From Bernardetiaceae bacterium (GTDB lineage Bacteria; Bacteroidota; Bacteroidia; Cytophagales; Bernardetiaceae): a DNA stretch of 64,000 nt. The translations under genes and the position numbers were made by a program. Position 1 is the first letter of the stretch, and every line of letters begins with the position of its first letter. Under the pieces are notes generated by a model that saw only the letters and a program-made list of their open reading frames with translations, did not search any database and was not told the DNA's origin. The DNA lies in contig JAFIER010000200.1 in NCBI GenBank assembly GCA_020832465.1, forward strand, positions 1 through 64,000, in the 5' to 3' direction. This document shows positions 1-64,000 of this stretch, piece by piece.

Positions 1-219
1 AAGCGCAGCACCTTCAACGAGGGCAGCGGCGATGATCATACCTGTTTGGATACGACCGAGCTCTTTTGGCTGACGAGCCATAGCTTCCATTGCGCGGCTA
101 CCTACTTGACCGATACCGATACCAGCACCGATTACGGCAAGTCCGATGCCGATACCAGCACCGAGTACGTTGTAGTTAGCAACTGCTTCTAATAAAATAG
201 CGAAAATTGTAGACAACAT
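1..219 (-). CDS. atpE: ATP synthase F0 subunit c (5' part, cut by window edge)
   Basis: The first 73 codons are present; the gene runs off the left edge. The protein begins MLSTIFAILLEAVANYN and continues into the glycine-rich first helix (GAGIGIGLAVIGAGIGIGQ), the polar loop with the conserved RQP (ARQPKELG), and the start of the second helix. The family's proton-binding acidic residue should lie at E69 or just beyond the visible part (AALVEGAAL, which contains the Glu). Subunit c forms the rotor ring of the membrane F0 motor. It is 98 bp downstream of atpB on the same strand, so it belongs to the atp operon read leftwards. The start is the only ATG that gives a full first helix. Confidence 0.95.
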   Translation of the reverse strand, partial: MLSTIFAILLEAVANYNVLGAGIGIGLAVIGAGIGIGQVGSRAMEAMARQPKELGRIQTGMIIAAALVEGAAL

Positions 220-317
220 AACCAAATATTTAATGGTGTATGAAAATTGAAATAAAAAGGGAACGTCCCTTATCTTGAAAACCATTTTGCAATAAAGCAA
301 AATGGCTTAATATCGTT

Positions 318-1400
318 TTAGTGATGCGCCTCCTCTACAGCCTGACCTATAAAGAGCGAAGAGAGAAGCGTAAAAATATACGCTTGCAACAAAGCTACAA
401 ATAGCTCAAGGCACATCATCGGAATAACAAATAAAGTAACTGGAATACCTAATACCACACTTCTAAACAAAAATATCAAACCTACAAGGCTCAATATCAA
501 AGTATGGCCTGCCATAATATTCGCAAAAAGACGAATCATAAGGGCAAAAGGTTTCGTAAAAATACCGATAACCTCTATCGGAATCATAATAACTAAAAGT
601 GGCTTAGGCACACCTGGCGTAGCAAAAATATGCGCCCAATAGCCTTTATTTCCAGAGAAAACCGTAACTACAAGCGTAATGGCTGCCAAAACGCCTGTAA
701 ATGCAATATTTCCAGAAGTATTTGTACCACCTGGTATCAGTCCTAAAAGGTTGTTGAACCATATAAAGAAAAATACGGTGAGCAAATAAGGCATATACTT
801 ACCCGCTTTTTTCTCTCCAATATTAGGCGTAATAACCTCTTTTTGAAGATATTCTACTATAGGTTCAAAAAAGGCTTGAATACCCTTAGGGGCTTGGTTC
901 GGACGGGTTTTGTATCCTTTGGCTACGGCAAAAAACACAAAAAGAAGCAAAATAGCCGAAATAAGCATAGAAGCGACGTTTTTCGTAATAGAAAAATCAA
1001 GTGGCGCAATTTTATTACCTTCTGCATCTCGCTGTATGTTACCTTCGGCATCAGATACATATATTTTTGAACTATGATGATCTAACAAAAAGTAGTTGCC
1101 ATCTTGCGCTACATAATGATTTCCTGCTGAATCTTTTTTGGCTTCATTGCTATGAAAAGCTGAAGATAAAAAGACGTAAGGACTGCCGTCATGGATAAGA
1201 ATAACAGGTAATGGTAGCGTTATATGCGTACCATCGCTTGTTTCTCCAAACTCCCATTCGTGAGAATCGAGCAAGTGATGTTTAATCATTGCCCCAATGT
1301 CAAAATCATCGCCAGAGCCACCCGCTGCTTTTGCTGGGGCGCTTAATGCCAAAATAGCAATTAAGAATGTAAAGAACCAGATTTGAATGTTTTTTGTCAT
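318..1400 (-). CDS. atpB: ATP synthase F0 subunit a
   Basis: This 360-residue inner-membrane protein forms the proton half-channels beside the c-ring. A signal-peptide-like N-terminus ends at about residue 25 (APAKAAGG). A hydrophilic periplasmic stretch of about 110 residues follows, then five or six membrane helices. The essential arginine is R290 in IRLFANIMAGH. A long N-terminal extension with a cleavable leader is usual for Bacteroidota AtpB and absent from the E. coli protein. The gene follows the small AtpI-like gene by 9 bp and precedes atpE, the standard order. Confidence 0.95.
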   Translation of the reverse strand: MTKNIQIWFFTFLIAILALSAPAKAAGGSGDDFDIGAMIKHHLLDSHEWEFGETSDGTHITLPLPVILIHDGSPYVFLSSAFHSNEAKKDSAGNHYVAQDGNYFLLDHHSSKIYVSDAEGNIQRDAEGNKIAPLDFSITKNVASMLISAILLLFVFFAVAKGYKTRPNQAPKGIQAFFEPIVEYLQKEVITPNIGEKKAGKYMPYLLTVFFFIWFNNLLGLIPGGTNTSGNIAFTGVLAAITLVVTVFSGNKGYWAHIFATPGVPKPLLVIMIPIEVIGIFTKPFALMIRLFANIMAGHTLILSLVGLIFLFRSVVLGIPVTLFVIPMMCLELFVALLQAYIFTLLSSLFIGQAVEEAHH

Positions 1401-1409
1401 GATGTATGA

Positions 1410-1799
1410 TTATTCGTCGTTATCGACCTGTTCTGAATTTTGTCGCAAGTTAGCTAACAATGCTAAAATTTCAAACCCCATGTAAAAAAAATATAAAATA
1501 AAAAACGTAACAGCAAATAGCAAGGGCGACTCGCCCACTTTCATAAGATAAGTAACAATAACCCCTACCGAAAGAAAAAGCCGTAAACCCGTAGATGCCA
1601 TACCGTAGTTTGCAAAATCTTGACTTTGCATTCCCCTTGCCGTAAGCAAAAATGAAAGGAAGGAAAGCGACGCACAATAGGCAAAAATATACCAGATATG
1701 AGGGTGCGTATAACTCTCGAAGAGCTGCGTAAATGCAAAAATAGCTATGGCTACTGCAATCGTAACTAAAATAAACCGTATGGAAAACTCTCGTTTCAA
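1410..1799 (-). CDS. AtpI-like membrane protein heading the atp operon
   Basis: A 129-residue protein with about four hydrophobic helices and a charged C-terminal tail (NLRQNSEQVDNDE). Its place directly before atpB (9 bp gap) and its size and topology fit the AtpI / ATP synthase-associated small membrane protein that often heads F0 gene sets and helps c-ring assembly or Mg/Ca supply. I see no diagnostic residue motif, so the assignment rests on context and topology. The start codon is TTG: an in-frame stop lies two codons upstream and no earlier ATG exists, so either TTG is used or the protein is shorter. Confidence 0.7.
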   Translation of the reverse strand: MKREFSIRFILVTIAVAIAIFAFTQLFESYTHPHIWYIFAYCASLSFLSFLLTARGMQSQDFANYGMASTGLRLFLSVGVIVTYLMKVGESPLLFAVTFFILYFFYMGFEILALLANLRQNSEQVDNDE

Positions 1800-2160
1800 G
1801 GATTATAAGTTTAAGCGCAATTTGGCGCAAATTTTGTATTTGCTTGTTTAATACTATTGGGATTTTTCCCAAAGCGATTACGTATCATGCGTAATTGTTC
1901 ACAAATATAAGGGCAAATTTTAAAATAAGCAAAAAAATATATATGTTTTTTAAGTATTTGTAAATAAGCAAACTTAGCTGTTTTTTTTTATCTTTTTTCA
2001 ATAAAATAAGCTGCCTATAAAATCGCATTAAGTAAAATTTTATATCCAAAATAACGCATAATACAATACAATATATAGGTAATCCATCAAATGCAAATCT
2101 TGAGGTTAAGATGCTACAAAGCAAAAAATAAATAGCAAATACTTTTTGTATAAGCCGCTT

Positions 2161-2284
2161 CATACTACATAGACATTCAGCGGTCAGAAACAACATTTCT
2201 CTGAAAAATGTTATTTCTAAGCCCCTTTTTCCATAGCCTATGGGGTTTGCAACCCCCACATTATGGAAAAATGTATAGTGCTAT
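2161..2284 (+). mobile_element. Miniature inverted-repeat element, complete copy with 9-bp target duplication
   Basis: The ends are CATACTACATAGACATT and AATGTATAGTGCTAT, imperfect inverted repeats of each other. Directly outside both ends is the same 9-mer AAGCCGCTT (2152-2160 and 2285-2293), as expected for a target duplication made on insertion. Inside lie two hairpins: an AGAAA..TTTCT arm pair, then a long palindrome TTTTTCCATAGCC...TTATGGAAAAA. There is no coding capacity, so any movement would need a transposase encoded elsewhere. Confidence 0.85.
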
Positions 2285-2361
2285 AAGCCGCTTATATGAG
2301 CGACTAACAGACAAGCTTGCACGAACTTTGCATATTTCGTACATAATATTGGTTTTTATAC

Positions 2362-2389
2362 TTGTTATTCTCAAAATTTTGTATTTTTG
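2362..2389 (+). promoter_or_regulatory. Candidate Bacteroidota-type promoter for the lipoprotein at 2481
   Basis: TTG at 2362-2364 and TATTTTTG at 2382-2389, separated by 17 bp, match the Bacteroidota -33 (TTG) and -7 (TAnnTTTG) elements. The -7 box is 91 bp upstream of the ATG. The match was made by eye in AT-rich DNA. Confidence 0.4.
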
Positions 2390-2480
2390 TGCTTGTTCTT
2401 TACTTGGATATTGCTTTGATTTTAAAGCACTATGCAGAACACTTTTTAAATACTTTACTACATAATTCAATGTAATTATC

Positions 2481-3119
2481 ATGAAAAACTTACCCCTACA
2501 AAAATTTTTATATAGCTTATTGGCTTTCCTATGTTTAAGCCTTTTTTTTGCTTGTGATAGCTCCAAAGAGAGTAACGATAACGCAACACAAGAAGTAGAA
2601 AATACAGAAGAAAATGACGCTGCCGACGCTGCCGAGCCACCCTCTTCTTATGACGATATTGCAGAAATGCTTGCCGTACAGACCAACTACTCCGAAGAGC
2701 AAAATTCACTCAAAAAACTCGATAACGGAAGCTATCAAGTATTCGTTACCGTTACTACCGAAGATACGGATTATATCCTATCTACATTAAAAAATAGCTT
2801 GCTTACCGTCGTTTTTCGTACGTTTATTCATACCGAAGCCAACGAAATTACCGTAGAAGCCATTCCACTCAAAATTATTGATGCAACACAAGCACCCGTA
2901 CCCCTGGATAAGCAAATGCAAAAAATAAGCGTAAGCAGGGATAAAGCACAGCAAGTGATGAAAGACTTTATAGCCCTTGAAAACTTCAACGGACTCGTCG
3001 GTGAAAGCATGGGAGATATGTACCTAAAAGACAGAGCCAACGAAAAATTGCAAAAACTCGTAACAGAGGACTATGGAGACCCTGGCATGAATAAAGTTTT
3101 TGATGCACTAAGCAAATAA
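2481..3119 (+). CDS. Lipoprotein of unknown function
   Basis: A 212-residue protein with a lipoprotein signal: a hydrophobic core (LLAFLCLSLFFAC) and lipobox cysteine C25. A very acidic linker follows (SSKESNDN...EENDAADAAEPP, about residues 27-55), then a globular domain with alternating strands and helices (for example DNGSYQVFVTVTTEDTDYI). It is probably anchored in the outer membrane. I recognise no family. It precedes two Skp-like genes on the same strand, which may suggest an envelope role, but the 143-bp gap makes co-transcription uncertain. Confidence 0.8.
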   Translation: MKNLPLQKFLYSLLAFLCLSLFFACDSSKESNDNATQEVENTEENDAADAAEPPSSYDDIAEMLAVQTNYSEEQNSLKKLDNGSYQVFVTVTTEDTDYILSTLKNSLLTVVFRTFIHTEANEITVEAIPLKIIDATQAPVPLDKQMQKISVSRDKAQQVMKDFIALENFNGLVGESMGDMYLKDRANEKLQKLVTEDYGDPGMNKVFDALSK

Positions 3120-3262
3120 ATTGCGTATAAGAATCAGTAGATTATTATGTAGTTTATCTATCCTTCGAGAAAAGTCAAAAATTTATCAAAGGCGTGCTAT
3201 ATAATTACTACTTGTTCAAATATTTTTAAGCAAGTTCACTATACAAAAACGACTAATTCACG

Positions 3263-3793
3263 ATGGGCATACGAGTTTTTAGCTTATATATTTTATTCGT
3301 AATTGCTTTGAACCTCAATAGTATTGATGCCAAAGCGCAGCGATTTGCATTTTTTGATTCGGATAGCGTACTCAAGCTTATGCCTGAATATGCCGAAGCC
3401 AAAATCGAACTTGAGCAAAATATTAAACAGTGGGAAACCGAAGTCGAGCGAAGAGAAAAACAGCTTAACCAACTTCGCCGAGACTTTGAAGCTGAAAAAG
3501 TATTGCTCACACCAGAGCTTCTCGAAGAGAGAAAAAAACAAATTGCAGATGGCGAAAAAGAACTAAGAGACTATCAAGCAGGAATCTTTGGATATAATGG
3601 GCAGCTCTTTCGGAGGCGTAAAGAACTTATGACTCCCCTTAGAGACCAAATCGTAGGCGCAGCACGGAAAGTCGCAGCACAAAAAAAACTAAACCTTTTG
3701 TTTGACCGCTCCTCCGATTTGCATATCGTATATTACGATGATACCTATAATTTTACTGATTTAGTTATCGCAGAACTTGGGCTCGGTAAATAA
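3263..3793 (+). CDS. Skp/OmpH-family periplasmic chaperone (first copy)
   Basis: A 176-residue protein with an N-terminal signal peptide ending near DAKAQ. The Skp core follows: a first strand (RFAFFDSDSVLKLMPEY), a long coiled coil rich in Glu/Lys/Gln (about residues 45-120), and a closing strand segment (KKLNLLFDRSSDLHIVYYDD). Skp/OmpH proteins are trimeric chaperones that hold unfolded outer-membrane proteins in the periplasm. The VLKLMPEYAEAKIELE segment is typical of Bacteroidota members, which often occur as tandem pairs as here (the second copy starts 188 bp downstream). Confidence 0.88.
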   Translation: MGIRVFSLYILFVIALNLNSIDAKAQRFAFFDSDSVLKLMPEYAEAKIELEQNIKQWETEVERREKQLNQLRRDFEAEKVLLTPELLEERKKQIADGEKELRDYQAGIFGYNGQLFRRRKELMTPLRDQIVGAARKVAAQKKLNLLFDRSSDLHIVYYDDTYNFTDLVIAELGLGK

Positions 3794-3981
3794 TTTTTTT
3801 ACATAAAAATTCATAAAATAAAAGGGCTAACCTTTTCTTTTTTCGTAGCTTTGCACGGTTATGGCAATACGCAAGCAAAGCATAAAAAGGTTTTTACAAG
3901 CCTGCAACACATGCAGTGCTTTTTGTATCTGTATATCAAACCTGATTTATCAATTTCAAAACATCTAAAAAAACTATAGAA

Positions 3982-4548
3982 ATGAGTTACAACAAACATT
4001 TTTTTAAAAGCACTTTTTTCTTTTTGCTCTTATTTTGCTTTACAGCAACAGCTGCAAAGGCGCAAGAGGCTAACCCCGTAAAAATTGGTTACACAAGTGC
4101 CGCACAGGTATTGCCGTTTATGCCTGACTTTAAACAAAAGCAAAACGAACTCGAGACATACAGTAAGCAACTCGAACGAGAACTGCAAAGCCAACAGCAA
4201 GATTTTCAGGCTAAACTCAAAAATTATGAGGAAAAAGCAAATGATATGCCTCCCGTGCTCAAACAGCAAAAGGAAAACGAATTGAGAAATATGCAACAAA
4301 ATATCATAGAGTTTCAGCAGTCTTTGCAGCAGGATTTGCAAGAAAAAGAACAAAAACTCTTGCAGCCCCTTTACGAAAAGGTGCAAGATGCCATTGAAAA
4401 AGTAGCAGCACGAGAAAAATATACATTTGTTCTCAATGCTTTTGACGGAACTATGACCTCTACAATTTTATACGCTACCGAAGGTACTGATATTACAAAC
4501 TTAGTACTCAAAGAGTTAGGCATAGAGATTCCAAAAGATAAAGAGTAA
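3982..4548 (+). CDS. Skp/OmpH-family periplasmic chaperone (second copy)
   Basis: A 188-residue paralogue of the upstream gene. It has a signal peptide ending at AAKAQ, a first strand KIGYTSAAQVLPFMPDF, a Gln/Glu/Lys-rich coiled coil (about residues 48-135), and a final strand region (REKYTFVLNAFDGTMTSTILYATEG) before TDITNLVLKELGI. The predicted role is chaperoning outer-membrane proteins in the periplasm. A TAGCTTTG (-7-like) box lies at 3846-3853, so it may have its own promoter. Two palindromes follow the gene at 4591-4661. Confidence 0.88.
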   Translation: MSYNKHFFKSTFFFLLLFCFTATAAKAQEANPVKIGYTSAAQVLPFMPDFKQKQNELETYSKQLERELQSQQQDFQAKLKNYEEKANDMPPVLKQQKENELRNMQQNIIEFQQSLQQDLQEKEQKLLQPLYEKVQDAIEKVAAREKYTFVLNAFDGTMTSTILYATEGTDITNLVLKELGIEIPKDKE

Positions 4549-4590
4549 AAATAAGGGTAGTCTTAAAGATGTAATGCTCAAAGTCTTTCA

Positions 4591-4661
4591 AAACTAACAG
4601 TTCTCAAAGAACTGTTAGTTTCCACTTCAGAACTAACAGTTTTCCGAAAACTGTTAGTTCT
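4591..4661. repeat. Two tandem AACTAACAG palindromes
   Basis: The first palindrome (4591-4621) has 14-bp perfect arms around CAA. The second (4629-4661) has 15-bp perfect arms AGAACTAACAGTTTT / AAAACTGTTAGTTCT around CCG. They lie just 3' of the second Skp gene. Neither is followed by a run of T, so they are not textbook intrinsic terminators, although the stems are strong. The same palindrome recurs at 8240, 11007, 30258, 42645 and 52025. Confidence 0.85.
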
Positions 4662-4754
4662 AAGTCCAAATGCCACAGCAGCACAGTATGATAAAATCCA
4701 TAACAATCAAATTTAATGATGTTATGGATTTTGTGTTTTTTACTTATGCTTGTC

Positions 4755-4876
4755 CATACTACTATACATTCGCTAGCCAGAAATAACATTTCTTTGAGAC
4801 ATGTCTTTTCTAAGCCCTTTTTTCCATAGCGTAGGGTTTGCAAATTCCAAGCTATAGAAAAATGTATAGGGGTATG
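4755..4876 (+). mobile_element. Miniature inverted-repeat element, complete copy, 8/9 target duplication
   Basis: The left end is CATACTACTATACATT (4755-4770) and the right end AATGTATAGGGGTATG (4861-4876); they pair as terminal inverted repeats. Flanking 9-mers are ATGCTTGTC (4746-4754) and AGGCTTGTC (4877-4885), identical at 8 of 9 positions. The internal hairpins are as in the copy at 2161. Confidence 0.82.
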
Positions 4877-5056
4877 AGGCTTGTCCTTTTTTGAAGCCTG
4901 CATGCCAAGCCCACAAACAAATTAGTTACAACAATTTTCAAAAAATATTGTTTTTAATTTTCAAATGGGGCCACGGCAAGCATCAAGAACTAAACTAAGC
5001 TCCTCGTTCCCTTATGTAAAAATCTGTAGAAGTGTGGTTTTTTATGTAAAAATGCT

Positions 5057-5064
5057 TATATTTG
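5057..5064 (+). promoter_or_regulatory. Possible -7 box upstream of mutL
   Basis: TATATTTG matches TAnnTTTG and lies 164 bp upstream of the mutL ATG. I see no TTG at the proper distance upstream, so this is weak. Confidence 0.2.
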
Positions 5065-5228
5065 TATAAAAATAAAGTGTATTATTGGATTTGCATTAAA
5101 AAGCTGGTAGGGCAAACAAAATGCGATGCGCCTAAGCAAACAAATGCGTAACGCTTAATGTATCACTACCCCAAAGCCTTGTACATTGATTTTATCTCAC
5201 ACATGCTTTCTTTGCTATTCGTCTGTCT

Positions 5229-7142
5229 ATGCAAGATATAATCCGTCTTTTACCCGAATCTTTAGCCAATCAAATTGCTGCTGGCGAGGTCGTTCAGCGT
5301 CCAGCATCGGCAGTCAAAGAGATGCTCGAGAACTCAGTCGATGCAGGTGCAACCCGTATTGATTTAATTATCAAAAACTCTGGTAAAACATTGATTCAAG
5401 TCGTTGATGACGGCATAGGCATGTCTATTACTGATGCCCGTATGTGCTTCGAGCGGCACGCTACTTCAAAAATTAAAGCTGCTGATGACCTTTTTAATAT
5501 ACGTACTTTTGGATTTCGAGGCGAAGCTATGGCATCTATTGCAGCCGTAGCCCAAGTAGAATTGCGCACCTGCCGTGAGGGCGAGCAAATCGGTACGCTA
5601 CTCTATATCGAGGGCTCGGAGGTCAAAAAACAAGAACGTATCGCTACGCCTAAAGGCTCAAGCATATCAGTAAAAAATCTGTTTTTTAATACACCAGCCA
5701 GACGCAAATTCTTAAAATCAAAAACCGTAGAATATAAGCATATCCTTGAAGAGTTCCACCGTGTAGCTTTAGCTAATCCGCATATAGAATTTTCGTTTAC
5801 AAGCGACGATAAAGAAATCGAACGCCTGCCCAAAGGCAAACTTGCCAAACGTATTATCTCTATTTTTGGTAAAAATTATCAAAAACTACTCATTGCGTGC
5901 CAAGAGGAAGTCCCTGATTTACAAATTATTGGATACATAGGCAAACCCGAAGGAAGCAAAAAAACAAGGGGTGAGCAGTTTTTCTTTGTCAATAATCGCT
6001 TTATTAAGTACCCTTATTTGCATCACGCTGTGATGAATGCTTATGGGGACTTACTGCCTGCGGATAGCTATCCTTTTTATGTTATTTTTATAGAAATAGA
6101 CCCGCAGCGTGTAGATGTCAATGTGCACCCTACAAAAACAGAAGTTAAATTTGATGACGAGCGAACACTTTATGCTGTTTTGCGCTCGGCAGTACGACAA
6201 GCCTTAGGTATTCATAATGTCAGTACGGCTTTAGATTTTGATATGGACGTAAATCTTTTAAGCCCGCAAGAGCAGGAGACCTACCGCAATGCTGTAAACG
6301 ATAAGCAAGCCAATGCAAAAGCCAGTCGCGATACAAGCTATAGCCCTCAAAAAGCACGTGATAATCGCAATTTGCAAAATTGGGAAAAATTGTATGAAGA
6401 CCCCGCATCTACAAATACAAACTATGAATCGCACACGCCCCCTGATGATATTTTAGAAGAGGCGTATATCGCATCTACCCATAGGCAAGCAAGTTTTACA
6501 CTCGAGAGTGCTGTAAATAAACCCATAAACCATTTAAGCCCGCAAAAACAGCCGCCTAAGCAAGAAGAACAAAACCGTTCACGCACTACCCTGCAAGTGC
6601 GCCAAAGATACTTACTCAGTGCGGTTAAATCTGGTATTATGCTCATAGACCAGCAAGCCGCTCACGAACGCATTCTTTACGAACGCTATATCATACAACT
6701 CGAAAAACAAAAAGGTGCGTCCCAACAACTTCTTTTTCCACAATCTATGCGATTAGATGCCGAAAATATCGCTACTTTACAGGAAATTTCCGAAGAGTTG
6801 CGCGCATTAGGATTTGTATTCAAACCCAAAGAAGGACAAATTATACTCGAGGGAATCCCCTCCGAACTTCTCAACGGGCAAGAATGCAGTATTTTTAAAG
6901 GGCTTTTAGAAACCTACCGACATCATAAAGCAAATTTACAACTCGAAAAAAACGAAACCATAGCCAGAGCTATGGCTAAAAAAGCAGCCATTAAAAATGG
7001 AACGCCACTCTCCTCACAAGAAATAGATAGGCTTATTGATGAGCTTTTCGCTTGTCAAAACCCAAACTATACTGCTGACGGAAAAAAAGTCATTGCTATA
7101 CTCGAAGATAGGCAGATAGATAGCTTTTTTACCACTTCTTGA
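5229..7142 (+). CDS. mutL: DNA mismatch repair protein MutL
   Basis: A 637-residue GHKL ATPase that links mismatch recognition by MutS to strand removal. N-terminal motifs are clear: NQIAAGEVVQRPASAVKEM with the catalytic Glu, DDGIGM, RHATSKI and FGFRGEAMASI (residues 1-330). A Gln/Lys/Ser-rich linker spans about 340-450. The C-terminal dimerisation domain starts near RYLLSAVKSGIMLIDQQ. The endonuclease motif DQHA(x)2E(x)4E reads DQQAAHERILYE, with His replaced by Gln, and the distal CPHGRP-type metal motif is replaced by NYTADGKK. The nuclease centre therefore looks incomplete. It appears to stand alone; the neighbour converges 21 bp downstream. Confidence 0.95.
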   Translation: MQDIIRLLPESLANQIAAGEVVQRPASAVKEMLENSVDAGATRIDLIIKNSGKTLIQVVDDGIGMSITDARMCFERHATSKIKAADDLFNIRTFGFRGEAMASIAAVAQVELRTCREGEQIGTLLYIEGSEVKKQERIATPKGSSISVKNLFFNTPARRKFLKSKTVEYKHILEEFHRVALANPHIEFSFTSDDKEIERLPKGKLAKRIISIFGKNYQKLLIACQEEVPDLQIIGYIGKPEGSKKTRGEQFFFVNNRFIKYPYLHHAVMNAYGDLLPADSYPFYVIFIEIDPQRVDVNVHPTKTEVKFDDERTLYAVLRSAVRQALGIHNVSTALDFDMDVNLLSPQEQETYRNAVNDKQANAKASRDTSYSPQKARDNRNLQNWEKLYEDPASTNTNYESHTPPDDILEEAYIASTHRQASFTLESAVNKPINHLSPQKQPPKQEEQNRSRTTLQVRQRYLLSAVKSGIMLIDQQAAHERILYERYIIQLEKQKGASQQLLFPQSMRLDAENIATLQEISEELRALGFVFKPKEGQIILEGIPSELLNGQECSIFKGLLETYRHHKANLQLEKNETIARAMAKKAAIKNGTPLSSQEIDRLIDELFACQNPNYTADGKKVIAILEDRQIDSFFTTS

Positions 7143-7163
7143 AAAAGTATAGCCTCAAAAATA

Positions 7164-8192
7164 TTAGGGCTGATTCTTATTGCCCATAATGCGCTGACCT
7201 AAGCCTTTGAGCACCTTGCCTGCATCTTCTATTTTGTTGCGTGAGGTAGCCACATCTAAACCGCCCTCCTCGTTTTCACGAATGGCATACATAAAGACAA
7301 AATCAGCACCTGGTTTGGGAAACACTTCAAGCTGCCCGAAGCGCAAATCATTCATAATGAGTGTGCCGCTTTCGCCCTCCGTGATGGTATAAAAATGATT
7401 TGTAATTTTTTTGAGGCGGCGAACTTTGTCTTTATCCGCCCATTTATCAATAAGTGCGTGGTTTTTCTCAAAAAAGACAAAGTCAATATTTTTATCTGAA
7501 TCTAAAAAAGAGTAGTATCCGATATAAAATCCGTTTTCGACTTCGGCATTGACAGTCCAAAGTATAGTATTGAAAGGTGCAGGTTTTGTTTCATATCTTT
7601 CGAATGGAATATTTTGGGCTTGCATAGCCTGCTCGAAAGTTTGATTTACGATTTGCTTGGCTACGACCGTCCAGAGTAAATAGCCCGTGCTTATCGCTAA
7701 TGCCCAATAGTTGAGTGTGCGACGGCGTTGGCTCGCTCGTGGTAGGCGCATGAGCCAAATAAGTAAAATCATGAAAGGAACGGTATAGAGCGGGTCGATG
7801 ACAAAAACACTTTTAAAAGCAACGGGATAGTCGCTAAAAGGATAAAAAAGCTGGGTACCCCAAGTAGTAAAGCAATCGAGAAGGGCATGAGTAACGAAGC
7901 CCCAAAAGAAAAGATGAGTCCACGCCCAAAAGTGAGTGCCTTGGGCGCGATAAAAATACTGCAAAATCTGACCTAAAACTGGTGATACAAGAAAGGCAAA
8001 AAGCAATGAATGCGTAAGGCTGCGATGCCACTCAATTTGGGTAACGGTATCGAGCAAGGGATTGAGCAGTACATCTAAATCGGGAATAGTACCCGCTATG
8101 GCACCCCAAAGTAATGCTTTATTACCAATTTTTTTACCTAATATAAGCTCACCTACAGATGCGCCGAGTACAATTTGAGTTAATGAATCCAT
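7164..8192 (-). CDS. DUF457 / YdjM-type membrane-bound metal-dependent hydrolase
   Basis: A 342-residue integral membrane protein. The N-terminus MDSLTQIVLGASVGELILG, with PDLDVLLNP and HRSLTHSLLFAF, is the signature of the LexA-regulated, membrane-bound putative metal hydrolases (YdjM/DUF457). The conserved D and HRSxTHS residues resemble a metal site. Four to five helices occupy the first 190 residues, and a soluble domain of about 150 residues follows (VENGFYIGYYSFLDSDKNIDF onward). The substrate is unknown. An AACTAACAG palindrome lies 48 bp upstream of the start. Confidence 0.85.
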   Translation of the reverse strand: MDSLTQIVLGASVGELILGKKIGNKALLWGAIAGTIPDLDVLLNPLLDTVTQIEWHRSLTHSLLFAFLVSPVLGQILQYFYRAQGTHFWAWTHLFFWGFVTHALLDCFTTWGTQLFYPFSDYPVAFKSVFVIDPLYTVPFMILLIWLMRLPRASQRRRTLNYWALAISTGYLLWTVVAKQIVNQTFEQAMQAQNIPFERYETKPAPFNTILWTVNAEVENGFYIGYYSFLDSDKNIDFVFFEKNHALIDKWADKDKVRRLKKITNHFYTITEGESGTLIMNDLRFGQLEVFPKPGADFVFMYAIRENEEGGLDVATSRNKIEDAGKVLKGLGQRIMGNKNQP

Positions 8193-8239
8193 AATCTATG
8201 CTTTGAATTTGAAATAGACAGGAATATAGAATTTAGCAT

Positions 8240-8274
8240 GCAGAACTAACAGTTTGCGAAAACCCTTAGTTCTG
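8240..8274. repeat. AACTAACAG palindrome, imperfect copy
   Basis: GCAGAACTAACAGTTT pairs imperfectly with a right arm ending TTAGTTCTGC around GCG; two pairs in the right arm have decayed. It lies 3' of the PAS gene and 5' of the DUF457 gene. Confidence 0.75.
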
Positions 8275-8568
8275 CCGTGTCAATATCAAAGTAAGGATTA
8301 CGGTAAAATGTTTTGCTATTTAATCAGGGCATTTTTTGCATCTTTTTCCCTTTTTAAATTTTTTGCAACATTTGCTTTTTTTGCAATCTATAACGCACTG
8401 AAAATTATCCGAAGAAAAGCAGGTCTGGCTACCCGTGGCAATTTGTATTTGTTGGTTCTTGATTTGCATAAGTGCTTGATTTATGGTAAATAATAAAACA
8501 CTTACAAAGATAATGTTATTTGGATTAAATACAAATAACCAATTCGTTTTTTACCGAAATTTTTTAGA

Positions 8569-8665
8569 TAAATAACATTTCTCAAAAAAAGGTTATTGCT
8601 AAACCCATTTTTCTATAGCGTGAGGTTTGCAAAGCCCACGCTATAGAAAAATGTATAGTGGTATG
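8569..8665 (+). mobile_element. Miniature element, left end lost
   Basis: It contains part of hairpin 1 (AAATAACATTTCTC), the long palindrome CTATAGCGTGAGGTTTGC / GCCCACGCTATAG, and an intact right end AATGTATAGTGGTATG. The left terminal repeat is missing, so no target duplication can be tested. Confidence 0.7.
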
Positions 8666-8671
8666 AACCGC

Positions 8672-10093
8672 CTATTTTTTTTGATTATTTTTAGCTGCGG
8701 CGTTACTTTCTATGCTTTTGATGGAGGATTTCATTTTTTGAGTTTGCTCTTCGCTCCAATATCCCATACCTTCTTCATTGACTTCATAAGACATGGATAC
8801 GATTTGATGGATTACGGCATCGAGCTCTTCGGTAACGGTCTGCAGATGGTCTATGATTTCTAAATTAAATGGATTTTCAATATTCTCTTTGTCAAAAATT
8901 TGCATAAGCCCGAGTATGCTCGCTACGGGTCTGCGCACGGAGTGGGAGCTAATTTTGGCAATTTCTCTTAGCTGTCTATTTTGCTCGTAGATGCGTATTT
9001 CGTTTTGTTTTTGTTTGCTTACATCTCTAAAATAAATGGCAAGCCCTTTTTCAGAGGGATATACAGATACTGAAAACCAAATACCGCGCCCTTCATAATT
9101 ATGAAGTGTTGTAAAATGCTGGGTTTCTTGTGTTTGCATGGCTTTGTGGTAGTAGATATAAAAATCGCTATCTACAGCATCAGCAAACTCTATCCAAAGA
9201 TTTCGTCCGATGAGGTTTTCTCTTTTTCTGTTTAATATTTTTTCAAATTCTTTATTGACTCGGATAAAATTCCAGTTTTTATCTAAGGCAAAAAATCCAT
9301 CAGTTATGCTTTCAAAAATGGTATCGAGCTGTCGGGTATAATGCTGAATCTCGGCTGCTGCTTTTACGCTATCTGTAATATCGTGTATAACAACCATTTC
9401 TACGGATTTTCCTTGATAGTCAAATCCGTAAGAATTAAGTTTAACCCATATTTTTTCACCATTTTTGAGTTGGTGTATCCACTTTGTATCGGAGTTGTAA
9501 TGCCCCTTTTTAATAGCCTTTAATCTTTTTTCGAGCTTTTCTATCTCTTCTTTTGGGCGTATATCCTTTATTGTCATTTGTGCAAACTCTTCTCGGCTAT
9601 ATCCATACTTTTGGCAAGCAGCCTGATTGACAAACAAAAACTGTAGTGTTTTGATGTCATATACCCATGCAGGGAGTGGGTTATGCTCAAACAAATGACG
9701 GTAAATATTTTGTGTAGCTGCTAAAATTTTTTTGTATTCTTTTTTTAGGCTCAGTTCTTTGATTATACTGGCTATATAGCGTTTTTCGTCGTCGAGAAAA
9801 TAACGCTGTTCGTGGATTTGCTTAATTTTTCCCGTTCCATTTTGTTTGATTTTATAGGTAGCCTCCCAAGTTCTATTTTTGTTTAGAATAACCTCTTCGA
9901 AGAGAAATATACTGCGCTCCTCTTCTATGGTATATTTGGCTCTAAAATTAGGATTTTTACGTAAATCTTCCTTACTTAGCCCATAAAGTGTAAGTAATGT
10001 ATCACTTGCATAGACAAGTTCTTGCTTATGTAAATCAAAAATCCAGTAACAATCTGCGGAGTGTGCGAGTAGTTTTTTTAATAAGGCTAACAT
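8672..10093 (-). CDS. Triple-PAS signalling protein with phosphoacceptor-like helix but no kinase ATPase domain
   Basis: A 473-residue cytoplasmic protein. Three PAS-like domains can be read: about 5-110 (LVYASDTLLTLYGLSKEDL), 140-250 (LPAWVYDIKTLQFLFVNQAACQKYGYS) and 260-370 (SITDGFFALDKNWNFIRVNKEFEKIL). A HisKA-like helix follows (AKISSHSVRRPVASILGLMQ, candidate phospho-His 384). The protein ends about 90 residues later with no N, G1 or G2 box, so it cannot autophosphorylate by itself. It may be phosphorylated by a partner or act as a sensor adaptor. The start is the ATG at 10093; a TTG 33 bp upstream is an alternative. It stands alone, with no response regulator next to it. Confidence 0.8.
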   Translation of the reverse strand: MLALLKKLLAHSADCYWIFDLHKQELVYASDTLLTLYGLSKEDLRKNPNFRAKYTIEEERSIFLFEEVILNKNRTWEATYKIKQNGTGKIKQIHEQRYFLDDEKRYIASIIKELSLKKEYKKILAATQNIYRHLFEHNPLPAWVYDIKTLQFLFVNQAACQKYGYSREEFAQMTIKDIRPKEEIEKLEKRLKAIKKGHYNSDTKWIHQLKNGEKIWVKLNSYGFDYQGKSVEMVVIHDITDSVKAAAEIQHYTRQLDTIFESITDGFFALDKNWNFIRVNKEFEKILNRKRENLIGRNLWIEFADAVDSDFYIYYHKAMQTQETQHFTTLHNYEGRGIWFSVSVYPSEKGLAIYFRDVSKQKQNEIRIYEQNRQLREIAKISSHSVRRPVASILGLMQIFDKENIENPFNLEIIDHLQTVTEELDAVIHQIVSMSYEVNEEGMGYWSEEQTQKMKSSIKSIESNAAAKNNQKK

Positions 10094-10191
10094 CTGTACT
10101 TTATTCTGCTTGTTATAATGAAACAAATTTAAGGCAATATATGCTATTTATTACATATAATATCAAATATATACCATAATTTTTACAAACT

Positions 10192-10980
10192 ATGCAAATT
10201 AACTTAGAAAATAAAACAGCTTTTGTGTGTGGAAGCACACAAGGCATTGGCAAAGCTATCGCTTGGGGGCTTGCTGAAGCAGGCGCAAAAATAGTGCTCA
10301 TTGCACGTAATAAGGACGTATTAGCTGCCTTAAGTGCTCAGCTACCTACTCCTTTAGGGCAATCTCATGATTTTATTGTAGCCGATTTTAGCCTTCCAGA
10401 TATGCTATCAGAGGCTTTAGATGGTTATTTAGTGAAGCATTCGGAAGCGCATATTCTTATCAATAATACGGGAGGGCCGCCTCCTGGTCAGTTGATAGGT
10501 GCTTCATTATCAAGTCTTGAGCAGACTTTTCAGCAGCATGTTATTTGTAATCAAATTTTGGCGCAGGCTTTAGTACCTTTGATGCAAAAAGCACATTATG
10601 GAAGGATTATCAACATTATTTCTACGAGTGTAAAGCAACCCATTCCCAACTTAGGCGTTTCGAACACAATCAGGGGGGCAGTAGCGAGTTGGGCAAAAAC
10701 CCTATCTCTTGAACTCGCCGCTGATGGCATTACAGTTAATAATGTATTGCCCGGCTTCACAGAAACCGCAAGGCTCGATGCTATTATTCAAAACAAAGAA
10801 AAAGCGACTGGAAAAACCCAAGAACAAGTAGCAGAAGACATGCAAAAAAATGTCCCCGCTAAAAGGTTTGCTACGCCCGAAGAAGTGGCTGCCGCTGCTA
10901 TATTTTTGGCCTCCCCACAGGCTGCATATATCAATGGAATCAATCTGCCCGTAGATGGTGGAAGAACAGGAAGCCTATAA
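10192..10980 (+). CDS. Atypical short-chain dehydrogenase/reductase lacking catalytic Tyr and Lys
   Basis: A 262-residue Rossmann-fold protein. The cofactor loop is CGSTQGIGKA (near TGxxxGIG), the structural NN is in LINNTGGPPPG, and the C-terminus NGINLPVDGGRTGSL is typical of SDRs. The active-site YxxxK is replaced: after IISTSVKQPIPN the sequence is LGVSNTIRGAV, so Tyr is Leu and Lys is Asn. This matches the BKR-like SDR subgroup that lacks the catalytic tetrad. NAD(P) binding is plausible, but conventional reductase chemistry is doubtful. The gene starts 98 bp after the divergent PAS gene. Confidence 0.85.
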   Translation: MQINLENKTAFVCGSTQGIGKAIAWGLAEAGAKIVLIARNKDVLAALSAQLPTPLGQSHDFIVADFSLPDMLSEALDGYLVKHSEAHILINNTGGPPPGQLIGASLSSLEQTFQQHVICNQILAQALVPLMQKAHYGRIINIISTSVKQPIPNLGVSNTIRGAVASWAKTLSLELAADGITVNNVLPGFTETARLDAIIQNKEKATGKTQEQVAEDMQKNVPAKRFATPEEVAAAAIFLASPQAAYINGINLPVDGGRTGSL

Positions 10981-11006
10981 AGCCTTGATAGATAACGAAT
11001 TTACAT

Positions 11007-11039
11007 AGAACTAACAGTGCCTTGAGCGCTGTTAGTTCT
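11007..11039. repeat. AACTAACAG palindrome
   Basis: AGAACTAACAGTGC and GCGCTGTTAGTTCT pair, with one G-T pair, around CTTGA. It lies 26 bp after the SDR stop codon in a convergent gap. Confidence 0.82.
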
Positions 11040-11074
11040 GTTTGTTTAGGGCATATATGTAAAAAATATAGCAC

Positions 11075-11108
11075 AAAAAAAAAGCCTCTCAGAGAGAGAC
11101 TTTTTTTT
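11075..11108. terminator. Bidirectional intrinsic terminator
   Basis: An A-run, GCCTCTC, a short loop, GAGAGAC and a run of eight T. A- and T-tracts on both sides suit termination of both the SDR gene and the leftward capA-like gene. Confidence 0.75.
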
Positions 11109-11311
11109 ATCTTTCAACCAGCTATGAAAAAGCTGTCAGTCGTGATGACTGACATGAAAAAGGTAACATCTTTTTTTTAAATTCCAAAATATTTGGTGTT
11201 TTTTTTTGCTTTTTTTTCTAACTTCAAAAGAACAATATATGAAAAGATGTGTATTTATTACAATATATGCTACATTTTTATATTGGTTTTGTCTTATAGC
11301 AAAAAGCTAAG

Positions 11312-11379
11312 CATATACTACTACTATACATTCGCTCGCTCGCCAGAAATAACATTTCTTTGAGAAATGTTATTTCTAA
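11312..11379 (+). mobile_element. Miniature element, right half lost
   Basis: The left end is a slightly expanded CATATACTACTACTATACATT-like terminus, followed by a triplicated CGCT and a perfect hairpin 1 (AGAAATAACATTTCT / AGAAATGTTATTTCT). The second palindrome and right terminus are absent; the capA-like gene ends 26 bp further on. Confidence 0.7.
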
Positions 11380-11404
11380 AAAAATCTTTTGAGCTTTGAT
11401 GCGG

Positions 11405-12580
11405 TTAATCCTTCTTTTTGGTGATGTATCCATTGTCATCAATCAAGAGTACGGATTCTGGAAAATCTTTTGCCGTGAGGTTTTGTAAGATTTTGATAAC
11501 TGCCTTGTCTTTGTCAATGATCGGAATGCCTGCCCCTATTTGTTTGATAGCTGTAGCTTGTGCCGAGAGAAACTCTCCTTTTTCATTGACCCTTACGTCC
11601 ATAATGGGGGCGAGTCCGCTTTCACCTTTGAGGCTAAATCTGCCATAGGTACAAAAATTTCCTAAGCTATAGGCAATGAATCGGTCTTTGTAAAGTTCAA
11701 TAGCGCGCGTTACGTGAGGTCCGTGGCCGAAGACAATATCTGCACCTGCATCTATAACGGCGTGGGAAAATGCGTGTACATTACCTCTATTTTCACCATA
11801 AAAAGTTTCTGTTTTTCGTGTTACGTGTTGATGCCCTCTGCCTTCTGCACCGCCGTGAAAAGAGACAATAACAATATCGGCTTCTTGTTTGAGCTGTGCT
11901 ACAATTTTTTTTGCCCCTTCTATATCTCTAATATCTACCGTACCGTAGTTAGGTGCAAAAGCTGCTAATCCGTATTTTATACCTTCTTTTTCTACAATGG
12001 TCGTAGGCAATTGCAGCAATCCGGCCGCAGCCACGCCTATTCTATCTAAAAATGCAATAGTATTATCCCGTCCTGTATTTCCAAAATCACCAACGTGGTT
12101 GTTAGCGATGCTTACCATATCAAACCCTCCGGCAAGGAGGTTATATTCAGCATATTTTTCAGGACTTCTAAAAGCATAGCATTTTGAAGGGTCACCACAC
12201 TTTTTTACTTCTCCCCCTTCATCGAGTACTGTGCCTTCGAGGTTGCCAAAAGTAATATCAGCAGCTTTAAGGACTGCCGCCACGTCATTGAGCAAATCTT
12301 TGCCCTCGTTGGGAGGTAGGTAGTTAGCGGAGGGGTAGTTGGTGCCAAACATCATATCACCTACACCAATAATAGAAATAGAATCGCGCGCTGCGGTTTT
12401 TGTACTCTCGGTTTCTGCGAGTGGTGGGAGGCTACCTTTAGATGTATCTGCTTCTATTGCTATTTGAGGCCCTTCTTCTCGCTCAGCTTTGCCCTCGGAG
12501 CATGATGTATTACCGAGAAGGAGCATGCAAGAAGCGGTAAGCAGGATTACAAAAATCGTATGTCTGATATTTTTTATCAT
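11405..12580 (-). CDS. CapA-family (PGA_cap) metallophosphoesterase-like lipoprotein
   Basis: 391 residues from the ATG at 12580. The N-terminus is a membrane signal with a possible lipobox (LLLGNTSC, C27). The PGA_cap fold is recognised by IIGVGDMMFGTNYP, NLEGTVLD, ANNHVGDFGNTG, VSFHGGAEGRGHQH and ADIVFGHGPHV, whose Asp, Asn and His residues are the presumed metal ligands. Members include CapA/PgsA of poly-gamma-glutamate capsule synthesis and various cell-surface phosphoesterases. No capBC genes are near, so a capsule role cannot be claimed. An upstream extension of the frame (to 12649) would bury the signal peptide and was rejected. Confidence 0.87.
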   Translation of the reverse strand: MIKNIRHTIFVILLTASCMLLLGNTSCSEGKAEREEGPQIAIEADTSKGSLPPLAETESTKTAARDSISIIGVGDMMFGTNYPSANYLPPNEGKDLLNDVAAVLKAADITFGNLEGTVLDEGGEVKKCGDPSKCYAFRSPEKYAEYNLLAGGFDMVSIANNHVGDFGNTGRDNTIAFLDRIGVAAAGLLQLPTTIVEKEGIKYGLAAFAPNYGTVDIRDIEGAKKIVAQLKQEADIVIVSFHGGAEGRGHQHVTRKTETFYGENRGNVHAFSHAVIDAGADIVFGHGPHVTRAIELYKDRFIAYSLGNFCTYGRFSLKGESGLAPIMDVRVNEKGEFLSAQATAIKQIGAGIPIIDKDKAVIKILQNLTAKDFPESVLLIDDNGYITKKKD

Positions 12581-12686
12581 TGAAAACCAAAGTTTAAGTA
12601 TATTAGAAAATTGAGTATTAGAAATTTGGGGTTCTCTATCCAAAGTCAAAACAAGATTGCCCCTGTTCTGATATTATAAACAAATC

Positions 12687-12723
12687 ATAGAAATGACATT
12701 TCTGACAGAAATATTATTTCTAT
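12687..12723. repeat. Hairpin related to the miniature element's first hairpin
   Basis: ATAGAAATGACATTTCT and AGAAATATTATTTCTAT form a stem around GAC. The sequence matches hairpin 1 of the miniature elements, but no terminal repeats are present. It lies 3' of the dihydroorotase-like gene and upstream of the capA-like gene. Confidence 0.6.
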
Positions 12724-12769
12724 AATTTAGCAAAGTTGCCGTGCACACCCATATCATAACCTGCTGGGG

Positions 12770-14062
12770 CTAAAAAATTTCATATTTATCTTGTTGAAAA
12801 ACAGCCTTTATGCAACCTGAGAGTTTTTTTCCTACAAAGGGAGAGTTTTTGCTTTCAGAAATAATCGTTTGTTCTGTCAGTATCCATTCTTCTTTGGGCG
12901 CAATAAGTGTGAGCACTGCTTCTTGTCCTTCTTGAATAGTAGGAATTTTGCATCCCAGAATTTTGCGTGGTGCGGAGCTCATTTTATCTATAATGAGTTC
13001 AACAGGTAGCAGTTCTTTTGTAGCTGTGTGAATGGCAGCAAATGCGGTTTGCAAATTGAGGATACCAAATTCAGCCAAATCAAACTCTAATTTTTTAGAT
13101 TCTTGGTCTTGCGGTTGATGATGTGAAACTATTGCATCAATAGTGCCATCTTGTATCCCTTGAATCAAAGCCTTACGGTCTTTTTCGGTGCGGAATGGTG
13201 GATTAACTTTGAGGTTAGTATCAAAATTTTCTAAGTCGCTATCCAAAAAAGAGAGTTGCGCAGCGGCAATATCGCAACTCACAGCTAATCCCTCTGCTTT
13301 GGCTTGCCTTATAAGTTTTACGGATTCGGCAGTAGAAAGGGTTGAAAAATGCAACTTTCCGCCCGTATATTCCAAGATTTTTAAATCTCTTTGGATTTGC
13401 ACGACTTCGCTCAATGCCGTAATGGGCTTGAGCCCGAGATAAGTAGAGGTAACGCCCTCGTGCATATCGCCGGATTCTACCAAGTCTTGATTTTGAGCAA
13501 ACTGCATAATCAAACCATCAAAAGCGCGCATGTATCGCAGTGCACGCAGCATTAGTGCAGCGTTTTGCAAAGTATGCGTTCCGTCTGAAAAGGCTACTGC
13601 GCCGTGCGTATGCAAATCATAAAACTCATTCATGCGTACTCCTTCGAGGTTTTCGCTTAAGGCAGCTATGGGGTGTAGTTTTACTGGTGCATCTGCTTGT
13701 GTATAATGTCGCAAAAACGCAATTTGCTGTTTTTGTTGAATCGGTGGTAAGGTTTGTGGCAGGGTAGCGATGTCTGTAAATCCGCCTTTCCAAGCCGCTC
13801 GGCAGAGGCTTTCGAGGGTTTCTTTGTGCTCAAGACCGGGTTCGTTTAAGGCGGTGCGCATGTCCATAAATCCGATGCTAAGTGCCATATCTTCCGCATC
13901 TATGACCCGTGTGTGGGCATCTATCATGGGTAGCGTAGCCTGTGCTTTTAGGATATGCACAATTTTTCCTTGTTGGATAGCCAAGTGGCATTTTTGTAAA
14001 TGATAGGGCGATTGGCTATCTATAATAAGTGCGCCCTTAATCCATATTTTTTCTATACTCAT
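12770..14062 (-). CDS. Dihydroorotase-like amidohydrolase without metal ligands
   Basis: A 430-residue member of the dihydroorotase/allantoinase family. It aligns by eye in GFMDMRTALNEPGLEHKETLES (usual DxHVHxREPG...KED), TLPQTLPP (usual MPNTxP) and AIVSHHQPQDQESKKLEFDLAEFGI (usual TDHAP). The HxH metal pair is replaced by MRT, and the TDHAP Asp region is altered, so metal-dependent catalysis looks impossible. Many Bacteroidota carry a similar protein annotated as dihydroorotase, possibly a non-catalytic partner of aspartate transcarbamylase. The start is the ATG at 14062; TTG at 14071 is the alternative. Confidence 0.85.
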   Translation of the reverse strand: MSIEKIWIKGALIIDSQSPYHLQKCHLAIQQGKIVHILKAQATLPMIDAHTRVIDAEDMALSIGFMDMRTALNEPGLEHKETLESLCRAAWKGGFTDIATLPQTLPPIQQKQQIAFLRHYTQADAPVKLHPIAALSENLEGVRMNEFYDLHTHGAVAFSDGTHTLQNAALMLRALRYMRAFDGLIMQFAQNQDLVESGDMHEGVTSTYLGLKPITALSEVVQIQRDLKILEYTGGKLHFSTLSTAESVKLIRQAKAEGLAVSCDIAAAQLSFLDSDLENFDTNLKVNPPFRTEKDRKALIQGIQDGTIDAIVSHHQPQDQESKKLEFDLAEFGILNLQTAFAAIHTATKELLPVELIIDKMSSAPRKILGCKIPTIQEGQEAVLTLIAPKEEWILTEQTIISESKNSPFVGKKLSGCIKAVFQQDKYEIF

Positions 14063-14068
14063 AGTTTG

Positions 14069-14076
14069 CAAAGATA
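14069..14076 (-). promoter_or_regulatory. Possible -7 box touching the dihydroorotase-like start
   Basis: On the minus strand TATCTTTG ends 6 bp before the ATG at 14062, with TTG 15 bp further upstream (14092-14094). If used, the mRNA would be leaderless or nearly so. The short spacer makes this tentative. Confidence 0.3.
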
Positions 14077-14210
14077 AAAAAAAGGCTTAAACAAAATGAT
14101 AAAACTTTGCGTGGCTTATACTTTTTTTACTTTTTATCGTTATTTTAGGGGGTAGATGTAGTCAATACAGACTAAAAACTTGTATTTTTGCCATGAATAT
14201 TATTGCGTTT

Positions 14211-14317
14211 CATACCACTATACATTTTTCCATAGCGTGGGGGGGGCAAACCCCACAGGCTATGGAAAAAAGAGCTTAGAAATAACATTTCTGGCCGCTG
14301 AATGTCTATGTAGTATG
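14211..14317 (-). mobile_element. Miniature inverted-repeat element, complete ends with perfect 9-bp target duplication
   Basis: In this reversed copy the ends are CATACCACTATACATT and AATGTCTATGTAGTATG. ATTGCGTTT is repeated exactly on both sides (14202-14210 and 14318-14326). The long palindrome is intact apart from a run of seven G; one arm of hairpin 1 is deleted. The left end in element orientation (CATACTACATAGACATTCAG) is the same as in the copy at 2161, so these two share a recent source. Confidence 0.88.
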
Positions 14318-14459
14318 ATTGCGTTTAGATATTAGCAATAGTTTAGCTTTAGCAAAATTACATAAGATTAGCAACTTTTGAGTGGGGTGGGCAAAAATTT
14401 ACGAAAAGACTTTTTCTACAACTCCATTTCTCAAGTTGAAAACAAACATAACAAAAAAT

Positions 14460-17400
14460 ATGAAATTATTATCTTCTCAAAAAGCATCAAGCACTTCTAC
14501 GTCCTTATTTTTTTGGAATCAATGGTCTGGCGCAGAAAAATGGCTTTATTGGTTTTGTTTTCTTTGTTTTAGTTTATTGAGTGGCATTTTTTTTTATGCT
14601 TGGTGGGTCGGTATAGACACGGTATTGGGGTGGGAGGTTCAGAGCCATGTAAGTGCTAAGTCAGTGGTTTTTGACCGCTATACACACAATTTTTTTGAGC
14701 TTGTGGCTGATACGCCTGCTTATTTGCTTACTCAAGAGTTGCTGGCTGGTGAGGCTCGTGTGTCGCTATGGCTTTATCAGATTTTTTTAGTTATTCAAAT
14801 TTTAGCCATGTCTTTGCTGATTACTTCGGCAACTTATATGCGTAAGCGGCTTTGGTTTGCTGTATTTTTAGTACTTCCTATTTTATGGCTTCGCGGCATG
14901 TCGCTTGATGTTATGGCAACGCTTGAGCAGGAGTTGGCTATTGCGCGGGATAGTTATGTATTTTATGCAGCGATTGCCTCTGTTATTGTACCAGCTTTTT
15001 TATATCGTGAATTTGGTAAACGTGTACCTTATATTTTGCGTTTGCTTACCTTTTTGTTATTGGCATCGGGCTTAGGATATTATATTCATAGTTCTTTTTC
15101 GCAGGCTGCTTATAGTTCTGTATGGATTGTAAGCCATTCGCTTTATGTCCCAGTGCTTATGAGTTTGATTTTTATTGTACTGAATGCGCACGAAATTGTA
15201 CGTGGCTTTTTGTTTGCAGTTTCTGCTGGTGGTACAAATGAGCAAACTACCTATCATTTTATCGGTATTTCTGCACTTTATCTTGTCAATGTAATTTATG
15301 TTTTTACTGTAACGATTGGTCTGTCCGAAGGGAGTTTTCTTTATGTTAGTCCCTTTGTATTTATTATTTTTACATTTTACTTGGGGGTTTGGGGCGTAAA
15401 AGGTCGTGAGGGTGAGCATTATTCGCATCTCTTTCCTTTTAGGCCTGCGGGTGCTTTGGGTTATTTAGGTATGGGTATGTTGGCTTTTGCCTGTATGAGT
15501 TTTGTATTTTTATCTGGCAATGATCCTTTGGTAGAGGTTTTTGAGGATATTATTATTTATTCTCATTTGGGTTTTGGTATGGCATTTTTGTCTTATGTAT
15601 TGTCTAATTTTTACAATCATTTTCAGAAGGGCTTGCCCGTATATAGCTATATTTGGAAAGAAGCAAAGGCGAGTTTTTTGTTGGTATCTTTTATGGGTGT
15701 GCTTATTATGACGCTTTGTGAGTTGCAATATAATTTTCTCACCATTTATCAAGCTAAAGCTGGCTATTTCTCTGTTGTTGGTGATAGCTACCGTTTGGAG
15801 GCGGATACACATCGCTTGCTTGCAGACGAACGCCGTGCGGATAGAGAGTATAAACTCTCTCAATATTATTACCAAAAAAGCATCAGTCAGGTGCATTCAC
15901 AGCGCAAAGCCAACTTCGAGCTGGCGATGATTGCTATGCTGCGAGACGAGAAATCCCTTGCCCTTGCGCATCTTAAAATGTCGAATCGCAAATTCCCTGC
16001 TGCTCATATTTATGCAAAAATGGCAAATCTTTATAGTGAGATGAAGCAAGAAAATGATGCAAGAAATACGCTCATTTACGGATTAGCTGATTTTCCTAAA
16101 AGTACCGCACTGCGCAATAATCTTGTTTTTCACGATATTCAGCAAAATAAAATGCTGCGTCCAGATTCGCTTGTGCAATATCTGACAAAAGAGTTGGAAT
16201 ATGCCGAGCATAAAAATGTGCTCAAAGCAAATATTTTGGCTATTATAGCCAAGCAGAATAATATTCCATCAATAGATTCGCTGCGCCGTCTTATCGGCGA
16301 TGATTTTGATTTTGCTACTGAAAGCAACTTGCTTTTTTGTGCTAATCGCATAGGGGCTAAGAATGTAGGCAAGCTACCTGAAAATTTTGAGCAAGATTCG
16401 ATTTTGAGTTCAGAAGCACTTTGCTTCGTACACAACTACACGCTCAACCACCTCAAGGATTCAAGTCTAAACAATTGGACAGCACAGCTTGAACGCTGGA
16501 TAAAAGTGGAAGAGAATGAAATCCATTATCGCTTTTTAGAACTGGCGCGTGCTTTGCGTTTTTATTATGAAGGCAACACACGTGATGCTTATTTGCTTAT
16601 GAAAGGATTAGACAAAAGCTATGGCAATGCAAATGCAAATTATGCTCATATTTTAGGATTCTGGCTCTTCGAGCACCAACAATATGCCGAGACACTGCCT
16701 CATTTTCAACATTCAGCACTCTCAGGAAAATATAGCGACGGGCTAAACCGCGCTATTGCCCTTGCTGAAATGGCTGATAAGCCTCGTGCCATAGCATGGT
16801 GGACAGCCTGGGATACTATTCCCAACCACGTTTATCAACCCATTGCAGCCGATATGCTCAAGGTTTTGATGCCCAACAGAATGCCTAATCTTAATCAGCT
16901 CGATGATGAAGAGCGGTTTAGGTTGCTGCATTATATGCGACAAATCCTGCCCGATGAGGTTTACCTCGATATCTGGAGCAGTTTTGAAAATCCTAATTTA
17001 GCTATATTGGCAAGCCTTAGTAAAATGCAACAGTATTTAAATGACACAGAAGTGAAAAAAGCCCTCGCCTTTAGAGAGGGCCTCAAAGGAGTGGCACTTA
17101 CAGAGGTAGAGCCAAGCCTCAAAACAGAGTTGCAACTTATGGATTTGCACCTACTTTATCAAAGTGGGCAACGCCATAAAATCGCTAACCTACTCGAGGA
17201 GTTTGCCCCCGAGCGGAGAGGCATACATTGGAAATGGTTTTATGAAGCCGTAGTGGCTACTGAAAAACAAGAAATAGAAAATGCCGAGCAATATTTGGCG
17301 AAAGCCTTAGAAGCATTGCCTTTTGAATCTGAAATTTGGGCATTTGCACGAGATTTCTTCAACGAACAAGAACGCCCAAAAATAGCATATAATTTGCTTT

Positions 17401-17630
17401 TGAAAGCCTTAGAAACGGCACCCGATAACCCCGAAATTAACGCACTTTATGCGCTACAAGCTCTTGAGCTAAGGCTTACGGACTATGCACAAAGTGGACG
17501 AAATATAGCGGAGAGCTACCTCAAAGAACAGCGCAAAACACAGTTTTTGCAAGCCTATGATAGTTTGTTGGAAATCATAACAAAAGAAGCGAAAGGCTGG
17601 GAGTATGAACTTGAAGAGGGGGAACAGTAA
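14460..17630 (+). CDS. Large polytopic membrane protein with C-terminal TPR-like region
   Basis: 1056 residues from the ATG at 14460 (an upstream in-frame ATG at 14382 adds 26 poorly convincing residues). The first 430 residues hold about eleven hydrophobic helices (for example WLYWFCFLCFSLLSGIFFYA and ALGYLGMGMLAFACMSFVFL). The rest is soluble and helical with repeated pairs of helices rich in Ala, Leu and Tyr (EYKLSQYYYQKSISQVHSQ, AEQYLAKALEALPFE, AYNLLLKALETAPDNPEINALYALQA), characteristic of TPRs. I do not recognise a named family. A helical-repeat domain fused to a membrane bundle suggests a scaffold or envelope complex. The LysM protein 73 bp downstream is probably in the same operon. 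Confidence 0.75.
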   Translation: MKLLSSQKASSTSTSLFFWNQWSGAEKWLYWFCFLCFSLLSGIFFYAWWVGIDTVLGWEVQSHVSAKSVVFDRYTHNFFELVADTPAYLLTQELLAGEARVSLWLYQIFLVIQILAMSLLITSATYMRKRLWFAVFLVLPILWLRGMSLDVMATLEQELAIARDSYVFYAAIASVIVPAFLYREFGKRVPYILRLLTFLLLASGLGYYIHSSFSQAAYSSVWIVSHSLYVPVLMSLIFIVLNAHEIVRGFLFAVSAGGTNEQTTYHFIGISALYLVNVIYVFTVTIGLSEGSFLYVSPFVFIIFTFYLGVWGVKGREGEHYSHLFPFRPAGALGYLGMGMLAFACMSFVFLSGNDPLVEVFEDIIIYSHLGFGMAFLSYVLSNFYNHFQKGLPVYSYIWKEAKASFLLVSFMGVLIMTLCELQYNFLTIYQAKAGYFSVVGDSYRLEADTHRLLADERRADREYKLSQYYYQKSISQVHSQRKANFELAMIAMLRDEKSLALAHLKMSNRKFPAAHIYAKMANLYSEMKQENDARNTLIYGLADFPKSTALRNNLVFHDIQQNKMLRPDSLVQYLTKELEYAEHKNVLKANILAIIAKQNNIPSIDSLRRLIGDDFDFATESNLLFCANRIGAKNVGKLPENFEQDSILSSEALCFVHNYTLNHLKDSSLNNWTAQLERWIKVEENEIHYRFLELARALRFYYEGNTRDAYLLMKGLDKSYGNANANYAHILGFWLFEHQQYAETLPHFQHSALSGKYSDGLNRAIALAEMADKPRAIAWWTAWDTIPNHVYQPIAADMLKVLMPNRMPNLNQLDDEERFRLLHYMRQILPDEVYLDIWSSFENPNLAILASLSKMQQYLNDTEVKKALAFREGLKGVALTEVEPSLKTELQLMDLHLLYQSGQRHKIANLLEEFAPERRGIHWKWFYEAVVATEKQEIENAEQYLAKALEALPFESEIWAFARDFFNEQERPKIAYNLLLKALETAPDNPEINALYALQALELRLTDYAQSGRNIAESYLKEQRKTQFLQAYDSLLEIITKEAKGWEYELEEGEQ

Positions 17631-17703
17631 GTAGTGCAGAAAATTATATAGCAGTATGAACCAAAATTAATACTCATTTTTATACCCAAAACCTCGAATT
17701 ACA

Positions 17704-18231
17704 TTGCAAAAACACATTATTACCGCTTTAGCAGTCGGCTTGCTGACGCTATTTTTGCTTTTTTTATTTTCTTATCGGGAAGCAAAATATAGAGGTTCTT
17801 TGCAAGTGCAGAAGCAACAAGTAGATAGCTTATCGCAAATTTGTATGGGCTTAGAAGAGCAACTCGAGCGCGCCGTAGAGCGAGATTCGTTGCGCAATCG
17901 TTGGATTTATAACAACTATTTTGATGCTTATGATGCCAATAATTTTAGGCTTTATGCACTCTTCAAACACAATACCTTAGGGCAAGCAGAAGTGGCCAAA
18001 CTTTTTAATATAGAAGTCAGAGATGCCATAAAAAGTAGCCGTGTGATGAACGAAAATTGGCATATTGTGCCTATCAAAGGTTTACACTTTTTAGCTACAG
18101 ACGAGACTATCGGAGAGGTTGCCAAACGCTATTATTTTAACGCCGCCGACTCGAGCCTTATACAAAAGTTTAATGCAAAAGAAGGACGCAAAATTCAAAA
18201 AAATCAAATGCTTGTTATTCCATTTAATTAG
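17704..18231 (+). CDS. Membrane-anchored coiled-coil protein with C-terminal LysM-like domain
   Basis: 175 residues. It has one N-terminal membrane anchor (IITALAVGLLTLFLLFLFSY), a short coiled coil (VDSLSQICMGLEEQLERAVERD), a middle region, and a C-terminal LysM-like module (HFLATDETIGEVAKRYY...NQMLVIPF). LysM modules bind peptidoglycan. The start codon is TTG at 17704; no ATG lies in a suitable position, and the next internal Met would remove the anchor. It probably forms an operon with the preceding membrane/TPR gene. Confidence 0.72.
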   Translation: MQKHIITALAVGLLTLFLLFLFSYREAKYRGSLQVQKQQVDSLSQICMGLEEQLERAVERDSLRNRWIYNNYFDAYDANNFRLYALFKHNTLGQAEVAKLFNIEVRDAIKSSRVMNENWHIVPIKGLHFLATDETIGEVAKRYYFNAADSSLIQKFNAKEGRKIQKNQMLVIPFN

Positions 18232-18272
18232 TGTTTGGTGAGGATAGCAAATACGGCAGTGGAACTAACATT

Positions 18273-18321
18273 AAATTTTTAGAAATAACATTTCTGCCAG
18301 AAATGTTATTTCTAAAAATTT
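18273..18321. repeat. Perfect 23-bp-arm hairpin, remnant of a miniature element
   Basis: AAATTTTTAGAAATAACATT... pairs perfectly with its complement over 23 bp around GCC. It is hairpin 1 of the miniature element. A decayed second palindrome (TTTCCATAGTGTAGCGC...) follows to about 18362. No terminal repeat is left. It sits between the convergent LysM and DUF1573 genes, where it may also stop transcription. Confidence 0.75.
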
Positions 18322-18444
18322 TTCCATAGTGTAGCGCTTATAAAGCCTATAATATGAAAAAAAACGTACTTAACTGCTTAGTGCAGTCAAAGGTATTAAA
18401 TGTCAAATGGTTAGACTATGAGAAATGTTAGTTCTTTTAAAACC

Positions 18445-18849
18445 TTACTCTTTGGGCAATACATTGCCATACAGGCGCAACTTTGCAACGGGGTTTTGAG
18501 CCGAATTTGAAAGTACGCTCACGGTTTTGTGTTGCCTACCGACCTTGCCTTTGGTATCAAAAACAACAGTAATTTTATTTTGCTCTCCAGGAGGAAGAGG
18601 ATTTTTATCCCACTCACTTACAGTACAACCACAAGTAGTACGCAAATCGGAGAGAATAAGTGGGGCGTTGCCCGTATTTTTATAGGTAAAAGTTCGTTTA
18701 ACTTTTTGTCCTTCTTTGACTTCGCCAAACTCATATCTATCCTCTTCAAAATGTATATCGGCTTGCGCCAAAGCCATTGTTGTAGATATAAAAATCAAAA
18801 CAGCTAAAAATATCAAAAAACGAATCGTATTGTTCATAAGAAATGGCAT
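18445..18849 (-). CDS. DUF1573 secreted protein
   Basis: 134 residues with a signal peptide (NNTIRFLIFLAVLIFISTTMALAQ), followed by an Ig-like DUF1573 domain: HFEEDRYEFGEVKEGQKVKR, FTYKNTGNAPL, RTTCGCTV (the typical TCGC motif), LPPGEQNKITVVFDT and GRQHKTVSVLSN. The family is common and exported in Bacteroidota; its function is not established. The ATG at 18849 overlaps the purS stop (TAATG), suggesting translational coupling. A second ATG at 18837 gives a more usual signal peptide and is equally possible. Confidence 0.87.
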   Translation of the reverse strand: MPFLMNNTIRFLIFLAVLIFISTTMALAQADIHFEEDRYEFGEVKEGQKVKRTFTYKNTGNAPLILSDLRTTCGCTVSEWDKNPLPPGEQNKITVVFDTKGKVGRQHKTVSVLSNSAQNPVAKLRLYGNVLPKE

Positions 18850-19127
18850 TAAGCATGAGTAGTAGTCTGCGCCTCGAGCATAGGTATAAGCATGCATTCA
18901 TAATATTCCATGACTGGATTAGCGAGCAGTTTTTTACAAGCGGTATCGACTTGCGCTTGTGCTTCTTCTTGTGTATCGGCTTCGATTTCAATAGAAATAT
19001 GCTTGCCTATGCGCACGTCTTTTACATTTTTGATGCCTAAGTTACTTAGCCCAAGATGAACGGCTTTGCCTTGTGGGTCTAAAAGTTCTTGTAAAGGCAT
19101 AACATCAATTTCAGCTCTAAATTTCAT
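18849..19127 (-). CDS. purS: Phosphoribosylformylglycinamidine synthase subunit PurS
   Basis: 92 residues, the size of PurS, the small bridging subunit of the PurLQS complex that makes FGAM in purine synthesis. Recognisable parts are the N-terminal strand KFRAEIDVMPLQELLDPQGKAV, GLSNLGIKNVKDVRIGKHI, and the helix QAQVDTACKKLLANPVMEYYE. purL and purQ are not adjacent. It lies 35 bp after the methyltransferase gene and overlaps the DUF1573 gene by one base. Confidence 0.92.
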   Translation of the reverse strand: MKFRAEIDVMPLQELLDPQGKAVHLGLSNLGIKNVKDVRIGKHISIEIEADTQEEAQAQVDTACKKLLANPVMEYYECMLIPMLEAQTTTHA

Positions 19128-19162
19128 GATTTTCTTGTTTTGAATGGTATTTGAATATTGTA

Positions 19163-19774
19163 TTATGTAGAAGGTATCATTTCAATAAAAAGTTCACTAC
19201 CCGCACGCGGTTCGATGCTATCACTACAAGGCTCGAAGCGTACAAACTGAAAATAAGGGCTAAAAAGCTGTTCGTACACCTCACGCTTTGCACCAAAGGG
19301 TGGCTCGCTTCTCTCAAGCAGTACATCAGCAAAAAGCAAACCTACTAATTTTCCTGTTTTAGGTTTCAGGAGTTTGAGCATTTGGCTTACGTAGTTTTTC
19401 CTTAAATTCGGATTGAGCGCACAGAAAAATGTTTGCTCAATAATTATATCGTACTTTTCAGCGGGGTTATGGCAAAAAAAATCTTCCTGCAAAAGGTGCG
19501 TTTTGGGAAAACTTGGGCATCTGCTTGCAAGGTTAGTCAATGCAGCCTGTGCCAAATCCAAGACATAAATTTGAGTAAATCCTTTCTGGTGCAAATACTC
19601 GGCTTCATAGGCATTGCCTGCACCAGGTATAAGAATGCGCAAATTTTTGTCCTCGAGCGTATCGAAATACTTTTGAAGTGGTGTACTTATATGGCCGATA
19701 TCCCATTTCGTTTGGTTATGCTCATAGCGTTGTTGCCAATATTGAGCATCTAATGTAGGCGTTTGATTTGTCAT
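19163..19774 (-). CDS. TPMT-family SAM-dependent methyltransferase
   Basis: 203 residues. The start YWQQRYEHNQTKWDIGHISTPLQ and motif I ILIPGAGNAYEAEYL are typical of the thiopurine/halide/thiol S-methyltransferase family (TPMT). DIIIEQTFFCALNP and a GKLVGLLFAD strand follow. Bacterial members methylate halides, thiols or tellurite/selenium species; the substrate here cannot be read. It lies 5 bp after dnaJ, so it is in the grpE-dnaJ unit. Confidence 0.88.
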   Translation of the reverse strand: MTNQTPTLDAQYWQQRYEHNQTKWDIGHISTPLQKYFDTLEDKNLRILIPGAGNAYEAEYLHQKGFTQIYVLDLAQAALTNLASRCPSFPKTHLLQEDFFCHNPAEKYDIIIEQTFFCALNPNLRKNYVSQMLKLLKPKTGKLVGLLFADVLLERSEPPFGAKREVYEQLFSPYFQFVRFEPCSDSIEPRAGSELFIEMIPST

Positions 19775-19779
19775 GATTT

Positions 19780-20907
19780 TTATTTAAACATTTCTCTGAC
19801 TTTTTCGAAAAAACTTTTGTCTTTTCCATCAGGTGAAGGGTGGAAGCTATCAGACTTGAGCCATTTTTCAAGTGTTTTTCGCTCTTCTTTTGCAAGTGTC
19901 TGTGGTGTCCATACATTAACGTGGATAAGCTGGTCTCCCGTGCCATATCCATCGATATCAGGAATACCTTTGCCTCTTAGTCTGAGTACTTTTCCGCTTT
20001 GAATACCTGCTTCAATCGGGATTTTGACTTCACCATCGACTGTTGGGACTTGCACGCTTGTACCGAGTGCGGCTTCTGGGAAGCTAATATAAAGGTCGTA
20101 ATGAATATTGCTACCTTCTCTTTTGAGCATTTCGTGCTCTTCTTCTTCGATATTGATAAGCAAATCACCGGGTATGCCGTCGCCGGGTGGCATGTGCCCT
20201 TTTCCACTCATAGAGAGTTGCATACCTTCGGATACACCAGCGGGGATTTTAATATCGATAACCTCTTCTTGTTCTTTTAATCCTGCGCTATCTGCACCTG
20301 GCGGTCTTTTATCTACAATTTTGCCTGCCCCATGACAATTTGGGCAGGTGCTTGTAGATATCATTCTCCCGAGCATTGTATTTACGGCAGTTTGTACTTG
20401 CCCAGAGCCATTACATTGAGGGCAGGTTTTGTAGGTAACGCCCTCAGCTTGTAGTTTTCTACGAATTTTGATTTTCTTTTCTACACCTTTAGCAATTTCT
20501 TCGAGGCTAAGTTTGATTTTGATGCGCAGGTTTGTGCCTTTTGTGCGCCTTCTACCTCCGCCTCTTCTACCGCCAAACATATCGTCGAAACCGCCACCGC
20601 CACCACCGCCGAAAATATCGCTAAAGTGTGAGAATATGTCTTCCATATTTGCACCGCCACCGCCAAAGCCACCATTTCCGCCAACACCAGCATGTCCTAA
20701 ACGGTCGTATCGTGCGCGTTTGTCAGGGTCTCGCAATACTTCGTAAGCCTCCGCGGCCTCTTTAAATTTGTCCTCAGCAGTTTTATCGTCTGGATTTTTG
20801 TCTGGGTGGTATTTAATCGCAATTTTCCGATAGGCTTTTTTGAGCTCATCTGCGGAGGCATTTTTAGCGACACCGAGTACTTCGTAATAATCTCTTTTAT
20901 TTGCCAT
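19780..20907 (-). CDS. dnaJ: Chaperone DnaJ with only two zinc-finger half-motifs
   Basis: 375 residues; Hsp40 co-chaperone of DnaK. The J-domain (1-68) has the HPDKNPDD motif. A Gly/Phe-rich linker with GGGG and [10 protein letters not shown] spans about 72-125. The cysteine region contains only CPQCNGSG and CPNCHGAG, with the spacing of canonical motifs II and III. Motif I is replaced by [13 protein letters not shown] and motif IV by [13 protein letters not shown]. Substrate-binding barrels follow ([28 protein letters not shown]). grpE is 80 bp upstream, as expected for a heat-shock unit. Confidence 0.93.
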
Positions 20908-20987
20908 AATTTGTGTGTGCTTGTAAAATCTTTAACTTAATAATCAAACCTTTTAGGATAAAAAAGTATCCTTATTTGGGTTTGTTT

Positions 20988-21623
20988 TTATGCGCCAATA
21001 ATAACTTTAGCGTACCTCAAGACCTTCTCGTTGAGCACATAACCTTTTTCAACTTCTGTCAAGATTTTGTTTTTGAGTTCGTCATTCGGGGCAGCGGCTT
21101 TTCCTATAGCCTCTTGGACATCAGGGTCAAAATCCTTACCTTCGGAGCATTCCATAGGTCTAAGTCCTTTTTGCTCAAGGGTTTTATATAGCCTGCTATA
21201 CATAATTTCTACGCCTTCTAATGCCGTCTCTCCTTTTTTCTCGTCATCGGCATCTTGTATAGATTTTTTGGCTCTATCAAAATCATCTAATACGGGTATT
21301 AAGGCTTTAAGCACGTCAGAGCCGGCATTTTGGATAAGATCGATGCGCTCTTGTTGCTTTCGTTTTCTAAAATTTTCAAAATCAGAATAAAGTCTGAGAT
21401 ACTTATCCTTGAGTTCGCCAATTTCTTGTTTCGCAAGCTCAAGTGGATCTGGCACCTCTTGCTCTTCTGTAGCTTCTTGTGATGTTGTATTTTCTGCATC
21501 TGTTGTATCTTGTGCTACATCTTTGTTATCCTTCGACTCCTCCGTTTGATTTTCTACTTGCTCTTTTTGAGTAGCCGTAGTATCTTTAGGGGCTTCTGAT
21601 GTTGTTTTCTTTTCTTCTTGCAT
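20988..21623 (-). CDS. grpE: Nucleotide exchange factor GrpE
   Basis: 211 residues. A disordered acidic Thr/Glu/Gln-rich N-terminus (about 1-62) precedes the GrpE core: a long helix ELKDKYLRLYSDFENFRKRKQQERIDLIQ, ALIPVLDDFDRAKKSI, and the C-terminal beta domain GKDFDPDVQEAIGKAA...GYVLNEKVLRYAKVIIG. GrpE releases ADP from DnaK. It heads a unit with dnaJ, the methyltransferase, purS and the DUF1573 gene on the minus strand. The acidic tail is longer than in many GrpE proteins. Confidence 0.95.
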   Translation of the reverse strand: MQEEKKTTSEAPKDTTATQKEQVENQTEESKDNKDVAQDTTDAENTTSQEATEEQEVPDPLELAKQEIGELKDKYLRLYSDFENFRKRKQQERIDLIQNAGSDVLKALIPVLDDFDRAKKSIQDADDEKKGETALEGVEIMYSRLYKTLEQKGLRPMECSEGKDFDPDVQEAIGKAAAPNDELKNKILTEVEKGYVLNEKVLRYAKVIIGA

Positions 21624-22405
21624 TTGTCTATATAATTTCTTTATTTCAAAGAATTTGATTTATCATAAAACTAAAAAGGAGCGGCTCAGGCGAGCTACTC
21701 GGCTTTGGCACACAAATTTCGTAATTTTTAGCATAAAACACTAATTTTGCTTACCAAATCATTATACAAATAAAACAAGTTCTTTGCCAAATGACTTATT
21801 CTGTCATAATGGCAGTTATTACGCAGGAGCAAACAGCAAAAGCCAATACACATGCTTTTGACTTGAATACACGTATATTTGCATAACAATTCTGCTTATT
21901 TACAGATTGTAAAGATATTGTAAATGCTAAATAAGTAAGGTTACAAAAATAACAGCCCTTTTTATTATTTCTAAGCCCATTTTTCTATTATAGTGTGAGG
22001 GTTGCAAACCCCAAGCTATAGAAATAAAAATGTATGACGGTCTGAGTATATTTGAAAGAAATAAGGTTTGTTATGCACTTTTTTACTGCTTTTTCTTAAA
22101 TTTGATTTATTTTTTGTATATGCGTGCAACCTGATAGTGCTTTAACGCATCTATAAAATAGTAAAATAGTTAGGTAAGACTTAGCATACGTACTGCTTTA
22201 GCAAGACAAAAAAACGTTATTTTGACAAAATGATTACGAAATAGTTGTTTTTTTGAACAAAAAAGGTAAAAAAGCATCTAAATCGATGTTTTTTACGTAT
22301 AAAGTAAGTAAGTATATAATGATTTACCCTGCAAGTTTGTTATTATAGTGCAGAGGATACTCAATGCTTAATCAAAATAAATTTCACACTTAAAATAAAA
22401 GAGAT
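21624..22405. other. Long intergenic region between divergent grpE and the low-complexity protein gene
   Basis: 782 bp of AT-rich DNA. It contains a decayed miniature element at 21962-22036. No open frame with protein-like composition is present, and I found no clean promoter pair. Both neighbouring promoters must lie here. Confidence 0.5.
21962..22036 (+). mobile_element. Decayed miniature element
   Basis: It starts at TTATTATTTCTAAGCCC, keeps the long palindrome (TATAGTGTGAGGGTTGC / GCAAACCCCAAGCTATAG) and ends in AATGTATGACGGTC, a mutated right terminus. The left half is absent. Confidence 0.6.
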
Positions 22406-23599
22406 ATGAACAGTTACATTTTTAATTGGACATGGGTTGTACTTTTAGCGACCCTCGTGCCTATGCAAGCATCGGCACAAAATGACTATGAGTACGATGA
22501 TGTATATGCAGGTAAATCAGACCGTGTTGCCTATCAGCAAGAGCGAGACGCACGTCAGAACCGTTTGGCTGAGGAGCGTAGGCAGGCAAGAGAAGCTGAA
22601 GCGCGTATGCGTCAGGAGCGTTATAATCAATATCAAGGTGGTAATCAGCAGACTGCCCAGCAGCAGCAAGGTTATCAGCCAAGTTATAATCATTATCAAA
22701 ATAATTGTAATGACTGCTTCCAAACTTGGAGAAACAATTCTCCTTGTGGACAAATAGACCCTTGTGGGGGTGGCTGGGCTAACAACTACTGGCGTGCGCC
22801 TGGTATGATGGGCGGCGGCATGATGGGTGGTTGGAATCAAGGTTGGAACGTAGGCTGGAGCTCTCGCAGTGCTTGGGGTGTAGGTTTTGGCTGGGGTACA
22901 GCTTGGGGTAACCGCCCTATGTGGAGTAATCCTAATTATGTATTTGACCCTTACTGGGGCTGGACACCTATGCACGCCTTTAACTCACCTTGGATGCGTC
23001 GCAATCATTTTGGTGGATTTGGTGGAAACAGAGGTTGGTATAATCCTTATGATTTTTACTCTCCTTGGAATGCAGGCAGACCTTCTACAGTAGTAAATAA
23101 CAATAACTATGGCAATACGCGCACTTCTGCACCTCGTGGTAGCCGGAATACATCTATAGTGCCTAACAATAACCGTCGTTCGGGTACACGTACAGGGGGT
23201 TCTAATAGTGGTGAGCTTACTGATTTTGGTTATAATAATCGAAATAGTGCGTATAACGGTACGCGCACTTCGAGCTTTAACAATAATCAGAATCGTAGAA
23301 ATACGGGTAGTAGCAACGTAGGTACAAACCAGAATCGTAGAAATACGAATACAAACTCAAGCTACAATAACCGTAGAAATAGCTCGAATCAAGGCAACTA
23401 CAACAGAGGAAGCATCGGTAATCAAAACCGTAGCTCTGGTTATAATAACAATCGTAGTAGTGGAAATAACAACCGCAGTAGTGTAGGCGGTGGTAGCCGT
23501 AGTAGCGGTGGTAGCAGTGTAGGTGGTGGTAGCCGTAGTAGCGGTGGTAGCCGTAGCAGCGGTGGCTCATCTAGTGGCGGTCGCCGAGGCGGTAGATAA
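22406..23599 (+). CDS. Secreted low-complexity Asn/Gly/Arg/Ser-rich protein
   Basis: 397 residues. A signal peptide ends near MQASAQND. An Arg/Glu-rich helix follows (residues 35-72), then a Gln/Tyr/Asn segment with a CNDC...CGQIDPCGGG cysteine cluster (about 98-122). A Trp/Gly-rich segment (GWNQGWNVGWSSRSAWGVGF) covers about 125-215. A long tail of NNR, RSSGGS and SVGGGSRSSG repeats runs to the end. No enzyme motif is visible. The tail is basic and probably disordered; a surface or extracellular matrix role is only a guess. A terminator hairpin follows at 23658. Confidence 0.8.
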   Translation: MNSYIFNWTWVVLLATLVPMQASAQNDYEYDDVYAGKSDRVAYQQERDARQNRLAEERRQAREAEARMRQERYNQYQGGNQQTAQQQQGYQPSYNHYQNNCNDCFQTWRNNSPCGQIDPCGGGWANNYWRAPGMMGGGMMGGWNQGWNVGWSSRSAWGVGFGWGTAWGNRPMWSNPNYVFDPYWGWTPMHAFNSPWMRRNHFGGFGGNRGWYNPYDFYSPWNAGRPSTVVNNNNYGNTRTSAPRGSRNTSIVPNNNRRSGTRTGGSNSGELTDFGYNNRNSAYNGTRTSSFNNNQNRRNTGSSNVGTNQNRRNTNTNSSYNNRRNSSNQGNYNRGSIGNQNRSSGYNNNRSSGNNNRSSVGGGSRSSGGSSVGGGSRSSGGSRSSGGSSSGGRRGGR

Positions 23600-23657
23600 T
23601 ACGAAGTAGCTAAATTTACGGTTTTTTTTTAAGCCTTACTTATAATTAAATTTGAAG

Positions 23658-23710
23658 AACGAATTGGTGCAGTTTTCAGGGCTGCCTGAGCAAGCCAATT
23701 CGTTTTTCTT
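23658..23710 (+). terminator. Intrinsic terminator after the low-complexity protein gene
   Basis: AACGAATTGG and CCAATTCGTT form the outer stem with an inner GCAG/CTGC pair in the loop, followed by TTTCTTTG. It ends 28 bp before the next open frame. Confidence 0.65.
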
Positions 23711-23782
23711 TGCCTTTTATTCTTAATTCTTATCATCATGGATAGCATAATTGAAGCTATTTCAATAAACTTTTACACGCTT

Positions 23783-25363
23783 ATGCACAAATCATTTTTA
23801 TATCGTATCGCATTTTTTTGTAGTCTGTGCATTATATGCCCTATGGATTTTAGTATGGCACAAGTAGATCCCAACGCTTTTGGCTACTACGAAGATGTAG
23901 CACGCTTTTCAGCCATTCAGCAAGGCGGTAACGCACGGCATCAAGGCATCGGAGGTGCAAACACAGCTATTGGAGGCGATATTAGCTCGGCTTATACCAA
24001 CCCCGCGGGGTTAGGTTTTATGAGACGAGGGGAAATTACCTTCTCTCCTGGGCTAAGTTTTAATAATACAACCTCCTCAACAGAAATTGGAGAAGAGACC
24101 CGAGACGGCAAGCTCAATTTAAATTTTGCACACTTAGGTGCGTCTTTCTACCTACCAAGCAAAGGTGATGGTGGTTATAAAGGCGGAACGATTGCTATAA
24201 CAATGGCAAGGGTGAATCACATGCACAATCGCTTTACCTACTCCGAAGTAAGCGACGCATCGTTAATAGATTATTTTTTAGAAGGCGCTGATGGTATTAT
24301 ACCTTGGGGTAACTTAGATGCACAAATTGATAACCCCGTAGATGTATTCGGACTAGCCTACTCTACCTTCTTAATCAATCCTGATTTTGATGCCGATGCA
24401 CAAACAGGTACTCAAAATAACTACTACTCTTTTGTGCCTGTATCGCCCAATCGCAAAGAAGAAACAGTACATACAAGAGGCGCACAAAGCACTTGGAATA
24501 TCTCTTATGGTGGAAATTGGAATGATAAATTCTTCTTTGGTGCAGGCTTAGGCATTCAATCTTTACGCTTTGAGCAGACAAAGACCTATACAGAAGAGGT
24601 CTTAGATAGCGGTCCTGACTTCCCGCTTAGTTCGCTTGTGTTAGAAGAGGATTTGCGTATTCGTGGCACTGGGTTCAATTTTACTGCTGGTTTTATTTAT
24701 CGTCCTATTTTTCCAATACGCATAGGTGCGAGCTTTACTACACCTACATACTATTTGCTCAACGAAGAATATGAGGCTTCATTAGCTGCAAACTACAACA
24801 ATTTTAATTTTGATGACGGTGTAGATCAATTTACACTCAATAATGAGTTTGCACGCACAAATATACTGACTTCGTCTTATCACATGATTACGCCTATGCG
24901 TATCAATGGTGGTGCTGCTGTTTTTTTGGGGCGTTTAGGATTTATCACTGCCGATGTCGAGTTTTTGGACTATAGCCAAGGGCGATTGCTCAACCCCGAG
25001 CCACAGTTTAGCTTAGATGCTGACAACAGAACCATTGGTAATCTTTACGGGCAGGCACTTAACTTCCGTCTTGGTGGAGAGGTACGAGCAGATGTATTTC
25101 GTTTTAGAGCGGGCGTAGCCTATTATGGAGACCCCTTGCAGAGCGAGCTAAAAGACCAACTTGAGCTCCCAGACCGCTCACAATTAGTCATTACGGGGGG
25201 CATAGGCTTGCATCTTCCTAAAATGTATTTAGGACTTACCATTGGGCATCGCTCTTGGGATACAAGCTATACACCATTCCAACTTCAAGAAAATACAAAC
25301 CCGGTAGTAAGCACTAAAAATAGTTTAGTAAATGCTATTGTTTCCGTAGGTTTTCATTTCTAA
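23783..25363 (+). CDS. OmpP1/FadL-like outer membrane protein
   Basis: 526 residues from the ATG at 23783; an ATG at 23738 would add 15 residues before the signal peptide. The signal ends at FSMAQVD. The mature start ARFSAIQQGGNARHQGIGGANTAIGGDISSAYTNPAGLGF is the N-terminal signature of the FadL/OmpP1 family (hatch plus NPAxL). Alternating amphipathic strands follow up to a C-terminal aromatic (VNAIVSVGFHF), as in beta-barrels. FadL proteins import hydrophobic compounds through the outer membrane. The substrate cannot be predicted. A role in T9SS (PorV belongs to the same wider family) is possible but unsupported. Confidence 0.82.
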   Translation: MHKSFLYRIAFFCSLCIICPMDFSMAQVDPNAFGYYEDVARFSAIQQGGNARHQGIGGANTAIGGDISSAYTNPAGLGFMRRGEITFSPGLSFNNTTSSTEIGEETRDGKLNLNFAHLGASFYLPSKGDGGYKGGTIAITMARVNHMHNRFTYSEVSDASLIDYFLEGADGIIPWGNLDAQIDNPVDVFGLAYSTFLINPDFDADAQTGTQNNYYSFVPVSPNRKEETVHTRGAQSTWNISYGGNWNDKFFFGAGLGIQSLRFEQTKTYTEEVLDSGPDFPLSSLVLEEDLRIRGTGFNFTAGFIYRPIFPIRIGASFTTPTYYLLNEEYEASLAANYNNFNFDDGVDQFTLNNEFARTNILTSSYHMITPMRINGGAAVFLGRLGFITADVEFLDYSQGRLLNPEPQFSLDADNRTIGNLYGQALNFRLGGEVRADVFRFRAGVAYYGDPLQSELKDQLELPDRSQLVITGGIGLHLPKMYLGLTIGHRSWDTSYTPFQLQENTNPVVSTKNSLVNAIVSVGFHF

Positions 25364-25738
25364 AATATGCAATATTGATATAAATGCCTTATATTGCGCT
25401 CAAAGCGTGCAGTATAGGGCATTTGCTTTGCGCAACGCAAATAAAATGAGCAGGTAGAATGGCCTAAAAATAACCCAAAAAATAAATAAGTATCGCTTTG
25501 GAATAATTTTCGCAGGGCTTTATACCCATAGGTAAACGCAAATTTTTGTATATAAAAATAGCCTACCTAAGGCAAATTAAGATTTTTATTGATATTTTTG
25601 CGATGCTTATACAATAAAGACCGCTTTTCTACATTATAAGTGTAGGAAAGTGATTTTAACAGAAAAAAGCATTTTAAGTTTTTCTTTATTATTTTCAAAG
25701 AAAAGAAATAAGACTATTTTTCAAACATAAACCGAATT
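25364..25738. other. Intergenic region before gldJ
   Basis: 375 bp, AT-rich. A TATTTTTG box occurs at 25593-25600 (139 bp before gldJ), without a clear TTG partner. No repeat family member or open frame is seen. Confidence 0.4.
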
Positions 25739-26968
25739 ATGGCAAAAATGAGAATTTTGTACGTGTTTTTCCTTGCCTTCGCACTGATTTTAGGTGGTTG
25801 CAAGAAAGGACGTCCTACAAGCACAAAGCCCGGAAAAAAAAGTACGGCTACAGGTATAGCTTATAGTAAGAAAAAGCCCAACGGAGAAGAAGGTGGCTTC
25901 GAACTTGCTAAATTTAAAGGACAGCCCGCAGGGCCTAACCTCGTTTTTATAGAGGGCGGTAGGCACATTTTAGGTACTTTCGAAGAAAATATCGAAATGA
26001 CCGCTGCCGACAACGAGGAACGCACCGTAACGATTCGTTCATTTTTTATGGACGAAACAGAAGTTGCTAATATTCACTGGCTTGAATATATGCACTATCT
26101 TTTGCAAGACTCATCGCAATCTGCGTATGAAGCAGCACTCCCTGACACCACGGTATGGGCAGAAGAATTAGCATTCAATGACCCTTATGTAGAATATTAT
26201 TTGAGATATCCTGGTTTCAGATACTATCCCGTAGTTGGCGTAAGCTGGACGCAAGCTAATGATTATGCAACTTGGCGATCTAATATGGTAAACTTTAATA
26301 CCGCATCTAAAAAAGGTACAAAAGAAACTAAGGCATTAGCTAAAGAAGGTAATCTCAAAGATATTCCAATCGAATCTGGAGTAAAACTCCCGAACTACCG
26401 CCTACCCACAGAAGCTGAATGGGAATACGCCGCACAAGGGCTTATCGGTACGCAATACCTTGATGAAATGCAAGACTATGCACGTATATACCCTTGGGAC
26501 GGACACTCACTACGTAATCCTTACGGCAAACAAATGGGCTTTATGCTTGCTAACTATAAGCGCGGACGAGGTGACTACGCAGGTATTGCTGGAAAACTCA
26601 ATGACGCTGCTATGATTACAGACCAGGTATATGCTAATCCACCAAATGATTTTGGATTATACAATATGGCCGGAAACGTAAACGAATGGGTATTTGATAT
26701 TTACCGACCGCTCAACTTTAGAGATATGGAAGATTTCAACCCTGTACGTCGTAACGACCATATAGATGCGGAAGGACTGTATTCTGGTGCTAATACAAGC
26801 AATTACTTTACACTCATTAGCGACCGCTCAAGAATTTATAAAGGTGGCTCGTGGAGAGATGTAGCTTATTGGTTATCGCCTGGAACGAGACGTTATATAG
26901 AAGAAGACTCCGCAACTTCTCACATCGGTTTCCGTTGTGCTATGATTCAAGTAGGACCACAAGAATAG
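25739..26968 (+). CDS. gldJ: Gliding motility / T9SS lipoprotein GldJ
   Basis: 409 residues. The lipobox is ILGGC (C21). A basic linker leads to STATGIAYSKKKPNGEEGGFE, close to the N-terminal GldJ signature (TGW-type motif and GGFE). A formylglycine-generating-enzyme-like (FGE-sulfatase) fold follows: LVFIEGGRHILG, RSFFMDETEVANIHWLEYM, PVVGVSWTQANDYATWRS, RLPTEAEWEYAAQG, NVNEWVFDIYRP, IYKGGSWRDVAYW and HIGFRCAM. The FGE active-site cysteines are not seen, consistent with a structural role. GldJ supports gliding and stabilises the T9SS ring protein GldK. It ends at a terminator (27014-27058). Confidence 0.87.
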   Translation: MAKMRILYVFFLAFALILGGCKKGRPTSTKPGKKSTATGIAYSKKKPNGEEGGFELAKFKGQPAGPNLVFIEGGRHILGTFEENIEMTAADNEERTVTIRSFFMDETEVANIHWLEYMHYLLQDSSQSAYEAALPDTTVWAEELAFNDPYVEYYLRYPGFRYYPVVGVSWTQANDYATWRSNMVNFNTASKKGTKETKALAKEGNLKDIPIESGVKLPNYRLPTEAEWEYAAQGLIGTQYLDEMQDYARIYPWDGHSLRNPYGKQMGFMLANYKRGRGDYAGIAGKLNDAAMITDQVYANPPNDFGLYNMAGNVNEWVFDIYRPLNFRDMEDFNPVRRNDHIDAEGLYSGANTSNYFTLISDRSRIYKGGSWRDVAYWLSPGTRRYIEEDSATSHIGFRCAMIQVGPQE

Positions 26969-27013
26969 TTCTGATTTGCGTTGAAAAACGATAATCATTA
27001 CATCAAACAATAC

Positions 27014-27058
27014 AAAAATGGCTTTTTCTTGTTATATACAAGGAAAAGCCATTTTTTT
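27014..27058 (+). terminator. Intrinsic terminator after gldJ
   Basis: AAAAATGGCTTTTTCTTG and CAAGGAAAAGCCATTTTT form a long stem around TTATATA, followed by a T-run. It separates gldJ from nadD transcription. Confidence 0.8.
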
Positions 27059-27079
27059 CAATTCATATATCCCACTACC

Positions 27080-27137
<58 letters not shown>

Positions 27138-27148
27138 TATCTGTTGTT

Positions 27149-27724
27149 ATGCGTATTGCTTTGTTTTTTGGCTCTTTTAATCCCGTGCATATTGGGCATT
27201 TGATTATTGCACAAACTGTAGCAGAATCTGACTTTGTAGAACAAGTATGGTTTGTGGTCTCGCCACAAAACCCATTCAAAAAAAAATCAACACTATTACA
27301 CGAGTTTGATAGGTATGATATGTTGCAAGCTGCTATTGCGGATAACGAACTTTTGGAAGTTACAGACATAGAATTCGAACTGCCACGCCCAAGTTATACA
27401 ATTGATACGCTGATTCATATACAAGAACGCTATCCAGAAGCAGAGTTTAGATTGCTTATCGGTGAGGACAACCTCAAGCACTTTCATAAATGGAAAAATT
27501 ATGAGCAAATACTCAAGCACTTTGGCTTACTTATCTATCCACGCCCAAACACCGAAAAAACAGACTTTCACACACAGCAAAATGTACAGTTTGTAGAGGC
27601 ACCGCAAATAGAAATCTCTTCTACATACATACGCAAGAGAATCAAAGCGCAGGCATCGCTCCGCTACTTAGTACCTGATATTGTAAATCAAATTATCAAA
27701 GAGAAGAGTTTTTATCAGAGTTGA
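27149..27724 (+). CDS. nadD: Nicotinate-nucleotide adenylyltransferase
   Basis: 191 residues from ATG 27149. Motifs: FFGSFNPVHIGHLIIAQ (nucleotidyltransferase GxFxPxHxGH), VVSPQNPFKK, LLIGEDNLKHFHKWKNY (IxGxDN type), and the C-terminal ISSTYIRKRI. It converts nicotinate mononucleotide and ATP to deamido-NAD in NAD synthesis. The reading frame is open 56 codons further upstream through the microsatellite, but the protein family begins at MRIALFFGS, so that extension is rejected. The 3' end overlaps convergent suhB by 10 bp. Confidence 0.93.
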   Translation: MRIALFFGSFNPVHIGHLIIAQTVAESDFVEQVWFVVSPQNPFKKKSTLLHEFDRYDMLQAAIADNELLEVTDIEFELPRPSYTIDTLIHIQERYPEAEFRLLIGEDNLKHFHKWKNYEQILKHFGLLIYPRPNTEKTDFHTQQNVQFVEAPQIEISSTYIRKRIKAQASLRYLVPDIVNQIIKEKSFYQS

Positions 27725-28515
27725 AAGGTCTCTTGAATAATTTTTAACATTTTGGCTTGTAAAATACCATTGGTAGCTAAAATTTGTTTGCCAAAAATGT
27801 GATTGTCTTGACCCCGAAAATCACTGACTTCACCACCAGCTTCTACTACAATGAGGCTGCCAGCAGCTACGTCCCAAGAGTTGAGGTTATATTCAAAAAA
27901 ACCTTCAAAACGTCCAGCAGCGACATAAGCTAAATCTACAGCAGCAGAACCTATGCGCCGTAGCCCATGACAATTTTGCATCATGCTTGCCAAAAGTTGC
28001 ATATAGGCTTCTATTTTTTCAAATTTTTCATAGGGAAAGCCCGTAGCTACTAAGGCTTCTGAAAACACAGAAGTATCTGATACGCCCAGTAGCTTACCGT
28101 TCATAAAAGCACCCCCTCCTTGTGTTGCCCAAAAGCATTCATTGCGCCCGACTTCATAGACTACACCCAAAAGCGGTTCTTTGCCTTTGCAAAGCGCAAT
28201 ACTAATGGCATAAGTCGGAATTCCATGTATGAAGTTTGTTGTGCCATCGAGAGGGTCTATAATCCAATTAAGTCCATTTTCTTGTGGTACACCACTGCCC
28301 TCCTCTGCAATAAAGCCCGCTTCGGGGAGCAGTGCGCCCAGTCCTTCTACGAGAAGTCGCTCAGACTCTTTATCTACATAAGAAACTAAGTTGTTTTTGC
28401 CCTTAAGCTCTATATCTTTTTTGGTAAAATGTGAGGCTTCTTTTTGAATAAAGCCAGCTACATCTGTGGTCTGACGTACTACTTGTTGTACGAGTTGTTC
28501 TAAATCTAAATTCAT
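27715..28515 (-). CDS. suhB: Inositol monophosphatase family protein (SuhB-like)
   Basis: 266 residues. Metal-binding motifs are FIAEEGS, WIIDPLDGTTNFIHGIP and SWDVAAGSLIVVEAGGEVSDF, giving the Glu, Asp-Asp and Asp ligands of Mg-dependent inositol phosphatases. Bacterial members dephosphorylate inositol 1-phosphate or act with NusA/NusB in rRNA antitermination. The overlap with nadD at 27715-27724 means both stop codons lie in shared sequence. Confidence 0.92.
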   Translation of the reverse strand: MNLDLEQLVQQVVRQTTDVAGFIQKEASHFTKKDIELKGKNNLVSYVDKESERLLVEGLGALLPEAGFIAEEGSGVPQENGLNWIIDPLDGTTNFIHGIPTYAISIALCKGKEPLLGVVYEVGRNECFWATQGGGAFMNGKLLGVSDTSVFSEALVATGFPYEKFEKIEAYMQLLASMMQNCHGLRRIGSAAVDLAYVAAGRFEGFFEYNLNSWDVAAGSLIVVEAGGEVSDFRGQDNHIFGKQILATNGILQAKMLKIIQETFQL

Positions 28516-28646
28516 GAATATTTTGTGTTTAGCTTATATTAGTGCTTAAGCATTATCAAGATTAGGTTATTTATAGTTTCTAAAAGTGATAATCATAGTA
28601 GTTAAGGCTATTTTAGGCTTTTGCCACTTATAAAAAAATAACTACC

Positions 28647-28682
28647 ACAAAAAAACAAGTCAATAAGCGATTGACTTGTTTG
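28647..28682 (-). terminator. Intrinsic terminator (minus strand)
   Basis: AACAAGTCAAT and ATTGACTTGTT form a stem around AAGCG. Read leftwards it ends in a T-run. It serves the secreted protein gene at 28749. Confidence 0.75.
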
Positions 28683-28748
28683 AAAAAATATTTATAAATG
28701 ACGTTTTTCCAAGAAATATTATTGCTAAGGCATATTCGCAACGCTTCC

Positions 28749-29576
28749 TTATGGATTGGGCGATTTATTTATTTTTCTTTTGAGCTGAATACCTGATATT
28801 GTTTTTACTTCGTTTTCTACTTTATTCGTGCTTGGTTCTATTGCCCAATTGAGCAATCCCTCTGGGAGTTTGTTTAGGCGGGCTTTACCAAGCAGTTTCT
28901 CTTCGTTTCCGTAGGCAAAAATATCTAAATAAGCAAAATTACCTTGCACCTGCCCGTTCAGTTGGTAAGAGGGCTTTTCATCTTGATGCAAAAAATGGTT
29001 TGCAAGAATCTTATTTCCCATTTGTTTGATAACAAGTCTAACTTTCATATTTTGATAGCCCCATTCCCATTCGCCTTCCATATCCACAAAATCATCTTCA
29101 GCTTTTGGGTCTGTACTTTGAGGTGCATTATCAGCGGACTGTACTTGGTAAGGCACAAAGCGCATGGCTAATACTTCATTTTCGTTTCGATAGGGCACAA
29201 AATTTAATAACAAATTGCTACTATCTTTTTCTATAATATCAAATACCCAATAGTATCCTGTTTCTTCATAATTACTCAGCACGAGTGTATGCTTACTCAA
29301 AATCAAAGCACCTTGAATACTATCTAATCCCAAAAATTTTTCTGCTTGATAGCGTCCGTCCTTAGAAAAATGAATAACTTGCTCCCCTTTGAGGTAGGTT
29401 TTGCGAAGTGGTTCTTGCACTTTACCTTCTTTTTTAGGGTATTTCAGTACCTCAGTGAGCGTCCATGCTGTGCCTGCAAAAGGAGTTTGATTCGTTTGTG
29501 CCCAACTTAGAGAATTTAATTGACTTATGCACAAGCATAGCATTATATATAGGCAATAGGTATATTTTTGTTTCAT
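28749..29576 (-). CDS. Secreted protein of unknown function (lipocalin-like strands)
   Basis: 275 residues with a signal peptide (YIMLCLCISQLNSLSWAQT). The mature part has two similar halves of beta strands: GTAWTLTEVLKYP...VIHFSKDGRYQAEKFLGLDS...TLVLSNYEETGYYWVFDI, and DMEGEWEWGYQNMKVRLVIKQMGNKILANHF. Both suggest lipocalin-like barrels built on a GxW motif. No catalytic motif is seen. It stands alone between suhB and the tRNA cluster. Confidence 0.72.
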   Translation of the reverse strand: MKQKYTYCLYIMLCLCISQLNSLSWAQTNQTPFAGTAWTLTEVLKYPKKEGKVQEPLRKTYLKGEQVIHFSKDGRYQAEKFLGLDSIQGALILSKHTLVLSNYEETGYYWVFDIIEKDSSNLLLNFVPYRNENEVLAMRFVPYQVQSADNAPQSTDPKAEDDFVDMEGEWEWGYQNMKVRLVIKQMGNKILANHFLHQDEKPSYQLNGQVQGNFAYLDIFAYGNEEKLLGKARLNKLPEGLLNWAIEPSTNKVENEVKTISGIQLKRKINKSPNP

Positions 29577-29736
29577 AAAATATGGGGGTATAAAAATAGA
29601 GGTTTTCGGAGGTAAAATTTAGAACATGATAAACTTGCTTTATTAAACTGCAAATTCAATGCAAAATTTAGTGTTTGGATACTAAAATGAATATTTTCGT
29701 GTTAAAAAGCAAATTTTGAGTTAAAATAATGCGCAT

Positions 29737-29772
29737 AAAAAAAGCCTTTGTTTTGAAAAACAAAGGCTTTTT
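29737..29772 (-). terminator. Intrinsic terminator of the tRNA cluster
   Basis: AAAAAGCCTTTG and CAAAGGCTTTTT form a stem around TTTTGAAAAA. Its place 8 bp downstream of the last tRNA fits the end of the minus-strand tRNA transcript. Confidence 0.8.
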
Positions 29773-29779
29773 AGCTTTG

Positions 29780-29852
29780 AGCGAGAAACGAGATTCGAAC
29801 TCGCGACCTCAACCTTGGCAAGGTTGCGCTCTACCAGCTGAGCTATTCTCGC
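29780..29852 (-). tRNA. tRNA-Gly (GCC), second copy in transcript order
   Basis: 73 nt. The acceptor GCGAGAA pairs with TTCTCGC; the D-loop is AGCTGGTA; the anticodon arm is CAACC TTGCCAA GGTTG with anticodon GCC; the T-loop is TTCGAAT. CCA is not encoded. It is identical to the copy at 30017-30089. Confidence 0.97.
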
Positions 29853-29898
29853 TTATTTTGAAGTAAGAACAAATTTTTTGGTTGTTTTATAATTATTG

Positions 29899-29983
29899 TA
29901 CCAGGAGTGGGAATCGAACCCACACGGACGCAATGTCCACAGGATTTTAAGTCCTGCGTGTCTACCAGTTCCACCACCCCGGC
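29899..29983 (-). tRNA. tRNA-Leu (UAA)
   Basis: 85 nt with a long variable arm (GGACATTGCGTCC). The anticodon arm is CAGGA CTTAAAA TCCTG with anticodon UAA; the T-arm is GTGGG TTCGATT CCCAC. The acceptor GCCGGGG pairs with TCCTGGT using three G-U pairs (1-72, 4-69, 7-66), more than usual. It lies between the two tRNA-Gly copies. Confidence 0.95.
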
Positions 29984-30016
29984 AACCGAAACTTATCACT
30001 TTTGATAAGCTTTCTG

Positions 30017-30089
30017 AGCGAGAAACGAGATTCGAACTCGCGACCTCAACCTTGGCAAGGTTGCGCTCTACCAGCTGAGCTATTCTCGC
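30017..30089 (-). tRNA. tRNA-Gly (GCC), first copy in transcript order
   Basis: 73 nt, the same sequence as 29780-29852. It is the first of three tRNAs on the minus strand, probably one transcript ending at the terminator 29737-29772. Confidence 0.97.
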
Positions 30090-30257
30090 AATCATAAGCG
30101 TTGTGCTTTTAGCAACGCTTTCGGAATGCAAATATAGGCATATTTAATACAAATGCAAAAGGGATTCAACTTTTTTTTTATTTTTTTTTGTCTTCAATTA
30201 TTTTTTGCTTGTATATCAATAACTTAGTATTTGCTGTTAGATTTTTTTAGCTACCAT

Positions 30258-30300
30258 ATTTTAGAACTAACAATGCTGGGCGAATTGTTAGTTCTAAAAT
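30258..30300. repeat. AACTAACA palindrome
   Basis: ATTTTAGAACTAACAAT and ATTGTTAGTTCTAAAAT are perfect 17-bp arms around a 9-base loop. It lies 30 bp 3' of phaB (minus) and upstream of the tRNAs. The right arm ends in AAAAT, so on the minus strand only a short T stretch occurs within the arm. Confidence 0.85.
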
Positions 30301-30330
30301 CTGATAGTATTGATTGCAGAAGCCGCAGGT

Positions 30331-31083
30331 TTAATATACGTGTTGCCCTCCGTTGATAGCAAAGTTTGCACCTGTTACGAATCCCGCAGCATCAGAAGCT
30401 AAGTAGGCTACTAAGGCTGCAATTTCTTCGGGCTCGCCGAGCCTACCTACGGGTATGCCGGCAATAATTTGCTGGCGAATATTTTCAGGCACTGCCATAA
30501 CCATTTCGGTAGCGATATAACCAGGAGATATGGTGTTTACGGTAATACCTTTATTGGCAGTCTCCATAGCCAAACTTTTTGTAAAGCCATGAATACCTGC
30601 TTTTGCAGCACTGTAATTAGTCTGTCCGAACTGTCCACGCTGCCCGTTTACAGATGAAACGTTAATAATACGTCCGTAACCGCTCTCGAGCATGCCGTTG
30701 ATGACGTGTCTGGTGCAATTAAAAACGCTATAAAGGTCGGTACGTAAAACAGAATCCCACTGCTCGAATGTCATTTTTCTGAAAGAACCGTCTTTGGTAA
30801 TGCCTGCGTTATTGACAAGTACGTCAATCGTACCGCCTGCTTTTTCTTGCGCTTCAGCTACGAGCTTTTCTACGGACTCGAAATCTGCTACATCGCCTTT
30901 TGCAAGCATAAGGTCATAGCCATCAGCTTTCATAGTGTCATTCCACTCTTCGGCTTTTTCTCTATTTCGGTAGTTGGCTACGACGATAAAGCCATCGTCT
31001 GTAAGTTTTTTACAAATAGAAGTGCCGATTCCGCCTGATGCGCCTGTAATTAGGGCAATGCGTTTATTTTTTTCGGTGTTCAT
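30331..31083 (-). CDS. phaB: Acetoacetyl-CoA reductase (SDR)
   Basis: 250 residues. The classical SDR pattern is complete: TGASGGIGTS, NNAG (VLVNNAGITKDGSFRKM), catalytic Ser in NVSSVNGQRGQFGQTNYSAAKAG with the YxxxK pair, and the NTISPGYIATEMV loop. ITKDGSFRKM and the C-terminal FAINGGQHVY are typical of PhaB/PhbB, which reduces acetoacetyl-CoA to (R)-3-hydroxybutyryl-CoA with NADPH for polyhydroxyalkanoate. FabG is the alternative, but the C-terminus favours PhaB. No phaA or phaC is adjacent. Confidence 0.83.
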   Translation of the reverse strand: MNTEKNKRIALITGASGGIGTSICKKLTDDGFIVVANYRNREKAEEWNDTMKADGYDLMLAKGDVADFESVEKLVAEAQEKAGGTIDVLVNNAGITKDGSFRKMTFEQWDSVLRTDLYSVFNCTRHVINGMLESGYGRIINVSSVNGQRGQFGQTNYSAAKAGIHGFTKSLAMETANKGITVNTISPGYIATEMVMAVPENIRQQIIAGIPVGRLGEPEEIAALVAYLASDAAGFVTGANFAINGGQHVY

Positions 31084-31161
31084 TGTGTTTGGGTTTTATT
31101 GTGTTTGAGAATGTAATGAGATGTAAAACATAAGATACAAATCTTTAAGGCTTTAAAATAT

Positions 31162-31203
31162 AAAAAAACTGCCTTTTATCCAAAATAAAAAGCAGTTTTT
31201 TTT
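31162..31203 (-). terminator. Intrinsic terminator, probably of the GH3 fusion gene
   Basis: AAAAACTGCCTTTTAT and ATAAAAAGCAGTTTTT form a stem around CCAAA with A/T tracts on both sides. Read leftwards it lies 297 bp after the GH3 gene stop. Confidence 0.65.
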
Positions 31204-31356
31204 GATTTTATTTTTTTACCGAAAAAAGAACAGGAAAACCTTTGGCAAAAAATAACTTACACAGTTTTTGAAGCAGTGCTGGGATAGCGTCAATTTATTG
31301 TATCCCCGTCAGATAATTTTTTAATCAACTCTTCTACACGCTCTATGGAAACTTGT

Positions 31357-31462
31357 CATACTATTATTAGACATTTTCTATCCAGAATTAACATTTCTTT
31401 GAGCAATGTTATTTCTAAGCCCCTTTTTCCATAACGTTATGGAAATATATATATGTAGTATG
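31357..31462 (+). mobile_element. Miniature element, both ends recognisable, no clear target duplication
   Basis: The left end CATACTATTATTAGACATT and right end ATATGTAGTATG are mutated terminal repeats. Hairpin 1 (AATTAACATTTCTTTGAGCAATGTTATTTCT) is present and the second palindrome is shortened (TTCCATAACGTTATGGAA). Flanking 9-mers GAAACTTGT and AGCGCTTAT do not match well, so this looks older or its ends were altered. Confidence 0.68.
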
Positions 31463-31499
31463 AGCGCTTATAAGTTAGGCTCAGGAATATGATCATTTT

Positions 31500-34493
31500 T
31501 TAGTCTATCATAGCGTCATAAATGGCATTGAGCATCCGAGTGCGAATACCTTTGGTAATGAGTTTACGGTTTTTGTATGTTGGATATACACGATTTGCTA
31601 AAAAGACAAATATGAGTTCCTGCTCGGGGTCGACCCATACGGTTGTACCTGTGAATCCAGTATGACCGAAAAATCCTTCTGATGAGGCTTTGGGTGCTGT
31701 AAGCCCTGCAATGCCTTTATCAAAGCCTAATCCTCTTCTCGATTTGGCATGTACTCTGGCTGTAAAGTAATCAATTGTTTGCTTTTGCAAAAAATCATTA
31801 CCACCATAGCTACCACCATTGATGTATAGTTGCATTAAGGCTGCTACGTCATTAGCATTGCCAAAGTTTCCGGCGTGTCCGCTTACACCGCCTAAGATGG
31901 CTGTTGAGTAGTCGTGTACTGTAGCGTGAATCAGTGTTTTGCGATATTTTTCGTCATATTCTGTTGGTACTATCGTCTCGGGTGCAAATCGTTCAAGTGG
32001 CTTAAAACAAAGGGTTGGGAGTCCCATAGGTCTATAAAAATGTTTATTCATAAAAGCAGCAAGGTCTTCGCCTGATATACGCTCTACGAGTTGCGCCAGC
32101 ATATAAAAACCGATGTCGCTGTAGCAATAACCGTATGTATTGGGTGCAATGGCTTGTCTCATTTCAGTGCTGCATACCCATTCCCACATTTTTTCTTTGA
32201 TATTGGCTGATGCATAAAGGTTTTGAGCGACTTGCACACAAAAAGTATCAGAGGGCGACTCGTTGAAACCAATTTCATCATCTTGCATGGTGCGTTTCCA
32301 GCCTGGCATATAGGGGTATAAACCGGCTTCGTGTGCAAGGATTTGACGAATTTTAATATCAGCTTTATTAGTATTTTTTAGCTCGGGCATATATTCAGCA
32401 ATAGGCTTATCGATATCAATTTTACCCATTTCTACTAATTTCATAATAGCGGGTGCTGTAGCCGTAATTTTGGTAAGTGATGCCAAATCATAAAGTGTGT
32501 GGTTATCAATTGGCGTTTTGTTTTCATAAATAGCCGTGCCGTAGCTTTTTTGTAAGACAACCTCTCCCTTTCGCGCTACGATAATCTGACAGCCTGGCGT
32601 CGCTTGAATTTGCAGTGCTTGCTCGGCTAAGTAATCAATTTTTTGAATGACCTCGCTACGCAAGCCTACCCCTTCTGCTACGTCAGAGTATCGCAATTTG
32701 CCGTTGGCTTGGGTTGTTGTGCCCATGCCTTCTACCGTATATTCGGATACGCTAACGGGCAGTTTAGCTTTCGTACCGACAGCCCCAAAAATTACTTGGG
32801 GGACGGATTTTTGCATCAAATCGTTATCCACATAAGCGGCTACTAAGCAGTTGAGTTCCTCGAAATGCGAAAGGCTATAGGCATTGCCAAAAACGACCAG
32901 TACGACCTGTGTTTTTTCTTGCAAGGCTTTGATAAATGCTTTGGCTTGCGCCGTGATGTCAAAGTTTTCTGAAAATTTGTATTGGCTTACGCCCATCAAT
33001 CCAATAACGACAATATCCTTACCTTCAACTTGTTTTTGTATAGCGTTAAAGTTAGCTGTGCTTGCATTTTTGCTGATGGCGTGGTGTTCGAAGTTGGCAT
33101 AGTTTGAGAGCATAGCTTGGAAGGCGTTATCACTGCCTTTGCCAATGACAATGGAGGCGAAGCTCGTACTATCTAAGTTTTGAAAAGGCAATACTTGGCA
33201 GTCATTTTTAACTATAGTTACTGCTTTTTGATGCAAAACTTCGTTTAAGCGGCGTGCTTCGGGGCTGTTCAAATCAGCTTCTAAACCTTCTATTTTGATG
33301 GGTTTATAGTTGTGTAATCCTACGAAATACTTTGCTTTTAAGATTTTTCGCACACGGTTTTCTATATCTTGTGCTTGGATTTTACCCTCTTCAACGGCTT
33401 TTGCGATAAGCGAAATAGCACGGGCAACATTGGACGGGAAGAGTAAAATATCGTTGCCGGCGATAACTGCTTGTACGTTGGCTTGGTCTGCACTCACGTT
33501 GGCGGAGAGCCCTTTCATATTCATGGCATCAGTAAAAATCAATCCTTCGAAGCCGAGTTCTTTTTTGAGCAGGTCTGTAACTACTTTTTGTGAAAGCGTT
33601 GTGGGCATATCTGGCGTATCGTCGAAGGCGGGGATATTCAGATGAGCGACCATAATACTCATAATGGAGTCTTGAATGAGCTTTTTGAAGGGGTAGAGTT
33701 CTGTATCTCGCATGCGTTCCTGCGAATGATTGATTTGAGGGAGTGTATAATGCGAATCGCTATCCGTATCTCCGTGTCCAGGAAAATGTTTGGCATTGGC
33801 GATAAGCCCATGATGTTGCATACCTTTGGCATAAGCGATGCCATTTTCGGCAACGCGTATTTTATTTTCACCAAAAGACCTTGTGCCTATTACGGGATTT
33901 TTGGGATTGCTATTGATGTCAATAACGGGTGCAAAATTGATATGAATACCGAGCCTTTTAAATTGGCGTGCGATTTCTTTTCCAAAATCATAGACTTGTG
34001 CGGGGTCGTTCATGGCACCGAGCATCATTTGTCTTGGGTAGCTAATTGTGCCATCGAGGCGCATGCCCAGTCCCCATTCACCATCAATGGCAATAAGTAG
34101 GGGTGTTTGAGCGGCTTTTTGATAGCGATTGGTAAGGATTGCCTGCTGCTTGGGTGTGCCTTGAAAAAAGATAAGCCCACCGACCTTTTGATTTTTGACT
34201 AAGTTTTCGACTTCTTTGTAGTGCGCTTCATTTTTATTGGAATAAGCAGCGACCATGAAAAGCTGTCCGATTTGCGTTTCCAAATCCATAGTTTGCAAAA
34301 CGCTATCTATCCATTGGTTTTGGATTTTAAGGGCTTGGGCGGCTAAGGCTTCTTCTTTTTGTCTTTGTAAAATATGTGTTTGCGTTTCAGCATTGCGTGC
34401 CGAATCGTCCTGCTCGAGCTGGCTACTTACGGGTGCGCAACTCATAAACCAAAGTAGAATAACAAGTACTAAGCAACGTGGTATTTTTATCAT
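31500..34493 (-). CDS. GH3 beta-N-acetylglucosaminidase fused to a class C beta-lactamase-like serine hydrolase, lipoprotein
   Basis: 997 residues. The lipobox is WFMSC (C19). Residues about 55-400 are a GH3 NagZ-type domain: GQLFMVAAYS, IAIDGEWGLGMRL, KHFPGHGDTDSDSHYTLP (catalytic Asp-His dyad region), FTDAMNMKGLSA. A GH3 C-terminal-type domain spans about 400-590. From about 600 a beta-lactamase/PBP-like domain shows SxxK as SLTK (DLASLTKITATAP), YSD (YGYCYSDIGFYM) and HTG (GFFGHTGFTGTTVW). This two-enzyme architecture is known in Bacteroidota and suggests one surface protein for muropeptide or peptidoglycan trimming. Strand and distance suggest a single-gene unit. Confidence 0.92.
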   Translation of the reverse strand: MIKIPRCLVLVILLWFMSCAPVSSQLEQDDSARNAETQTHILQRQKEEALAAQALKIQNQWIDSVLQTMDLETQIGQLFMVAAYSNKNEAHYKEVENLVKNQKVGGLIFFQGTPKQQAILTNRYQKAAQTPLLIAIDGEWGLGMRLDGTISYPRQMMLGAMNDPAQVYDFGKEIARQFKRLGIHINFAPVIDINSNPKNPVIGTRSFGENKIRVAENGIAYAKGMQHHGLIANAKHFPGHGDTDSDSHYTLPQINHSQERMRDTELYPFKKLIQDSIMSIMVAHLNIPAFDDTPDMPTTLSQKVVTDLLKKELGFEGLIFTDAMNMKGLSANVSADQANVQAVIAGNDILLFPSNVARAISLIAKAVEEGKIQAQDIENRVRKILKAKYFVGLHNYKPIKIEGLEADLNSPEARRLNEVLHQKAVTIVKNDCQVLPFQNLDSTSFASIVIGKGSDNAFQAMLSNYANFEHHAISKNASTANFNAIQKQVEGKDIVVIGLMGVSQYKFSENFDITAQAKAFIKALQEKTQVVLVVFGNAYSLSHFEELNCLVAAYVDNDLMQKSVPQVIFGAVGTKAKLPVSVSEYTVEGMGTTTQANGKLRYSDVAEGVGLRSEVIQKIDYLAEQALQIQATPGCQIIVARKGEVVLQKSYGTAIYENKTPIDNHTLYDLASLTKITATAPAIMKLVEMGKIDIDKPIAEYMPELKNTNKADIKIRQILAHEAGLYPYMPGWKRTMQDDEIGFNESPSDTFCVQVAQNLYASANIKEKMWEWVCSTEMRQAIAPNTYGYCYSDIGFYMLAQLVERISGEDLAAFMNKHFYRPMGLPTLCFKPLERFAPETIVPTEYDEKYRKTLIHATVHDYSTAILGGVSGHAGNFGNANDVAALMQLYINGGSYGGNDFLQKQTIDYFTARVHAKSRRGLGFDKGIAGLTAPKASSEGFFGHTGFTGTTVWVDPEQELIFVFLANRVYPTYKNRKLITKGIRTRMLNAIYDAMID

Positions 34494-34659
34494 AATTTAT
34501 ATATCTCTTTTAGAAAACAATGGGGTTTGAAAATCAGTGGGGGAGGGCAAAGCCGTATTTTTTTACGTTAGCTAAAGTACAAAACTTTTCCTAAGGTATT
34601 TGGCTAATTGCATAACTCCAGTTAAATTTACAAAAATAAAACCAAAACATCTATTTTCA

Positions 34660-35241
34660 ATGCGAGATTTAAATTTATCTTTGCCTAAGGTCGTCGTACT
34701 TTTTGGTGCTGAGTGTACGGGTAAGAGTACGCTATCTCGTGCCTTATCACTTCATTATCAGACGCTTTATAATCCTGAATATGTACGTTTGTACTTAGAG
34801 GAGCGTCATCGCTTAGGTTTGATAGCAAGCGAGCAGGATTTGACATATAGCGAGGTTGAGCAAGTCGCTTTGGGGCAGCTTATCAGCGAAAAGCAAACCC
34901 TTGTGCAAGCTCACTTGCAAAAAAAAGATTATATTTTTTTGGATACAAATTTACTTTCAACGGCTGTTTATAGCCGTGAAATTTACGGTAAGCAGCCAGT
35001 TTGGATAAATCAAGCCATTGCAGAGCAGCCTTATGATTTGTATTTTTTTTTAGCAGATGATTTTGCATGGCAGGCTGACGCACAGCGTAGCACGGCGCAG
35101 AGCCGTACGAATTTTCAGCAAATGATGAAGGCAGAGCTTCGCCGTCGCAATATTGATTTTTGCCCTGTAAGTGGAAGCCTTCAAGCACGCATAGCATTTT
35201 GTAAAGATTATTTAGAGCGACACTATGCAAGTCAGAAATGA
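34660..35241 (+). CDS. NadR-type P-loop ATPase (putative nicotinamide riboside kinase)
   Basis: 193 residues from ATG 34660 (an upstream in-frame extension to 34600 is not family-like). Walker A is FGAECTGKSTLSRAL, followed by YNPEYVRLYLEE, DTNLLSTAVYSREIYG and a C-terminal helix FCKDYLERHY. This is the AAA_28 / NadR C-terminal kinase fold, which phosphorylates nicotinamide riboside to NMN. The adenylyltransferase half of NadR is absent and no PnuC transporter is adjacent, so the substrate is an inference. Confidence 0.8.
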   Translation: MRDLNLSLPKVVVLFGAECTGKSTLSRALSLHYQTLYNPEYVRLYLEERHRLGLIASEQDLTYSEVEQVALGQLISEKQTLVQAHLQKKDYIFLDTNLLSTAVYSREIYGKQPVWINQAIAEQPYDLYFFLADDFAWQADAQRSTAQSRTNFQQMMKAELRRRNIDFCPVSGSLQARIAFCKDYLERHYASQK

Positions 35242-35487
35242 GATGTCTTCAAGGGGCTTTTCTAAGACTTTTTGCATATAGCCTATCTGGGTATGAGCAG
35301 GCTTTGTTTATATCATTGCGCATAACATTTTGTTATTTTTTTGTGGTATAAAGCCTATATTTTTAGAAAAAATTTGCAAAATGCGATTTTTTTTGCTATT
35401 TTCGTAAAATTACTGCGGTCTTGCTACCAACAAAAAATGAATAATTTTTTTTGCAAATAACTTATCACTCATAATTTATCAAGATTG

Positions 35488-35781
35488 ATGCCTATTGATT
35501 TGCTTTTTCTTTTGGGGGCGGCGGCTATGTTTTCTATTGGTTTGATGCTTTTGCTGACTCGTCGTAATGCAGTAGCGGCTTTATTAGGCGTAGAGCTTAT
35601 GCTTAATGCAGCAGCGTTGAATCTTATTGCCGCAACTTTCCGACACCCAGAATGGTGGGAGGCTCACGTATTTATTTTGTTTTTGATGGTTGTAGCGGTA
35701 GCAGAAGCTGCTGTTGGATTGACTATTATTTTGAGGCTTTATAGACGTTTTAGAAGTGTAAACGTCGATGCAAGCTTTTGA
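35488..35781 (+). CDS. nuoK: NADH-quinone oxidoreductase subunit K (isolated gene)
   Basis: 97 residues with three membrane helices. LTRRNAVAALLGVELMLNAAALNLIAA contains the conserved helix-2 Glu, and VVAVAEAAVGLTIILRLYRR the helix-3 Glu. NuoK is one of the antiporter-like proton-channel subunits of complex I. The start ATG is at 35488; a TTG one codon earlier is the alternative. It lies outside any nuo operon here: neighbours are a kinase gene and a small HNH gene. Confidence 0.9.
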   Translation: MPIDLLFLLGAAAMFSIGLMLLLTRRNAVAALLGVELMLNAAALNLIAATFRHPEWWEAHVFILFLMVVAVAEAAVGLTIILRLYRRFRSVNVDASF

Positions 35782-35811
35782 TAAACTCTATAATAAATAT
35801 GCTCATTGCCT

Positions 35812-36096
35812 ATGCAAAAGGAAAAATATGGCAATTGCCAACTTTGCCAACGCGAAAAAAACCTAACTTTTCATCATTTGATTCCACGTAAGCTACATCG
35901 AAAAAAGTTTTTTTTGAAGTTATTTACCAAGTCTTATATGCAAACTCATGGGCTAAACCTTTGTAGAAAGTGCCATAGTACTTTGCATCAATTTTATGAT
36001 GAGAAAACCTTAGGCCTTGAGTATAATACATTAGAAAAACTGCAAAAAGATGAAAAAATAAATCGCTATTTGGCATGGGTTGTCAAAACGCGCTAA
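35812..36096 (+). CDS. Small HNH-nuclease-like protein
   Basis: 94 residues. CQLCQREKNLTFHHLIPRKLH followed by GLNLCRKCHSTLHQFYDEKTLG gives two CxxC zinc pairs, the HH of the HNH core and the final H. This fits a compact HNH endonuclease domain without any other module. It starts 30 bp after nuoK, so it may be co-transcribed. No restriction-modification or phage gene is near. A structural zinc-finger role is also possible. Confidence 0.75.
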   Translation: MQKEKYGNCQLCQREKNLTFHHLIPRKLHRKKFFLKLFTKSYMQTHGLNLCRKCHSTLHQFYDEKTLGLEYNTLEKLQKDEKINRYLAWVVKTR

Positions 36097-36170
36097 AAAA
36101 ATAGCGTAAATCTTTTCGTACGCCTTACTGAAGTTATACACAAAGGGTGCAATGCAAAACTACGCGGTTT

Positions 36171-36193
36171 GTGTTTGGTGGGACACCAAACAC
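36171..36193. repeat. GTGTTTGGTG palindrome
   Basis: GTGTTTGGTG and CACCAAACAC are perfect 10-bp arms around GGA. The right arm plus flank (GGACACCAAACACGGC, 36181-36196) is found again, reversed, at 60453-60468. Confidence 0.6.
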
Positions 36194-36378
36194 GGCGAGA
36201 GTAGTTATTTTAAGACAGTAACTTATGCTACTGCGTAAATATGAATTGCACCCTACACAAAGCATCAAAAAAATAGCAATAATAATATGGCGCAAAGCCA
36301 ATGTTATTGTTCAAGTGATTGATTTTACAGTTGCTTACTTTGTACTGATACTGATAATACAGACTATAAACATATACT

Positions 36379-37404
36379 ATGTCAAAAGACTTGATTTTGC
36401 TTTTTTCCGATAAAAAAAACGAGGAACTCTCGCCTATGCACAAGCAGTTTAATTGGCGCATCAAGCGACTCAATGCTTTAGAATCGGAATATAAAAAAGT
36501 AAAAAATGAAATTGCCGATATCAAACGCATTGTGCAGGAGCAGGTTTCGCCACTTATCAATGATGTCGCCGAGAAAAAAATTCAATTTTTAAAAATTCTC
36601 GACGAGGCTTATCAAACGCATTATTTTTCATATACAGAAAAGCGAAAAATAAAGAGTTTGATTTTGGATAAATGCTTTGAAATAGAAAAATATTATGGTG
36701 GAAGCCCCGTCGTTGACGAAATTTATGCGCGTTATGAGGACAAAGAAGAAGATAGCCTTGGTGTTTTTGATATTCTTAATGACCTGAGCAAAGCAGCTGA
36801 ACAAGTACTTGAGGGCTTTCAAAAAGGCATGGAAGAGGGCAAAAAAACAGAAAATACTGAACAAAGTGGACAAACGCCAGAGGAGAAGCAAAAAGTAAGG
36901 CATCTCCAAAAAAGCGATAAGCTCGCCGCCCGTTTGTATAAGCAGTTAGCCAAAATTTTGCACCCCGACCGTGAGCCTGACGAGCAAAAAAGAGTGCTCA
37001 AAAACGAACTTATGCAAAAACTTGCAGAGGCTTATAAGAAAAAAGATATTTTTAGTATCCTAAAATTGCAAGCTGAGTACGGAGATACCGATACTAAAGA
37101 AGATATTTTTGACCAAGAGCAACTCGATTTGCTTAATAATTTGCTTGCGCAACAAATCAAAAGGTATGAGCAAGATATTCATAAACTCACTGTATCAGGG
37201 CAAGAATCCTCCCTTTATAAAGAGTTTAAAGGTTCAAAAAATCAAAAAGAAATTAGGCTTGAGCAGTATAAGCAAAGCCTTATACAACAGCTCGAGGAGC
37301 TTATAGACGAAGTGCATATCCTTACGGATAAGCGAAAACTACGTAATTTTTTGTATTATTATGAAGAGGGAGTCCATAGGCGCACAATTTATGAACGTAA
37401 ATAA
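36379..37404 (+). CDS. Coiled-coil protein with an internal J-domain-like segment
   Basis: 341 residues, soluble and highly charged. A first helical region (NWRIKRLNALESEYKKVKNEI) leads to a C-terminal half with RLYKQLAKILHPDREPDEQKR...LMQKLAEAYKKKDIFSILKLQ. This has the HPD motif and helix layout of a J-domain (helices II and III), placed in the middle (about 185-235) rather than at the N-terminus. Similar J-domain proteins with HPDREPD occur in Proteobacteria. The rest is coiled coil. It may stimulate an Hsp70, but the partner is unknown. Confidence 0.75.
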   Translation: MSKDLILLFSDKKNEELSPMHKQFNWRIKRLNALESEYKKVKNEIADIKRIVQEQVSPLINDVAEKKIQFLKILDEAYQTHYFSYTEKRKIKSLILDKCFEIEKYYGGSPVVDEIYARYEDKEEDSLGVFDILNDLSKAAEQVLEGFQKGMEEGKKTENTEQSGQTPEEKQKVRHLQKSDKLAARLYKQLAKILHPDREPDEQKRVLKNELMQKLAEAYKKKDIFSILKLQAEYGDTDTKEDIFDQEQLDLLNNLLAQQIKRYEQDIHKLTVSGQESSLYKEFKGSKNQKEIRLEQYKQSLIQQLEELIDEVHILTDKRKLRNFLYYYEEGVHRRTIYERK

Positions 37405-37420
37405 AAAAAATATAAGCATA

Positions 37421-37455
37421 AAAAAAAAGGCGATGCTATAAGCACACGCCTTTTT
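37421..37455 (+). terminator. Intrinsic terminator after the J-domain-like gene
   Basis: AAAAAGGCG ... CGCCTTTTT with an inner TGCT/AGCA pair, then a short T-rich tail. It lies 17 bp after the stop codon. Confidence 0.75.
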
Positions 37456-37510
37456 GACCTTAACCAATAAACAACACATAAAACACACGCCCTACTTTAA
37501 CATAGGGAGC

Positions 37511-37534
37511 GAAGGGAATTTTTGTTTTCCCTTC
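37511..37534. other. Inverted repeat upstream of the Lrp/AsnC gene
   Basis: GAAGGGAA and TTCCCTTC form perfect 8-bp arms, 144 bp before the regulator's start. It could be an operator (Lrp proteins often self-regulate) or part of the upstream termination region. No second copy was seen. Confidence 0.3.
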
Positions 37535-37677
37535 AAGTTCAAAACAAAGATACGGCAAAAAATTGAAAAAACAAATTATTTGCAAAGTTTTTTTAAGTTT
37601 ATTGCTAAATTCTTAATCAAACAAGTTTATTTTTACGACTTTTACTAAAATTTACCAATAATAACACACATCACACA

Positions 37678-38199
37678 ATGGACAAAAATTCAGGAATTGA
37701 TAGTTTTGACTTGCAAATACTTGCTGAACTATTACAAAACGCCAAAACACCTTACACCGAAGTTGCCGAAAAGGTGAATGTCTCGGGCGGTACGATTCAT
37801 GTGCGCATGAAAAAACTCGAACGGCTCGGCATCGTGCAAGGTGCGTCGCTAAATATTGATTTTAGCAAATTAGGTTATGACATTACGGCTTTTTTAGGAA
37901 TTTATTTAGAAAAATCTTCGCTTTACGAAGAAGTACTCAAAGAACTTTCTAAAATTCCCGAAATTTTAAATCTACATTATACCACGGGTGCTTACGGCAT
38001 TTTTGCACGTTTGTTATGTCGTGATACAAAGCATTTACGCAATGTACTGCATGACAAAATTCAAAAAGTCAAAGGTATTGCACGCACTGAAACATTTATT
38101 TCCCTCGAGGAGAGACTCGACCGCGCCCCAGTGCTTTTTACCGAAGAAGACCGTGAGAAACAATTCATGCTCGCCGAGGAGGAAGAGGTACAAGATTAG
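37678..38199 (+). CDS. Lrp/AsnC family transcriptional regulator
   Basis: 173 residues. The N-terminal winged helix-turn-helix reads IDSFDLQILAELLQNAKTPYTEVAEKVNVSGGTIHVRMKKLERLGIVQG. A C-terminal RAM (ligand-binding) domain includes GYDITAFLGIYL, LHYTTGAYGIFARLL and RTETFISLEER. Such regulators respond to amino acids as octamers. The acidic C-terminal tail (EEDREKQFMLAEEEEVQD) extends a little beyond the family core. Neighbouring genes give no clear hint of the regulon. Confidence 0.92.
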   Translation: MDKNSGIDSFDLQILAELLQNAKTPYTEVAEKVNVSGGTIHVRMKKLERLGIVQGASLNIDFSKLGYDITAFLGIYLEKSSLYEEVLKELSKIPEILNLHYTTGAYGIFARLLCRDTKHLRNVLHDKIQKVKGIARTETFISLEERLDRAPVLFTEEDREKQFMLAEEEEVQD

Positions 38200-38322
38200 A
38201 AACTTTTGATAAAAATTTAAGTTTTACAAAAGAGGCAGCACCCACAGGACCTGGCGTACTGTGGGCGCTATGCCTAAATCAGACCACTTATATCCCTTGT
38301 TTTTTATTCTGACTTATAAAAC

Positions 38323-38946
38323 ATGAAAAAACTATTTGTACATCGCCCTTTATACATTTTTGTTTGCTGGAGCTTGATTTTATCGCTTTTGAGTGCTTGC
38401 TACGAAGCCAAAGTCCCCGATAAAGAGTTAGAGCCCGATGCTTATGCACAAATTATTCAAGAAGAGCGCGACAAAACCGATAGGTGGATGCGTAGCGATA
38501 GCGGTTCGCCGATATTAGACAAAGAAAAGTTTGAAGGTATTGCTTATTTTGCACCTAATCAAGATTATATTGTTAAAGCCAAACTGGAACTTATTGATGA
38601 CGGTAAAATTATCGAAATTCCTACTAATACCGGTAAAGTACGTCGGTTTGTGCGCTATGCTAAAGCGCGCTTTAACCATAAAGAACAACCCTATGAAGTT
38701 ACGCTACTCAAATCTATAGATGCGCCTAAGGTTATTTCGCTGCTCTTTACAGACGAAACATCTGGAAAAAGCACCTACGAAGCAGGTCGGTATTTAGAAC
38801 CTGAAATCAATGGTACGTTCGTATGGCTTGATTTTAATCGTGCTTATCAGCCCTACTGTGCATATAATGAAACTTTTGATTGCCCTATTCCACCCAAAGA
38901 AAATCATTTGAACTTTGAAATTAAGGCAGGAGAAAAAATGCCTTAG
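38323..38946 (+). CDS. DUF1684 lipoprotein
   Basis: 207 residues. The lipobox is LLSAC (C26). The body has the DUF1684 signature: SPILDKEKFEGIAYFAPNQDYIVKAKLEL, a central beta region, TYEAGRYLEPEINGTFVWLDFNRAYQPYCAYNETFDCPIPPKENHL with the conserved YNPYCAYN-like and CPxPPxxN motifs. The family has no settled function. It is 123 bp after the Lrp-type regulator; a GC-rich hairpin (38237-38269) lies between them. The TRAP subunit gene follows 74 bp later. Confidence 0.87.
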   Translation: MKKLFVHRPLYIFVCWSLILSLLSACYEAKVPDKELEPDAYAQIIQEERDKTDRWMRSDSGSPILDKEKFEGIAYFAPNQDYIVKAKLELIDDGKIIEIPTNTGKVRRFVRYAKARFNHKEQPYEVTLLKSIDAPKVISLLFTDETSGKSTYEAGRYLEPEINGTFVWLDFNRAYQPYCAYNETFDCPIPPKENHLNFEIKAGEKMP

Positions 38947-39020
38947 CAATTTGTGGTTTTTGGAAGCATAGTGCATGAAAAAATTATTTTTACATCAAAT
39001 CATAGGATTAGATTTAAATT

Positions 39021-39557
39021 ATGGCAAAAATATTATTTCGCATATCACAAAGTATTGATAAGCTAAATCGTTTTATCGGCGAGAAAATCGCTTGGTTGAG
39101 CTTGGCATTAGTATTGGTTTTTTGTTATGATGTTTTTATGCGTTATTTTTTGGATAGTTCAAGTGCTTCTACTTTCGAACTTGAGTGGCATATTTTTTCA
39201 TTTCTTTTTTTGCTTTCAGCGGGCTATACTTTTTTGAATGATGGTCATGTGCGTGTCGATGTATTTTACGATCGTTTGGGTGCGCAAAGCAAAGCCTATA
39301 TCAATATTTTAGGCGTACTTTTTTTTCTTTTTCCCTTTGCGGGAATTTTACTTTGGCAAGGAGGAATTTTTGCTTATAATGCTTTTGTATGGGGAGAGGT
39401 CTCGGGCGATCCTGGCGGATTGCCTTTTCGTTTTCTTGTCAAATCTGCCATACCGCTCTCGATGCTTCTACTAATTTTGCAGGGAATTTCGCTATTGATA
39501 CAATCTTTTTTTGTAATTTTAAAATTCCCTTATGCAGAATCAGCCTCAGCAACTTGA
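39021..39557 (+). CDS. TRAP transporter small permease (DctQ-like), no partner genes in view
   Basis: 178 residues with four membrane helices. It shows the DctQ pattern: FCYDVFMRYFLDSSSASTFELEW, AGYTFLNDGHVRVDVFY, and GEVSGDPGGLPFRFLVKSAIPLSMLLLILQGISLLI. In TRAP systems this subunit supports the large DctM permease and a periplasmic binding protein. Neither is next to it: the upstream gene is a DUF1684 lipoprotein and the downstream gene converges 14 bp away. Confidence 0.87.
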   Translation: MAKILFRISQSIDKLNRFIGEKIAWLSLALVLVFCYDVFMRYFLDSSSASTFELEWHIFSFLFLLSAGYTFLNDGHVRVDVFYDRLGAQSKAYINILGVLFFLFPFAGILLWQGGIFAYNAFVWGEVSGDPGGLPFRFLVKSAIPLSMLLLILQGISLLIQSFFVILKFPYAESASAT

Positions 39558-39571
39558 TAAACTTGCTTGTA

Positions 39572-41530
39572 TCAATAGAGTTTTGAGAGTGCGACATTTT
39601 GCCTATAGGCTCTATGAAGTGTATCAATCATCTTGTTCCAACTCTCAAATTTATCATTCTTTAAAATCAGGTATTGGCTATAAATTTTTTTATTGTAAAT
39701 CAGCGTATTGTTTTGCTTTTCATAGTTGATTTCGAATCCAAAAAGAGAGTCTTTGTAGGCAAAATTTGGAGGTATATGCTCGGTTGCATAGTTTTTGGGA
39801 ATAGTAAGTGTATAGTAATGGGATTGATTAAAATAAAAATTAGCATATACATCGCTTTTTCGTGTTTTGCTTATTTCTGTATTTTTCCAAATAAGATGCA
39901 GGTTCAGATTTAGAAAAACATCGCTATACATTTTTTGAATGTGCTTTATGAAGGATACTTTATAGTAAATAAGTAGTGGTAAATCAGGCTCATATAGATT
40001 TTCTATACGAAAATCGTGTAAAAATATATTTTCCTTGTAGGGGTTAATGACCCTAATAATATTTCTTTGCATTTCGTATTGCATACCTTTTTCGTGTAAG
40101 AAAGGGGTAATAATTGCACGTGAGTATCCTTCAAAGCTCATTTTTCCTTCGATAAATAGGCTGTCATCTTTCATGTATAATTGTGCTGTATCTGTGGTTT
40201 GGTTTTGCACGGCTGTTACAATCGGGACTTTTTCTATTTTGTATTGCTGGCTATCTATGGCAATAAGTGCTTCTTTACCTTGTATAAACTCACTTGGGAT
40301 TCCGAAAGGGAGATAAGAAGCAGTAGCATCTAAGAAATACTTTTTGTCTTGTATTTTGAGTACGGCTATCATGTGGTTATCAGTAGCGGGTGTGGGCATA
40401 TTTTCATAGGTATAGGGAAGGTCTCGCGAGCCTATCCAAGCAAAGTAAGCTTCGAGCCCTACTTCACGCAACATAGCGACGAGTAGCGCTGTCATATCTT
40501 TGCAGTCTCCATATCTTTTTTGCATAACCTCAGAGGGTAGGTCAGGCACGAACCCACGCATACCATCTTCGAAGGCAATATATTTGATAGACTGCGTAAC
40601 CCAGCGATAAATACTCCGTGCTTTTGCCTGCGGTGTATCTGCATTTTTTATAATTTGGGCTATAATTTGTTTTTGCGCTTCGGATAGTTTTTCTGTATCT
40701 GAATGTTTTATAAACTGATAATACCAATGATATAGATTTTGTGTATCGTTAAGCACATATTTTATTTTTCCATTAGCAAACTCCACTTTGTTGATAAAAA
40801 CAAAAACGTGTGGCGTTTGATAGCGAAAAGGCGGGCTACTTTTTTCCTCGATATAAGGTGGAATTTGCTCACCCTCCCAGTAATAAATTCTGCTTTTTTT
40901 GTCTTGAAAATGCCTAAAAGAAATATTATCGTTTTTTTTACCAAAAAAACGATGCGCTACTTGCATCTCTAAGGGCATCTCAACTCTATAACTCACTCGC
41001 TCCGTAGGTAGGCTATGGTGGTTCAAATATACTGCACTAATAAAGCGAGGTTCTTTTAATACTTCGGTATAAGATAGCACGGTGCGCGCGCCAGGACGCA
41101 CCGCAGGAAAATAAAAATAAGTCTCACGTGTATCGTTATAAAAAATATCCTCGGAGCGCAAATCCCTTGTCATAAAATGCGTTACCTCCTCGATGCGATA
41201 TTTTTTTCCATTAGGAATAAGCGTGTGGGCTTTAAGGTCTTTGAGTTCGGTGAAGCTCGAGTAGGGAATGCTCTCTTGCGAGAGATGCGCCGAGCCTTCT
41301 TTGAGGTGCAATACATCGCTAAGGTGATGGGCTTTAATCTCAAAACGGTCTGTTAGGCTATCGTAATCTAGAAAAAGATGTACTTTTTTTTCTAAAATTA
41401 CCGCGCTATAATAAGGGTATTTTTGTTGCAGGCGCGCCAATAGCTCGTCAGGCTTTTGAGCTTTTACAAAGCTAAACCCCAAAAACAATGGTAAACAAAA
41501 GCAAAATAAAGTGAGTATAGATAAACGCAT
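39572..41530 (-). CDS. DUF3857 / transglutaminase-like domain secreted protein
   Basis: 652 residues with a signal peptide (LSILTLFCFCLPLFLGFSFVKAQ). An N-terminal DUF3857-like beta domain (about 40-250; YSSFTELKDLKAHTLIPNGKKY, YFYFPAVRPGARTVLSYTE) precedes a transglutaminase-like core: ARSIYRWVTQSIKYIAFEDG, RYGDCKDMTALLVAMLREVG (catalytic Cys), DNHMIAVL (His) and FLDATASYLPFG (Asp). The C-terminal part is beta rich. All three catalytic residues are present, so it could be a protease or amidase; substrates are unknown. The family is frequent and exported in Bacteroidota. Confidence 0.9.
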   Translation of the reverse strand: MRLSILTLFCFCLPLFLGFSFVKAQKPDELLARLQQKYPYYSAVILEKKVHLFLDYDSLTDRFEIKAHHLSDVLHLKEGSAHLSQESIPYSSFTELKDLKAHTLIPNGKKYRIEEVTHFMTRDLRSEDIFYNDTRETYFYFPAVRPGARTVLSYTEVLKEPRFISAVYLNHHSLPTERVSYRVEMPLEMQVAHRFFGKKNDNISFRHFQDKKSRIYYWEGEQIPPYIEEKSSPPFRYQTPHVFVFINKVEFANGKIKYVLNDTQNLYHWYYQFIKHSDTEKLSEAQKQIIAQIIKNADTPQAKARSIYRWVTQSIKYIAFEDGMRGFVPDLPSEVMQKRYGDCKDMTALLVAMLREVGLEAYFAWIGSRDLPYTYENMPTPATDNHMIAVLKIQDKKYFLDATASYLPFGIPSEFIQGKEALIAIDSQQYKIEKVPIVTAVQNQTTDTAQLYMKDDSLFIEGKMSFEGYSRAIITPFLHEKGMQYEMQRNIIRVINPYKENIFLHDFRIENLYEPDLPLLIYYKVSFIKHIQKMYSDVFLNLNLHLIWKNTEISKTRKSDVYANFYFNQSHYYTLTIPKNYATEHIPPNFAYKDSLFGFEINYEKQNNTLIYNKKIYSQYLILKNDKFESWNKMIDTLHRAYRQNVALSKLY

Positions 41531-41591
41531 GAATAGTTTGTTTTTTTGGCAAAAAATACGTAATTTTGTTCATATAAAAGCTATGCAAGGA

Positions 41592-41697
41592 CATACTATT
41601 ATACATTTTTCATAGTTTAGGGGCAAAGCCCGCACGGCGCTATAGAAAAAGAGCTTAGAAGTGACCTCTCTTGTAGAAACTTTCACATTATTTCTAA
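41592..41697 (-). mobile_element. Decayed miniature element (reversed)
   Basis: It starts with an intact end CATACTATTATACATTTTTC, continues with the eroded long palindrome (CATAGTTTAGGGGCAAAG / CCGCACGGCGCTATAG) and AAAAAGAGCTTAGAA, then a mutated hairpin 1. The other end is lost. Confidence 0.65.
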
Positions 41698-41784
41698 ATT
41701 AGCAAAAAATGAGCATAACATGCAACTTTCCTTCCTATATCCTTGCTATTGTTAGATAGATATATACCATAAAGTCATTTGATT

Positions 41785-42549
41785 ATGAAAGATTCCGATT
41801 TAGATAACGAATTGCAGGCATTTGCACGGGGCGGTGCCTTAGAATACAATACACAGCGACCCGCTTTAATTCTTAGCGAATACGGACGAAACGTACAAAA
41901 ACTTACACGCTATTTGCTCAAAATTGAAGACCGTGAGGCGCGCACAAGGGCGGCGCATACGCTTATATCCCTGCTCAAACAGCTCAATCCAGCTGTCAGA
42001 GAAAGTTCTGATAATATACAAAGAATCTGGGACCATCTTTATTTGATGACAGATTTAAAGCTCGATATCGACGGTCCGTATCCGCCACCAGAGGCAGATG
42101 TACTCAACAAAAAACCACTTCCAGTAGGCTATGCTGACGGTCCGCTAAGGTTTAGGCACTACGGGCGAAATATCGAAATTCTTATCAATCACGCCTTACG
42201 TATTGAAGACCGTGAAGAACAGCTCGGTGCGCTCGGATACATCGGTAAGCTCATGAAAGGCTTTTATAGCACTTGGAATCGTGAAAATGGAGCAACTGAT
42301 GACATGATTATCAATGATATGAAAGCGATGGCAAAAGGTAGATTAGTCTTAGATATCGAAACAGTACAGGCACTCAAACTTTTCGAAACTGCCGAGTACA
42401 ATGACGATACACACGACTACAGCAACTTTAACCATAATAATACCTCTGGAAATAACCATAGCAACAGCAATAGACGCACAAGCACAACAGCATCTACATC
42501 AAAAAAAAGACGCAAAAGAAAAGATCCCAAAAGACCAAGCCGAAGATAA
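41785..42549 (+). CDS. DUF4290 protein
   Basis: 254 residues, soluble. It has two similar halves, each with a YGRNxxxLxxxxLxIEDRExR-type segment (SEYGRNVQKLTRYLLKIEDREAR and HYGRNIEILINHALRIEDREEQ). The YNTQRPALILSEYGRN start is the DUF4290 mark. The C-terminal 45 residues are low complexity: an Asn/His/Ser run followed by a Lys/Arg-rich tail (KKRRKRKDPKRPSRR). Function is unknown; the basic tail suggests nucleic-acid or ribosome contact. In many relatives the gene neighbours murA, which is not seen here. Confidence 0.85.
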   Translation: MKDSDLDNELQAFARGGALEYNTQRPALILSEYGRNVQKLTRYLLKIEDREARTRAAHTLISLLKQLNPAVRESSDNIQRIWDHLYLMTDLKLDIDGPYPPPEADVLNKKPLPVGYADGPLRFRHYGRNIEILINHALRIEDREEQLGALGYIGKLMKGFYSTWNRENGATDDMIINDMKAMAKGRLVLDIETVQALKLFETAEYNDDTHDYSNFNHNNTSGNNHSNSNRRTSTTASTSKKRRKRKDPKRPSRR

Positions 42550-42644
42550 ATATCAAAATGCAAATCTAAGCAATTTGAATTTGTGTAAAACGTATTGCTA
42601 ACCTAATGCGTGTAAGTCAAGTTCGTCAATAGACTTAGATAAGG

Positions 42645-42681
42645 TCAGAACTAACAGTTTTCCGAAAACTGTTAGTTCTGA
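42645..42681. repeat. AACTAACAG palindrome
   Basis: TCAGAACTAACAGTTTT and AAAACTGTTAGTTCTGA are perfect 17-bp arms around CCG, in the convergent gap between the DUF4290 and DUF4112 genes. Confidence 0.88.
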
Positions 42682-42764
42682 AAAAGTAGTCCATAGCGAA
42701 GCATATTGCATGGCCAATAATTTAGTACGGTTGTCGTGCACTCTCTTTTTGACTACTGCTAATA

Positions 42765-43244
42765 TTAGATTATCATTTGCCAAAGATACCAAAGCAGATA
42801 AAACATGGCTATAATCGTGAGTATGATAAATACTAATAGTCCTATAAGCAGTGTTTTACCTCCTTTTTGATGTTTGTTTTCGTAATGATATTCGTGTATA
42901 AGTTTGAGATTTTTGCTGTTGGCACGGTGCATAAAGTCAGCAATATTACCTACAAGGGGTACGCTACCCATAATTAAATCTACAAAGATATTTTTGAGCA
43001 TCAAGACAATAAGCATTGTGCTTGCTTTGTGCTTATAGACAGTCCATATAATAAAAAGAGAAATAGCAAAAGAAACTAAATCGCCTATAATAGGCACAAA
43101 TCCTAAAATAGGGTCTATGCCAAATTTAAAAGAGGTAAAAGGCACACGAAAAGTGCTATCTAAAACTTTGCTCAAAATCTCGATAGTGCGTAGCTCTACG
43201 GGCAGTTGCTTTTTATCCCTCGTTTCCATCTGATTTTTTGTCAT
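42765..43244 (-). CDS. DUF4112 membrane protein
   Basis: 159 residues. The DUF4112 core is ILSKVLDSTFRVPFTSFKFGIDPILGFVPIIGDLVSFAISLFIIW and LMLKNIFVDLIMGSVPLVGNIADFMHRANSKNLKLIHE, followed by a C-terminal hydrophobic helix. Proposed start ATG 43244 overlaps the DUF1232 gene by 32 bp; 43229 and 43298 are alternatives. It is the last gene of a three-gene unit with DUF1232 and the CNB protein. Confidence 0.83.
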   Translation of the reverse strand: MTKNQMETRDKKQLPVELRTIEILSKVLDSTFRVPFTSFKFGIDPILGFVPIIGDLVSFAISLFIIWTVYKHKASTMLIVLMLKNIFVDLIMGSVPLVGNIADFMHRANSKNLKLIHEYHYENKHQKGGKTLLIGLLVFIILTIIAMFYLLWYLWQMII

Positions 43245-43500
43245 CTTTATGGGGTTTAATTTCTTTTTGAGTAGGCTCAATTTTTTTATTATTGCCACTT
43301 CGCCCTGTAAAAGCCCCAGACAAATCTATTCCAAACTCACGAAGTGCGGCTACAAAAAGAATAGCAGCTGCGCCCTCGTCTAAGTTTCCTATGATAGGAA
43401 TATTATCTGGTATAAGTTCTAAAAATCCAAAAGTTGGATTGAGCAAATAGAGAAAAGATATAAGGCCGATAACTAACCAAACTACTTTTTGCAAACTCAT
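43213..43500 (-). CDS. DUF1232 (YkvA-like) small membrane protein
   Basis: 95 residues. VVWLVIGLISFLYLLNPTFGFLELIPDNIPIIGNLDEGAAAILFVAAL matches the DUF1232 pattern (Y-L-x-P-x-D-x-I-P-D-x-x-P-x-x-G-x-x-D-D), followed by a hydrophilic Lys-rich tail. The start codon overlaps the stop of the CNB gene (ATGA), a strong sign of translational coupling. Function is unknown. Confidence 0.83.
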   Translation of the reverse strand: MSLQKVVWLVIGLISFLYLLNPTFGFLELIPDNIPIIGNLDEGAAAILFVAALREFGIDLSGAFTGRSGNNKKIEPTQKEIKPHKDDKKSDGNEG

Positions 43501-44888
43501 AATAGGGTCATTTTTTTGTTTACCTCTAATGCCATGGCTTCTTGTCGCATATCGCTTTTAAGCTGTTTGATAAATTCAATGACTTCGTCTAAGTATTTAT
43601 TCAATCCATCTTGAGTTACATAAGTGGTTACGATATGCACGGTTTCGCCGACAAGCCCTACCTCGTCGCTATTCCATACGCCTTGTGCTTGCTGGGTGCT
43701 TGTAGCGCCGCCAAAACGTTCGCCCAAGAAGGCTAAGGTGCGCTCGACATACTCTGTAGTATCTGTAGCGTGGTCGACATCTATAGTCGTGGGTATATAA
43801 ATTCCGATTTGCTGTGTGCGTTCTAAGCGGTCTATGAGGGTCATAATGGTATCCTCAAATGCTTTGGGGACATTAATATCCTTTTCCTTCATATCTGTTC
43901 GTTTTGGGAAATCGGGTAAGAACGGAATTTCAAAATCTACATCAGGTGCTTCTGCAGTAGCATATTCTTTTTTGCTACGATTGAGAAGCGTAAAAACAGT
44001 GGTTTCCTGGGGTCTAATATATTTTTTGAGTTCTCTTTTGATGTAATTTACCTGTTTTTCGGCATCGGGTGTAGGTGGCATGACGATAATAACTTGCTGT
44101 GTATAGTCGAGCATCATGGCAATATTCTCATCGATGCGAGAGTTTACTGTAATGACAATATTTTTGTAATTACTGAGCATTTTATCTACGAGTAGTGTCA
44201 TTTTTGCCCCCATAGGCAGGTGGTTATCCTCAGATGATACTAAAATATCATATCCATTGGGGTGATGAAATATTGGATTTTTGCTATCCAGATAAAAATC
44301 ACCTACAATTTGCTCTGGTGTAGGATATTCTGTAAAAGCAGTGGCTTCGCGCGTATGCTTACGCAAATGATAAGCCATAAGGTTGCCTACACTACTTGAT
44401 CCACTCTCCGAAAAAAGGTCTATGATCATAATCAAACGTGCATTTTTAGTGCCACGCATTTGCCTACGATTAGATTCTACAAGATAATGCCCTAGCATTT
44501 TAGCCAGCTCAATAGTAATTGAAGGGTATTGGTATAATAGTTTGAGAAAATCCTGACGCTGAATGACTAATACATCAACATCGCTTAGCGCAACGACAGT
44601 CGCAGAACGGGGTTGATTTTCTAATATACCGACCTCGCCAAAAGTATTACCAGCGACTAAATAAGCAAAAATCTGCTCCTTCTCTACAGTAATAATTTTC
44701 TTGACGGCTACAATACCATTCACAATCAAGAACAAGCTATCACTTGCCTTACCTTGCCATACAATGGTTTCGTTAGGAAAAAATTGGCGCATTTTAGCTA
44801 AATCCGAAATTTCTGCTAAAGCCTCGTCTGAAAGATGGCTAAATAATGCCGACTGACGGATAGAATTGATTTTATCAGGTTTCTGCAT
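43497..44888 (-). CDS. Cyclic nucleotide-binding domain fused to a degenerate MinD/ParA-like domain
   Basis: 463 residues from ATG 44888. Residues about 5-125 form a CNB domain: LFSHLSDEALAEISDLAK, FGEVGILENQPRSATVVALSDVDVLVIQ with the phosphate-binding FGE...RSATV. After a linker, ARLIMIIDLFSESGSSSVGNLMAYHL and VDKMLSNYKNIVITVNSRIDENIAMMLDYTQQVIIVMPPTPDAEKQ resemble the MinD/ParA fold, but the P-loop lysine is absent. The same pair of domains precedes patatin in NTE-type proteins; no patatin domain follows here. It is translationally coupled (ATGA) to the DUF1232 gene. Confidence 0.8.
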   Translation of the reverse strand: MQKPDKINSIRQSALFSHLSDEALAEISDLAKMRQFFPNETIVWQGKASDSLFLIVNGIVAVKKIITVEKEQIFAYLVAGNTFGEVGILENQPRSATVVALSDVDVLVIQRQDFLKLLYQYPSITIELAKMLGHYLVESNRRQMRGTKNARLIMIIDLFSESGSSSVGNLMAYHLRKHTREATAFTEYPTPEQIVGDFYLDSKNPIFHHPNGYDILVSSEDNHLPMGAKMTLLVDKMLSNYKNIVITVNSRIDENIAMMLDYTQQVIIVMPPTPDAEKQVNYIKRELKKYIRPQETTVFTLLNRSKKEYATAEAPDVDFEIPFLPDFPKRTDMKEKDINVPKAFEDTIMTLIDRLERTQQIGIYIPTTIDVDHATDTTEYVERTLAFLGERFGGATSTQQAQGVWNSDEVGLVGETVHIVTTYVTQDGLNKYLDEVIEFIKQLKSDMRQEAMALEVNKKMTLL

Positions 44889-45001
44889 AACAAAGAATAA
44901 CATGGGTTTGTAAAGCAAAGCTAATAAGATTTTTTTAGAATAAGCAAATTTTTGAAAACAAAATCTTATTATTCATTTGTTTGCGAACTGATAGAGCACG
45001 C

Positions 45002-45643
45002 TTATAAGGCGTTATAAAACATAAGCAAACGCTTAAGATGTGAAATCCTGTTGAGCCTAAGACGGTGATTTTGAATAAACCCTAAGACTTTATCGCGCTC
45101 ATCTTGCATCTGATTCAGTATATTTTGATCATCGTCTTGATGAGCAATGACTTTGCCTTTATCATTGAGTATGAAAAAGTTTTGTTTGATTTCTTGCCGA
45201 AAATAATAATTTGGATGCATACCCATGCCCCACATGCCCCCCATCATATCTTGCCTATATTCAATCATTTGCTCGCGTGTGAGTAGTGATAATTTATCAC
45301 CCTGCCACAAAAGTTCGAGGAATATTAAACGCTCATAATCACTTTTATCTGAATAAGGAAGGGCATAAAATACACGCACTGTTTCCCTTCCTTTATCAAA
45401 AAACTCAAACCACTCTACTTGAGAGGCTGTATAAGTTTTCATGGTGTTGGTGCTGGGGTCTAAGTACTGCAGTAGGTTATTATCTAAGCTATACTTGATT
45501 TTACCTTTGAGGTGTTGCTCCGTAAAAAGATAAATTTCACCGTGATGCCATACCGTTTCAGAAGGTGTTTGGGATTTAACCTCGCTAAAAACAAGCAAGA
45601 GAAAAAAGAAAAAATAGTGCTTCGCAGAAAAAAAAGTGTGCAT
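45002..45643 (-). CDS. Secreted protein of unknown function
   Basis: 213 residues with a signal peptide (FFFFLLLVFSEVKSQT). It begins SETVWHHGEIYLFTEQHLKGKIKYSLDNNLLQY, a beta-rich start seen in several Bacteroidota exported proteins, and continues with a Met/Gly segment (QDMMGGMWGMGMHPNYYF). No enzymatic motif is seen. The start is ATG 45643; a TTG at 45667 is the alternative. It is 113 bp downstream of the CNB gene start on the same strand, so it is transcribed separately. Confidence 0.7.
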   Translation of the reverse strand: MHTFFSAKHYFFFFLLLVFSEVKSQTPSETVWHHGEIYLFTEQHLKGKIKYSLDNNLLQYLDPSTNTMKTYTASQVEWFEFFDKGRETVRVFYALPYSDKSDYERLIFLELLWQGDKLSLLTREQMIEYRQDMMGGMWGMGMHPNYYFRQEIKQNFFILNDKGKVIAHQDDDQNILNQMQDERDKVLGFIQNHRLRLNRISHLKRLLMFYNAL

Positions 45644-45780
45644 ATTGGTGTGTAAGTAGGTGCTCAAAAATAACAGTTATTAGCGGTATTTGGTTTACTA
45701 AAAATCAAGTTATACAATCCTAAAATTGAGGGCTGCATAAAAGCCTAATCAAAATCGATGAGCTAGCCAAAATTTTATCT

Positions 45781-45788
45781 TATCTTTG
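45781..45788 (+). promoter_or_regulatory. Possible -7 box for ubiE
   Basis: TATCTTTG matches TAnnTTTG 81 bp upstream of the ubiE ATG. No TTG lies at the right distance upstream. Confidence 0.3.
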
Positions 45789-45869
45789 CTCAAACTTATC
45801 TTTTGTACGGAATGTTCGAATAGCATACATACAAAAAAAACTATTTCAAGAAAAAAACACTTCAAAAAT

Positions 45870-46592
45870 ATGTCAGTTACGCCTTATAAAGACCAAAAAT
45901 CAAGCAAAAAGGAACAAGTTGCTACAATGTTTAACAATATTTCAGGTAAATATGATTTTCTAAACCGCCTTTTGAGTTTGGGTATTGATGTGGGGTGGCG
46001 AAAAAAAGCGGTTCGATTATTGCAAGATCAAAAACCTAAAACGATACTTGATATCGCTACTGGTACAGCTGATTTTGCCATAGAAGCACGTAAGCTAAAT
46101 CCTGAAAAAATTATCGGTGTGGATATTTCAACGGGTATGCTGGACGTAGGAAGGCAAAAAATTAAAAAAAAGGGGTACGACGACCTCATTACGCTACAAG
46201 AAGGTGATTCCGAAGATTTACCCTTTGAGGATAATAGTTTCGATGTCGTGATTGTAGCTTTTGGAGTGCGCAATTTTGAAAACCTCGAAAAAGGATTAGC
46301 TGATATGTATCGTGTAATGAAACCCGGCGGAATGCTCTCTATTATTGAGTTTTCCCAACCACAAAGTTTTCCGTTCAAACAAATCTATAACGCCTATTTC
46401 AAATTTGTACTGCCTTTTATCGGAAAAATAATTTCCAAAGACCGTTCGGCTTATACCTATCTGCCCGAATCGGTAGAGGCTTTCCCCTATGGGAATGACT
46501 TTTTACAAATTCTAACTAAAATAGGATATAAATCTCCACAATGCAAACCTCTTACATTTGGCATAAGCTCCATTTATATGGCAAAAAAATAA
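45870..46592 (+). CDS. ubiE: Demethylmenaquinone methyltransferase
   Basis: 240 residues from ATG 45870 (the frame stays open 28 codons upstream without family similarity). UbiE/MenG motifs: MFNNISGKYDFLNRLLSLGIDVGWRKKAVRLL, LDIATGTADFAIEA (SAM motif I), GDSEDLPFEDNSFDVVIVAFGVRNFENLEKGLADMYRVMKPGG and LPESVEAFPYG. It methylates demethylmenaquinone; Bacteroidota use menaquinone, so MenG is the proper role. The porT start lies 52 bp inside its 3' end. Confidence 0.95.
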   Translation: MSVTPYKDQKSSKKEQVATMFNNISGKYDFLNRLLSLGIDVGWRKKAVRLLQDQKPKTILDIATGTADFAIEARKLNPEKIIGVDISTGMLDVGRQKIKKKGYDDLITLQEGDSEDLPFEDNSFDVVIVAFGVRNFENLEKGLADMYRVMKPGGMLSIIEFSQPQSFPFKQIYNAYFKFVLPFIGKIISKDRSAYTYLPESVEAFPYGNDFLQILTKIGYKSPQCKPLTFGISSIYMAKK

Positions 46593-47296
46593 CTGTTTTT
46601 GGCGTAGGTATAGCCCTATGCACTGCCATGCTTTTTGCGCACCAACTGCAGGCGCAAAGTACTTATAATTTGCCTAAATATGACCACAGAACCCTACATT
46701 ATGGATTCCAAATAGGCATACAAAACTCCTGGCTCAATGTTAATCATTCCCAGAATTTTGTGAATAACATGGATAGCACTACAGGCATATTGCCAAGACC
46801 TACAGTCGGATTTTCCCTCGGGCTAATTATGAACTGGTCTTTTAGTAATGACCATTGGATAGTCAGAATCAATCCGAATGTATCTTTTTACGAACATAGA
46901 ATTTTGTTCCAGTATGCCAACCAACCCGATGGTAGCTATAGCGAGTTTGATGAAATTGCTGAATCTACTTTTATAGAGTTCCCGCTACTTATCAAACACC
47001 GATCTTTGCGCAGGCATAATCACCGTTTTTATATGATTGCAGGAGTTGTACCCGCTATCAAAGTAGGCGGACGAAGACAAAAATTAGACCCTTTGAGACT
47101 CGGTATAGAGGACTATAATTTTGAAATTACATACGGTTTGGGCTTAGATTATTATATGAGTTTCTTCAAATTCGCACCTGAAATACGGTTTACGCACGGT
47201 ATGTCAAATATGCTATATCGCAATGGAAGTAGCTTTGGAAGAAATATCGAACGATTAAGCACACATCGAATTTCCCTTTATTTGAATTTTGAGTAG
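46541..47296 (+). CDS. porT: Type IX secretion system outer-membrane protein PorT
   Basis: 251 residues with a signal peptide (ITVFGVGIALCTAMLFAHQLQAQ). The mature part is a small beta-barrel: YGFQIGIQNSWLNVNHS, PRPTVGFSLGLIMNWSF, STFIEFPLLIKHRS, YMIAGVVPAIKVGG, ITYGLGLDYYMSFFKFAPEIRFTHGMSNML, ending RISLYLNFE. Gene order ubiE-porT is the arrangement known from T9SS-bearing Bacteroidota. The ATG overlaps ubiE by 52 bp; no later Met leaves a functional signal peptide, so the overlap appears real. PorT is required for T9SS assembly. Confidence 0.88.
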   Translation: MQTSYIWHKLHLYGKKITVFGVGIALCTAMLFAHQLQAQSTYNLPKYDHRTLHYGFQIGIQNSWLNVNHSQNFVNNMDSTTGILPRPTVGFSLGLIMNWSFSNDHWIVRINPNVSFYEHRILFQYANQPDGSYSEFDEIAESTFIEFPLLIKHRSLRRHNHRFYMIAGVVPAIKVGGRRQKLDPLRLGIEDYNFEITYGLGLDYYMSFFKFAPEIRFTHGMSNMLYRNGSSFGRNIERLSTHRISLYLNFE

Positions 47297-47360
47297 TAGA
47301 AACCTAAGCTCACTAAGTACCTGTACTAATATAGTTTATACGAAAAGCAATAAATCAATT

Positions 47361-47390
47361 TTAGAAATGCTTTGAGAAATGTTATTTCTA
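47361..47390. repeat. Fragment of miniature-element hairpin 1
   Basis: TTAGAAATGC, TTTGAG and AAATGTTATTTCTA match hairpin 1 with a deletion in the left arm. No terminal repeats remain. Confidence 0.5.
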
Positions 47391-47466
47391 TAACTGCCTA
47401 AGCCGATTTACCAACTTGAGGTACACCTTAGCATCTTAGTGAAAAGCTACTGAAAAAAATCGAAAA

Positions 47467-47500
47467 AAATAAGTACTCGGAAGCTCCGGGTACTTATTTC
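47467..47500 (+). terminator. Strong hairpin downstream of porT
   Basis: AAATAAGTAC-TCGG and TCCG-GGTACTTATTT pair around AAGC. It is 170 bp after porT and lacks a long T-run. Confidence 0.5.
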
Positions 47501-47613
47501 TCTGTTAATCCTATCCTAAAAACTAAAGCTTTTATTGCAAAAAGGCTTTTGAAAGCCTTATGAATATTTTGCTTTGTTATCTATCATAGTTGCAAAAATG
47601 AGGCAGGAAAATA

Positions 47614-47651
47614 CAAAAAAAAGCCCTATTCGGTAGAATAGGGCTTTTTTT
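47614..47651 (-). terminator. Intrinsic terminator of tyrS
   Basis: AAAAAAAGCCCTATTC and GAATAGGGCTTTTTTT form a perfect stem around GGTA, 29 bp from the tyrS stop. Poly-A on the left becomes poly-U on the minus-strand transcript. Confidence 0.88.
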
Positions 47652-47680
47652 CGGTTAGTAGTACAAAGGTTTAGACAAAG

Positions 47681-48970
47681 CTATGCTATTTGTTTTTCTA
47701 TCAAAAAATAGTTTTTCTTGCCTCTTTGCACAAGCAAGTATTTATTTTGTAAGAGTTCTAAGTCGTGGGGGGCGGTGTTTTCGCTTATTTTTTCTTTATT
47801 TATACTCACACCACCGCTTTTAATCATGCGTCTTGCTTCGCCTTTGGACTTAAAAACACCTTCTTGATGGCTCAAAAGGCTAAAAATATCATCGAGGGCG
47901 TTCCATTCTGTTGCCGTAATTTTGATATGAGGAACGCCTTCAAAAACTTCGAGGAGTGTACGCTCGTCGGCATTTTTGAGGGCTTGGGTTACATTTTTAC
48001 CAAATAAGATTTCAGTAGCTTCTTTAGCTTGTGCTAATGCAGCTTCGCCGTGTATCATTGTTGTAACTTCCTCGGCTACAGTTTTTTGCATCAAACGCAA
48101 ATGAGGTGCTTCGGCGTGCTCGGCTTCTATGCGTTCGATTTCCTCACGGGGGAGTAGCGTAAAGACACGCAAAAGGCGAGGCGCTTCGTCGTCAGCGGTA
48201 TTGAGCCAAAATTGATAAAATTTATAGGGCGAGGTCATATCAGCATCGAGCCAAATATTGCCTCCTTCACTCTTGCCAAATTTACTCCCGTCTGATTTTG
48301 TGAGCAAGGGGCAAGTCAGTGCGTGCGCCTCTCCACCAGACATACGGCGAATCAGCTCTGTACCAGAGGTAATATTGCCCCATTGGTCTGAGCCGCCCAT
48401 TTGCAACTTGACGTTTTTGTGTTGGTGCAAATGGTAAAAATCGTAAGCCTGCAAAAGTTGGTAAGAAAATTCAGTAAACGAAATGCCTGTTTCCAGCCGC
48501 TTCTTAACCGAATCTTTTGCCATCATATAATTGACCGTAAGGTGCTTACCGACTTCCCGCAGGAATCTTAGGAAGCTAAATTCCTTCATCCAGTCGTAAT
48601 TATTGACAATCTCGGCAGCATTTTCTGCGCTATCAAAATCTAAAAAACGGCGAAGCTGTGCTTCTATGCAGTTTTGATTATGACGCAATTGTGCTTCATC
48701 GAGTAAATTTCGCTCTTGGGATTTGCCAGAGGGATCTCCTATCATGCCCGTAGCACCGCCTACTAAGGCAATGGGTTTATGACCTGCGCGCTGTAAATGT
48801 ACAAGTAGCATGACAGTAGCTAAGTTGCCTATATGCAAAGAAGCCGCCGTAGGGTCGAATCCGATATAAGCCGTCGTTACTTCTTTTTGAAGTTGGGCTT
48901 CTGTTTGGGGCGTAAAATCTTGTAACATCCCACGCCATTTGAGTTCTTCAATTAAATTATGCTTTACCAT
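47681..48970 (-). CDS. tyrS: Tyrosyl-tRNA synthetase
   Basis: 429 residues, the usual TyrRS length. Motifs: [21 protein letters not shown] (HIGN signature), [58 protein letters not shown] (KMSKS-type loop) and a C-terminal S4 RNA-binding domain ([22 protein letters not shown]). It charges tRNA-Tyr. TATATTTG lies directly before the ATG, which may mean a leaderless mRNA. Confidence 0.97.
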
Positions 48971-48974
48971 AATG

Positions 48975-48982
48975 CAAATATA
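48975..48982 (-). promoter_or_regulatory. Possible -7 box adjoining the tyrS start
   Basis: On the minus strand TATATTTG ends 4 bp before the tyrS ATG. No -33 TTG is at normal spacing. If used, the transcript would start at or inside the start codon. Confidence 0.25.
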
Positions 48983-49239
48983 CGATAGTCATGGCTAAAT
49001 TGTAAGCCTATGCACCAAAAAAATCATGAGATAAAAAAAATGGAGTTGGAAAAATAGATATAAAAAGCTGTTTTTTACTCCGTTTTTACAAAAATACAGC
49101 GACTTAGGTTCAAAATATTTTAAAAACTTTTGTTTTTGTTTGAATTTTCAATATATTGAACGGAATTTTAAGCGTACTTAAAACAAATCAATTACGCAAG
49201 TTTATAAAGCCTACTCATAGGCTGATAAATCCAAAGATT

Positions 49240-49773
49240 ATGATGCACAAATATGCTTTTTTATTTATTTATTGCCTGTTTCTATGCGTTACTGCCTGTG
49301 GAGGTAGTACCGAAAAAGAGGCAACGGAAAAAAATATTGAAAAAGATGTGATGGATTCGGTAACGAATGAAGCGCAACAAGCAGAGGAAATGCCACAAGA
49401 AACTGATGCGTATAGTAATAAGATCACACGTATAGATAACGCAGAACTCATTATTGGTGCTTGGCAATATGGGCACGAGTTTATAGTTATTAAATTTGAA
49501 AAAAACGGTGATTTTAAGCTATTCCTACCGAAAGGTGAAGATGCTACTATGGATTTTGAAAAACCTTCAGAACAAGGTAAATGGAGTTTTGAAAACGGAA
49601 AGCTCACCTATCCAGATAAAGAAGGCGAGCAGGAAGTTTTTATGATGGGAGATACACATATTTTTATTGGCAATTTTGAGCAAGTATTCGAGCAGGTTGG
49701 TCATACGCCTGTGTACGAAGGCTCAAAAACGGCACTTTTTAAAAATCAAGGTTATATGCGTATCGGCGATTAG
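49240..49773 (+). CDS. Lipoprotein, lipocalin-like (first of a tandem pair)
   Basis: 177 residues from ATG 49240. The lipobox is CVTAC (C20). An acidic linker (about 25-60) precedes a domain IIGAWQYGHEFIVIKFEKNGDFKLFLPKGED...QGKWSFENGKLTYPDKEGEQEVFMMGDTHIFIGNFE. The GxW start, FxxxGxF, GxWxxxxGxL and final strand form a lipocalin-like pattern shared with the next gene, so the two are tandem duplicates. Ligand and function are unknown. Confidence 0.78.
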   Translation: MMHKYAFLFIYCLFLCVTACGGSTEKEATEKNIEKDVMDSVTNEAQQAEEMPQETDAYSNKITRIDNAELIIGAWQYGHEFIVIKFEKNGDFKLFLPKGEDATMDFEKPSEQGKWSFENGKLTYPDKEGEQEVFMMGDTHIFIGNFEQVFEQVGHTPVYEGSKTALFKNQGYMRIGD

Positions 49774-49873
49774 CTGGTTGAGTGGCTCTAAGTACCACCT
49801 CAACACCTATAAATTGTTTGAAAAATATAGAGGTTAAGGAGGCTTACTAAATAATTTAATCCCAAAAAAACAA

Positions 49874-50380
49874 ATGTACAAATTATCATTGTGGATATTA
49901 GTTGTTGTATCTAGCTATCTTTTTGCTTGTAGCGAATCAAGTCAAAATCAAGAGGCTAATCAGACTCCAACAACTGAAAATTTAGCGCAGGAGCAGCTTA
50001 CAGAAGAGGGCTTAATTACTGCACAAACCGAGGCTGCAGAGACGGCTACGGAGTTAGTTCCTTTACAAGATGCTAATTTTCTTATCGGTACGTGGAACTT
50101 CGGACATGAGCCTTATAAATTAGTATTCGCTGCTGATGGTTCTTTTCAGAGTTTTGTGCCCGATGATAGCGGTGCTTACGAACTTTTTAAATCAGGAAGT
50201 TGGAAGCTCGCAAATGGCGTGCTCACTACGCCTGATAACGATGCACCACGTAAAGTTTTTCGTATGGGGGATATCCTTTATATAGGCGAGCTCGAGGTGA
50301 GCGAAGATGATTTGTCTGAAATGGGCTATGATTCTATGGCACAATATGTAGCTGATTTTGGCTATCATCGTCAAAAGTAA
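49874..50380 (+). CDS. Lipoprotein, lipocalin-like (second of a tandem pair)
   Basis: 168 residues. The lipobox is YLFAC (C19). A Gln/Glu/Thr-rich linker precedes FLIGTWNFGHEPYKLVFAADGSFQSFVPDDSGAYELFKSGSWKLANGVLTTPDNDAPRKVFRMGDILYIGELE, collinear with the preceding gene (shared IGxWxxGHE, FxxxGxF, SGxWxxxxGxLTxPD, RMGDxxYIG). The C-terminal ends differ. The gap to its paralogue is 100 bp. Confidence 0.78.
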   Translation: MYKLSLWILVVVSSYLFACSESSQNQEANQTPTTENLAQEQLTEEGLITAQTEAAETATELVPLQDANFLIGTWNFGHEPYKLVFAADGSFQSFVPDDSGAYELFKSGSWKLANGVLTTPDNDAPRKVFRMGDILYIGELEVSEDDLSEMGYDSMAQYVADFGYHRQK

Positions 50381-50447
50381 AACTCACTCATTATTTGAAT
50401 TACCGTAATCTTATTTATATTTTTAATCATAACCAAAAACCCAATAC

Positions 50448-51998
50448 ATGATGGAAGTTCCAAGCATGATTTTAAAACAGCTCTACAATACAGGGAGCTT
50501 GAAAAACACGGATAAAGGTGTACAGTTTACACTCAAAAACCGTCTGTCTGATGCCAAACTCACGGGAGTAAGAAGCATAAAAATCAACGACCAAGATGTC
50601 GATGTGAGCAAAGTTAAGCTCGAGGTCGAAGAGAATAAATCCCTATCTCCCGCTGATGTCAGCGTAGATAGTCCGATTGATTTTCCACTCAAGCAGACTT
50701 TTTCTGTATTTGCCGATGTCGCAGCTTTGTCTGAAGGCAAGCACCATATTCAAATTGATTTTGATGTGCAGCCTTTTGGTACTTTTACCCTCAAAGTAGA
50801 GGATTCTATTGCGAGCAAAAATGAAAATATAGTAAAAATTCCTCGCGATCCTAAGGACGATTATTCCGAAGATGCTATCCGCTCACGTCAAAAATTTGCT
50901 GAGGATTTCTCTGGTAAGAAGTTAGAGCATATTCCTAACTATTCCTTTGACCCTCATATTACGGCTGGCAACTGCGAGCATTTTGCCGGCGTAGCACAAG
51001 TGCCACTAGGCTTGGCAGGTCCTATTATCGTCGATGGCGAGTATGCTAAGGGTGAGTTTGTTATTCCTATGGCTACGGCAGAGGGTACACTTGTTGCTTC
51101 TTACAATCGCGGTATGAAAGTGCTTAATCTTAGCGGTGGCACCCGATGCACAGTAATTGGCGATTCGATGCAACGCGCTCCTGTTTTTGTATTTTCAGAT
51201 GCACGAGGTGCACGCGATTTCTCTAAATGGGTAGAGCAAAATAAAGCAAAAATTGCCGAAGAGGCAGAAGCTACTTCGAGTGTAGCCAAATTGCAATACA
51301 TCGATACTTATCTATCAAATAAATTTGCATACCTGCGTTTTAACTACAGCACTGGCGATGCTGCGGGTCAAAATATGGTAGGAAGAGCTACTTTTGCTGC
51401 TTGTAGTTGGATTTTAGATAACTACAAAGGACAGAAAGTTACAAACTTCTACCTCGAATCTAACTTTGCTACGGACAAAAAAGCCTCTCAAATCAACGTT
51501 ATGCGTACACGCGGTAAGCGAGTTGTGGCAGAGTGTGTAGTAAAGCGAGATGTTTTGATTCAGCAGATGCGTGTAGAACCTGAAAAATTGGCATACCATG
51601 CACAAGTATCTAACGTTGGTGCATTTTTATCTGGTGCTAATAACAACGGTTTGCATTCTGCTAATGGCATTACGGCCATGTTTATCGCCACGGGGCAAGA
51701 TGTAGCTAACGTCTCAGAATCCTCAGCGGGAATTTTGTACACCGAGCTTACGCCCGAAGGCGATTTATACATATCTATCACGATTCCATCGCTCATTGTA
51801 GCTACCTATGGCGGTGGCACAGGGCTTGCTACGCAGCGCGAATCACTTGAAATGATGGATTGCTACGGCAAAGATAGAGTGTATAAGTTTGCTGAAATCG
51901 TAGCTGCCGTAGTTTTGGCTGGTGAGATTTCATTGGCATCTGCTATCTCTTCTTCCGACTGGGTCTCGAGCCACGAGCAGTACGGACGAAATCGCTAA
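50448..51998 (+). CDS. Hydroxymethylglutaryl-CoA reductase with N-terminal beta-rich domain
   Basis: 516 residues. The catalytic part (about 115-516) has AEDFSGKKLEHIPNYSFDPHITAGNCEHFAGVAQVPLGLAGP, ATAEGTLVASYNRG (catalytic Glu), TGDAAGQNMVGRAT (Asp), ESNFATDKKASQIN (Lys) and a C-terminal His (SSHEQYGRNR, H509). It makes mevalonate from HMG-CoA for isoprenoid (for example menaquinone side-chain) synthesis. An additional 105-residue beta-strand-rich N-terminal domain (VQFTLKNRLSDAKLTGVRSIKINDQDV ... PFGTFTLKVED) is not part of the usual enzyme. Start: ATG 50448, or 50451. No other mevalonate genes are adjacent. Confidence 0.93.
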   Translation: MMEVPSMILKQLYNTGSLKNTDKGVQFTLKNRLSDAKLTGVRSIKINDQDVDVSKVKLEVEENKSLSPADVSVDSPIDFPLKQTFSVFADVAALSEGKHHIQIDFDVQPFGTFTLKVEDSIASKNENIVKIPRDPKDDYSEDAIRSRQKFAEDFSGKKLEHIPNYSFDPHITAGNCEHFAGVAQVPLGLAGPIIVDGEYAKGEFVIPMATAEGTLVASYNRGMKVLNLSGGTRCTVIGDSMQRAPVFVFSDARGARDFSKWVEQNKAKIAEEAEATSSVAKLQYIDTYLSNKFAYLRFNYSTGDAAGQNMVGRATFAACSWILDNYKGQKVTNFYLESNFATDKKASQINVMRTRGKRVVAECVVKRDVLIQQMRVEPEKLAYHAQVSNVGAFLSGANNNGLHSANGITAMFIATGQDVANVSESSAGILYTELTPEGDLYISITIPSLIVATYGGGTGLATQRESLEMMDCYGKDRVYKFAEIVAAVVLAGEISLASAISSSDWVSSHEQYGRNR

Positions 51999-52024
51999 GT
52001 AATAAACACTCCTAAAATAATAAC

Positions 52025-52059
52025 AAGAACTAACAGTTTTCCGAAAACTGTTAGTTCTT
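52025..52059. repeat. AACTAACAG palindrome
   Basis: AAGAACTAACAGTTTT and AAAACTGTTAGTTCTT are perfect 16-bp arms around CCG, 27 bp after the HMG-CoA reductase stop and 13 bp before the convergent lipoprotein's stop. Confidence 0.88.
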
Positions 52060-52071
52060 ATTTATAGCCTC

Positions 52072-52533
52072 TTATTCATCTTCTGCAAAAAGCTCTGCTT
52101 CGCTATTAAAAAAAGCATAGCCAAGCACTGCAGGCTCGCCATCACTGGGGCGCTGTACGAAATCTATGCGTTCAAAAAGTGTTGTATTTTCATATACAAC
52201 TTTATACTTTACACGGGTATAGACGGTTGTTTCAATCGCCATATTACCAGAGGCAAGTACATCATAAGAGAGCAAAACACCACTACTTTTTCTTTTATTT
52301 TGTAAGATACGCAGCCAATGCGATTCAGGTATTTCATCGAAAGCAGAAGCATCGCACATAGCTACTGCACGTTCGAAGTTGTCGTTGCGTATATTTTCAT
52401 AAAATCGCTCACCCACACGGCGCGCATCGCTATCGCTACTGCAAGAGCTAAAGCCTATTAAAATACAAAAAAGCAATAAAAAGGGCTTGCCAAAAAATAT
52501 GGCGTGTAGAAATGAACTCACGTAAGTTTGCAT
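52072..52533 (-). CDS. Small lipoprotein of unknown function
   Basis: 153 residues. The lipobox is IGFSSC (C31). The mature part, RRVGERFYENIRNDNFERAVAMCDASAFDEIPESHWLRILQNKRKSSGVLLSYDV ... VKYKVVYENTTLFERIDFVQRPSDGEPAVLGYAFF, has the alpha-then-beta layout of small NTF2-like or DUF4878/DUF4019-like lipoproteins. I cannot assign a specific family. It converges on the HMG-CoA reductase gene. Confidence 0.7.
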   Translation of the reverse strand: MQTYVSSFLHAIFFGKPFLLLFCILIGFSSCSSDSDARRVGERFYENIRNDNFERAVAMCDASAFDEIPESHWLRILQNKRKSSGVLLSYDVLASGNMAIETTVYTRVKYKVVYENTTLFERIDFVQRPSDGEPAVLGYAFFNSEAELFAEDE

Positions 52534-52815
52534 GTTTATAGAAAATTATGAAGTAGAAGATTTTTGCTGTTCAATATAGTCTTTTTGTCTATATTTTCAA
52601 CAAAATTTACATCGTTTTTTTTAGATAGTCATTGATTATACACGTTGAAAATTTGGAATAGGTGCATAAAGTTGCTTAAATCCAAATTATTTTGTAAATT
52701 TCGCTATCAATAAAATATTCACCCTTAGGTGAGGCTTATTGTATCCAAAAGAGAAGTCGCTTTCTATAAAATCAATAATTATTACTTTTTTTTAGACAAA
52801 ACAAAACATACACAG

Positions 52816-53688
52816 ATGAGCAACAACATGTTGAGCAAAGATGCCTTAGCAGGCAAAATTATTTTAGTAACAGGTGGCGGCACGGGTTTAGGTCGCTCTA
52901 TGACTAAATTTTTATTAGAAAGTGGCGCAAAAGTAGCTATTTCGAGTCGTAAAATGGACGTATTAGAAAAAGCTGCCGCCGAGCTTCGTGAAGAGACAGG
53001 CGGAGAGGTACTACCACTTTCTTGCGATGTACGTAATTATGAAGAGGTTGAAAAAGTATTTGCCGATATTGAATCGGCTTGGGGGCAGGTAGATGTGCTT
53101 ATCAATAATGCTGCGGGCAATTTTGTTAGCCCTACTGAACGCCTTTCGCATCGTGCATTTGATACTGTAGTAGATATTGTGCTTAAAGGCACTTACAACT
53201 GCACCTTAGCCTATGGCAAACGCCAACTCGAGGCTGGCAAAGGCGGTAATGTCATTAGTATCGTAACTACTTATGCCGCTACGGGCTCGGGTTTTGTTGT
53301 GCCTTCGGCTTGCGCAAAAGCGGGGGTTGTCGCACTCACCCGTTCGCTCGCTGCTGAGTGGGGAGGCAAAGGTTTCAGATTTAATGCCGTTGCGCCTGGT
53401 CCTTTTCCTACAAAAGGAGCTTGGGAACGCCTTATGCCTGATAATGTCAAAGACCTTGTCGATATCAAAAAACGAGTACCTTTGCAACGTGTAGGTGAGC
53501 ATCACGAACTGGCTAACCTCATTACTTATCTCGCTTCTGATTATTCTGCTTATATCAATGGTGATATAATTACGATTGATGGCGGCGAATGGTTACAAGG
53601 TGCAGGGCAGTTTAATCCTTTTAAGCAAATACCTTCTCAAATGTGGGATATGGTAGAACAAATGACACGCTCAGCAGGTAAAAAATAA
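52816..53688 (+). CDS. 2,4-dienoyl-CoA reductase, SDR type
   Basis: 290 residues from ATG 52816. It has the SDR cofactor loop VTGGGTGLGRSM, NNAAGNFVSPTERLSHRAFDTVVDIVLKGTYNCT (very like mitochondrial DECR1), TTYAATGSGFVVPSACAKAGV, and the C-terminal INGDIITIDGGEWL. The catalytic Tyr precedes Ser by 11 and Lys by 15 residues, the non-classical arrangement of DECR enzymes. It reduces 2,4-dienoyl-CoA with NADPH in unsaturated fatty acid beta-oxidation. It appears monocistronic and ends at a strong terminator. Confidence 0.9.
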   Translation: MSNNMLSKDALAGKIILVTGGGTGLGRSMTKFLLESGAKVAISSRKMDVLEKAAAELREETGGEVLPLSCDVRNYEEVEKVFADIESAWGQVDVLINNAAGNFVSPTERLSHRAFDTVVDIVLKGTYNCTLAYGKRQLEAGKGGNVISIVTTYAATGSGFVVPSACAKAGVVALTRSLAAEWGGKGFRFNAVAPGPFPTKGAWERLMPDNVKDLVDIKKRVPLQRVGEHHELANLITYLASDYSAYINGDIITIDGGEWLQGAGQFNPFKQIPSQMWDMVEQMTRSAGKK

Positions 53689-53765
53689 TTAGATCATGCA
53701 CCCGTAGAATAGACTTTAGTCTGTGCTAACAGAGACAACACAGCCTTAAAGGTTATAACTACAAT

Positions 53766-53808
53766 AAAAAAACTCGCTTGCAACAGAAGTTGCAAGCGAG
53801 TTTTTTTA
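53766..53808. terminator. Strong bidirectional terminator
   Basis: ACTCGCTTGCAAC and GTTGCAAGCGAGT are perfect 13-bp arms around AGAA, with A- and T-runs outside. It ends the DECR gene and can serve the converging sortilin-like gene. Confidence 0.9.
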
Positions 53809-53812
53809 TTGT

Positions 53813-53845
53813 AACACTCACAGTTTTTCAAAAATTGTGAGTGTT
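53813..53845. repeat. Variant palindrome of the AACTAACAG type
   Basis: AACACTCACAGTTTTT and AAAATTGTGAGTGTT pair, with one G-T pair, around CA. The layout (A-C-rich arm, CAG, T-run, short loop) resembles the AACTAACAG palindromes but the arm sequence differs. It is also in a convergent gap. Confidence 0.6.
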
Positions 53846-53872
53846 GCTCTCTCATCGAGATAGTCTTTATGG

Positions 53873-56656
53873 TTACTCGCGAATGACTTTTTGTGCATAT
53901 ACAGTTTTGCCATCGGTAGCTTTAATCAGATATGTGCCTTTAGGTAAATTGCCTAAGCTCAAATCTAATATAGCACCACCACGTGCTTTACGTGTTTCGA
54001 TGCTTCGTCCTTGCATATCAAATACTGTAATTTCGTAGTTGGCATTATTTTCTTCTGGTAGCTCAACTCTTACAATATCTGTTGTTGGATTAGGGAAAGC
54101 ATTGAGCGATTTTGTTGGCTCGCGATTGAAAAGTCCTGTTGGCTCTTCTTCTTCCTCCTCTTCCTCTTCGCCATCAAGCGATTCAGGCTCGGGATATATA
54201 GCACCGATATCAGCACTCCAGATACCACGTCCGAAGGTAGAGACAACGAGCTGTCCGTCATTTGGCATCACGTGCATATTCCAAGAAACCACAGGCGGGA
54301 ATCCGTTATCTAAGAACTCCCAGTTTCCTCCATTATTTTTAGAGATAAAAAGTCCAATTTCTGTACCTGCGAGTAGTACATCATTAGGTAAGACAACCAT
54401 GCTATGTACGGCTACATCAGGAAATCCGTTATTGCTTGTGCGTCGTCCTTGAAATCCTGTTATATCTTCCCAAGATTCTCCTAAGTTTGTAGTACGCAGG
54501 ATTTTAGGTGCACCTCTTTGTGAAAAGAGTACGTAAGCCGTACGCGGGTCTGTCGGGTGTGTAGCCAAACCGGTAGATAAACCGATATTAAAACCAGAGT
54601 TAGCAGTTGCATTAAAGTTTGCGCCTCTATTAGTAGATACAAAAATAGAAGAGTTTCTGCTCATTCCGCCACCAGCCCAGACAACACGAGGGTCGGCATC
54701 AGATACTTTTACGGTATTAAAACAATTGTTACCGTTCCAGTTCCAGCCTGTAGTGATGCGTGTTTGTGTCCAGCGATCTCCAAAGTTATTAGATACCCAT
54801 ACGCCCCCAGAACCTACGGCATAGACTCTATCAGGGTCTCTGTGAGAGTTTGTAACACGTGTAAAGAATGGTGCACTGCCTTGTCCGGCATCGTCAAGTC
54901 CAGTTACTGACGGGCGGAAAGTAGAGCCGTTTGTACTTTTAAATATAATATTGCTATACAAAGAGATTAGAATTTTATCAGGGTCTTCAGCATGCCATAC
55001 ACACTCAAAACCATCTCCGCCTAATACTTCACGATAAGATCCTGAAGCACTTGGGTTAGCACTTATAGACATAGCCGTACCGTTATCTTGCATACCGCCG
55101 ATGTAACGGTTTTCGGTAGGGTGGCGGCGTGCATCATAAAACTGTGAAGTATTAAGGTTTGCGGTGCGATCCACTTCTATCCAAGAAGTACCTTTGTTAT
55201 CCGAGTAAGCAATACCTCCATCATTAGAAGATATTAAACGACTTCCTATGAAGTTTAGGTAGTGGTGGTCAGGGTGCAAACGGTTTGCATTATTTGTGGC
55301 TTGGTTGTTATAGGCATCAGAGATTCTTATAAAGTTACCTACTTGGTATTCATTATCATCACCAGCCAAAGAACCTTCAATAATTCTAGCAGACCATATA
55401 TCTACTCCTGCAAAAAACACACGGTAAGGATCTTCTGGATCTACGGCAATACAGTTATCAAACCAGCCTTGCCCGCCGAGGTAGTCTCTAATCTCTTGCG
55501 TGCCGTTTTGTCTTGCCACGACTTTCCAAGTTTCACCTTTGTCATCAGAATATACAAGACGAGATGTGCCACCAACGGGGATATCTAAGGATACATATAG
55601 AATATTCGGGTTGCTTGGTGATATAGCTAATTCAGGTCTTCCGACTCCAAGGTCGTTGTTGGCTTGATTGCGTGGGAGGTCAGCTCTGACTACATCTTCA
55701 AACGATGTTTGCTCCCATGTTTCGCCAGCATCAGTAGATTTATATACGCCACGCCCGTACATTGTATAGTACATGGTGTTGAAATCCGTAGGGTCTGCTA
55801 TAATTTGGATAGGCGGGAGTGTGGGGTTATCTTTTCTTTCCCAGTTTTGACCACCATCAGTAGTTTTCCAAATGCCGTAGTTAGCACTTGACTCAAAAAA
55901 CTGTCCTGTTGAATTACAAGCAAGTACTACATTTTCATCATTAGGGTCAATAATCAAGCGATTGACATTCGCAAAATTATTGTTTTGGGTAGAGGGTATG
56001 ACTTGCCAGGTATTACCTCCGTCTGTAGATTTGTATATACCACTACCACTTACCCCAGTAAGCTGAAATGTAACTAAACCGGCTTCACCCGTGCCGGCAT
56101 ACCATACAGAAGGATTAGCCGCCGATTGTACAAGCGTAGCTACTGCTAAGTTGTCAAGTCCTGTGGCTACTTTATTAAAAGTTCTGCCGTTATCTGTTGT
56201 ACGCCATATACCGCCGGAGGCTGCGCCACTAAGCCAAGTTTCACCGCTTGGATCTGCCAAGTCTTGTGCTACGATACGCATACGCCCAGCAATATTACCT
56301 GGACCACGCTCGACCCAGTCCCACTCAAAATCTTCTTCTAATCGGCGGTTAGCAATTCTGCGCAACGCACTTTCAAACTCTATGGATTGATATCCGCCTT
56401 CATATTGTAAATCCACACCACTTTCAGGGTCCCACTCTCTGATAGCGGCGTGCAACTTCATGAGTTCTGCGGCTTTTGTATATTTAAAAAGGGCTTTTCC
56501 CCCGTCATCGCGTGAGGCTAGCAGTTCTGCCATAGTGGTGGGCTGCTGCTCGCCTTGCGTTTCTTCTCGTTCTTGTGTGCAACTCAATAAGCCGACACTT
56601 AGCAATCCGATTAAGCAAAGGCTTAAGAGATGGCTATGATGGTATGTTTTTCTCAT
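53873..56656 (-). CDS. Sortilin/Asp-box repeat lipoprotein with T9SS C-terminal sorting domain
   Basis: 927 residues. The N-terminus is a lipoprotein signal (GLLSC, C26). A disordered stretch and helix precede GPGNIAGRMRIVAQDLADP, then about eleven Asp-box or BNR hairpins (TTDNGRTF, STDGGNTW, TTDGGQNW, STDAGETW, SDDKGETW, SKNNGGNW), forming a VPS10/sialidase-like beta-propeller up to about residue 815. An acidic Glu run is followed by the T9SS type A domain: LNAFPNPTTDIVRVELP ... YEITVFDMQGRSIETRKA ... LPKGTYLIKATDGKTVYAQKVI. It is probably displayed or released at the surface. Peptidase or glycosidase residues are not evident. Confidence 0.9.
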   Translation of the reverse strand: MRKTYHHSHLLSLCLIGLLSVGLLSCTQEREETQGEQQPTTMAELLASRDDGGKALFKYTKAAELMKLHAAIREWDPESGVDLQYEGGYQSIEFESALRRIANRRLEEDFEWDWVERGPGNIAGRMRIVAQDLADPSGETWLSGAASGGIWRTTDNGRTFNKVATGLDNLAVATLVQSAANPSVWYAGTGEAGLVTFQLTGVSGSGIYKSTDGGNTWQVIPSTQNNNFANVNRLIIDPNDENVVLACNSTGQFFESSANYGIWKTTDGGQNWERKDNPTLPPIQIIADPTDFNTMYYTMYGRGVYKSTDAGETWEQTSFEDVVRADLPRNQANNDLGVGRPELAISPSNPNILYVSLDIPVGGTSRLVYSDDKGETWKVVARQNGTQEIRDYLGGQGWFDNCIAVDPEDPYRVFFAGVDIWSARIIEGSLAGDDNEYQVGNFIRISDAYNNQATNNANRLHPDHHYLNFIGSRLISSNDGGIAYSDNKGTSWIEVDRTANLNTSQFYDARRHPTENRYIGGMQDNGTAMSISANPSASGSYREVLGGDGFECVWHAEDPDKILISLYSNIIFKSTNGSTFRPSVTGLDDAGQGSAPFFTRVTNSHRDPDRVYAVGSGGVWVSNNFGDRWTQTRITTGWNWNGNNCFNTVKVSDADPRVVWAGGGMSRNSSIFVSTNRGANFNATANSGFNIGLSTGLATHPTDPRTAYVLFSQRGAPKILRTTNLGESWEDITGFQGRRTSNNGFPDVAVHSMVVLPNDVLLAGTEIGLFISKNNGGNWEFLDNGFPPVVSWNMHVMPNDGQLVVSTFGRGIWSADIGAIYPEPESLDGEEEEEEEEEPTGLFNREPTKSLNAFPNPTTDIVRVELPEENNANYEITVFDMQGRSIETRKARGGAILDLSLGNLPKGTYLIKATDGKTVYAQKVIRE

Positions 56657-56710
56657 TGTTTTGTTTTGTATTTTTTGATATAAAAGTATTGAAAATTAGA
56701 AATTACAAAA

Positions 56711-57697
56711 TTAAAGTTTGGGATAAATTTCGGCGTAGGCTTTAGCAAAGTAAGATAGGATTACCTTTGCGCCTGCCCTTTTGAATCCCAGTAAGGTCTC
56801 GAGCATGACGGCTTCGCCATCTATCCAGCCTTTTTGCGCTGCTGCCTTTATCATGGCATACTCACCACTGACGTTATAGGCTGCAATAGGCAAATCAAAA
56901 TTATCGGCAAGCACACGAATAACATCTAAATAGGCTAATCCGGGTTTTACCATGAGCATATCTGCACCTTCTTCGGCATCGAGGCGCGCCTCGAGCATCG
57001 CTTCTTTGACATTAGCGGGATTCATTTGGTATGTTTTTTTATCACCCATTTTGGGCGCGGAGTCGAGTGCATCACGGAAAGGTCCGTAAAAAGCACTGGC
57101 ATATTTTGCCGTGTAAGCCAAAATCCCCGTATGGGTATAACCAGCCTCGTCTAAGGCTTGCCGTAAATATGCGACTCTGCCGTCCATCATATCGGAGGGC
57201 GCAACATAATCAGCTCCTGCTTGCGCTTGTGCTATTGCCATTTTAGCTAAAATCTCGAGCGTCTCGTCATTGAGAATTTCACCATTTTCTACAAGCCCAT
57301 CGTGTCCATCGGAACTATATGGGTCCATAGCTACATCAGTAAAAAGCACAATATCGGGAAAGTCTTTTTTGAGCGTTTGAATGGTTTGTAAAAACAAATT
57401 TCCTTCTCTATGGCTTTCCTTAGCATATTTATCTTTTTTTTCATCGCTAAGGCTTGGAAAGGGTGCAAAGCAACGCAATCCTAAGTCATAACAAGCGGCG
57501 ATTTCTTCTTGCAACTTATCTAATGAATAGCGATAAATATCAGGCATAGAAGCAATAGCTTCACGCCTATTTGTACCTTCAATGACAAAAATGGGGTAGA
57601 TAAAATCCGAGGGTTTAACTACTGTTTCGGCTAATAAAGCACGGGTGGCAACATTTCGTCGATTGCGGCGAGGTCTGTAATAAGGACTAAAACTCAT
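56711..57697 (-). CDS. hemB: Delta-aminolevulinic acid dehydratase (porphobilinogen synthase)
   Basis: 328 residues, the usual length. RNRRNVATRALLAETVVKPSDFIYPIFV is the N-terminal arm. The metal site is aspartate-type (DVAMDPYSSDGHDGLV) rather than the zinc cysteine triad. Schiff-base lysines lie in YTAKYASAFYGPFRDA and MLMVKPGLAYLDVI. ISGEYAMIKAA and LSYFAKAYAE complete the family pattern. It condenses two 5-aminolevulinate molecules to porphobilinogen in haem synthesis. It reads leftwards, divergent from mutS2. Confidence 0.96.
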   Translation of the reverse strand: MSFSPYYRPRRNRRNVATRALLAETVVKPSDFIYPIFVIEGTNRREAIASMPDIYRYSLDKLQEEIAACYDLGLRCFAPFPSLSDEKKDKYAKESHREGNLFLQTIQTLKKDFPDIVLFTDVAMDPYSSDGHDGLVENGEILNDETLEILAKMAIAQAQAGADYVAPSDMMDGRVAYLRQALDEAGYTHTGILAYTAKYASAFYGPFRDALDSAPKMGDKKTYQMNPANVKEAMLEARLDAEEGADMLMVKPGLAYLDVIRVLADNFDLPIAAYNVSGEYAMIKAAAQKGWIDGEAVMLETLLGFKRAGAKVILSYFAKAYAEIYPKL

Positions 57698-57936
57698 TGT
57701 GTTATTTATGGTGTTTTACACAAAAATAGAAATTTATATTGTAAAACTCAATTATTACGCTGTTTTGTTTTAAAATGATAGCTTTTATCTGTATTTACAC
57801 ATTTTTACTCGCAAAAAAGATAAAAAAACTGTTTGCAACTTTTTGCTTACAAACGGGTTCTACTCTTTAATTATGCGATATTTAGCAAAACGCCTATTTG
57901 TATAAAAATCAATTTTCGTATCGGAAACAAAAACGA

Positions 57937-60345
57937 ATGTTATATCCCAAAAAAAGTATAGAATCTAAGTTAGGTTTCGACCGTATTCGTGCGCTCTTAA
58001 AAGAGGAATGCCAAGGCATACTTGGGCGCAAAAAAGTTGAGGACGTAAAATTTTCCAATGATTTTGAAGAGATTCGTAAACACGTAGAGCTTACAGATGA
58101 GTTTTTAAGGCTTATTATTTCGGGCGAAGCGCCACCAGCAAGCCAGTTTTCGGATATTTATCCTTATCTTAAAAAGGCTAAAATTACGAATAATTTTTTG
58201 AGTGAGGAGGAGTTCTATGACCTCAAAATTTCATTGACAACGCTTTATCAAACTTTGCGCGTCATTAAAAGACAATCCGTAGAGGAGTTCCCTCGCTTGC
58301 GCGAAATGTCTAAGGATATAGAAATGCCTTATAATATTTTGGAAAATATTGAGCAGGTCATAGACGAAAACGGACAAATGCGTAGCAATGCTTCACAAGA
58401 TTTGCAAGATATAAGAAAGCAAATTATCCGCACTCAAGTGCATTTGCGTAAGCGCATAGATGGGTTGCTCAAAAAATATAAAGGAGATGACTATATTAGA
58501 GAAGATGTAGAGCCTACAGTACGCGAAGGGCGCATCGTGCTCCCTGTTAAGTCCGAACACAAACGCCATCTCAAGGGTATTGTGCACGATACCTCTGCTA
58601 CGGGACAGACCATATTTTTCGAACCCGAAGAGGTCATTGATATCAACAACGAAATCAAAGAGTTATTTTATAAAGAGAAGCGTGAAATTATTCGCATCTT
58701 GACCCAGCTCACGAATGACCTCCGTCCTTATATAGACTTATTGCGCTATGCATATAACTTTCTTGCAGAGGTGGATTTTATCCGTGCCAAGGCACAGTTT
58801 GCCCGTCAGATAGAGGCTTGCAAACCGACCTTACAAAAGAAACCACATATAGCTTGGTTTGGTGCATTCCACCCCTTGCTTTATTTGGCTTATAAAGAGC
58901 AAAATAAAAAAGTAGTGGCTTATGATAAAATTCAGCTCAATGCCGAGAATCGTATTTTGCTTATATCAGGGCCTAATGCGGGCGGTAAGTCGGTGCTCCT
59001 CAAGACCGTTGGGCTGTTGCAATATATGTTGCAATGCGGCTTACTTATTCCGGTGAGCGAAGGTTCTGAAATTGGTGTATTTCATTCTATTTTCTTGGAC
59101 ATTGGCGATGAGCAATCTATAGATAACGATTTGAGCACCTATAGCTCACATTTGAGTAATATGAAGGCTTTTTTGCAGTATGCAAGTAAATCTTCGCTCT
59201 GCCTTATCGATGAGTTTGGTACGGGCACAGAGCCTCAGTTTGGGGCGGCTATTGCTGAAGCTATTTTAGAAAAGCTCAATGCGCAGCGTGTATTTGGGCT
59301 TATCACTACGCATTATGCCAATTTAAAATTTTTGGCTGAAAAGTCTCGTCATATTCAAAATGGTGCTATGCGCTTTGACATTGAGAACCTTGAGCCACTT
59401 TTCCAGCTCGAAATTGGCAAGCCTGGGAGTTCGTTTGCCTTAGAAATTGCACAAAAAATTGGGCTTCCTAAAGAAGTCCGAGAGCAGGCAAGAATCAAAC
59501 TTGGCGAGGGGCAGGTCAATATAGAAAATTTGTTGCGAGATTTGGAACGGGAGAAGGTGCAGTACGAACGTACAAACCACGAACTTAAACAAAAACAAGC
59601 GCATACTGAAAAGCTCCTTGAGCAGTATCAGCAAATGAAGGACGAGTTTGAACGTATGAGAAAGCAACTGCTCAATCAAGCAAAAGTAGAAGCGCAAGAG
59701 GTATTGCGGCAAGCGAATCAAAAAATTGAGGCTACGATTCGGCAGATTAAAGAAAACAAAGCCGATAAGGAAGTTACACAAAAAGCACGCAAAGCGTTGG
59801 AAGACTTTGTAGCCGAGCAGCAAATCCATCAAGTAGATACAGAAGCCTTGCAAGAGGTTGGAAAAGAGGAGTATGAAGTGGTGAAAGGTGAAATAGAAGT
59901 AGGAGATTTTGTACGTATTAAAGGGCAGGCAACGACGGCAGAGGTTTTAGAAATCAAGCAAAATGATTGTCTTGTGCGTATTGGAGGGCTCAAAAGTACA
60001 GTAAAGCGTAATCGTTTGGAAAAAATTAGTAAAAAGGCTGCAAAAAAATCTGAAAAGCAAGGTACGGGTAGTGGTATAGATTGGAGTGCGCATGCGGTAA
60101 AGTTTAGCCCTAATTTAGATATTCGCGGTAAGCGTGCGGAGGAGGCTGTGCCTATAGTTGCCCAGTTTGTCGAAGAGGCTATTATGCTTAATCAAGACAA
60201 TTTACGCATCGTACATGGCAAGGGAACGGGTGCTTTGCGCCAGCTTGTGCGCGAACAGTTGCGTGTGTATAGCGAAATCAAAAAAGTAAGCGATGAGCAT
60301 GCCGATAGGGGTGGCGATGGGGTTACGCTTATTAAGTTGAAGTAG
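57937..60345 (+). CDS. mutS2: MutS2 endonuclease/ATPase
   Basis: 802 residues from ATG 57937; a TTG 39 bp upstream is the alternative. N-terminal MutS III/core part (LGFDRIRALLKEECQGILGRKK, PVKSEHKRHLKGIVHDTSATGQTIFFEPEEVIDINNEI), ATPase with Walker A ISGPNAGGKSVLLKTVGLL, LIDEFGTGTEPQFGAAI and THYANLKFLAE, a long coiled coil (about 505-625), and a C-terminal Smr nuclease domain (LDIRGKRAEEAVPIVAQFVEEA, RIVHGKGTGALRQLVREQL). MutS2 suppresses recombination or rescues collided ribosomes; it does not act in mismatch repair. A terminator is at 60487. Confidence 0.96.
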   Translation: MLYPKKSIESKLGFDRIRALLKEECQGILGRKKVEDVKFSNDFEEIRKHVELTDEFLRLIISGEAPPASQFSDIYPYLKKAKITNNFLSEEEFYDLKISLTTLYQTLRVIKRQSVEEFPRLREMSKDIEMPYNILENIEQVIDENGQMRSNASQDLQDIRKQIIRTQVHLRKRIDGLLKKYKGDDYIREDVEPTVREGRIVLPVKSEHKRHLKGIVHDTSATGQTIFFEPEEVIDINNEIKELFYKEKREIIRILTQLTNDLRPYIDLLRYAYNFLAEVDFIRAKAQFARQIEACKPTLQKKPHIAWFGAFHPLLYLAYKEQNKKVVAYDKIQLNAENRILLISGPNAGGKSVLLKTVGLLQYMLQCGLLIPVSEGSEIGVFHSIFLDIGDEQSIDNDLSTYSSHLSNMKAFLQYASKSSLCLIDEFGTGTEPQFGAAIAEAILEKLNAQRVFGLITTHYANLKFLAEKSRHIQNGAMRFDIENLEPLFQLEIGKPGSSFALEIAQKIGLPKEVREQARIKLGEGQVNIENLLRDLEREKVQYERTNHELKQKQAHTEKLLEQYQQMKDEFERMRKQLLNQAKVEAQEVLRQANQKIEATIRQIKENKADKEVTQKARKALEDFVAEQQIHQVDTEALQEVGKEEYEVVKGEIEVGDFVRIKGQATTAEVLEIKQNDCLVRIGGLKSTVKRNRLEKISKKAAKKSEKQGTGSGIDWSAHAVKFSPNLDIRGKRAEEAVPIVAQFVEEAIMLNQDNLRIVHGKGTGALRQLVREQLRVYSEIKKVSDEHADRGGDGVTLIKLK

Positions 60346-60452
60346 ATGCTTTAAATTTTTAGGCGCAGGGCATGCTTAAAACTGCATTTTTTACTGGATT
60401 AAGAGCACAAATTTATTAGACATTATCACGTTTAAATCATACAAGCAAACTT

Positions 60453-60468
60453 GCCGTGTTTGGTGTCC
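60453..60468. repeat. Second copy of the GCCGTGTTTGGTGTCC 16-mer
   Basis: GCCGTGTTTGGTGTCC is the exact reverse complement of 36181-36196. Here no palindromic partner arm is next to it. Confidence 0.5.
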
Positions 60469-60486
60469 TTGATAAACACTTGACGC

Positions 60487-60522
60487 AAAAAAACCTCATC
60501 AAACTTGTTGATGAGGTTTTTT
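60487..60522. terminator. Bidirectional intrinsic terminator
   Basis: AAAAACCTCATCAA and TTGATGAGGTTTTT form a stem around ACTTG, with A/T runs outside, between convergent mutS2 and the lysozyme-like gene. Confidence 0.88.
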
Positions 60523-60553
60523 CTTTTATGATGTGTTTATTTTCCTATGTTTT

Positions 60554-61204
60554 TTAGGAATCAAGCTCGCCCGCACGGTATAAATTCAACTCGAATATTC
60601 TCTCTTTTCTGAGGTAGTTACTCGGTTGCCCGTTTATATGTACCCATTTTAGGATTTCGTCTTTTATGGGCTGCTTGTTTTTAATTTTTTTGAACAGGCG
60701 GCTTCGCTGCAATTTACTAGAACCAAAGGCATAGCAAAAATTTGTAATTGCCATGAGTTGTTTGCCTTCAAGTTTAAGCGTTTGGCTTACCCATTGGCGG
60801 GCTAGGTTTAAATCAGCGTGAAGCAGTGAGTCGGCTTGCTCGGGTGTAATTTGCCCGTTGACCAACATGGCGCTATCTCCTGGGTTCATGATGTGCCCGT
60901 ATCCGATAGTAACATGCCCACCTGCACAATAATAAGGCTCGAGTTCTAAATGCTCTCTTACCTTGATGCGTTCCACAAGAGCCTCCCATGTATAATCAAT
61001 ATACTTAGTAGCTTCTGCGTACTCCTCTTCTTGTTCCGAATCTGACACTGAATCTATATTATTTTCTGACTCTTGGTCATTTTCAGGGGTTTCCGCTTTT
61101 AGCGCGGTGCGCTTTTGTGAAACATTTTCATTTATCCCCGTCAGCATAAAGCTATAAAAAGCAATACCTAAGGAGAAAATGAAAGATATGATAATTTTAC
61201 TCAT
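60554..61204 (-). CDS. GH24 (T4-lysozyme-like) muramidase with membrane anchor
   Basis: 216 residues from ATG 61204. An N-terminal anchor or uncleaved signal (IIISFIFSLGIAFYSFMLTG) is followed by a disordered acidic stretch (about 25-68) and a GH24 domain: ALVERIKVREHLELEPYYCAGGHVTIGYGHIMNPGDSAML with the catalytic Glu in KVREHLELE, then the GYGH motif and LLHADLNLARQWVSQ. ITNFCYAFGSSKLQRSRLFKKI completes the fold. Phage lysozymes share this domain, but no phage genes are near; a cell-wall remodelling role in the periplasm is more likely. Confidence 0.87.
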   Translation of the reverse strand: MSKIIISFIFSLGIAFYSFMLTGINENVSQKRTALKAETPENDQESENNIDSVSDSEQEEEYAEATKYIDYTWEALVERIKVREHLELEPYYCAGGHVTIGYGHIMNPGDSAMLVNGQITPEQADSLLHADLNLARQWVSQTLKLEGKQLMAITNFCYAFGSSKLQRSRLFKKIKNKQPIKDEILKWVHINGQPSNYLRKERIFELNLYRAGELDS

Positions 61205-61480
61205 AAATGTGTAAAAGTTGGTTATGCTTGCAAAGATGGGGGCTAAGTATCGCATTTCCAAATTATTGAGTAAAAAAAAAGGAAAAATAACAATGTTTAA
61301 GACGCTAAATTAGACGGTTTGCCAAATATATAATAAGTTTTTTATATGTAAACTTAAAAATGACTCGGTGTGCAGTCCAATAAAATAGATAAAGTTTTTA
61401 TTTTTAATAAAAAACAAAAAAAACTCTTTTTTCTTGTTTTTTTCAAAATTTTACACTATGTTTGCAAGTTTTATCTATGA

Positions 61481-62410
61481 CTATTCGGTAAGAAAAAAGC
61501 CATCTTCTCCTTGTTTTTGATAAAGAGGCATAAGCAAAAAGCTATCTTTATGGGCAAAAATACCGCCTTTCCGGTCAGTAGCGAGTAGTTCACCCTTTCT
61601 TACAAAGTCAAAATTTCGGAATCCTGGTTTCATAGCAAAATTATCCTTAGGCTTGATGTGATGTACATAGTGTACGTCTAAAAACTTAGGCACAGCGCAT
61701 TCGCTTACGAGCTTATCTATTCCTGCTTTTTCTACAATATTTTGTGGTAATACATGGGTTTCTATCATATCGAGGTGCTCGAGTGTGCGCCATACAGCGA
61801 GTATGATATTATAAAAAGCCTCTGGGTCTTGATGCAATCCGCCTTCGAAGGCAAAAGATTCATAATCGAGTGTATCTAAGTATTTCATAGCCATGCCTTT
61901 GAGTTTGCCTGCAAGCCCTGTAATTATGGGTGCACCTAATCCTTGCAATACGCGTACATCAGAAGTATCCGTAGCAATTGCAAAAACACCATTAGCCCCA
62001 GATGTGGTATGCAAATCTAAAAAAACTCTTCTTTGGTATTTTTGATGTGGGATAGCATGAATAACCTGGAGCAACTCGGCAAGTTCTTGATGCTCTGGGC
62101 TATCTTTTTTGTGTTTTTCTATGTTGTGTATAGTCTCGAGATGCCAAATTCGGTTGAGGTCGTATTGTATGCCTCTTTCGTTTATCATATATGCTTTTCT
62201 GTTGCCTAAGAGTGCTATGAGCCGTCCTTTTATTGGAATTTGATTGGACTCTAAATATTCAAAAATATAACGAAGTGCCTTTAATCCTGCAATTTCATTG
62301 CCGTGCAAGCATGCAGTGATGAGCAGTAGCGTTTGCTGTGGCTCGCCTGCTACGTCGCCAATAATGCGGGCGGGTATCTCCTCGTTAGAAGGTAGGGATT
62401 CGAGAGTCAT
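61481..62410 (-). CDS. Succinylglutamate desuccinylase/aspartoacylase family protein
   Basis: 309 residues. The zinc site is LLITACLHGNEIAGLKALRYI (HxxE), with the second ligand His later in FLDLHTTSGANG, and the family's NP-type segment LIALLGNRKAYMINERGIQYDLNRIW. Members deacylate N-acyl amino acids (AstE, AspA) or peptides. No arginine-catabolism ast genes are nearby, so AstE itself cannot be claimed. A small (GT)-rich stretch lies just upstream (62415-62433). Confidence 0.85.
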   Translation of the reverse strand: MTLESLPSNEEIPARIIGDVAGEPQQTLLLITACLHGNEIAGLKALRYIFEYLESNQIPIKGRLIALLGNRKAYMINERGIQYDLNRIWHLETIHNIEKHKKDSPEHQELAELLQVIHAIPHQKYQRRVFLDLHTTSGANGVFAIATDTSDVRVLQGLGAPIITGLAGKLKGMAMKYLDTLDYESFAFEGGLHQDPEAFYNIILAVWRTLEHLDMIETHVLPQNIVEKAGIDKLVSECAVPKFLDVHYVHHIKPKDNFAMKPGFRNFDFVRKGELLATDRKGGIFAHKDSFLLMPLYQKQGEDGFFLTE

Positions 62411-62572
62411 ATAGGTATGTGTGTGTGTGTATATGTATGGGTTAAATCACTAAGCAAGGGTATTATTCAATCTTAGTACTCACAGCTCAGGCAGAATGAT
62501 TAGAGTTTTAAATTCTGCTCAAATAGAAATTCATAATGAATATAAACTATTTTAGCACAATTACTTAGAAAC

Positions 62573-62614
62573 AAAAAAAACATTTGCTTCAAAGGTTTTT
62601 CTTTGAAGCAAATG
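62573..62614 (-). terminator. Intrinsic terminator of lipA
   Basis: CATTTGCTTCAAAG and CTTTGAAGCAAATG are perfect 14-bp arms around GTTTTT. The A-run on the left becomes the U-tract of the leftward transcript. Confidence 0.88.
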
Positions 62615-62659
62615 CAAATTACAAAAACTTATAGATATTATAAAGTCTTAGGTATTTTT

Positions 62660-63541
62660 TTATACGTTTACGTGGCGTTCGGCATGATAAGAAGAGCGTA
62701 CTAATGGGCCTGATTCTACGTATTTAAGTCCTCTTCTAAGTCCTTCTTCACGATAAAAATCAAAGATTTCGGGGTGTATGTATTCTGCCACTTCAATGTG
62801 CATTTTAGTAGGTTGCAAATACTGCCCAATGGTAAGGATATCACAGCCGTTAGCTACGATATCGTCCATGAGTTGTAATACTTCTTCTTTTGTTTCTCCT
62901 AAGCCGACCATAATTCCTGTTTTTGTACGTTTTCCGTAATCTTTTGTACGTTGAATTTGCTCGAGGCTTCTGTTGTAGCGCGCTTGTGGGCGTACTTTTC
63001 TATAGAGCGATGCTACGGTTTCCATATTGTGAGAAACGACTTCTTGGCCTGCTGAAATCATGCGTTCAAGAGCGTCCCAGCTTGATTTTACATCAGGGAT
63101 TAGGGTTTCTATGGTAGTCTGTGGCGAGAGTTCTTTGATAGCTCTGACGGTTTGATACCAAATTTCTGCGCCTCTGTCTTTTCTTTCGTCTCGGTTTACG
63201 GAAGTAAGCACTGCATGTTTGACTTCCATGAGTTTGATGGCTTCTGCTACTCTTCGGGGTTCGTCTTCGTCGTACTCTGGCGGTTTTCCTGTTTGTACGG
63301 CACAGAAAGAGCACCCACGCGTACAAACATTACCGAGTATCATAAAAGTAGCCGTACCTGCGCCCCAGCATTCTCCCATATTGGGGCAGTTGCCGCTTTC
63401 GCAAATGGTATGGAGTTTATATTCGTCGACGAGCGAACGTACGTGCTTAAAGTTTTTACCATAAGGGAGCTTCACACGCAGCCAATCAGGTTTTTTAGCA
63501 CGGGTTTTAGATTCTGGATTTATTACAGGTAAATCTATCAT
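62660..63541 (-). CDS. lipA: Lipoyl synthase
   Basis: 293 residues. The auxiliary cluster motif is [13 protein letters not shown] (Cx4Cx5C) and the radical-SAM motif CTRGCSFC (Cx3Cx2C). [63 protein letters not shown] and a C-terminal [12 protein letters not shown] follow. It inserts two sulfur atoms into protein-bound octanoyl groups to make lipoyl. No lipB is adjacent. A TPR-protein gene precedes it on the same strand, 205 bp away. Confidence 0.97.
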
Positions 63542-63746
63542 AGACGTTTTGTATTTATCGTTGTTTTATGTACAAAAAAGCATAAACCTCATTGCTGTTG
63601 CACTTGCTTTATGCTATATTTTCGGTATTAACGGCTTTGCATAGCTTGCTGTTTGATATTTTGCGTTTAAAACATTTTTTATTTATTTATCATTCCTTAA
63701 AGTAGCGTATAGGTATCAATTTTTTTGGGTTATTGAACATAGCTAC

Positions 63747-64000
63747 CTACTGGCTTCTCAGGGAGTCTTGTTCAGCTCTTTTCAAAGAATCGGCTTGGGC
63801 TTCTTTTCTTCTTTTGACCCTTTCCATCATATCAATAAGGTATTGAGGGGAGTTTTTATACTCTTCGTACTCGAGCTTTTTTTGGCAATTAGCTAAGGCT
63901 TGTGGTATATATTGATTTTCAGGTAGTAATGCAATGGCTTTGTTGTAGTAATCAACGGCTTTGTTGAAGGATTTAAGTTTGTTAGCCCCTTTTTGATATG
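63747..64000 (-). CDS. TPR-like protein, C-terminal part (cut by window edge)
   Basis: 83 residues before a TAG stop at 63747-63749; the gene continues beyond the right edge. The reading YQKGANKLKSFNKAVDYYNKAIALLPEN looks like one TPR unit (A and B helices with YNKAI and ALLPEN), followed by CQKKLEYEEYKNSPQYLIDMMERVKRRKEAQADSLKRAEQDSLRSQ, a charged helical C-terminus. It is too short for a start call. A tetratricopeptide protein is likely. Confidence 0.75.
   Translation of the reverse strand, partial: YQKGANKLKSFNKAVDYYNKAIALLPENQYIPQALANCQKKLEYEEYKNSPQYLIDMMERVKRRKEAQADSLKRAEQDSLRSQ

What the first reader, a model, noticed from the sequence alone, without database searches (positions are those of the whole stretch)
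2152..2293. A new miniature transposable element family with 9-bp target duplications
Three copies (2161-2284, 4755-4876, 14211-14317) have terminal inverted repeats of the type CATACTACTATACATT, two internal hairpins, and flanking direct 9-mers: AAGCCGCTT/AAGCCGCTT, ATGCTTGTC/AGGCTTGTC and ATTGCGTTT/ATTGCGTTT. Duplications of 9 bp point to a DDE-type transposase acting in trans. About nine further fragments lie elsewhere in this window, always between genes. No transposase is present, so the autonomous partner must be elsewhere or lost.
Basis: seen in the sequence. Interest (0 to 1): 0.85.

Follow-up and report, generated by a model that had tools for sequence, protein, structure and literature searches.

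The report
Jumping mini-elements with borrowed hairpin cores
Hundreds of ~120-bp DNA elements in this bacterium are real non-coding transposons, most likely moved by the transposase of a small insertion sequence found in the same genome, and their hairpin centres are shared with unrelated elements, so ends and centres seem to be swapped separately.

Summary
The window lies in a draft Bernardetiaceae-like (Cytophagales) genome with about 495 copies of the CATACTACTATACATT terminus (9 in the control). In a 1.2-Mb sample, 98 end pairs were found (1 in the control). Flanking duplications are exactly 9 bp. Paralogous empty sites carry one 9-mer. Its relatives in Persicobacter, Spirosoma and Bernardetia-like genomes have similar ends and exact 9-bp duplications. 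One hybrid pairs a MITE left end with the last 31 bp of this IS between perfect 9-bp duplications, so one transposase used both ends. As a MITE family this is a new member of a known kind. The less expected part is modularity. The same ends enclose at least five unrelated hairpin cores, while the same cores sit inside other MITEs with different ends and duplication lengths (6 and 8 bp) or stand alone. Hairpin 2 keeps its pairing by compensatory changes; its exact pattern was found only in Cytophagales among 84,980 species. What the cores do is unknown.

The parts
2161..2284 (+). MITE copy 1 (hairpin 1 then hairpin 2), right end lacks the terminal G
2152..2160 (.). left 9-bp target duplication AAGCCGCTT
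2285..2293 (.). right 9-bp target duplication AAGCCGCTT
2186..2218 (.). hairpin 1 of copy 1 (AGAAACAACATTTCT...AAATGTTATTTCT)
2226..2271 (.). hairpin 2 of copy 1 (TTTTTCCATAGCC...GGAAAAA)
4755..4876 (+). MITE copy 2
4746..4754 (.). left duplication ATGCTTGTC
4877..4885 (.). right duplication AGGCTTGTC (1 mismatch)
14211..14317 (-). MITE copy 3 (inverted; hairpin 1 half deleted)
14202..14210 (.). left duplication ATTGCGTTT
14318..14326 (.). right duplication ATTGCGTTT
8570..8665 (+). truncated copy, right terminus CATACCACTATACATT (minus strand) at 8650-8665
   Evidence: E 3.7e-25
31358..31444 (+). partial copy
   Evidence: E 1e-16
21943..22044 (+). partial copy
   Evidence: E 1.3e-15
41592..41697 (-). 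partial copy with terminus CATACTATTATACATT at 41592
   Evidence: E 7.3e-12
11319..11385 (+). partial copy: terminus and hairpin 1
   Evidence: E 7.8e-12
18271..18362 (+). partial copy / hairpin 1
   Evidence: E 1.2e-11

Best explanation
The element is a non-coding MITE of about 122 bp: 16-bp terminal inverted repeats (consensus CATACTACTAGACATT / CATACTACTATACATT) around two palindromic hairpins. It is cut and pasted in trans by the DDE transposase of an IS4-family insertion sequence resident in the same genome (G000:C277:26832-28055, 1224 bp, ends CATACTACTAGACAAA, 384-aa transposase), with a 9-bp staggered cut that prefers ATNNNNNAT-like targets between genes. Shown by sequence: end pairing, 9-bp duplications, empty sites, similar ends and equal duplication length in the IS clade, and one MITE/IS-end hybrid that moved as a unit. 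Inferred: that this exact IS copy is or was the active source, that the pathway is cut-and-paste as in other IS4 elements, and that hairpin cores are acquired separately from the ends, for example by capture between two ends or by gap repair.
For: Exact 9-bp TSD: 46 of 98 pairs have at most 1 mismatch and 28 are perfect; other lengths are at background. Empty sites: the copy at L202:14885-14977 (TSD GTGGGAGCT/GTGGGAGGT) sits in another repeat, and the paralogs L186:591-667 and L193:17779-17696 carry one exact GTGGGAGCT, with two more nearly so. Partner: DDE_Tnp_1 5.5e-22, NCBIfam IS4_2 1.1e-43, ends at both tips. The IS clade uses similar ends and 9 bp: Persicobacter (43% aa) CATACAGCTAGACATT/CATACAACTAGACATT with ATTCGGGCT and GTGAATGTT duplicated; Spirosoma (40%) CAGACTACTGGACA with TAAATCCGC; Bernardetia-like genomes (35%) TACAGTACTGGACATG with 9 bp. 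Hybrid L035:766-908: MITE left end plus the last 31 bp of the IS (31/31), with GGTTTGGAT on both sides (9/9); the MITE's own two ends there match 1/9. Sister-genus genomes carry CATAC-ended MITEs with perfect 9-mers.
Against: The MITE shares only about 14-16 terminal bases with the IS, so descent by internal deletion is not shown. Only one full IS copy is assembled, and its contig stops at the IS right end, so its own duplication cannot be seen; the left flank ATAGCTAAT fits the target consensus. The hybrid is a single case. Copies are old (median pairwise divergence 17%), so present activity is unproven. The NCBIfam IS4_2 score (149.7) is just under its cut-off of 152.
Confidence: 0.88

Rival explanations
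1. The MITE was spread by a different, now lost or unassembled, member of the same IS clade with ends CATACTACTAGACATT, and the C277 IS only cross-mobilised one MITE.
For: MITE ends read ACATT, whereas the C277 IS reads ACAAA; Persicobacter and the decayed G004 copy have ...GACATTTTT ends. MITE copies are old while only one IS copy is present.
Against: The hybrid L035 shows the C277-type right end working together with a MITE end. No other IS of this clade was found in the genome.
Confidence: 0.35
2. The units are REP-like hairpins spread by a RAYT (Y1 transposase) or by recombination, and the terminal repeats are incidental.
For: Hairpin 1 and its variant occur without the ends (131 of 273 and 93 of 117 in the sample); the genome has three Y1_Tnp genes.
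Against: Y1 transposition makes no target duplication (own knowledge), whereas 9-bp duplications and empty sites are exact here. No such hairpins lie beside the three Y1 genes. Many hairpin copies without CATAC ends are in fact the 8-bp-TSD MITE.
Confidence: 0.03
3. The copies are kept because the hairpins work as RNA or DNA signals (transcript ends, RNase targets, protein sites), and mobility is only how they spread.
For: Hairpin 2 keeps its pairing through compensatory changes (60 double-change cells against 19.8 shuffled; 21 distinct perfect arm pairs against 1.1 expected), and recurs in several mobile families and alone.
Against: Its T-stem-A layout is not an intrinsic terminator. Placement among intergenic types roughly matches length expectation. 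Palindromes can also be kept perfect by template-switch repair without selection.
Confidence: 0.25

Closest known systems
MITECca01 / ISCca4 (IS982) of Cardinium (PMC9769881)
   Same: Bacteroidota; short non-coding element with ends of a resident IS, high copy number, mostly intergenic or in other mobile DNA
   Different: IS982 family, ~240 bp, likely derived from its IS; here the IS4 family, 9-bp TSD, only the ends shared, hairpin cores from elsewhere
IS4 family, IS4Sa-like subgroup (De Palmenaer 2008, PMC2266710)
   Same: size 1224 bp within 1150-1750, CA ends, 9-bp duplication within 8-10, YREK motif
   Different: the shared ends CATACNNCTRGACA were seen here only in a Cytophagales clade; subgroup placement was not tested by a tree
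MIC231 / IS231 (IS4 family) mobile insertion cassettes (own knowledge; PMC6542083 came up but was not read)
   Same: non-autonomous DNA moved by an IS4-family transposase
   Different: IS231 makes 10-12 bp duplications and MICs carry passenger genes; here no gene and two hairpins
TIMEs, Tn3-derived mosaic miniature elements (PMC4133298, abstract only)
   Same: short ends mobilise what lies between them, giving mosaics, as the MITE/IS hybrid here suggests
   Different: Tn3 ends, 5-bp duplications, replicative transposition (own knowledge)
Correia/NEMIS and other bacterial palindromic small repeats (PMC2229807)
   Same: intergenic, hairpin-forming, high copy
   Different: TA-type termini and a different transposase type; no core exchange of this sort noted in the passages read

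Membership tests
MITE | short (<300 bp) and non-coding | tested here: met
   69-149 bp, mode 122; no transposase inside
MITE | terminal inverted repeats found paired | tested here: met
   98 pairs in 1.2 Mb against 1 in reversed control
MITE | target duplication of constant length | tested here: met
   9 bp only
MITE | empty sites with a single target copy | tested here: met
   paralogous empty sites; orthologous loci of close relatives not available
MITE | ends shared with a transposase-bearing element | tested here: met
   IS at C277 and hybrid L035
MITE | mobility in trans by that transposase | not testable with these tools
   needs a transposition assay; hybrid L035 is the nearest sequence evidence
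IS4 family (the partner) | DDE transposase with YREK (Y-2-R-3-E-6-K) | tested here: met
   YPLRWQIEVCFKHLK read from the translation; Pfam DDE_Tnp_1
IS4 family (the partner) | NCBIfam IS4_2 curated cut-off | tested here: inconclusive
   149.7 bits against cut-off 152, far above every other family
IS4 family (the partner) | target duplication of about 10 bp | tested here: met
   9 bp in clade relatives; the own copy runs into a contig end
IS4Sa subgroup | phylogenetic grouping with IS4Sa transposases | not tested
   only size, CA ends and duplication length fit
REP/RAYT | no target duplication; linked Y1 transposase | tested here: not met
   9-bp duplications; no hairpins beside the Y1 genes

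The most novel reading that the evidence does not exclude
In Cytophagales, MITE ends and palindromic cores are independent modules. One IS4-type pair of ends carries at least five unrelated hairpin cores, and the same cores travel inside MITEs with other ends and other duplication lengths (6, 8 and 9 bp). The cores are kept as structures, so they form a class of portable palindromes with a function of their own that is repeatedly recruited by mobile ends.
Probability: 0.35. Interest if true: 0.72.

Novelty: new variant of a known kind. Interest (0 to 1): 0.55.

Why it matters
It supplies a clean bacterial MITE/IS pair, with a hybrid that directly links them, in a lineage where no such family was found described in the papers searched. 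More generally, it makes the question of where MITE cores come from testable: ends and palindromic cores can be tracked separately across one bacterial family, and the covarying hairpin 2 asks what a palindrome must do to be kept by so many unrelated carriers.

Tried and rejected
Rfam at gathering thresholds gave only tRNAs in the window. The two other DDE_Tnp_1 genes in the genome (L031 IS5-like, L033 IS701-like) carry no CATAC ends, so they were rejected as partners. 'ACAAAA' ends in short (~82 bp) copies looked like IS-derived ends but are better explained by deletion of hairpin 2 in the MITE. RAYT linkage was tested and not found. IS1595 as the partner of the second MITE: no gene found. 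Orthologous empty sites were not tried: no second species of this genus is held. Some joined-flank BLAST hits were other repeats with no clean TSD (L170, L183, L189) and were not counted as empty sites. A chance origin of the hybrid was rejected because 31/31 bases match the IS and 9/9 bases match in the duplication. The absence of any transposase in the window was only partly tested: PF01609, PF01797 and PF12762 have no hit there, and ten ORFs near the copies are not transposases by Pfam.

Full report
OBSERVATION. The three copies, their ends and their 9-mers are as described. A profile made only from copies chosen by ends plus duplication (plus window copy 1) finds the three copies and six further partial copies at about E<=1e-11 in the window, and more hairpin-only matches. 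The genome (G000, 4.6 Mb, 289 contigs) has 252+243 sites within 2 mismatches of CATACTACTATACATT against 4+5 for the backwards pattern. In 1.2 Mb of it (26%), 98 end pairs lie 30-400 bp apart (1 in reversed sequence), and 260 separate places match the profile (0 in reversed sequence), with 82 nearly full-length hits. Scaling gives about 300 near-full-length copies genome-wide (an extrapolation; the sampled stretches were partly chosen because contigs were long or known to hold copies).

DUPLICATIONS AND EMPTY SITES. Aligning the flanks of every pair, identity at 9 bp is 0.66 (98 pairs) or 0.71 (an earlier, overlapping set of 68) and stays at 0.29-0.37 for 5-8 and 10-14 bp. The duplicated 9-mer prefers A/G-T at one end and A-T/C at the other (AT.....AT). 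One copy (L202:14885-14977, GTGGGAGCT/GTGGGAGGT) lies in a member of another repeat. Several paralogs without the MITE align straight through, two of them (L186, L193) with exactly one GTGGGAGCT. A second copy (L179:19168-19291, ATTAAAAAT twice) behaves the same way within alignment noise.

PARTNER. Of three DDE_Tnp_1 genes in the genome, one lies in an element with the MITE's ends: C277:26832-28055, 1224 bp, CATACTACTAGACAAA at both tips, transposase of 384 aa without stops. It is IS4 family: DDE_Tnp_1, NCBIfam IS4_2 at 1.1e-43 though 2 bits under the cut-off, and the YREK signature is readable as YPLRWQIEVCFKHLK. Size, CA ends and duplication length fit the IS4Sa row of De Palmenaer et al. 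2008 (PMC2266710), but no tree was made. Relatives of this IS in Persicobacter (43% aa), Spirosoma (40%) and Bernardetia-like genomes (35%) have ends CATACAGCTAGACATT, CAGACTACTGGACATT and TACAGTACTGGACATG, and exact 9-bp duplications. The MITE consensus end CATACTACTAGACATT thus falls within the end signature of this IS clade.

HYBRID. At L035:757-917 (C194) the order is GGTTTGGAT, a complete MITE, then the last 31 bp of the IS (31/31 identical), then GGTTTGGAT. The duplication belongs to the MITE left end plus the IS right end (9/9); the MITE's own two ends match 1/9. The simplest reading is that a MITE landed in an IS copy at ATAGCTAAA, a 9-mer present at that place in the intact IS, and MITE end plus IS end then moved as one unit. 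This is direct sequence evidence that one transposase accepts both ends. It is a single case in a draft assembly.

LOCATION AND AGE. One of 46 TSD-bearing copies overlaps an ATG ORF of at least 100 aa, while such ORFs cover 77.5% of the sequence. Within intergenic space there is no clear preference for tandem, convergent or divergent gaps. Copies differ from the consensus by 6-20% and from each other by a median of 17%, so this family is not a recent burst.

MODULARITY. Three observations point the same way. (i) Same ends, different cores: in related genomes, pairs of CATACTACTAGACATT-type ends, many with perfect 9-mers, enclose a GGTCAG...CAGACC core (G001, G004), a GACCTCTCCC core (G008, G001) or a GTTGAGG/CGTTGACGG core (G008) instead of hairpins 1 and 2. 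One copy in the own genome (L074:12529-12649) has a further core, GAAGCTCCAGCTTC. (ii) Same cores, different ends: hairpin 2 lies in a 170-bp MITE of Flexibacter sp. CG_4_10_14_3_um_filter_32_15 with ends CAAYATGAGTGACATTT and apparently 6-bp duplications, in elements of UBA2561 with CTCTACCCTAC-like ends, and alone in other Cytophagales. A form of hairpin 1 is the core of a 91-bp MITE of the own genome with GGTAGT ends and 8-bp duplications. The GGTCAG core occurs both with at least one CATAC end (12 of 30 loci) and without (18 of 30). (iii) Structure is kept: the hairpin-2 search pattern left the two arms free, yet 21 of 32 distinct arm pairs are perfectly complementary (1.1 expected on shuffling), with 60 double-change cells against 19.8 shuffled. 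Either the palindromes have a function, or they are kept perfect by template-switch repair; the data do not separate these.

NOT SHOWN. Transposition was not observed. How ends acquire cores is inferred; capture between two ends (as in TIMEs, PMC4133298) or gap repair after excision are candidates.

VERDICT. A real MITE family, not found described in the papers searched, with a resident IS4-family partner: ordinary in kind, well supported. The exchange of ends and covarying cores is what lifts it above routine.

Noticed in passing
L056:6978-7068, L062:7437-7527 and others; truncated copy in window from 4556 through the hairpin at 4590-4622: A second MITE family in the same genome: 91 bp, ends GGTAGTGTATAACAAGTAATGC / GGTAGTCTTAAAGATGTAATGC, 8-bp duplications, 35 copies in 1.2 Mb and 111 termini genome-wide, median pairwise identity 100%: a very recent burst. 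Partner transposase not found (no IS1595-type gene).
   Followed up: partly
L072:3911-4001: The 91-bp MITE inserted in a hairpin-1 loop (duplication TCTTTGAG), probably of a CATAC-type element, showing the relative age of the two families.
   Followed up: partly
L089, L097, L101, L114, L130 and others (Flexibacter sp. PFKD contigs): 170-bp MITE with ends CAAYATGAGTGACATTT and apparently 6-bp duplications, carrying hairpin 2.
   Followed up: partly
L074:12529-12649; also flanks of L031 and L033: Palindrome around CGAAGCTCCAGCTTCG, another dispersed hairpin of this genome, found once as the core of a CATAC-ended element.
   Followed up: no
L186:591-667, L193:17696-17779, L062:15568-15653: A further dispersed repeat (TTTGTGGGCTTAATC...CGTGGGAGCTAAAAAGCC) that serves as host for a MITE insertion; its nature is unknown.
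   Followed up: no
window 29780-30089: Two tRNA genes in identical 75-bp repeats (29780-29852 and 30017-30089) flank a third tRNA on the minus strand.
   Followed up: no
window 27072-27139: ATCT tandem repeat inside an open reading frame (26981-27724); possible phase-variable site.
   Followed up: no
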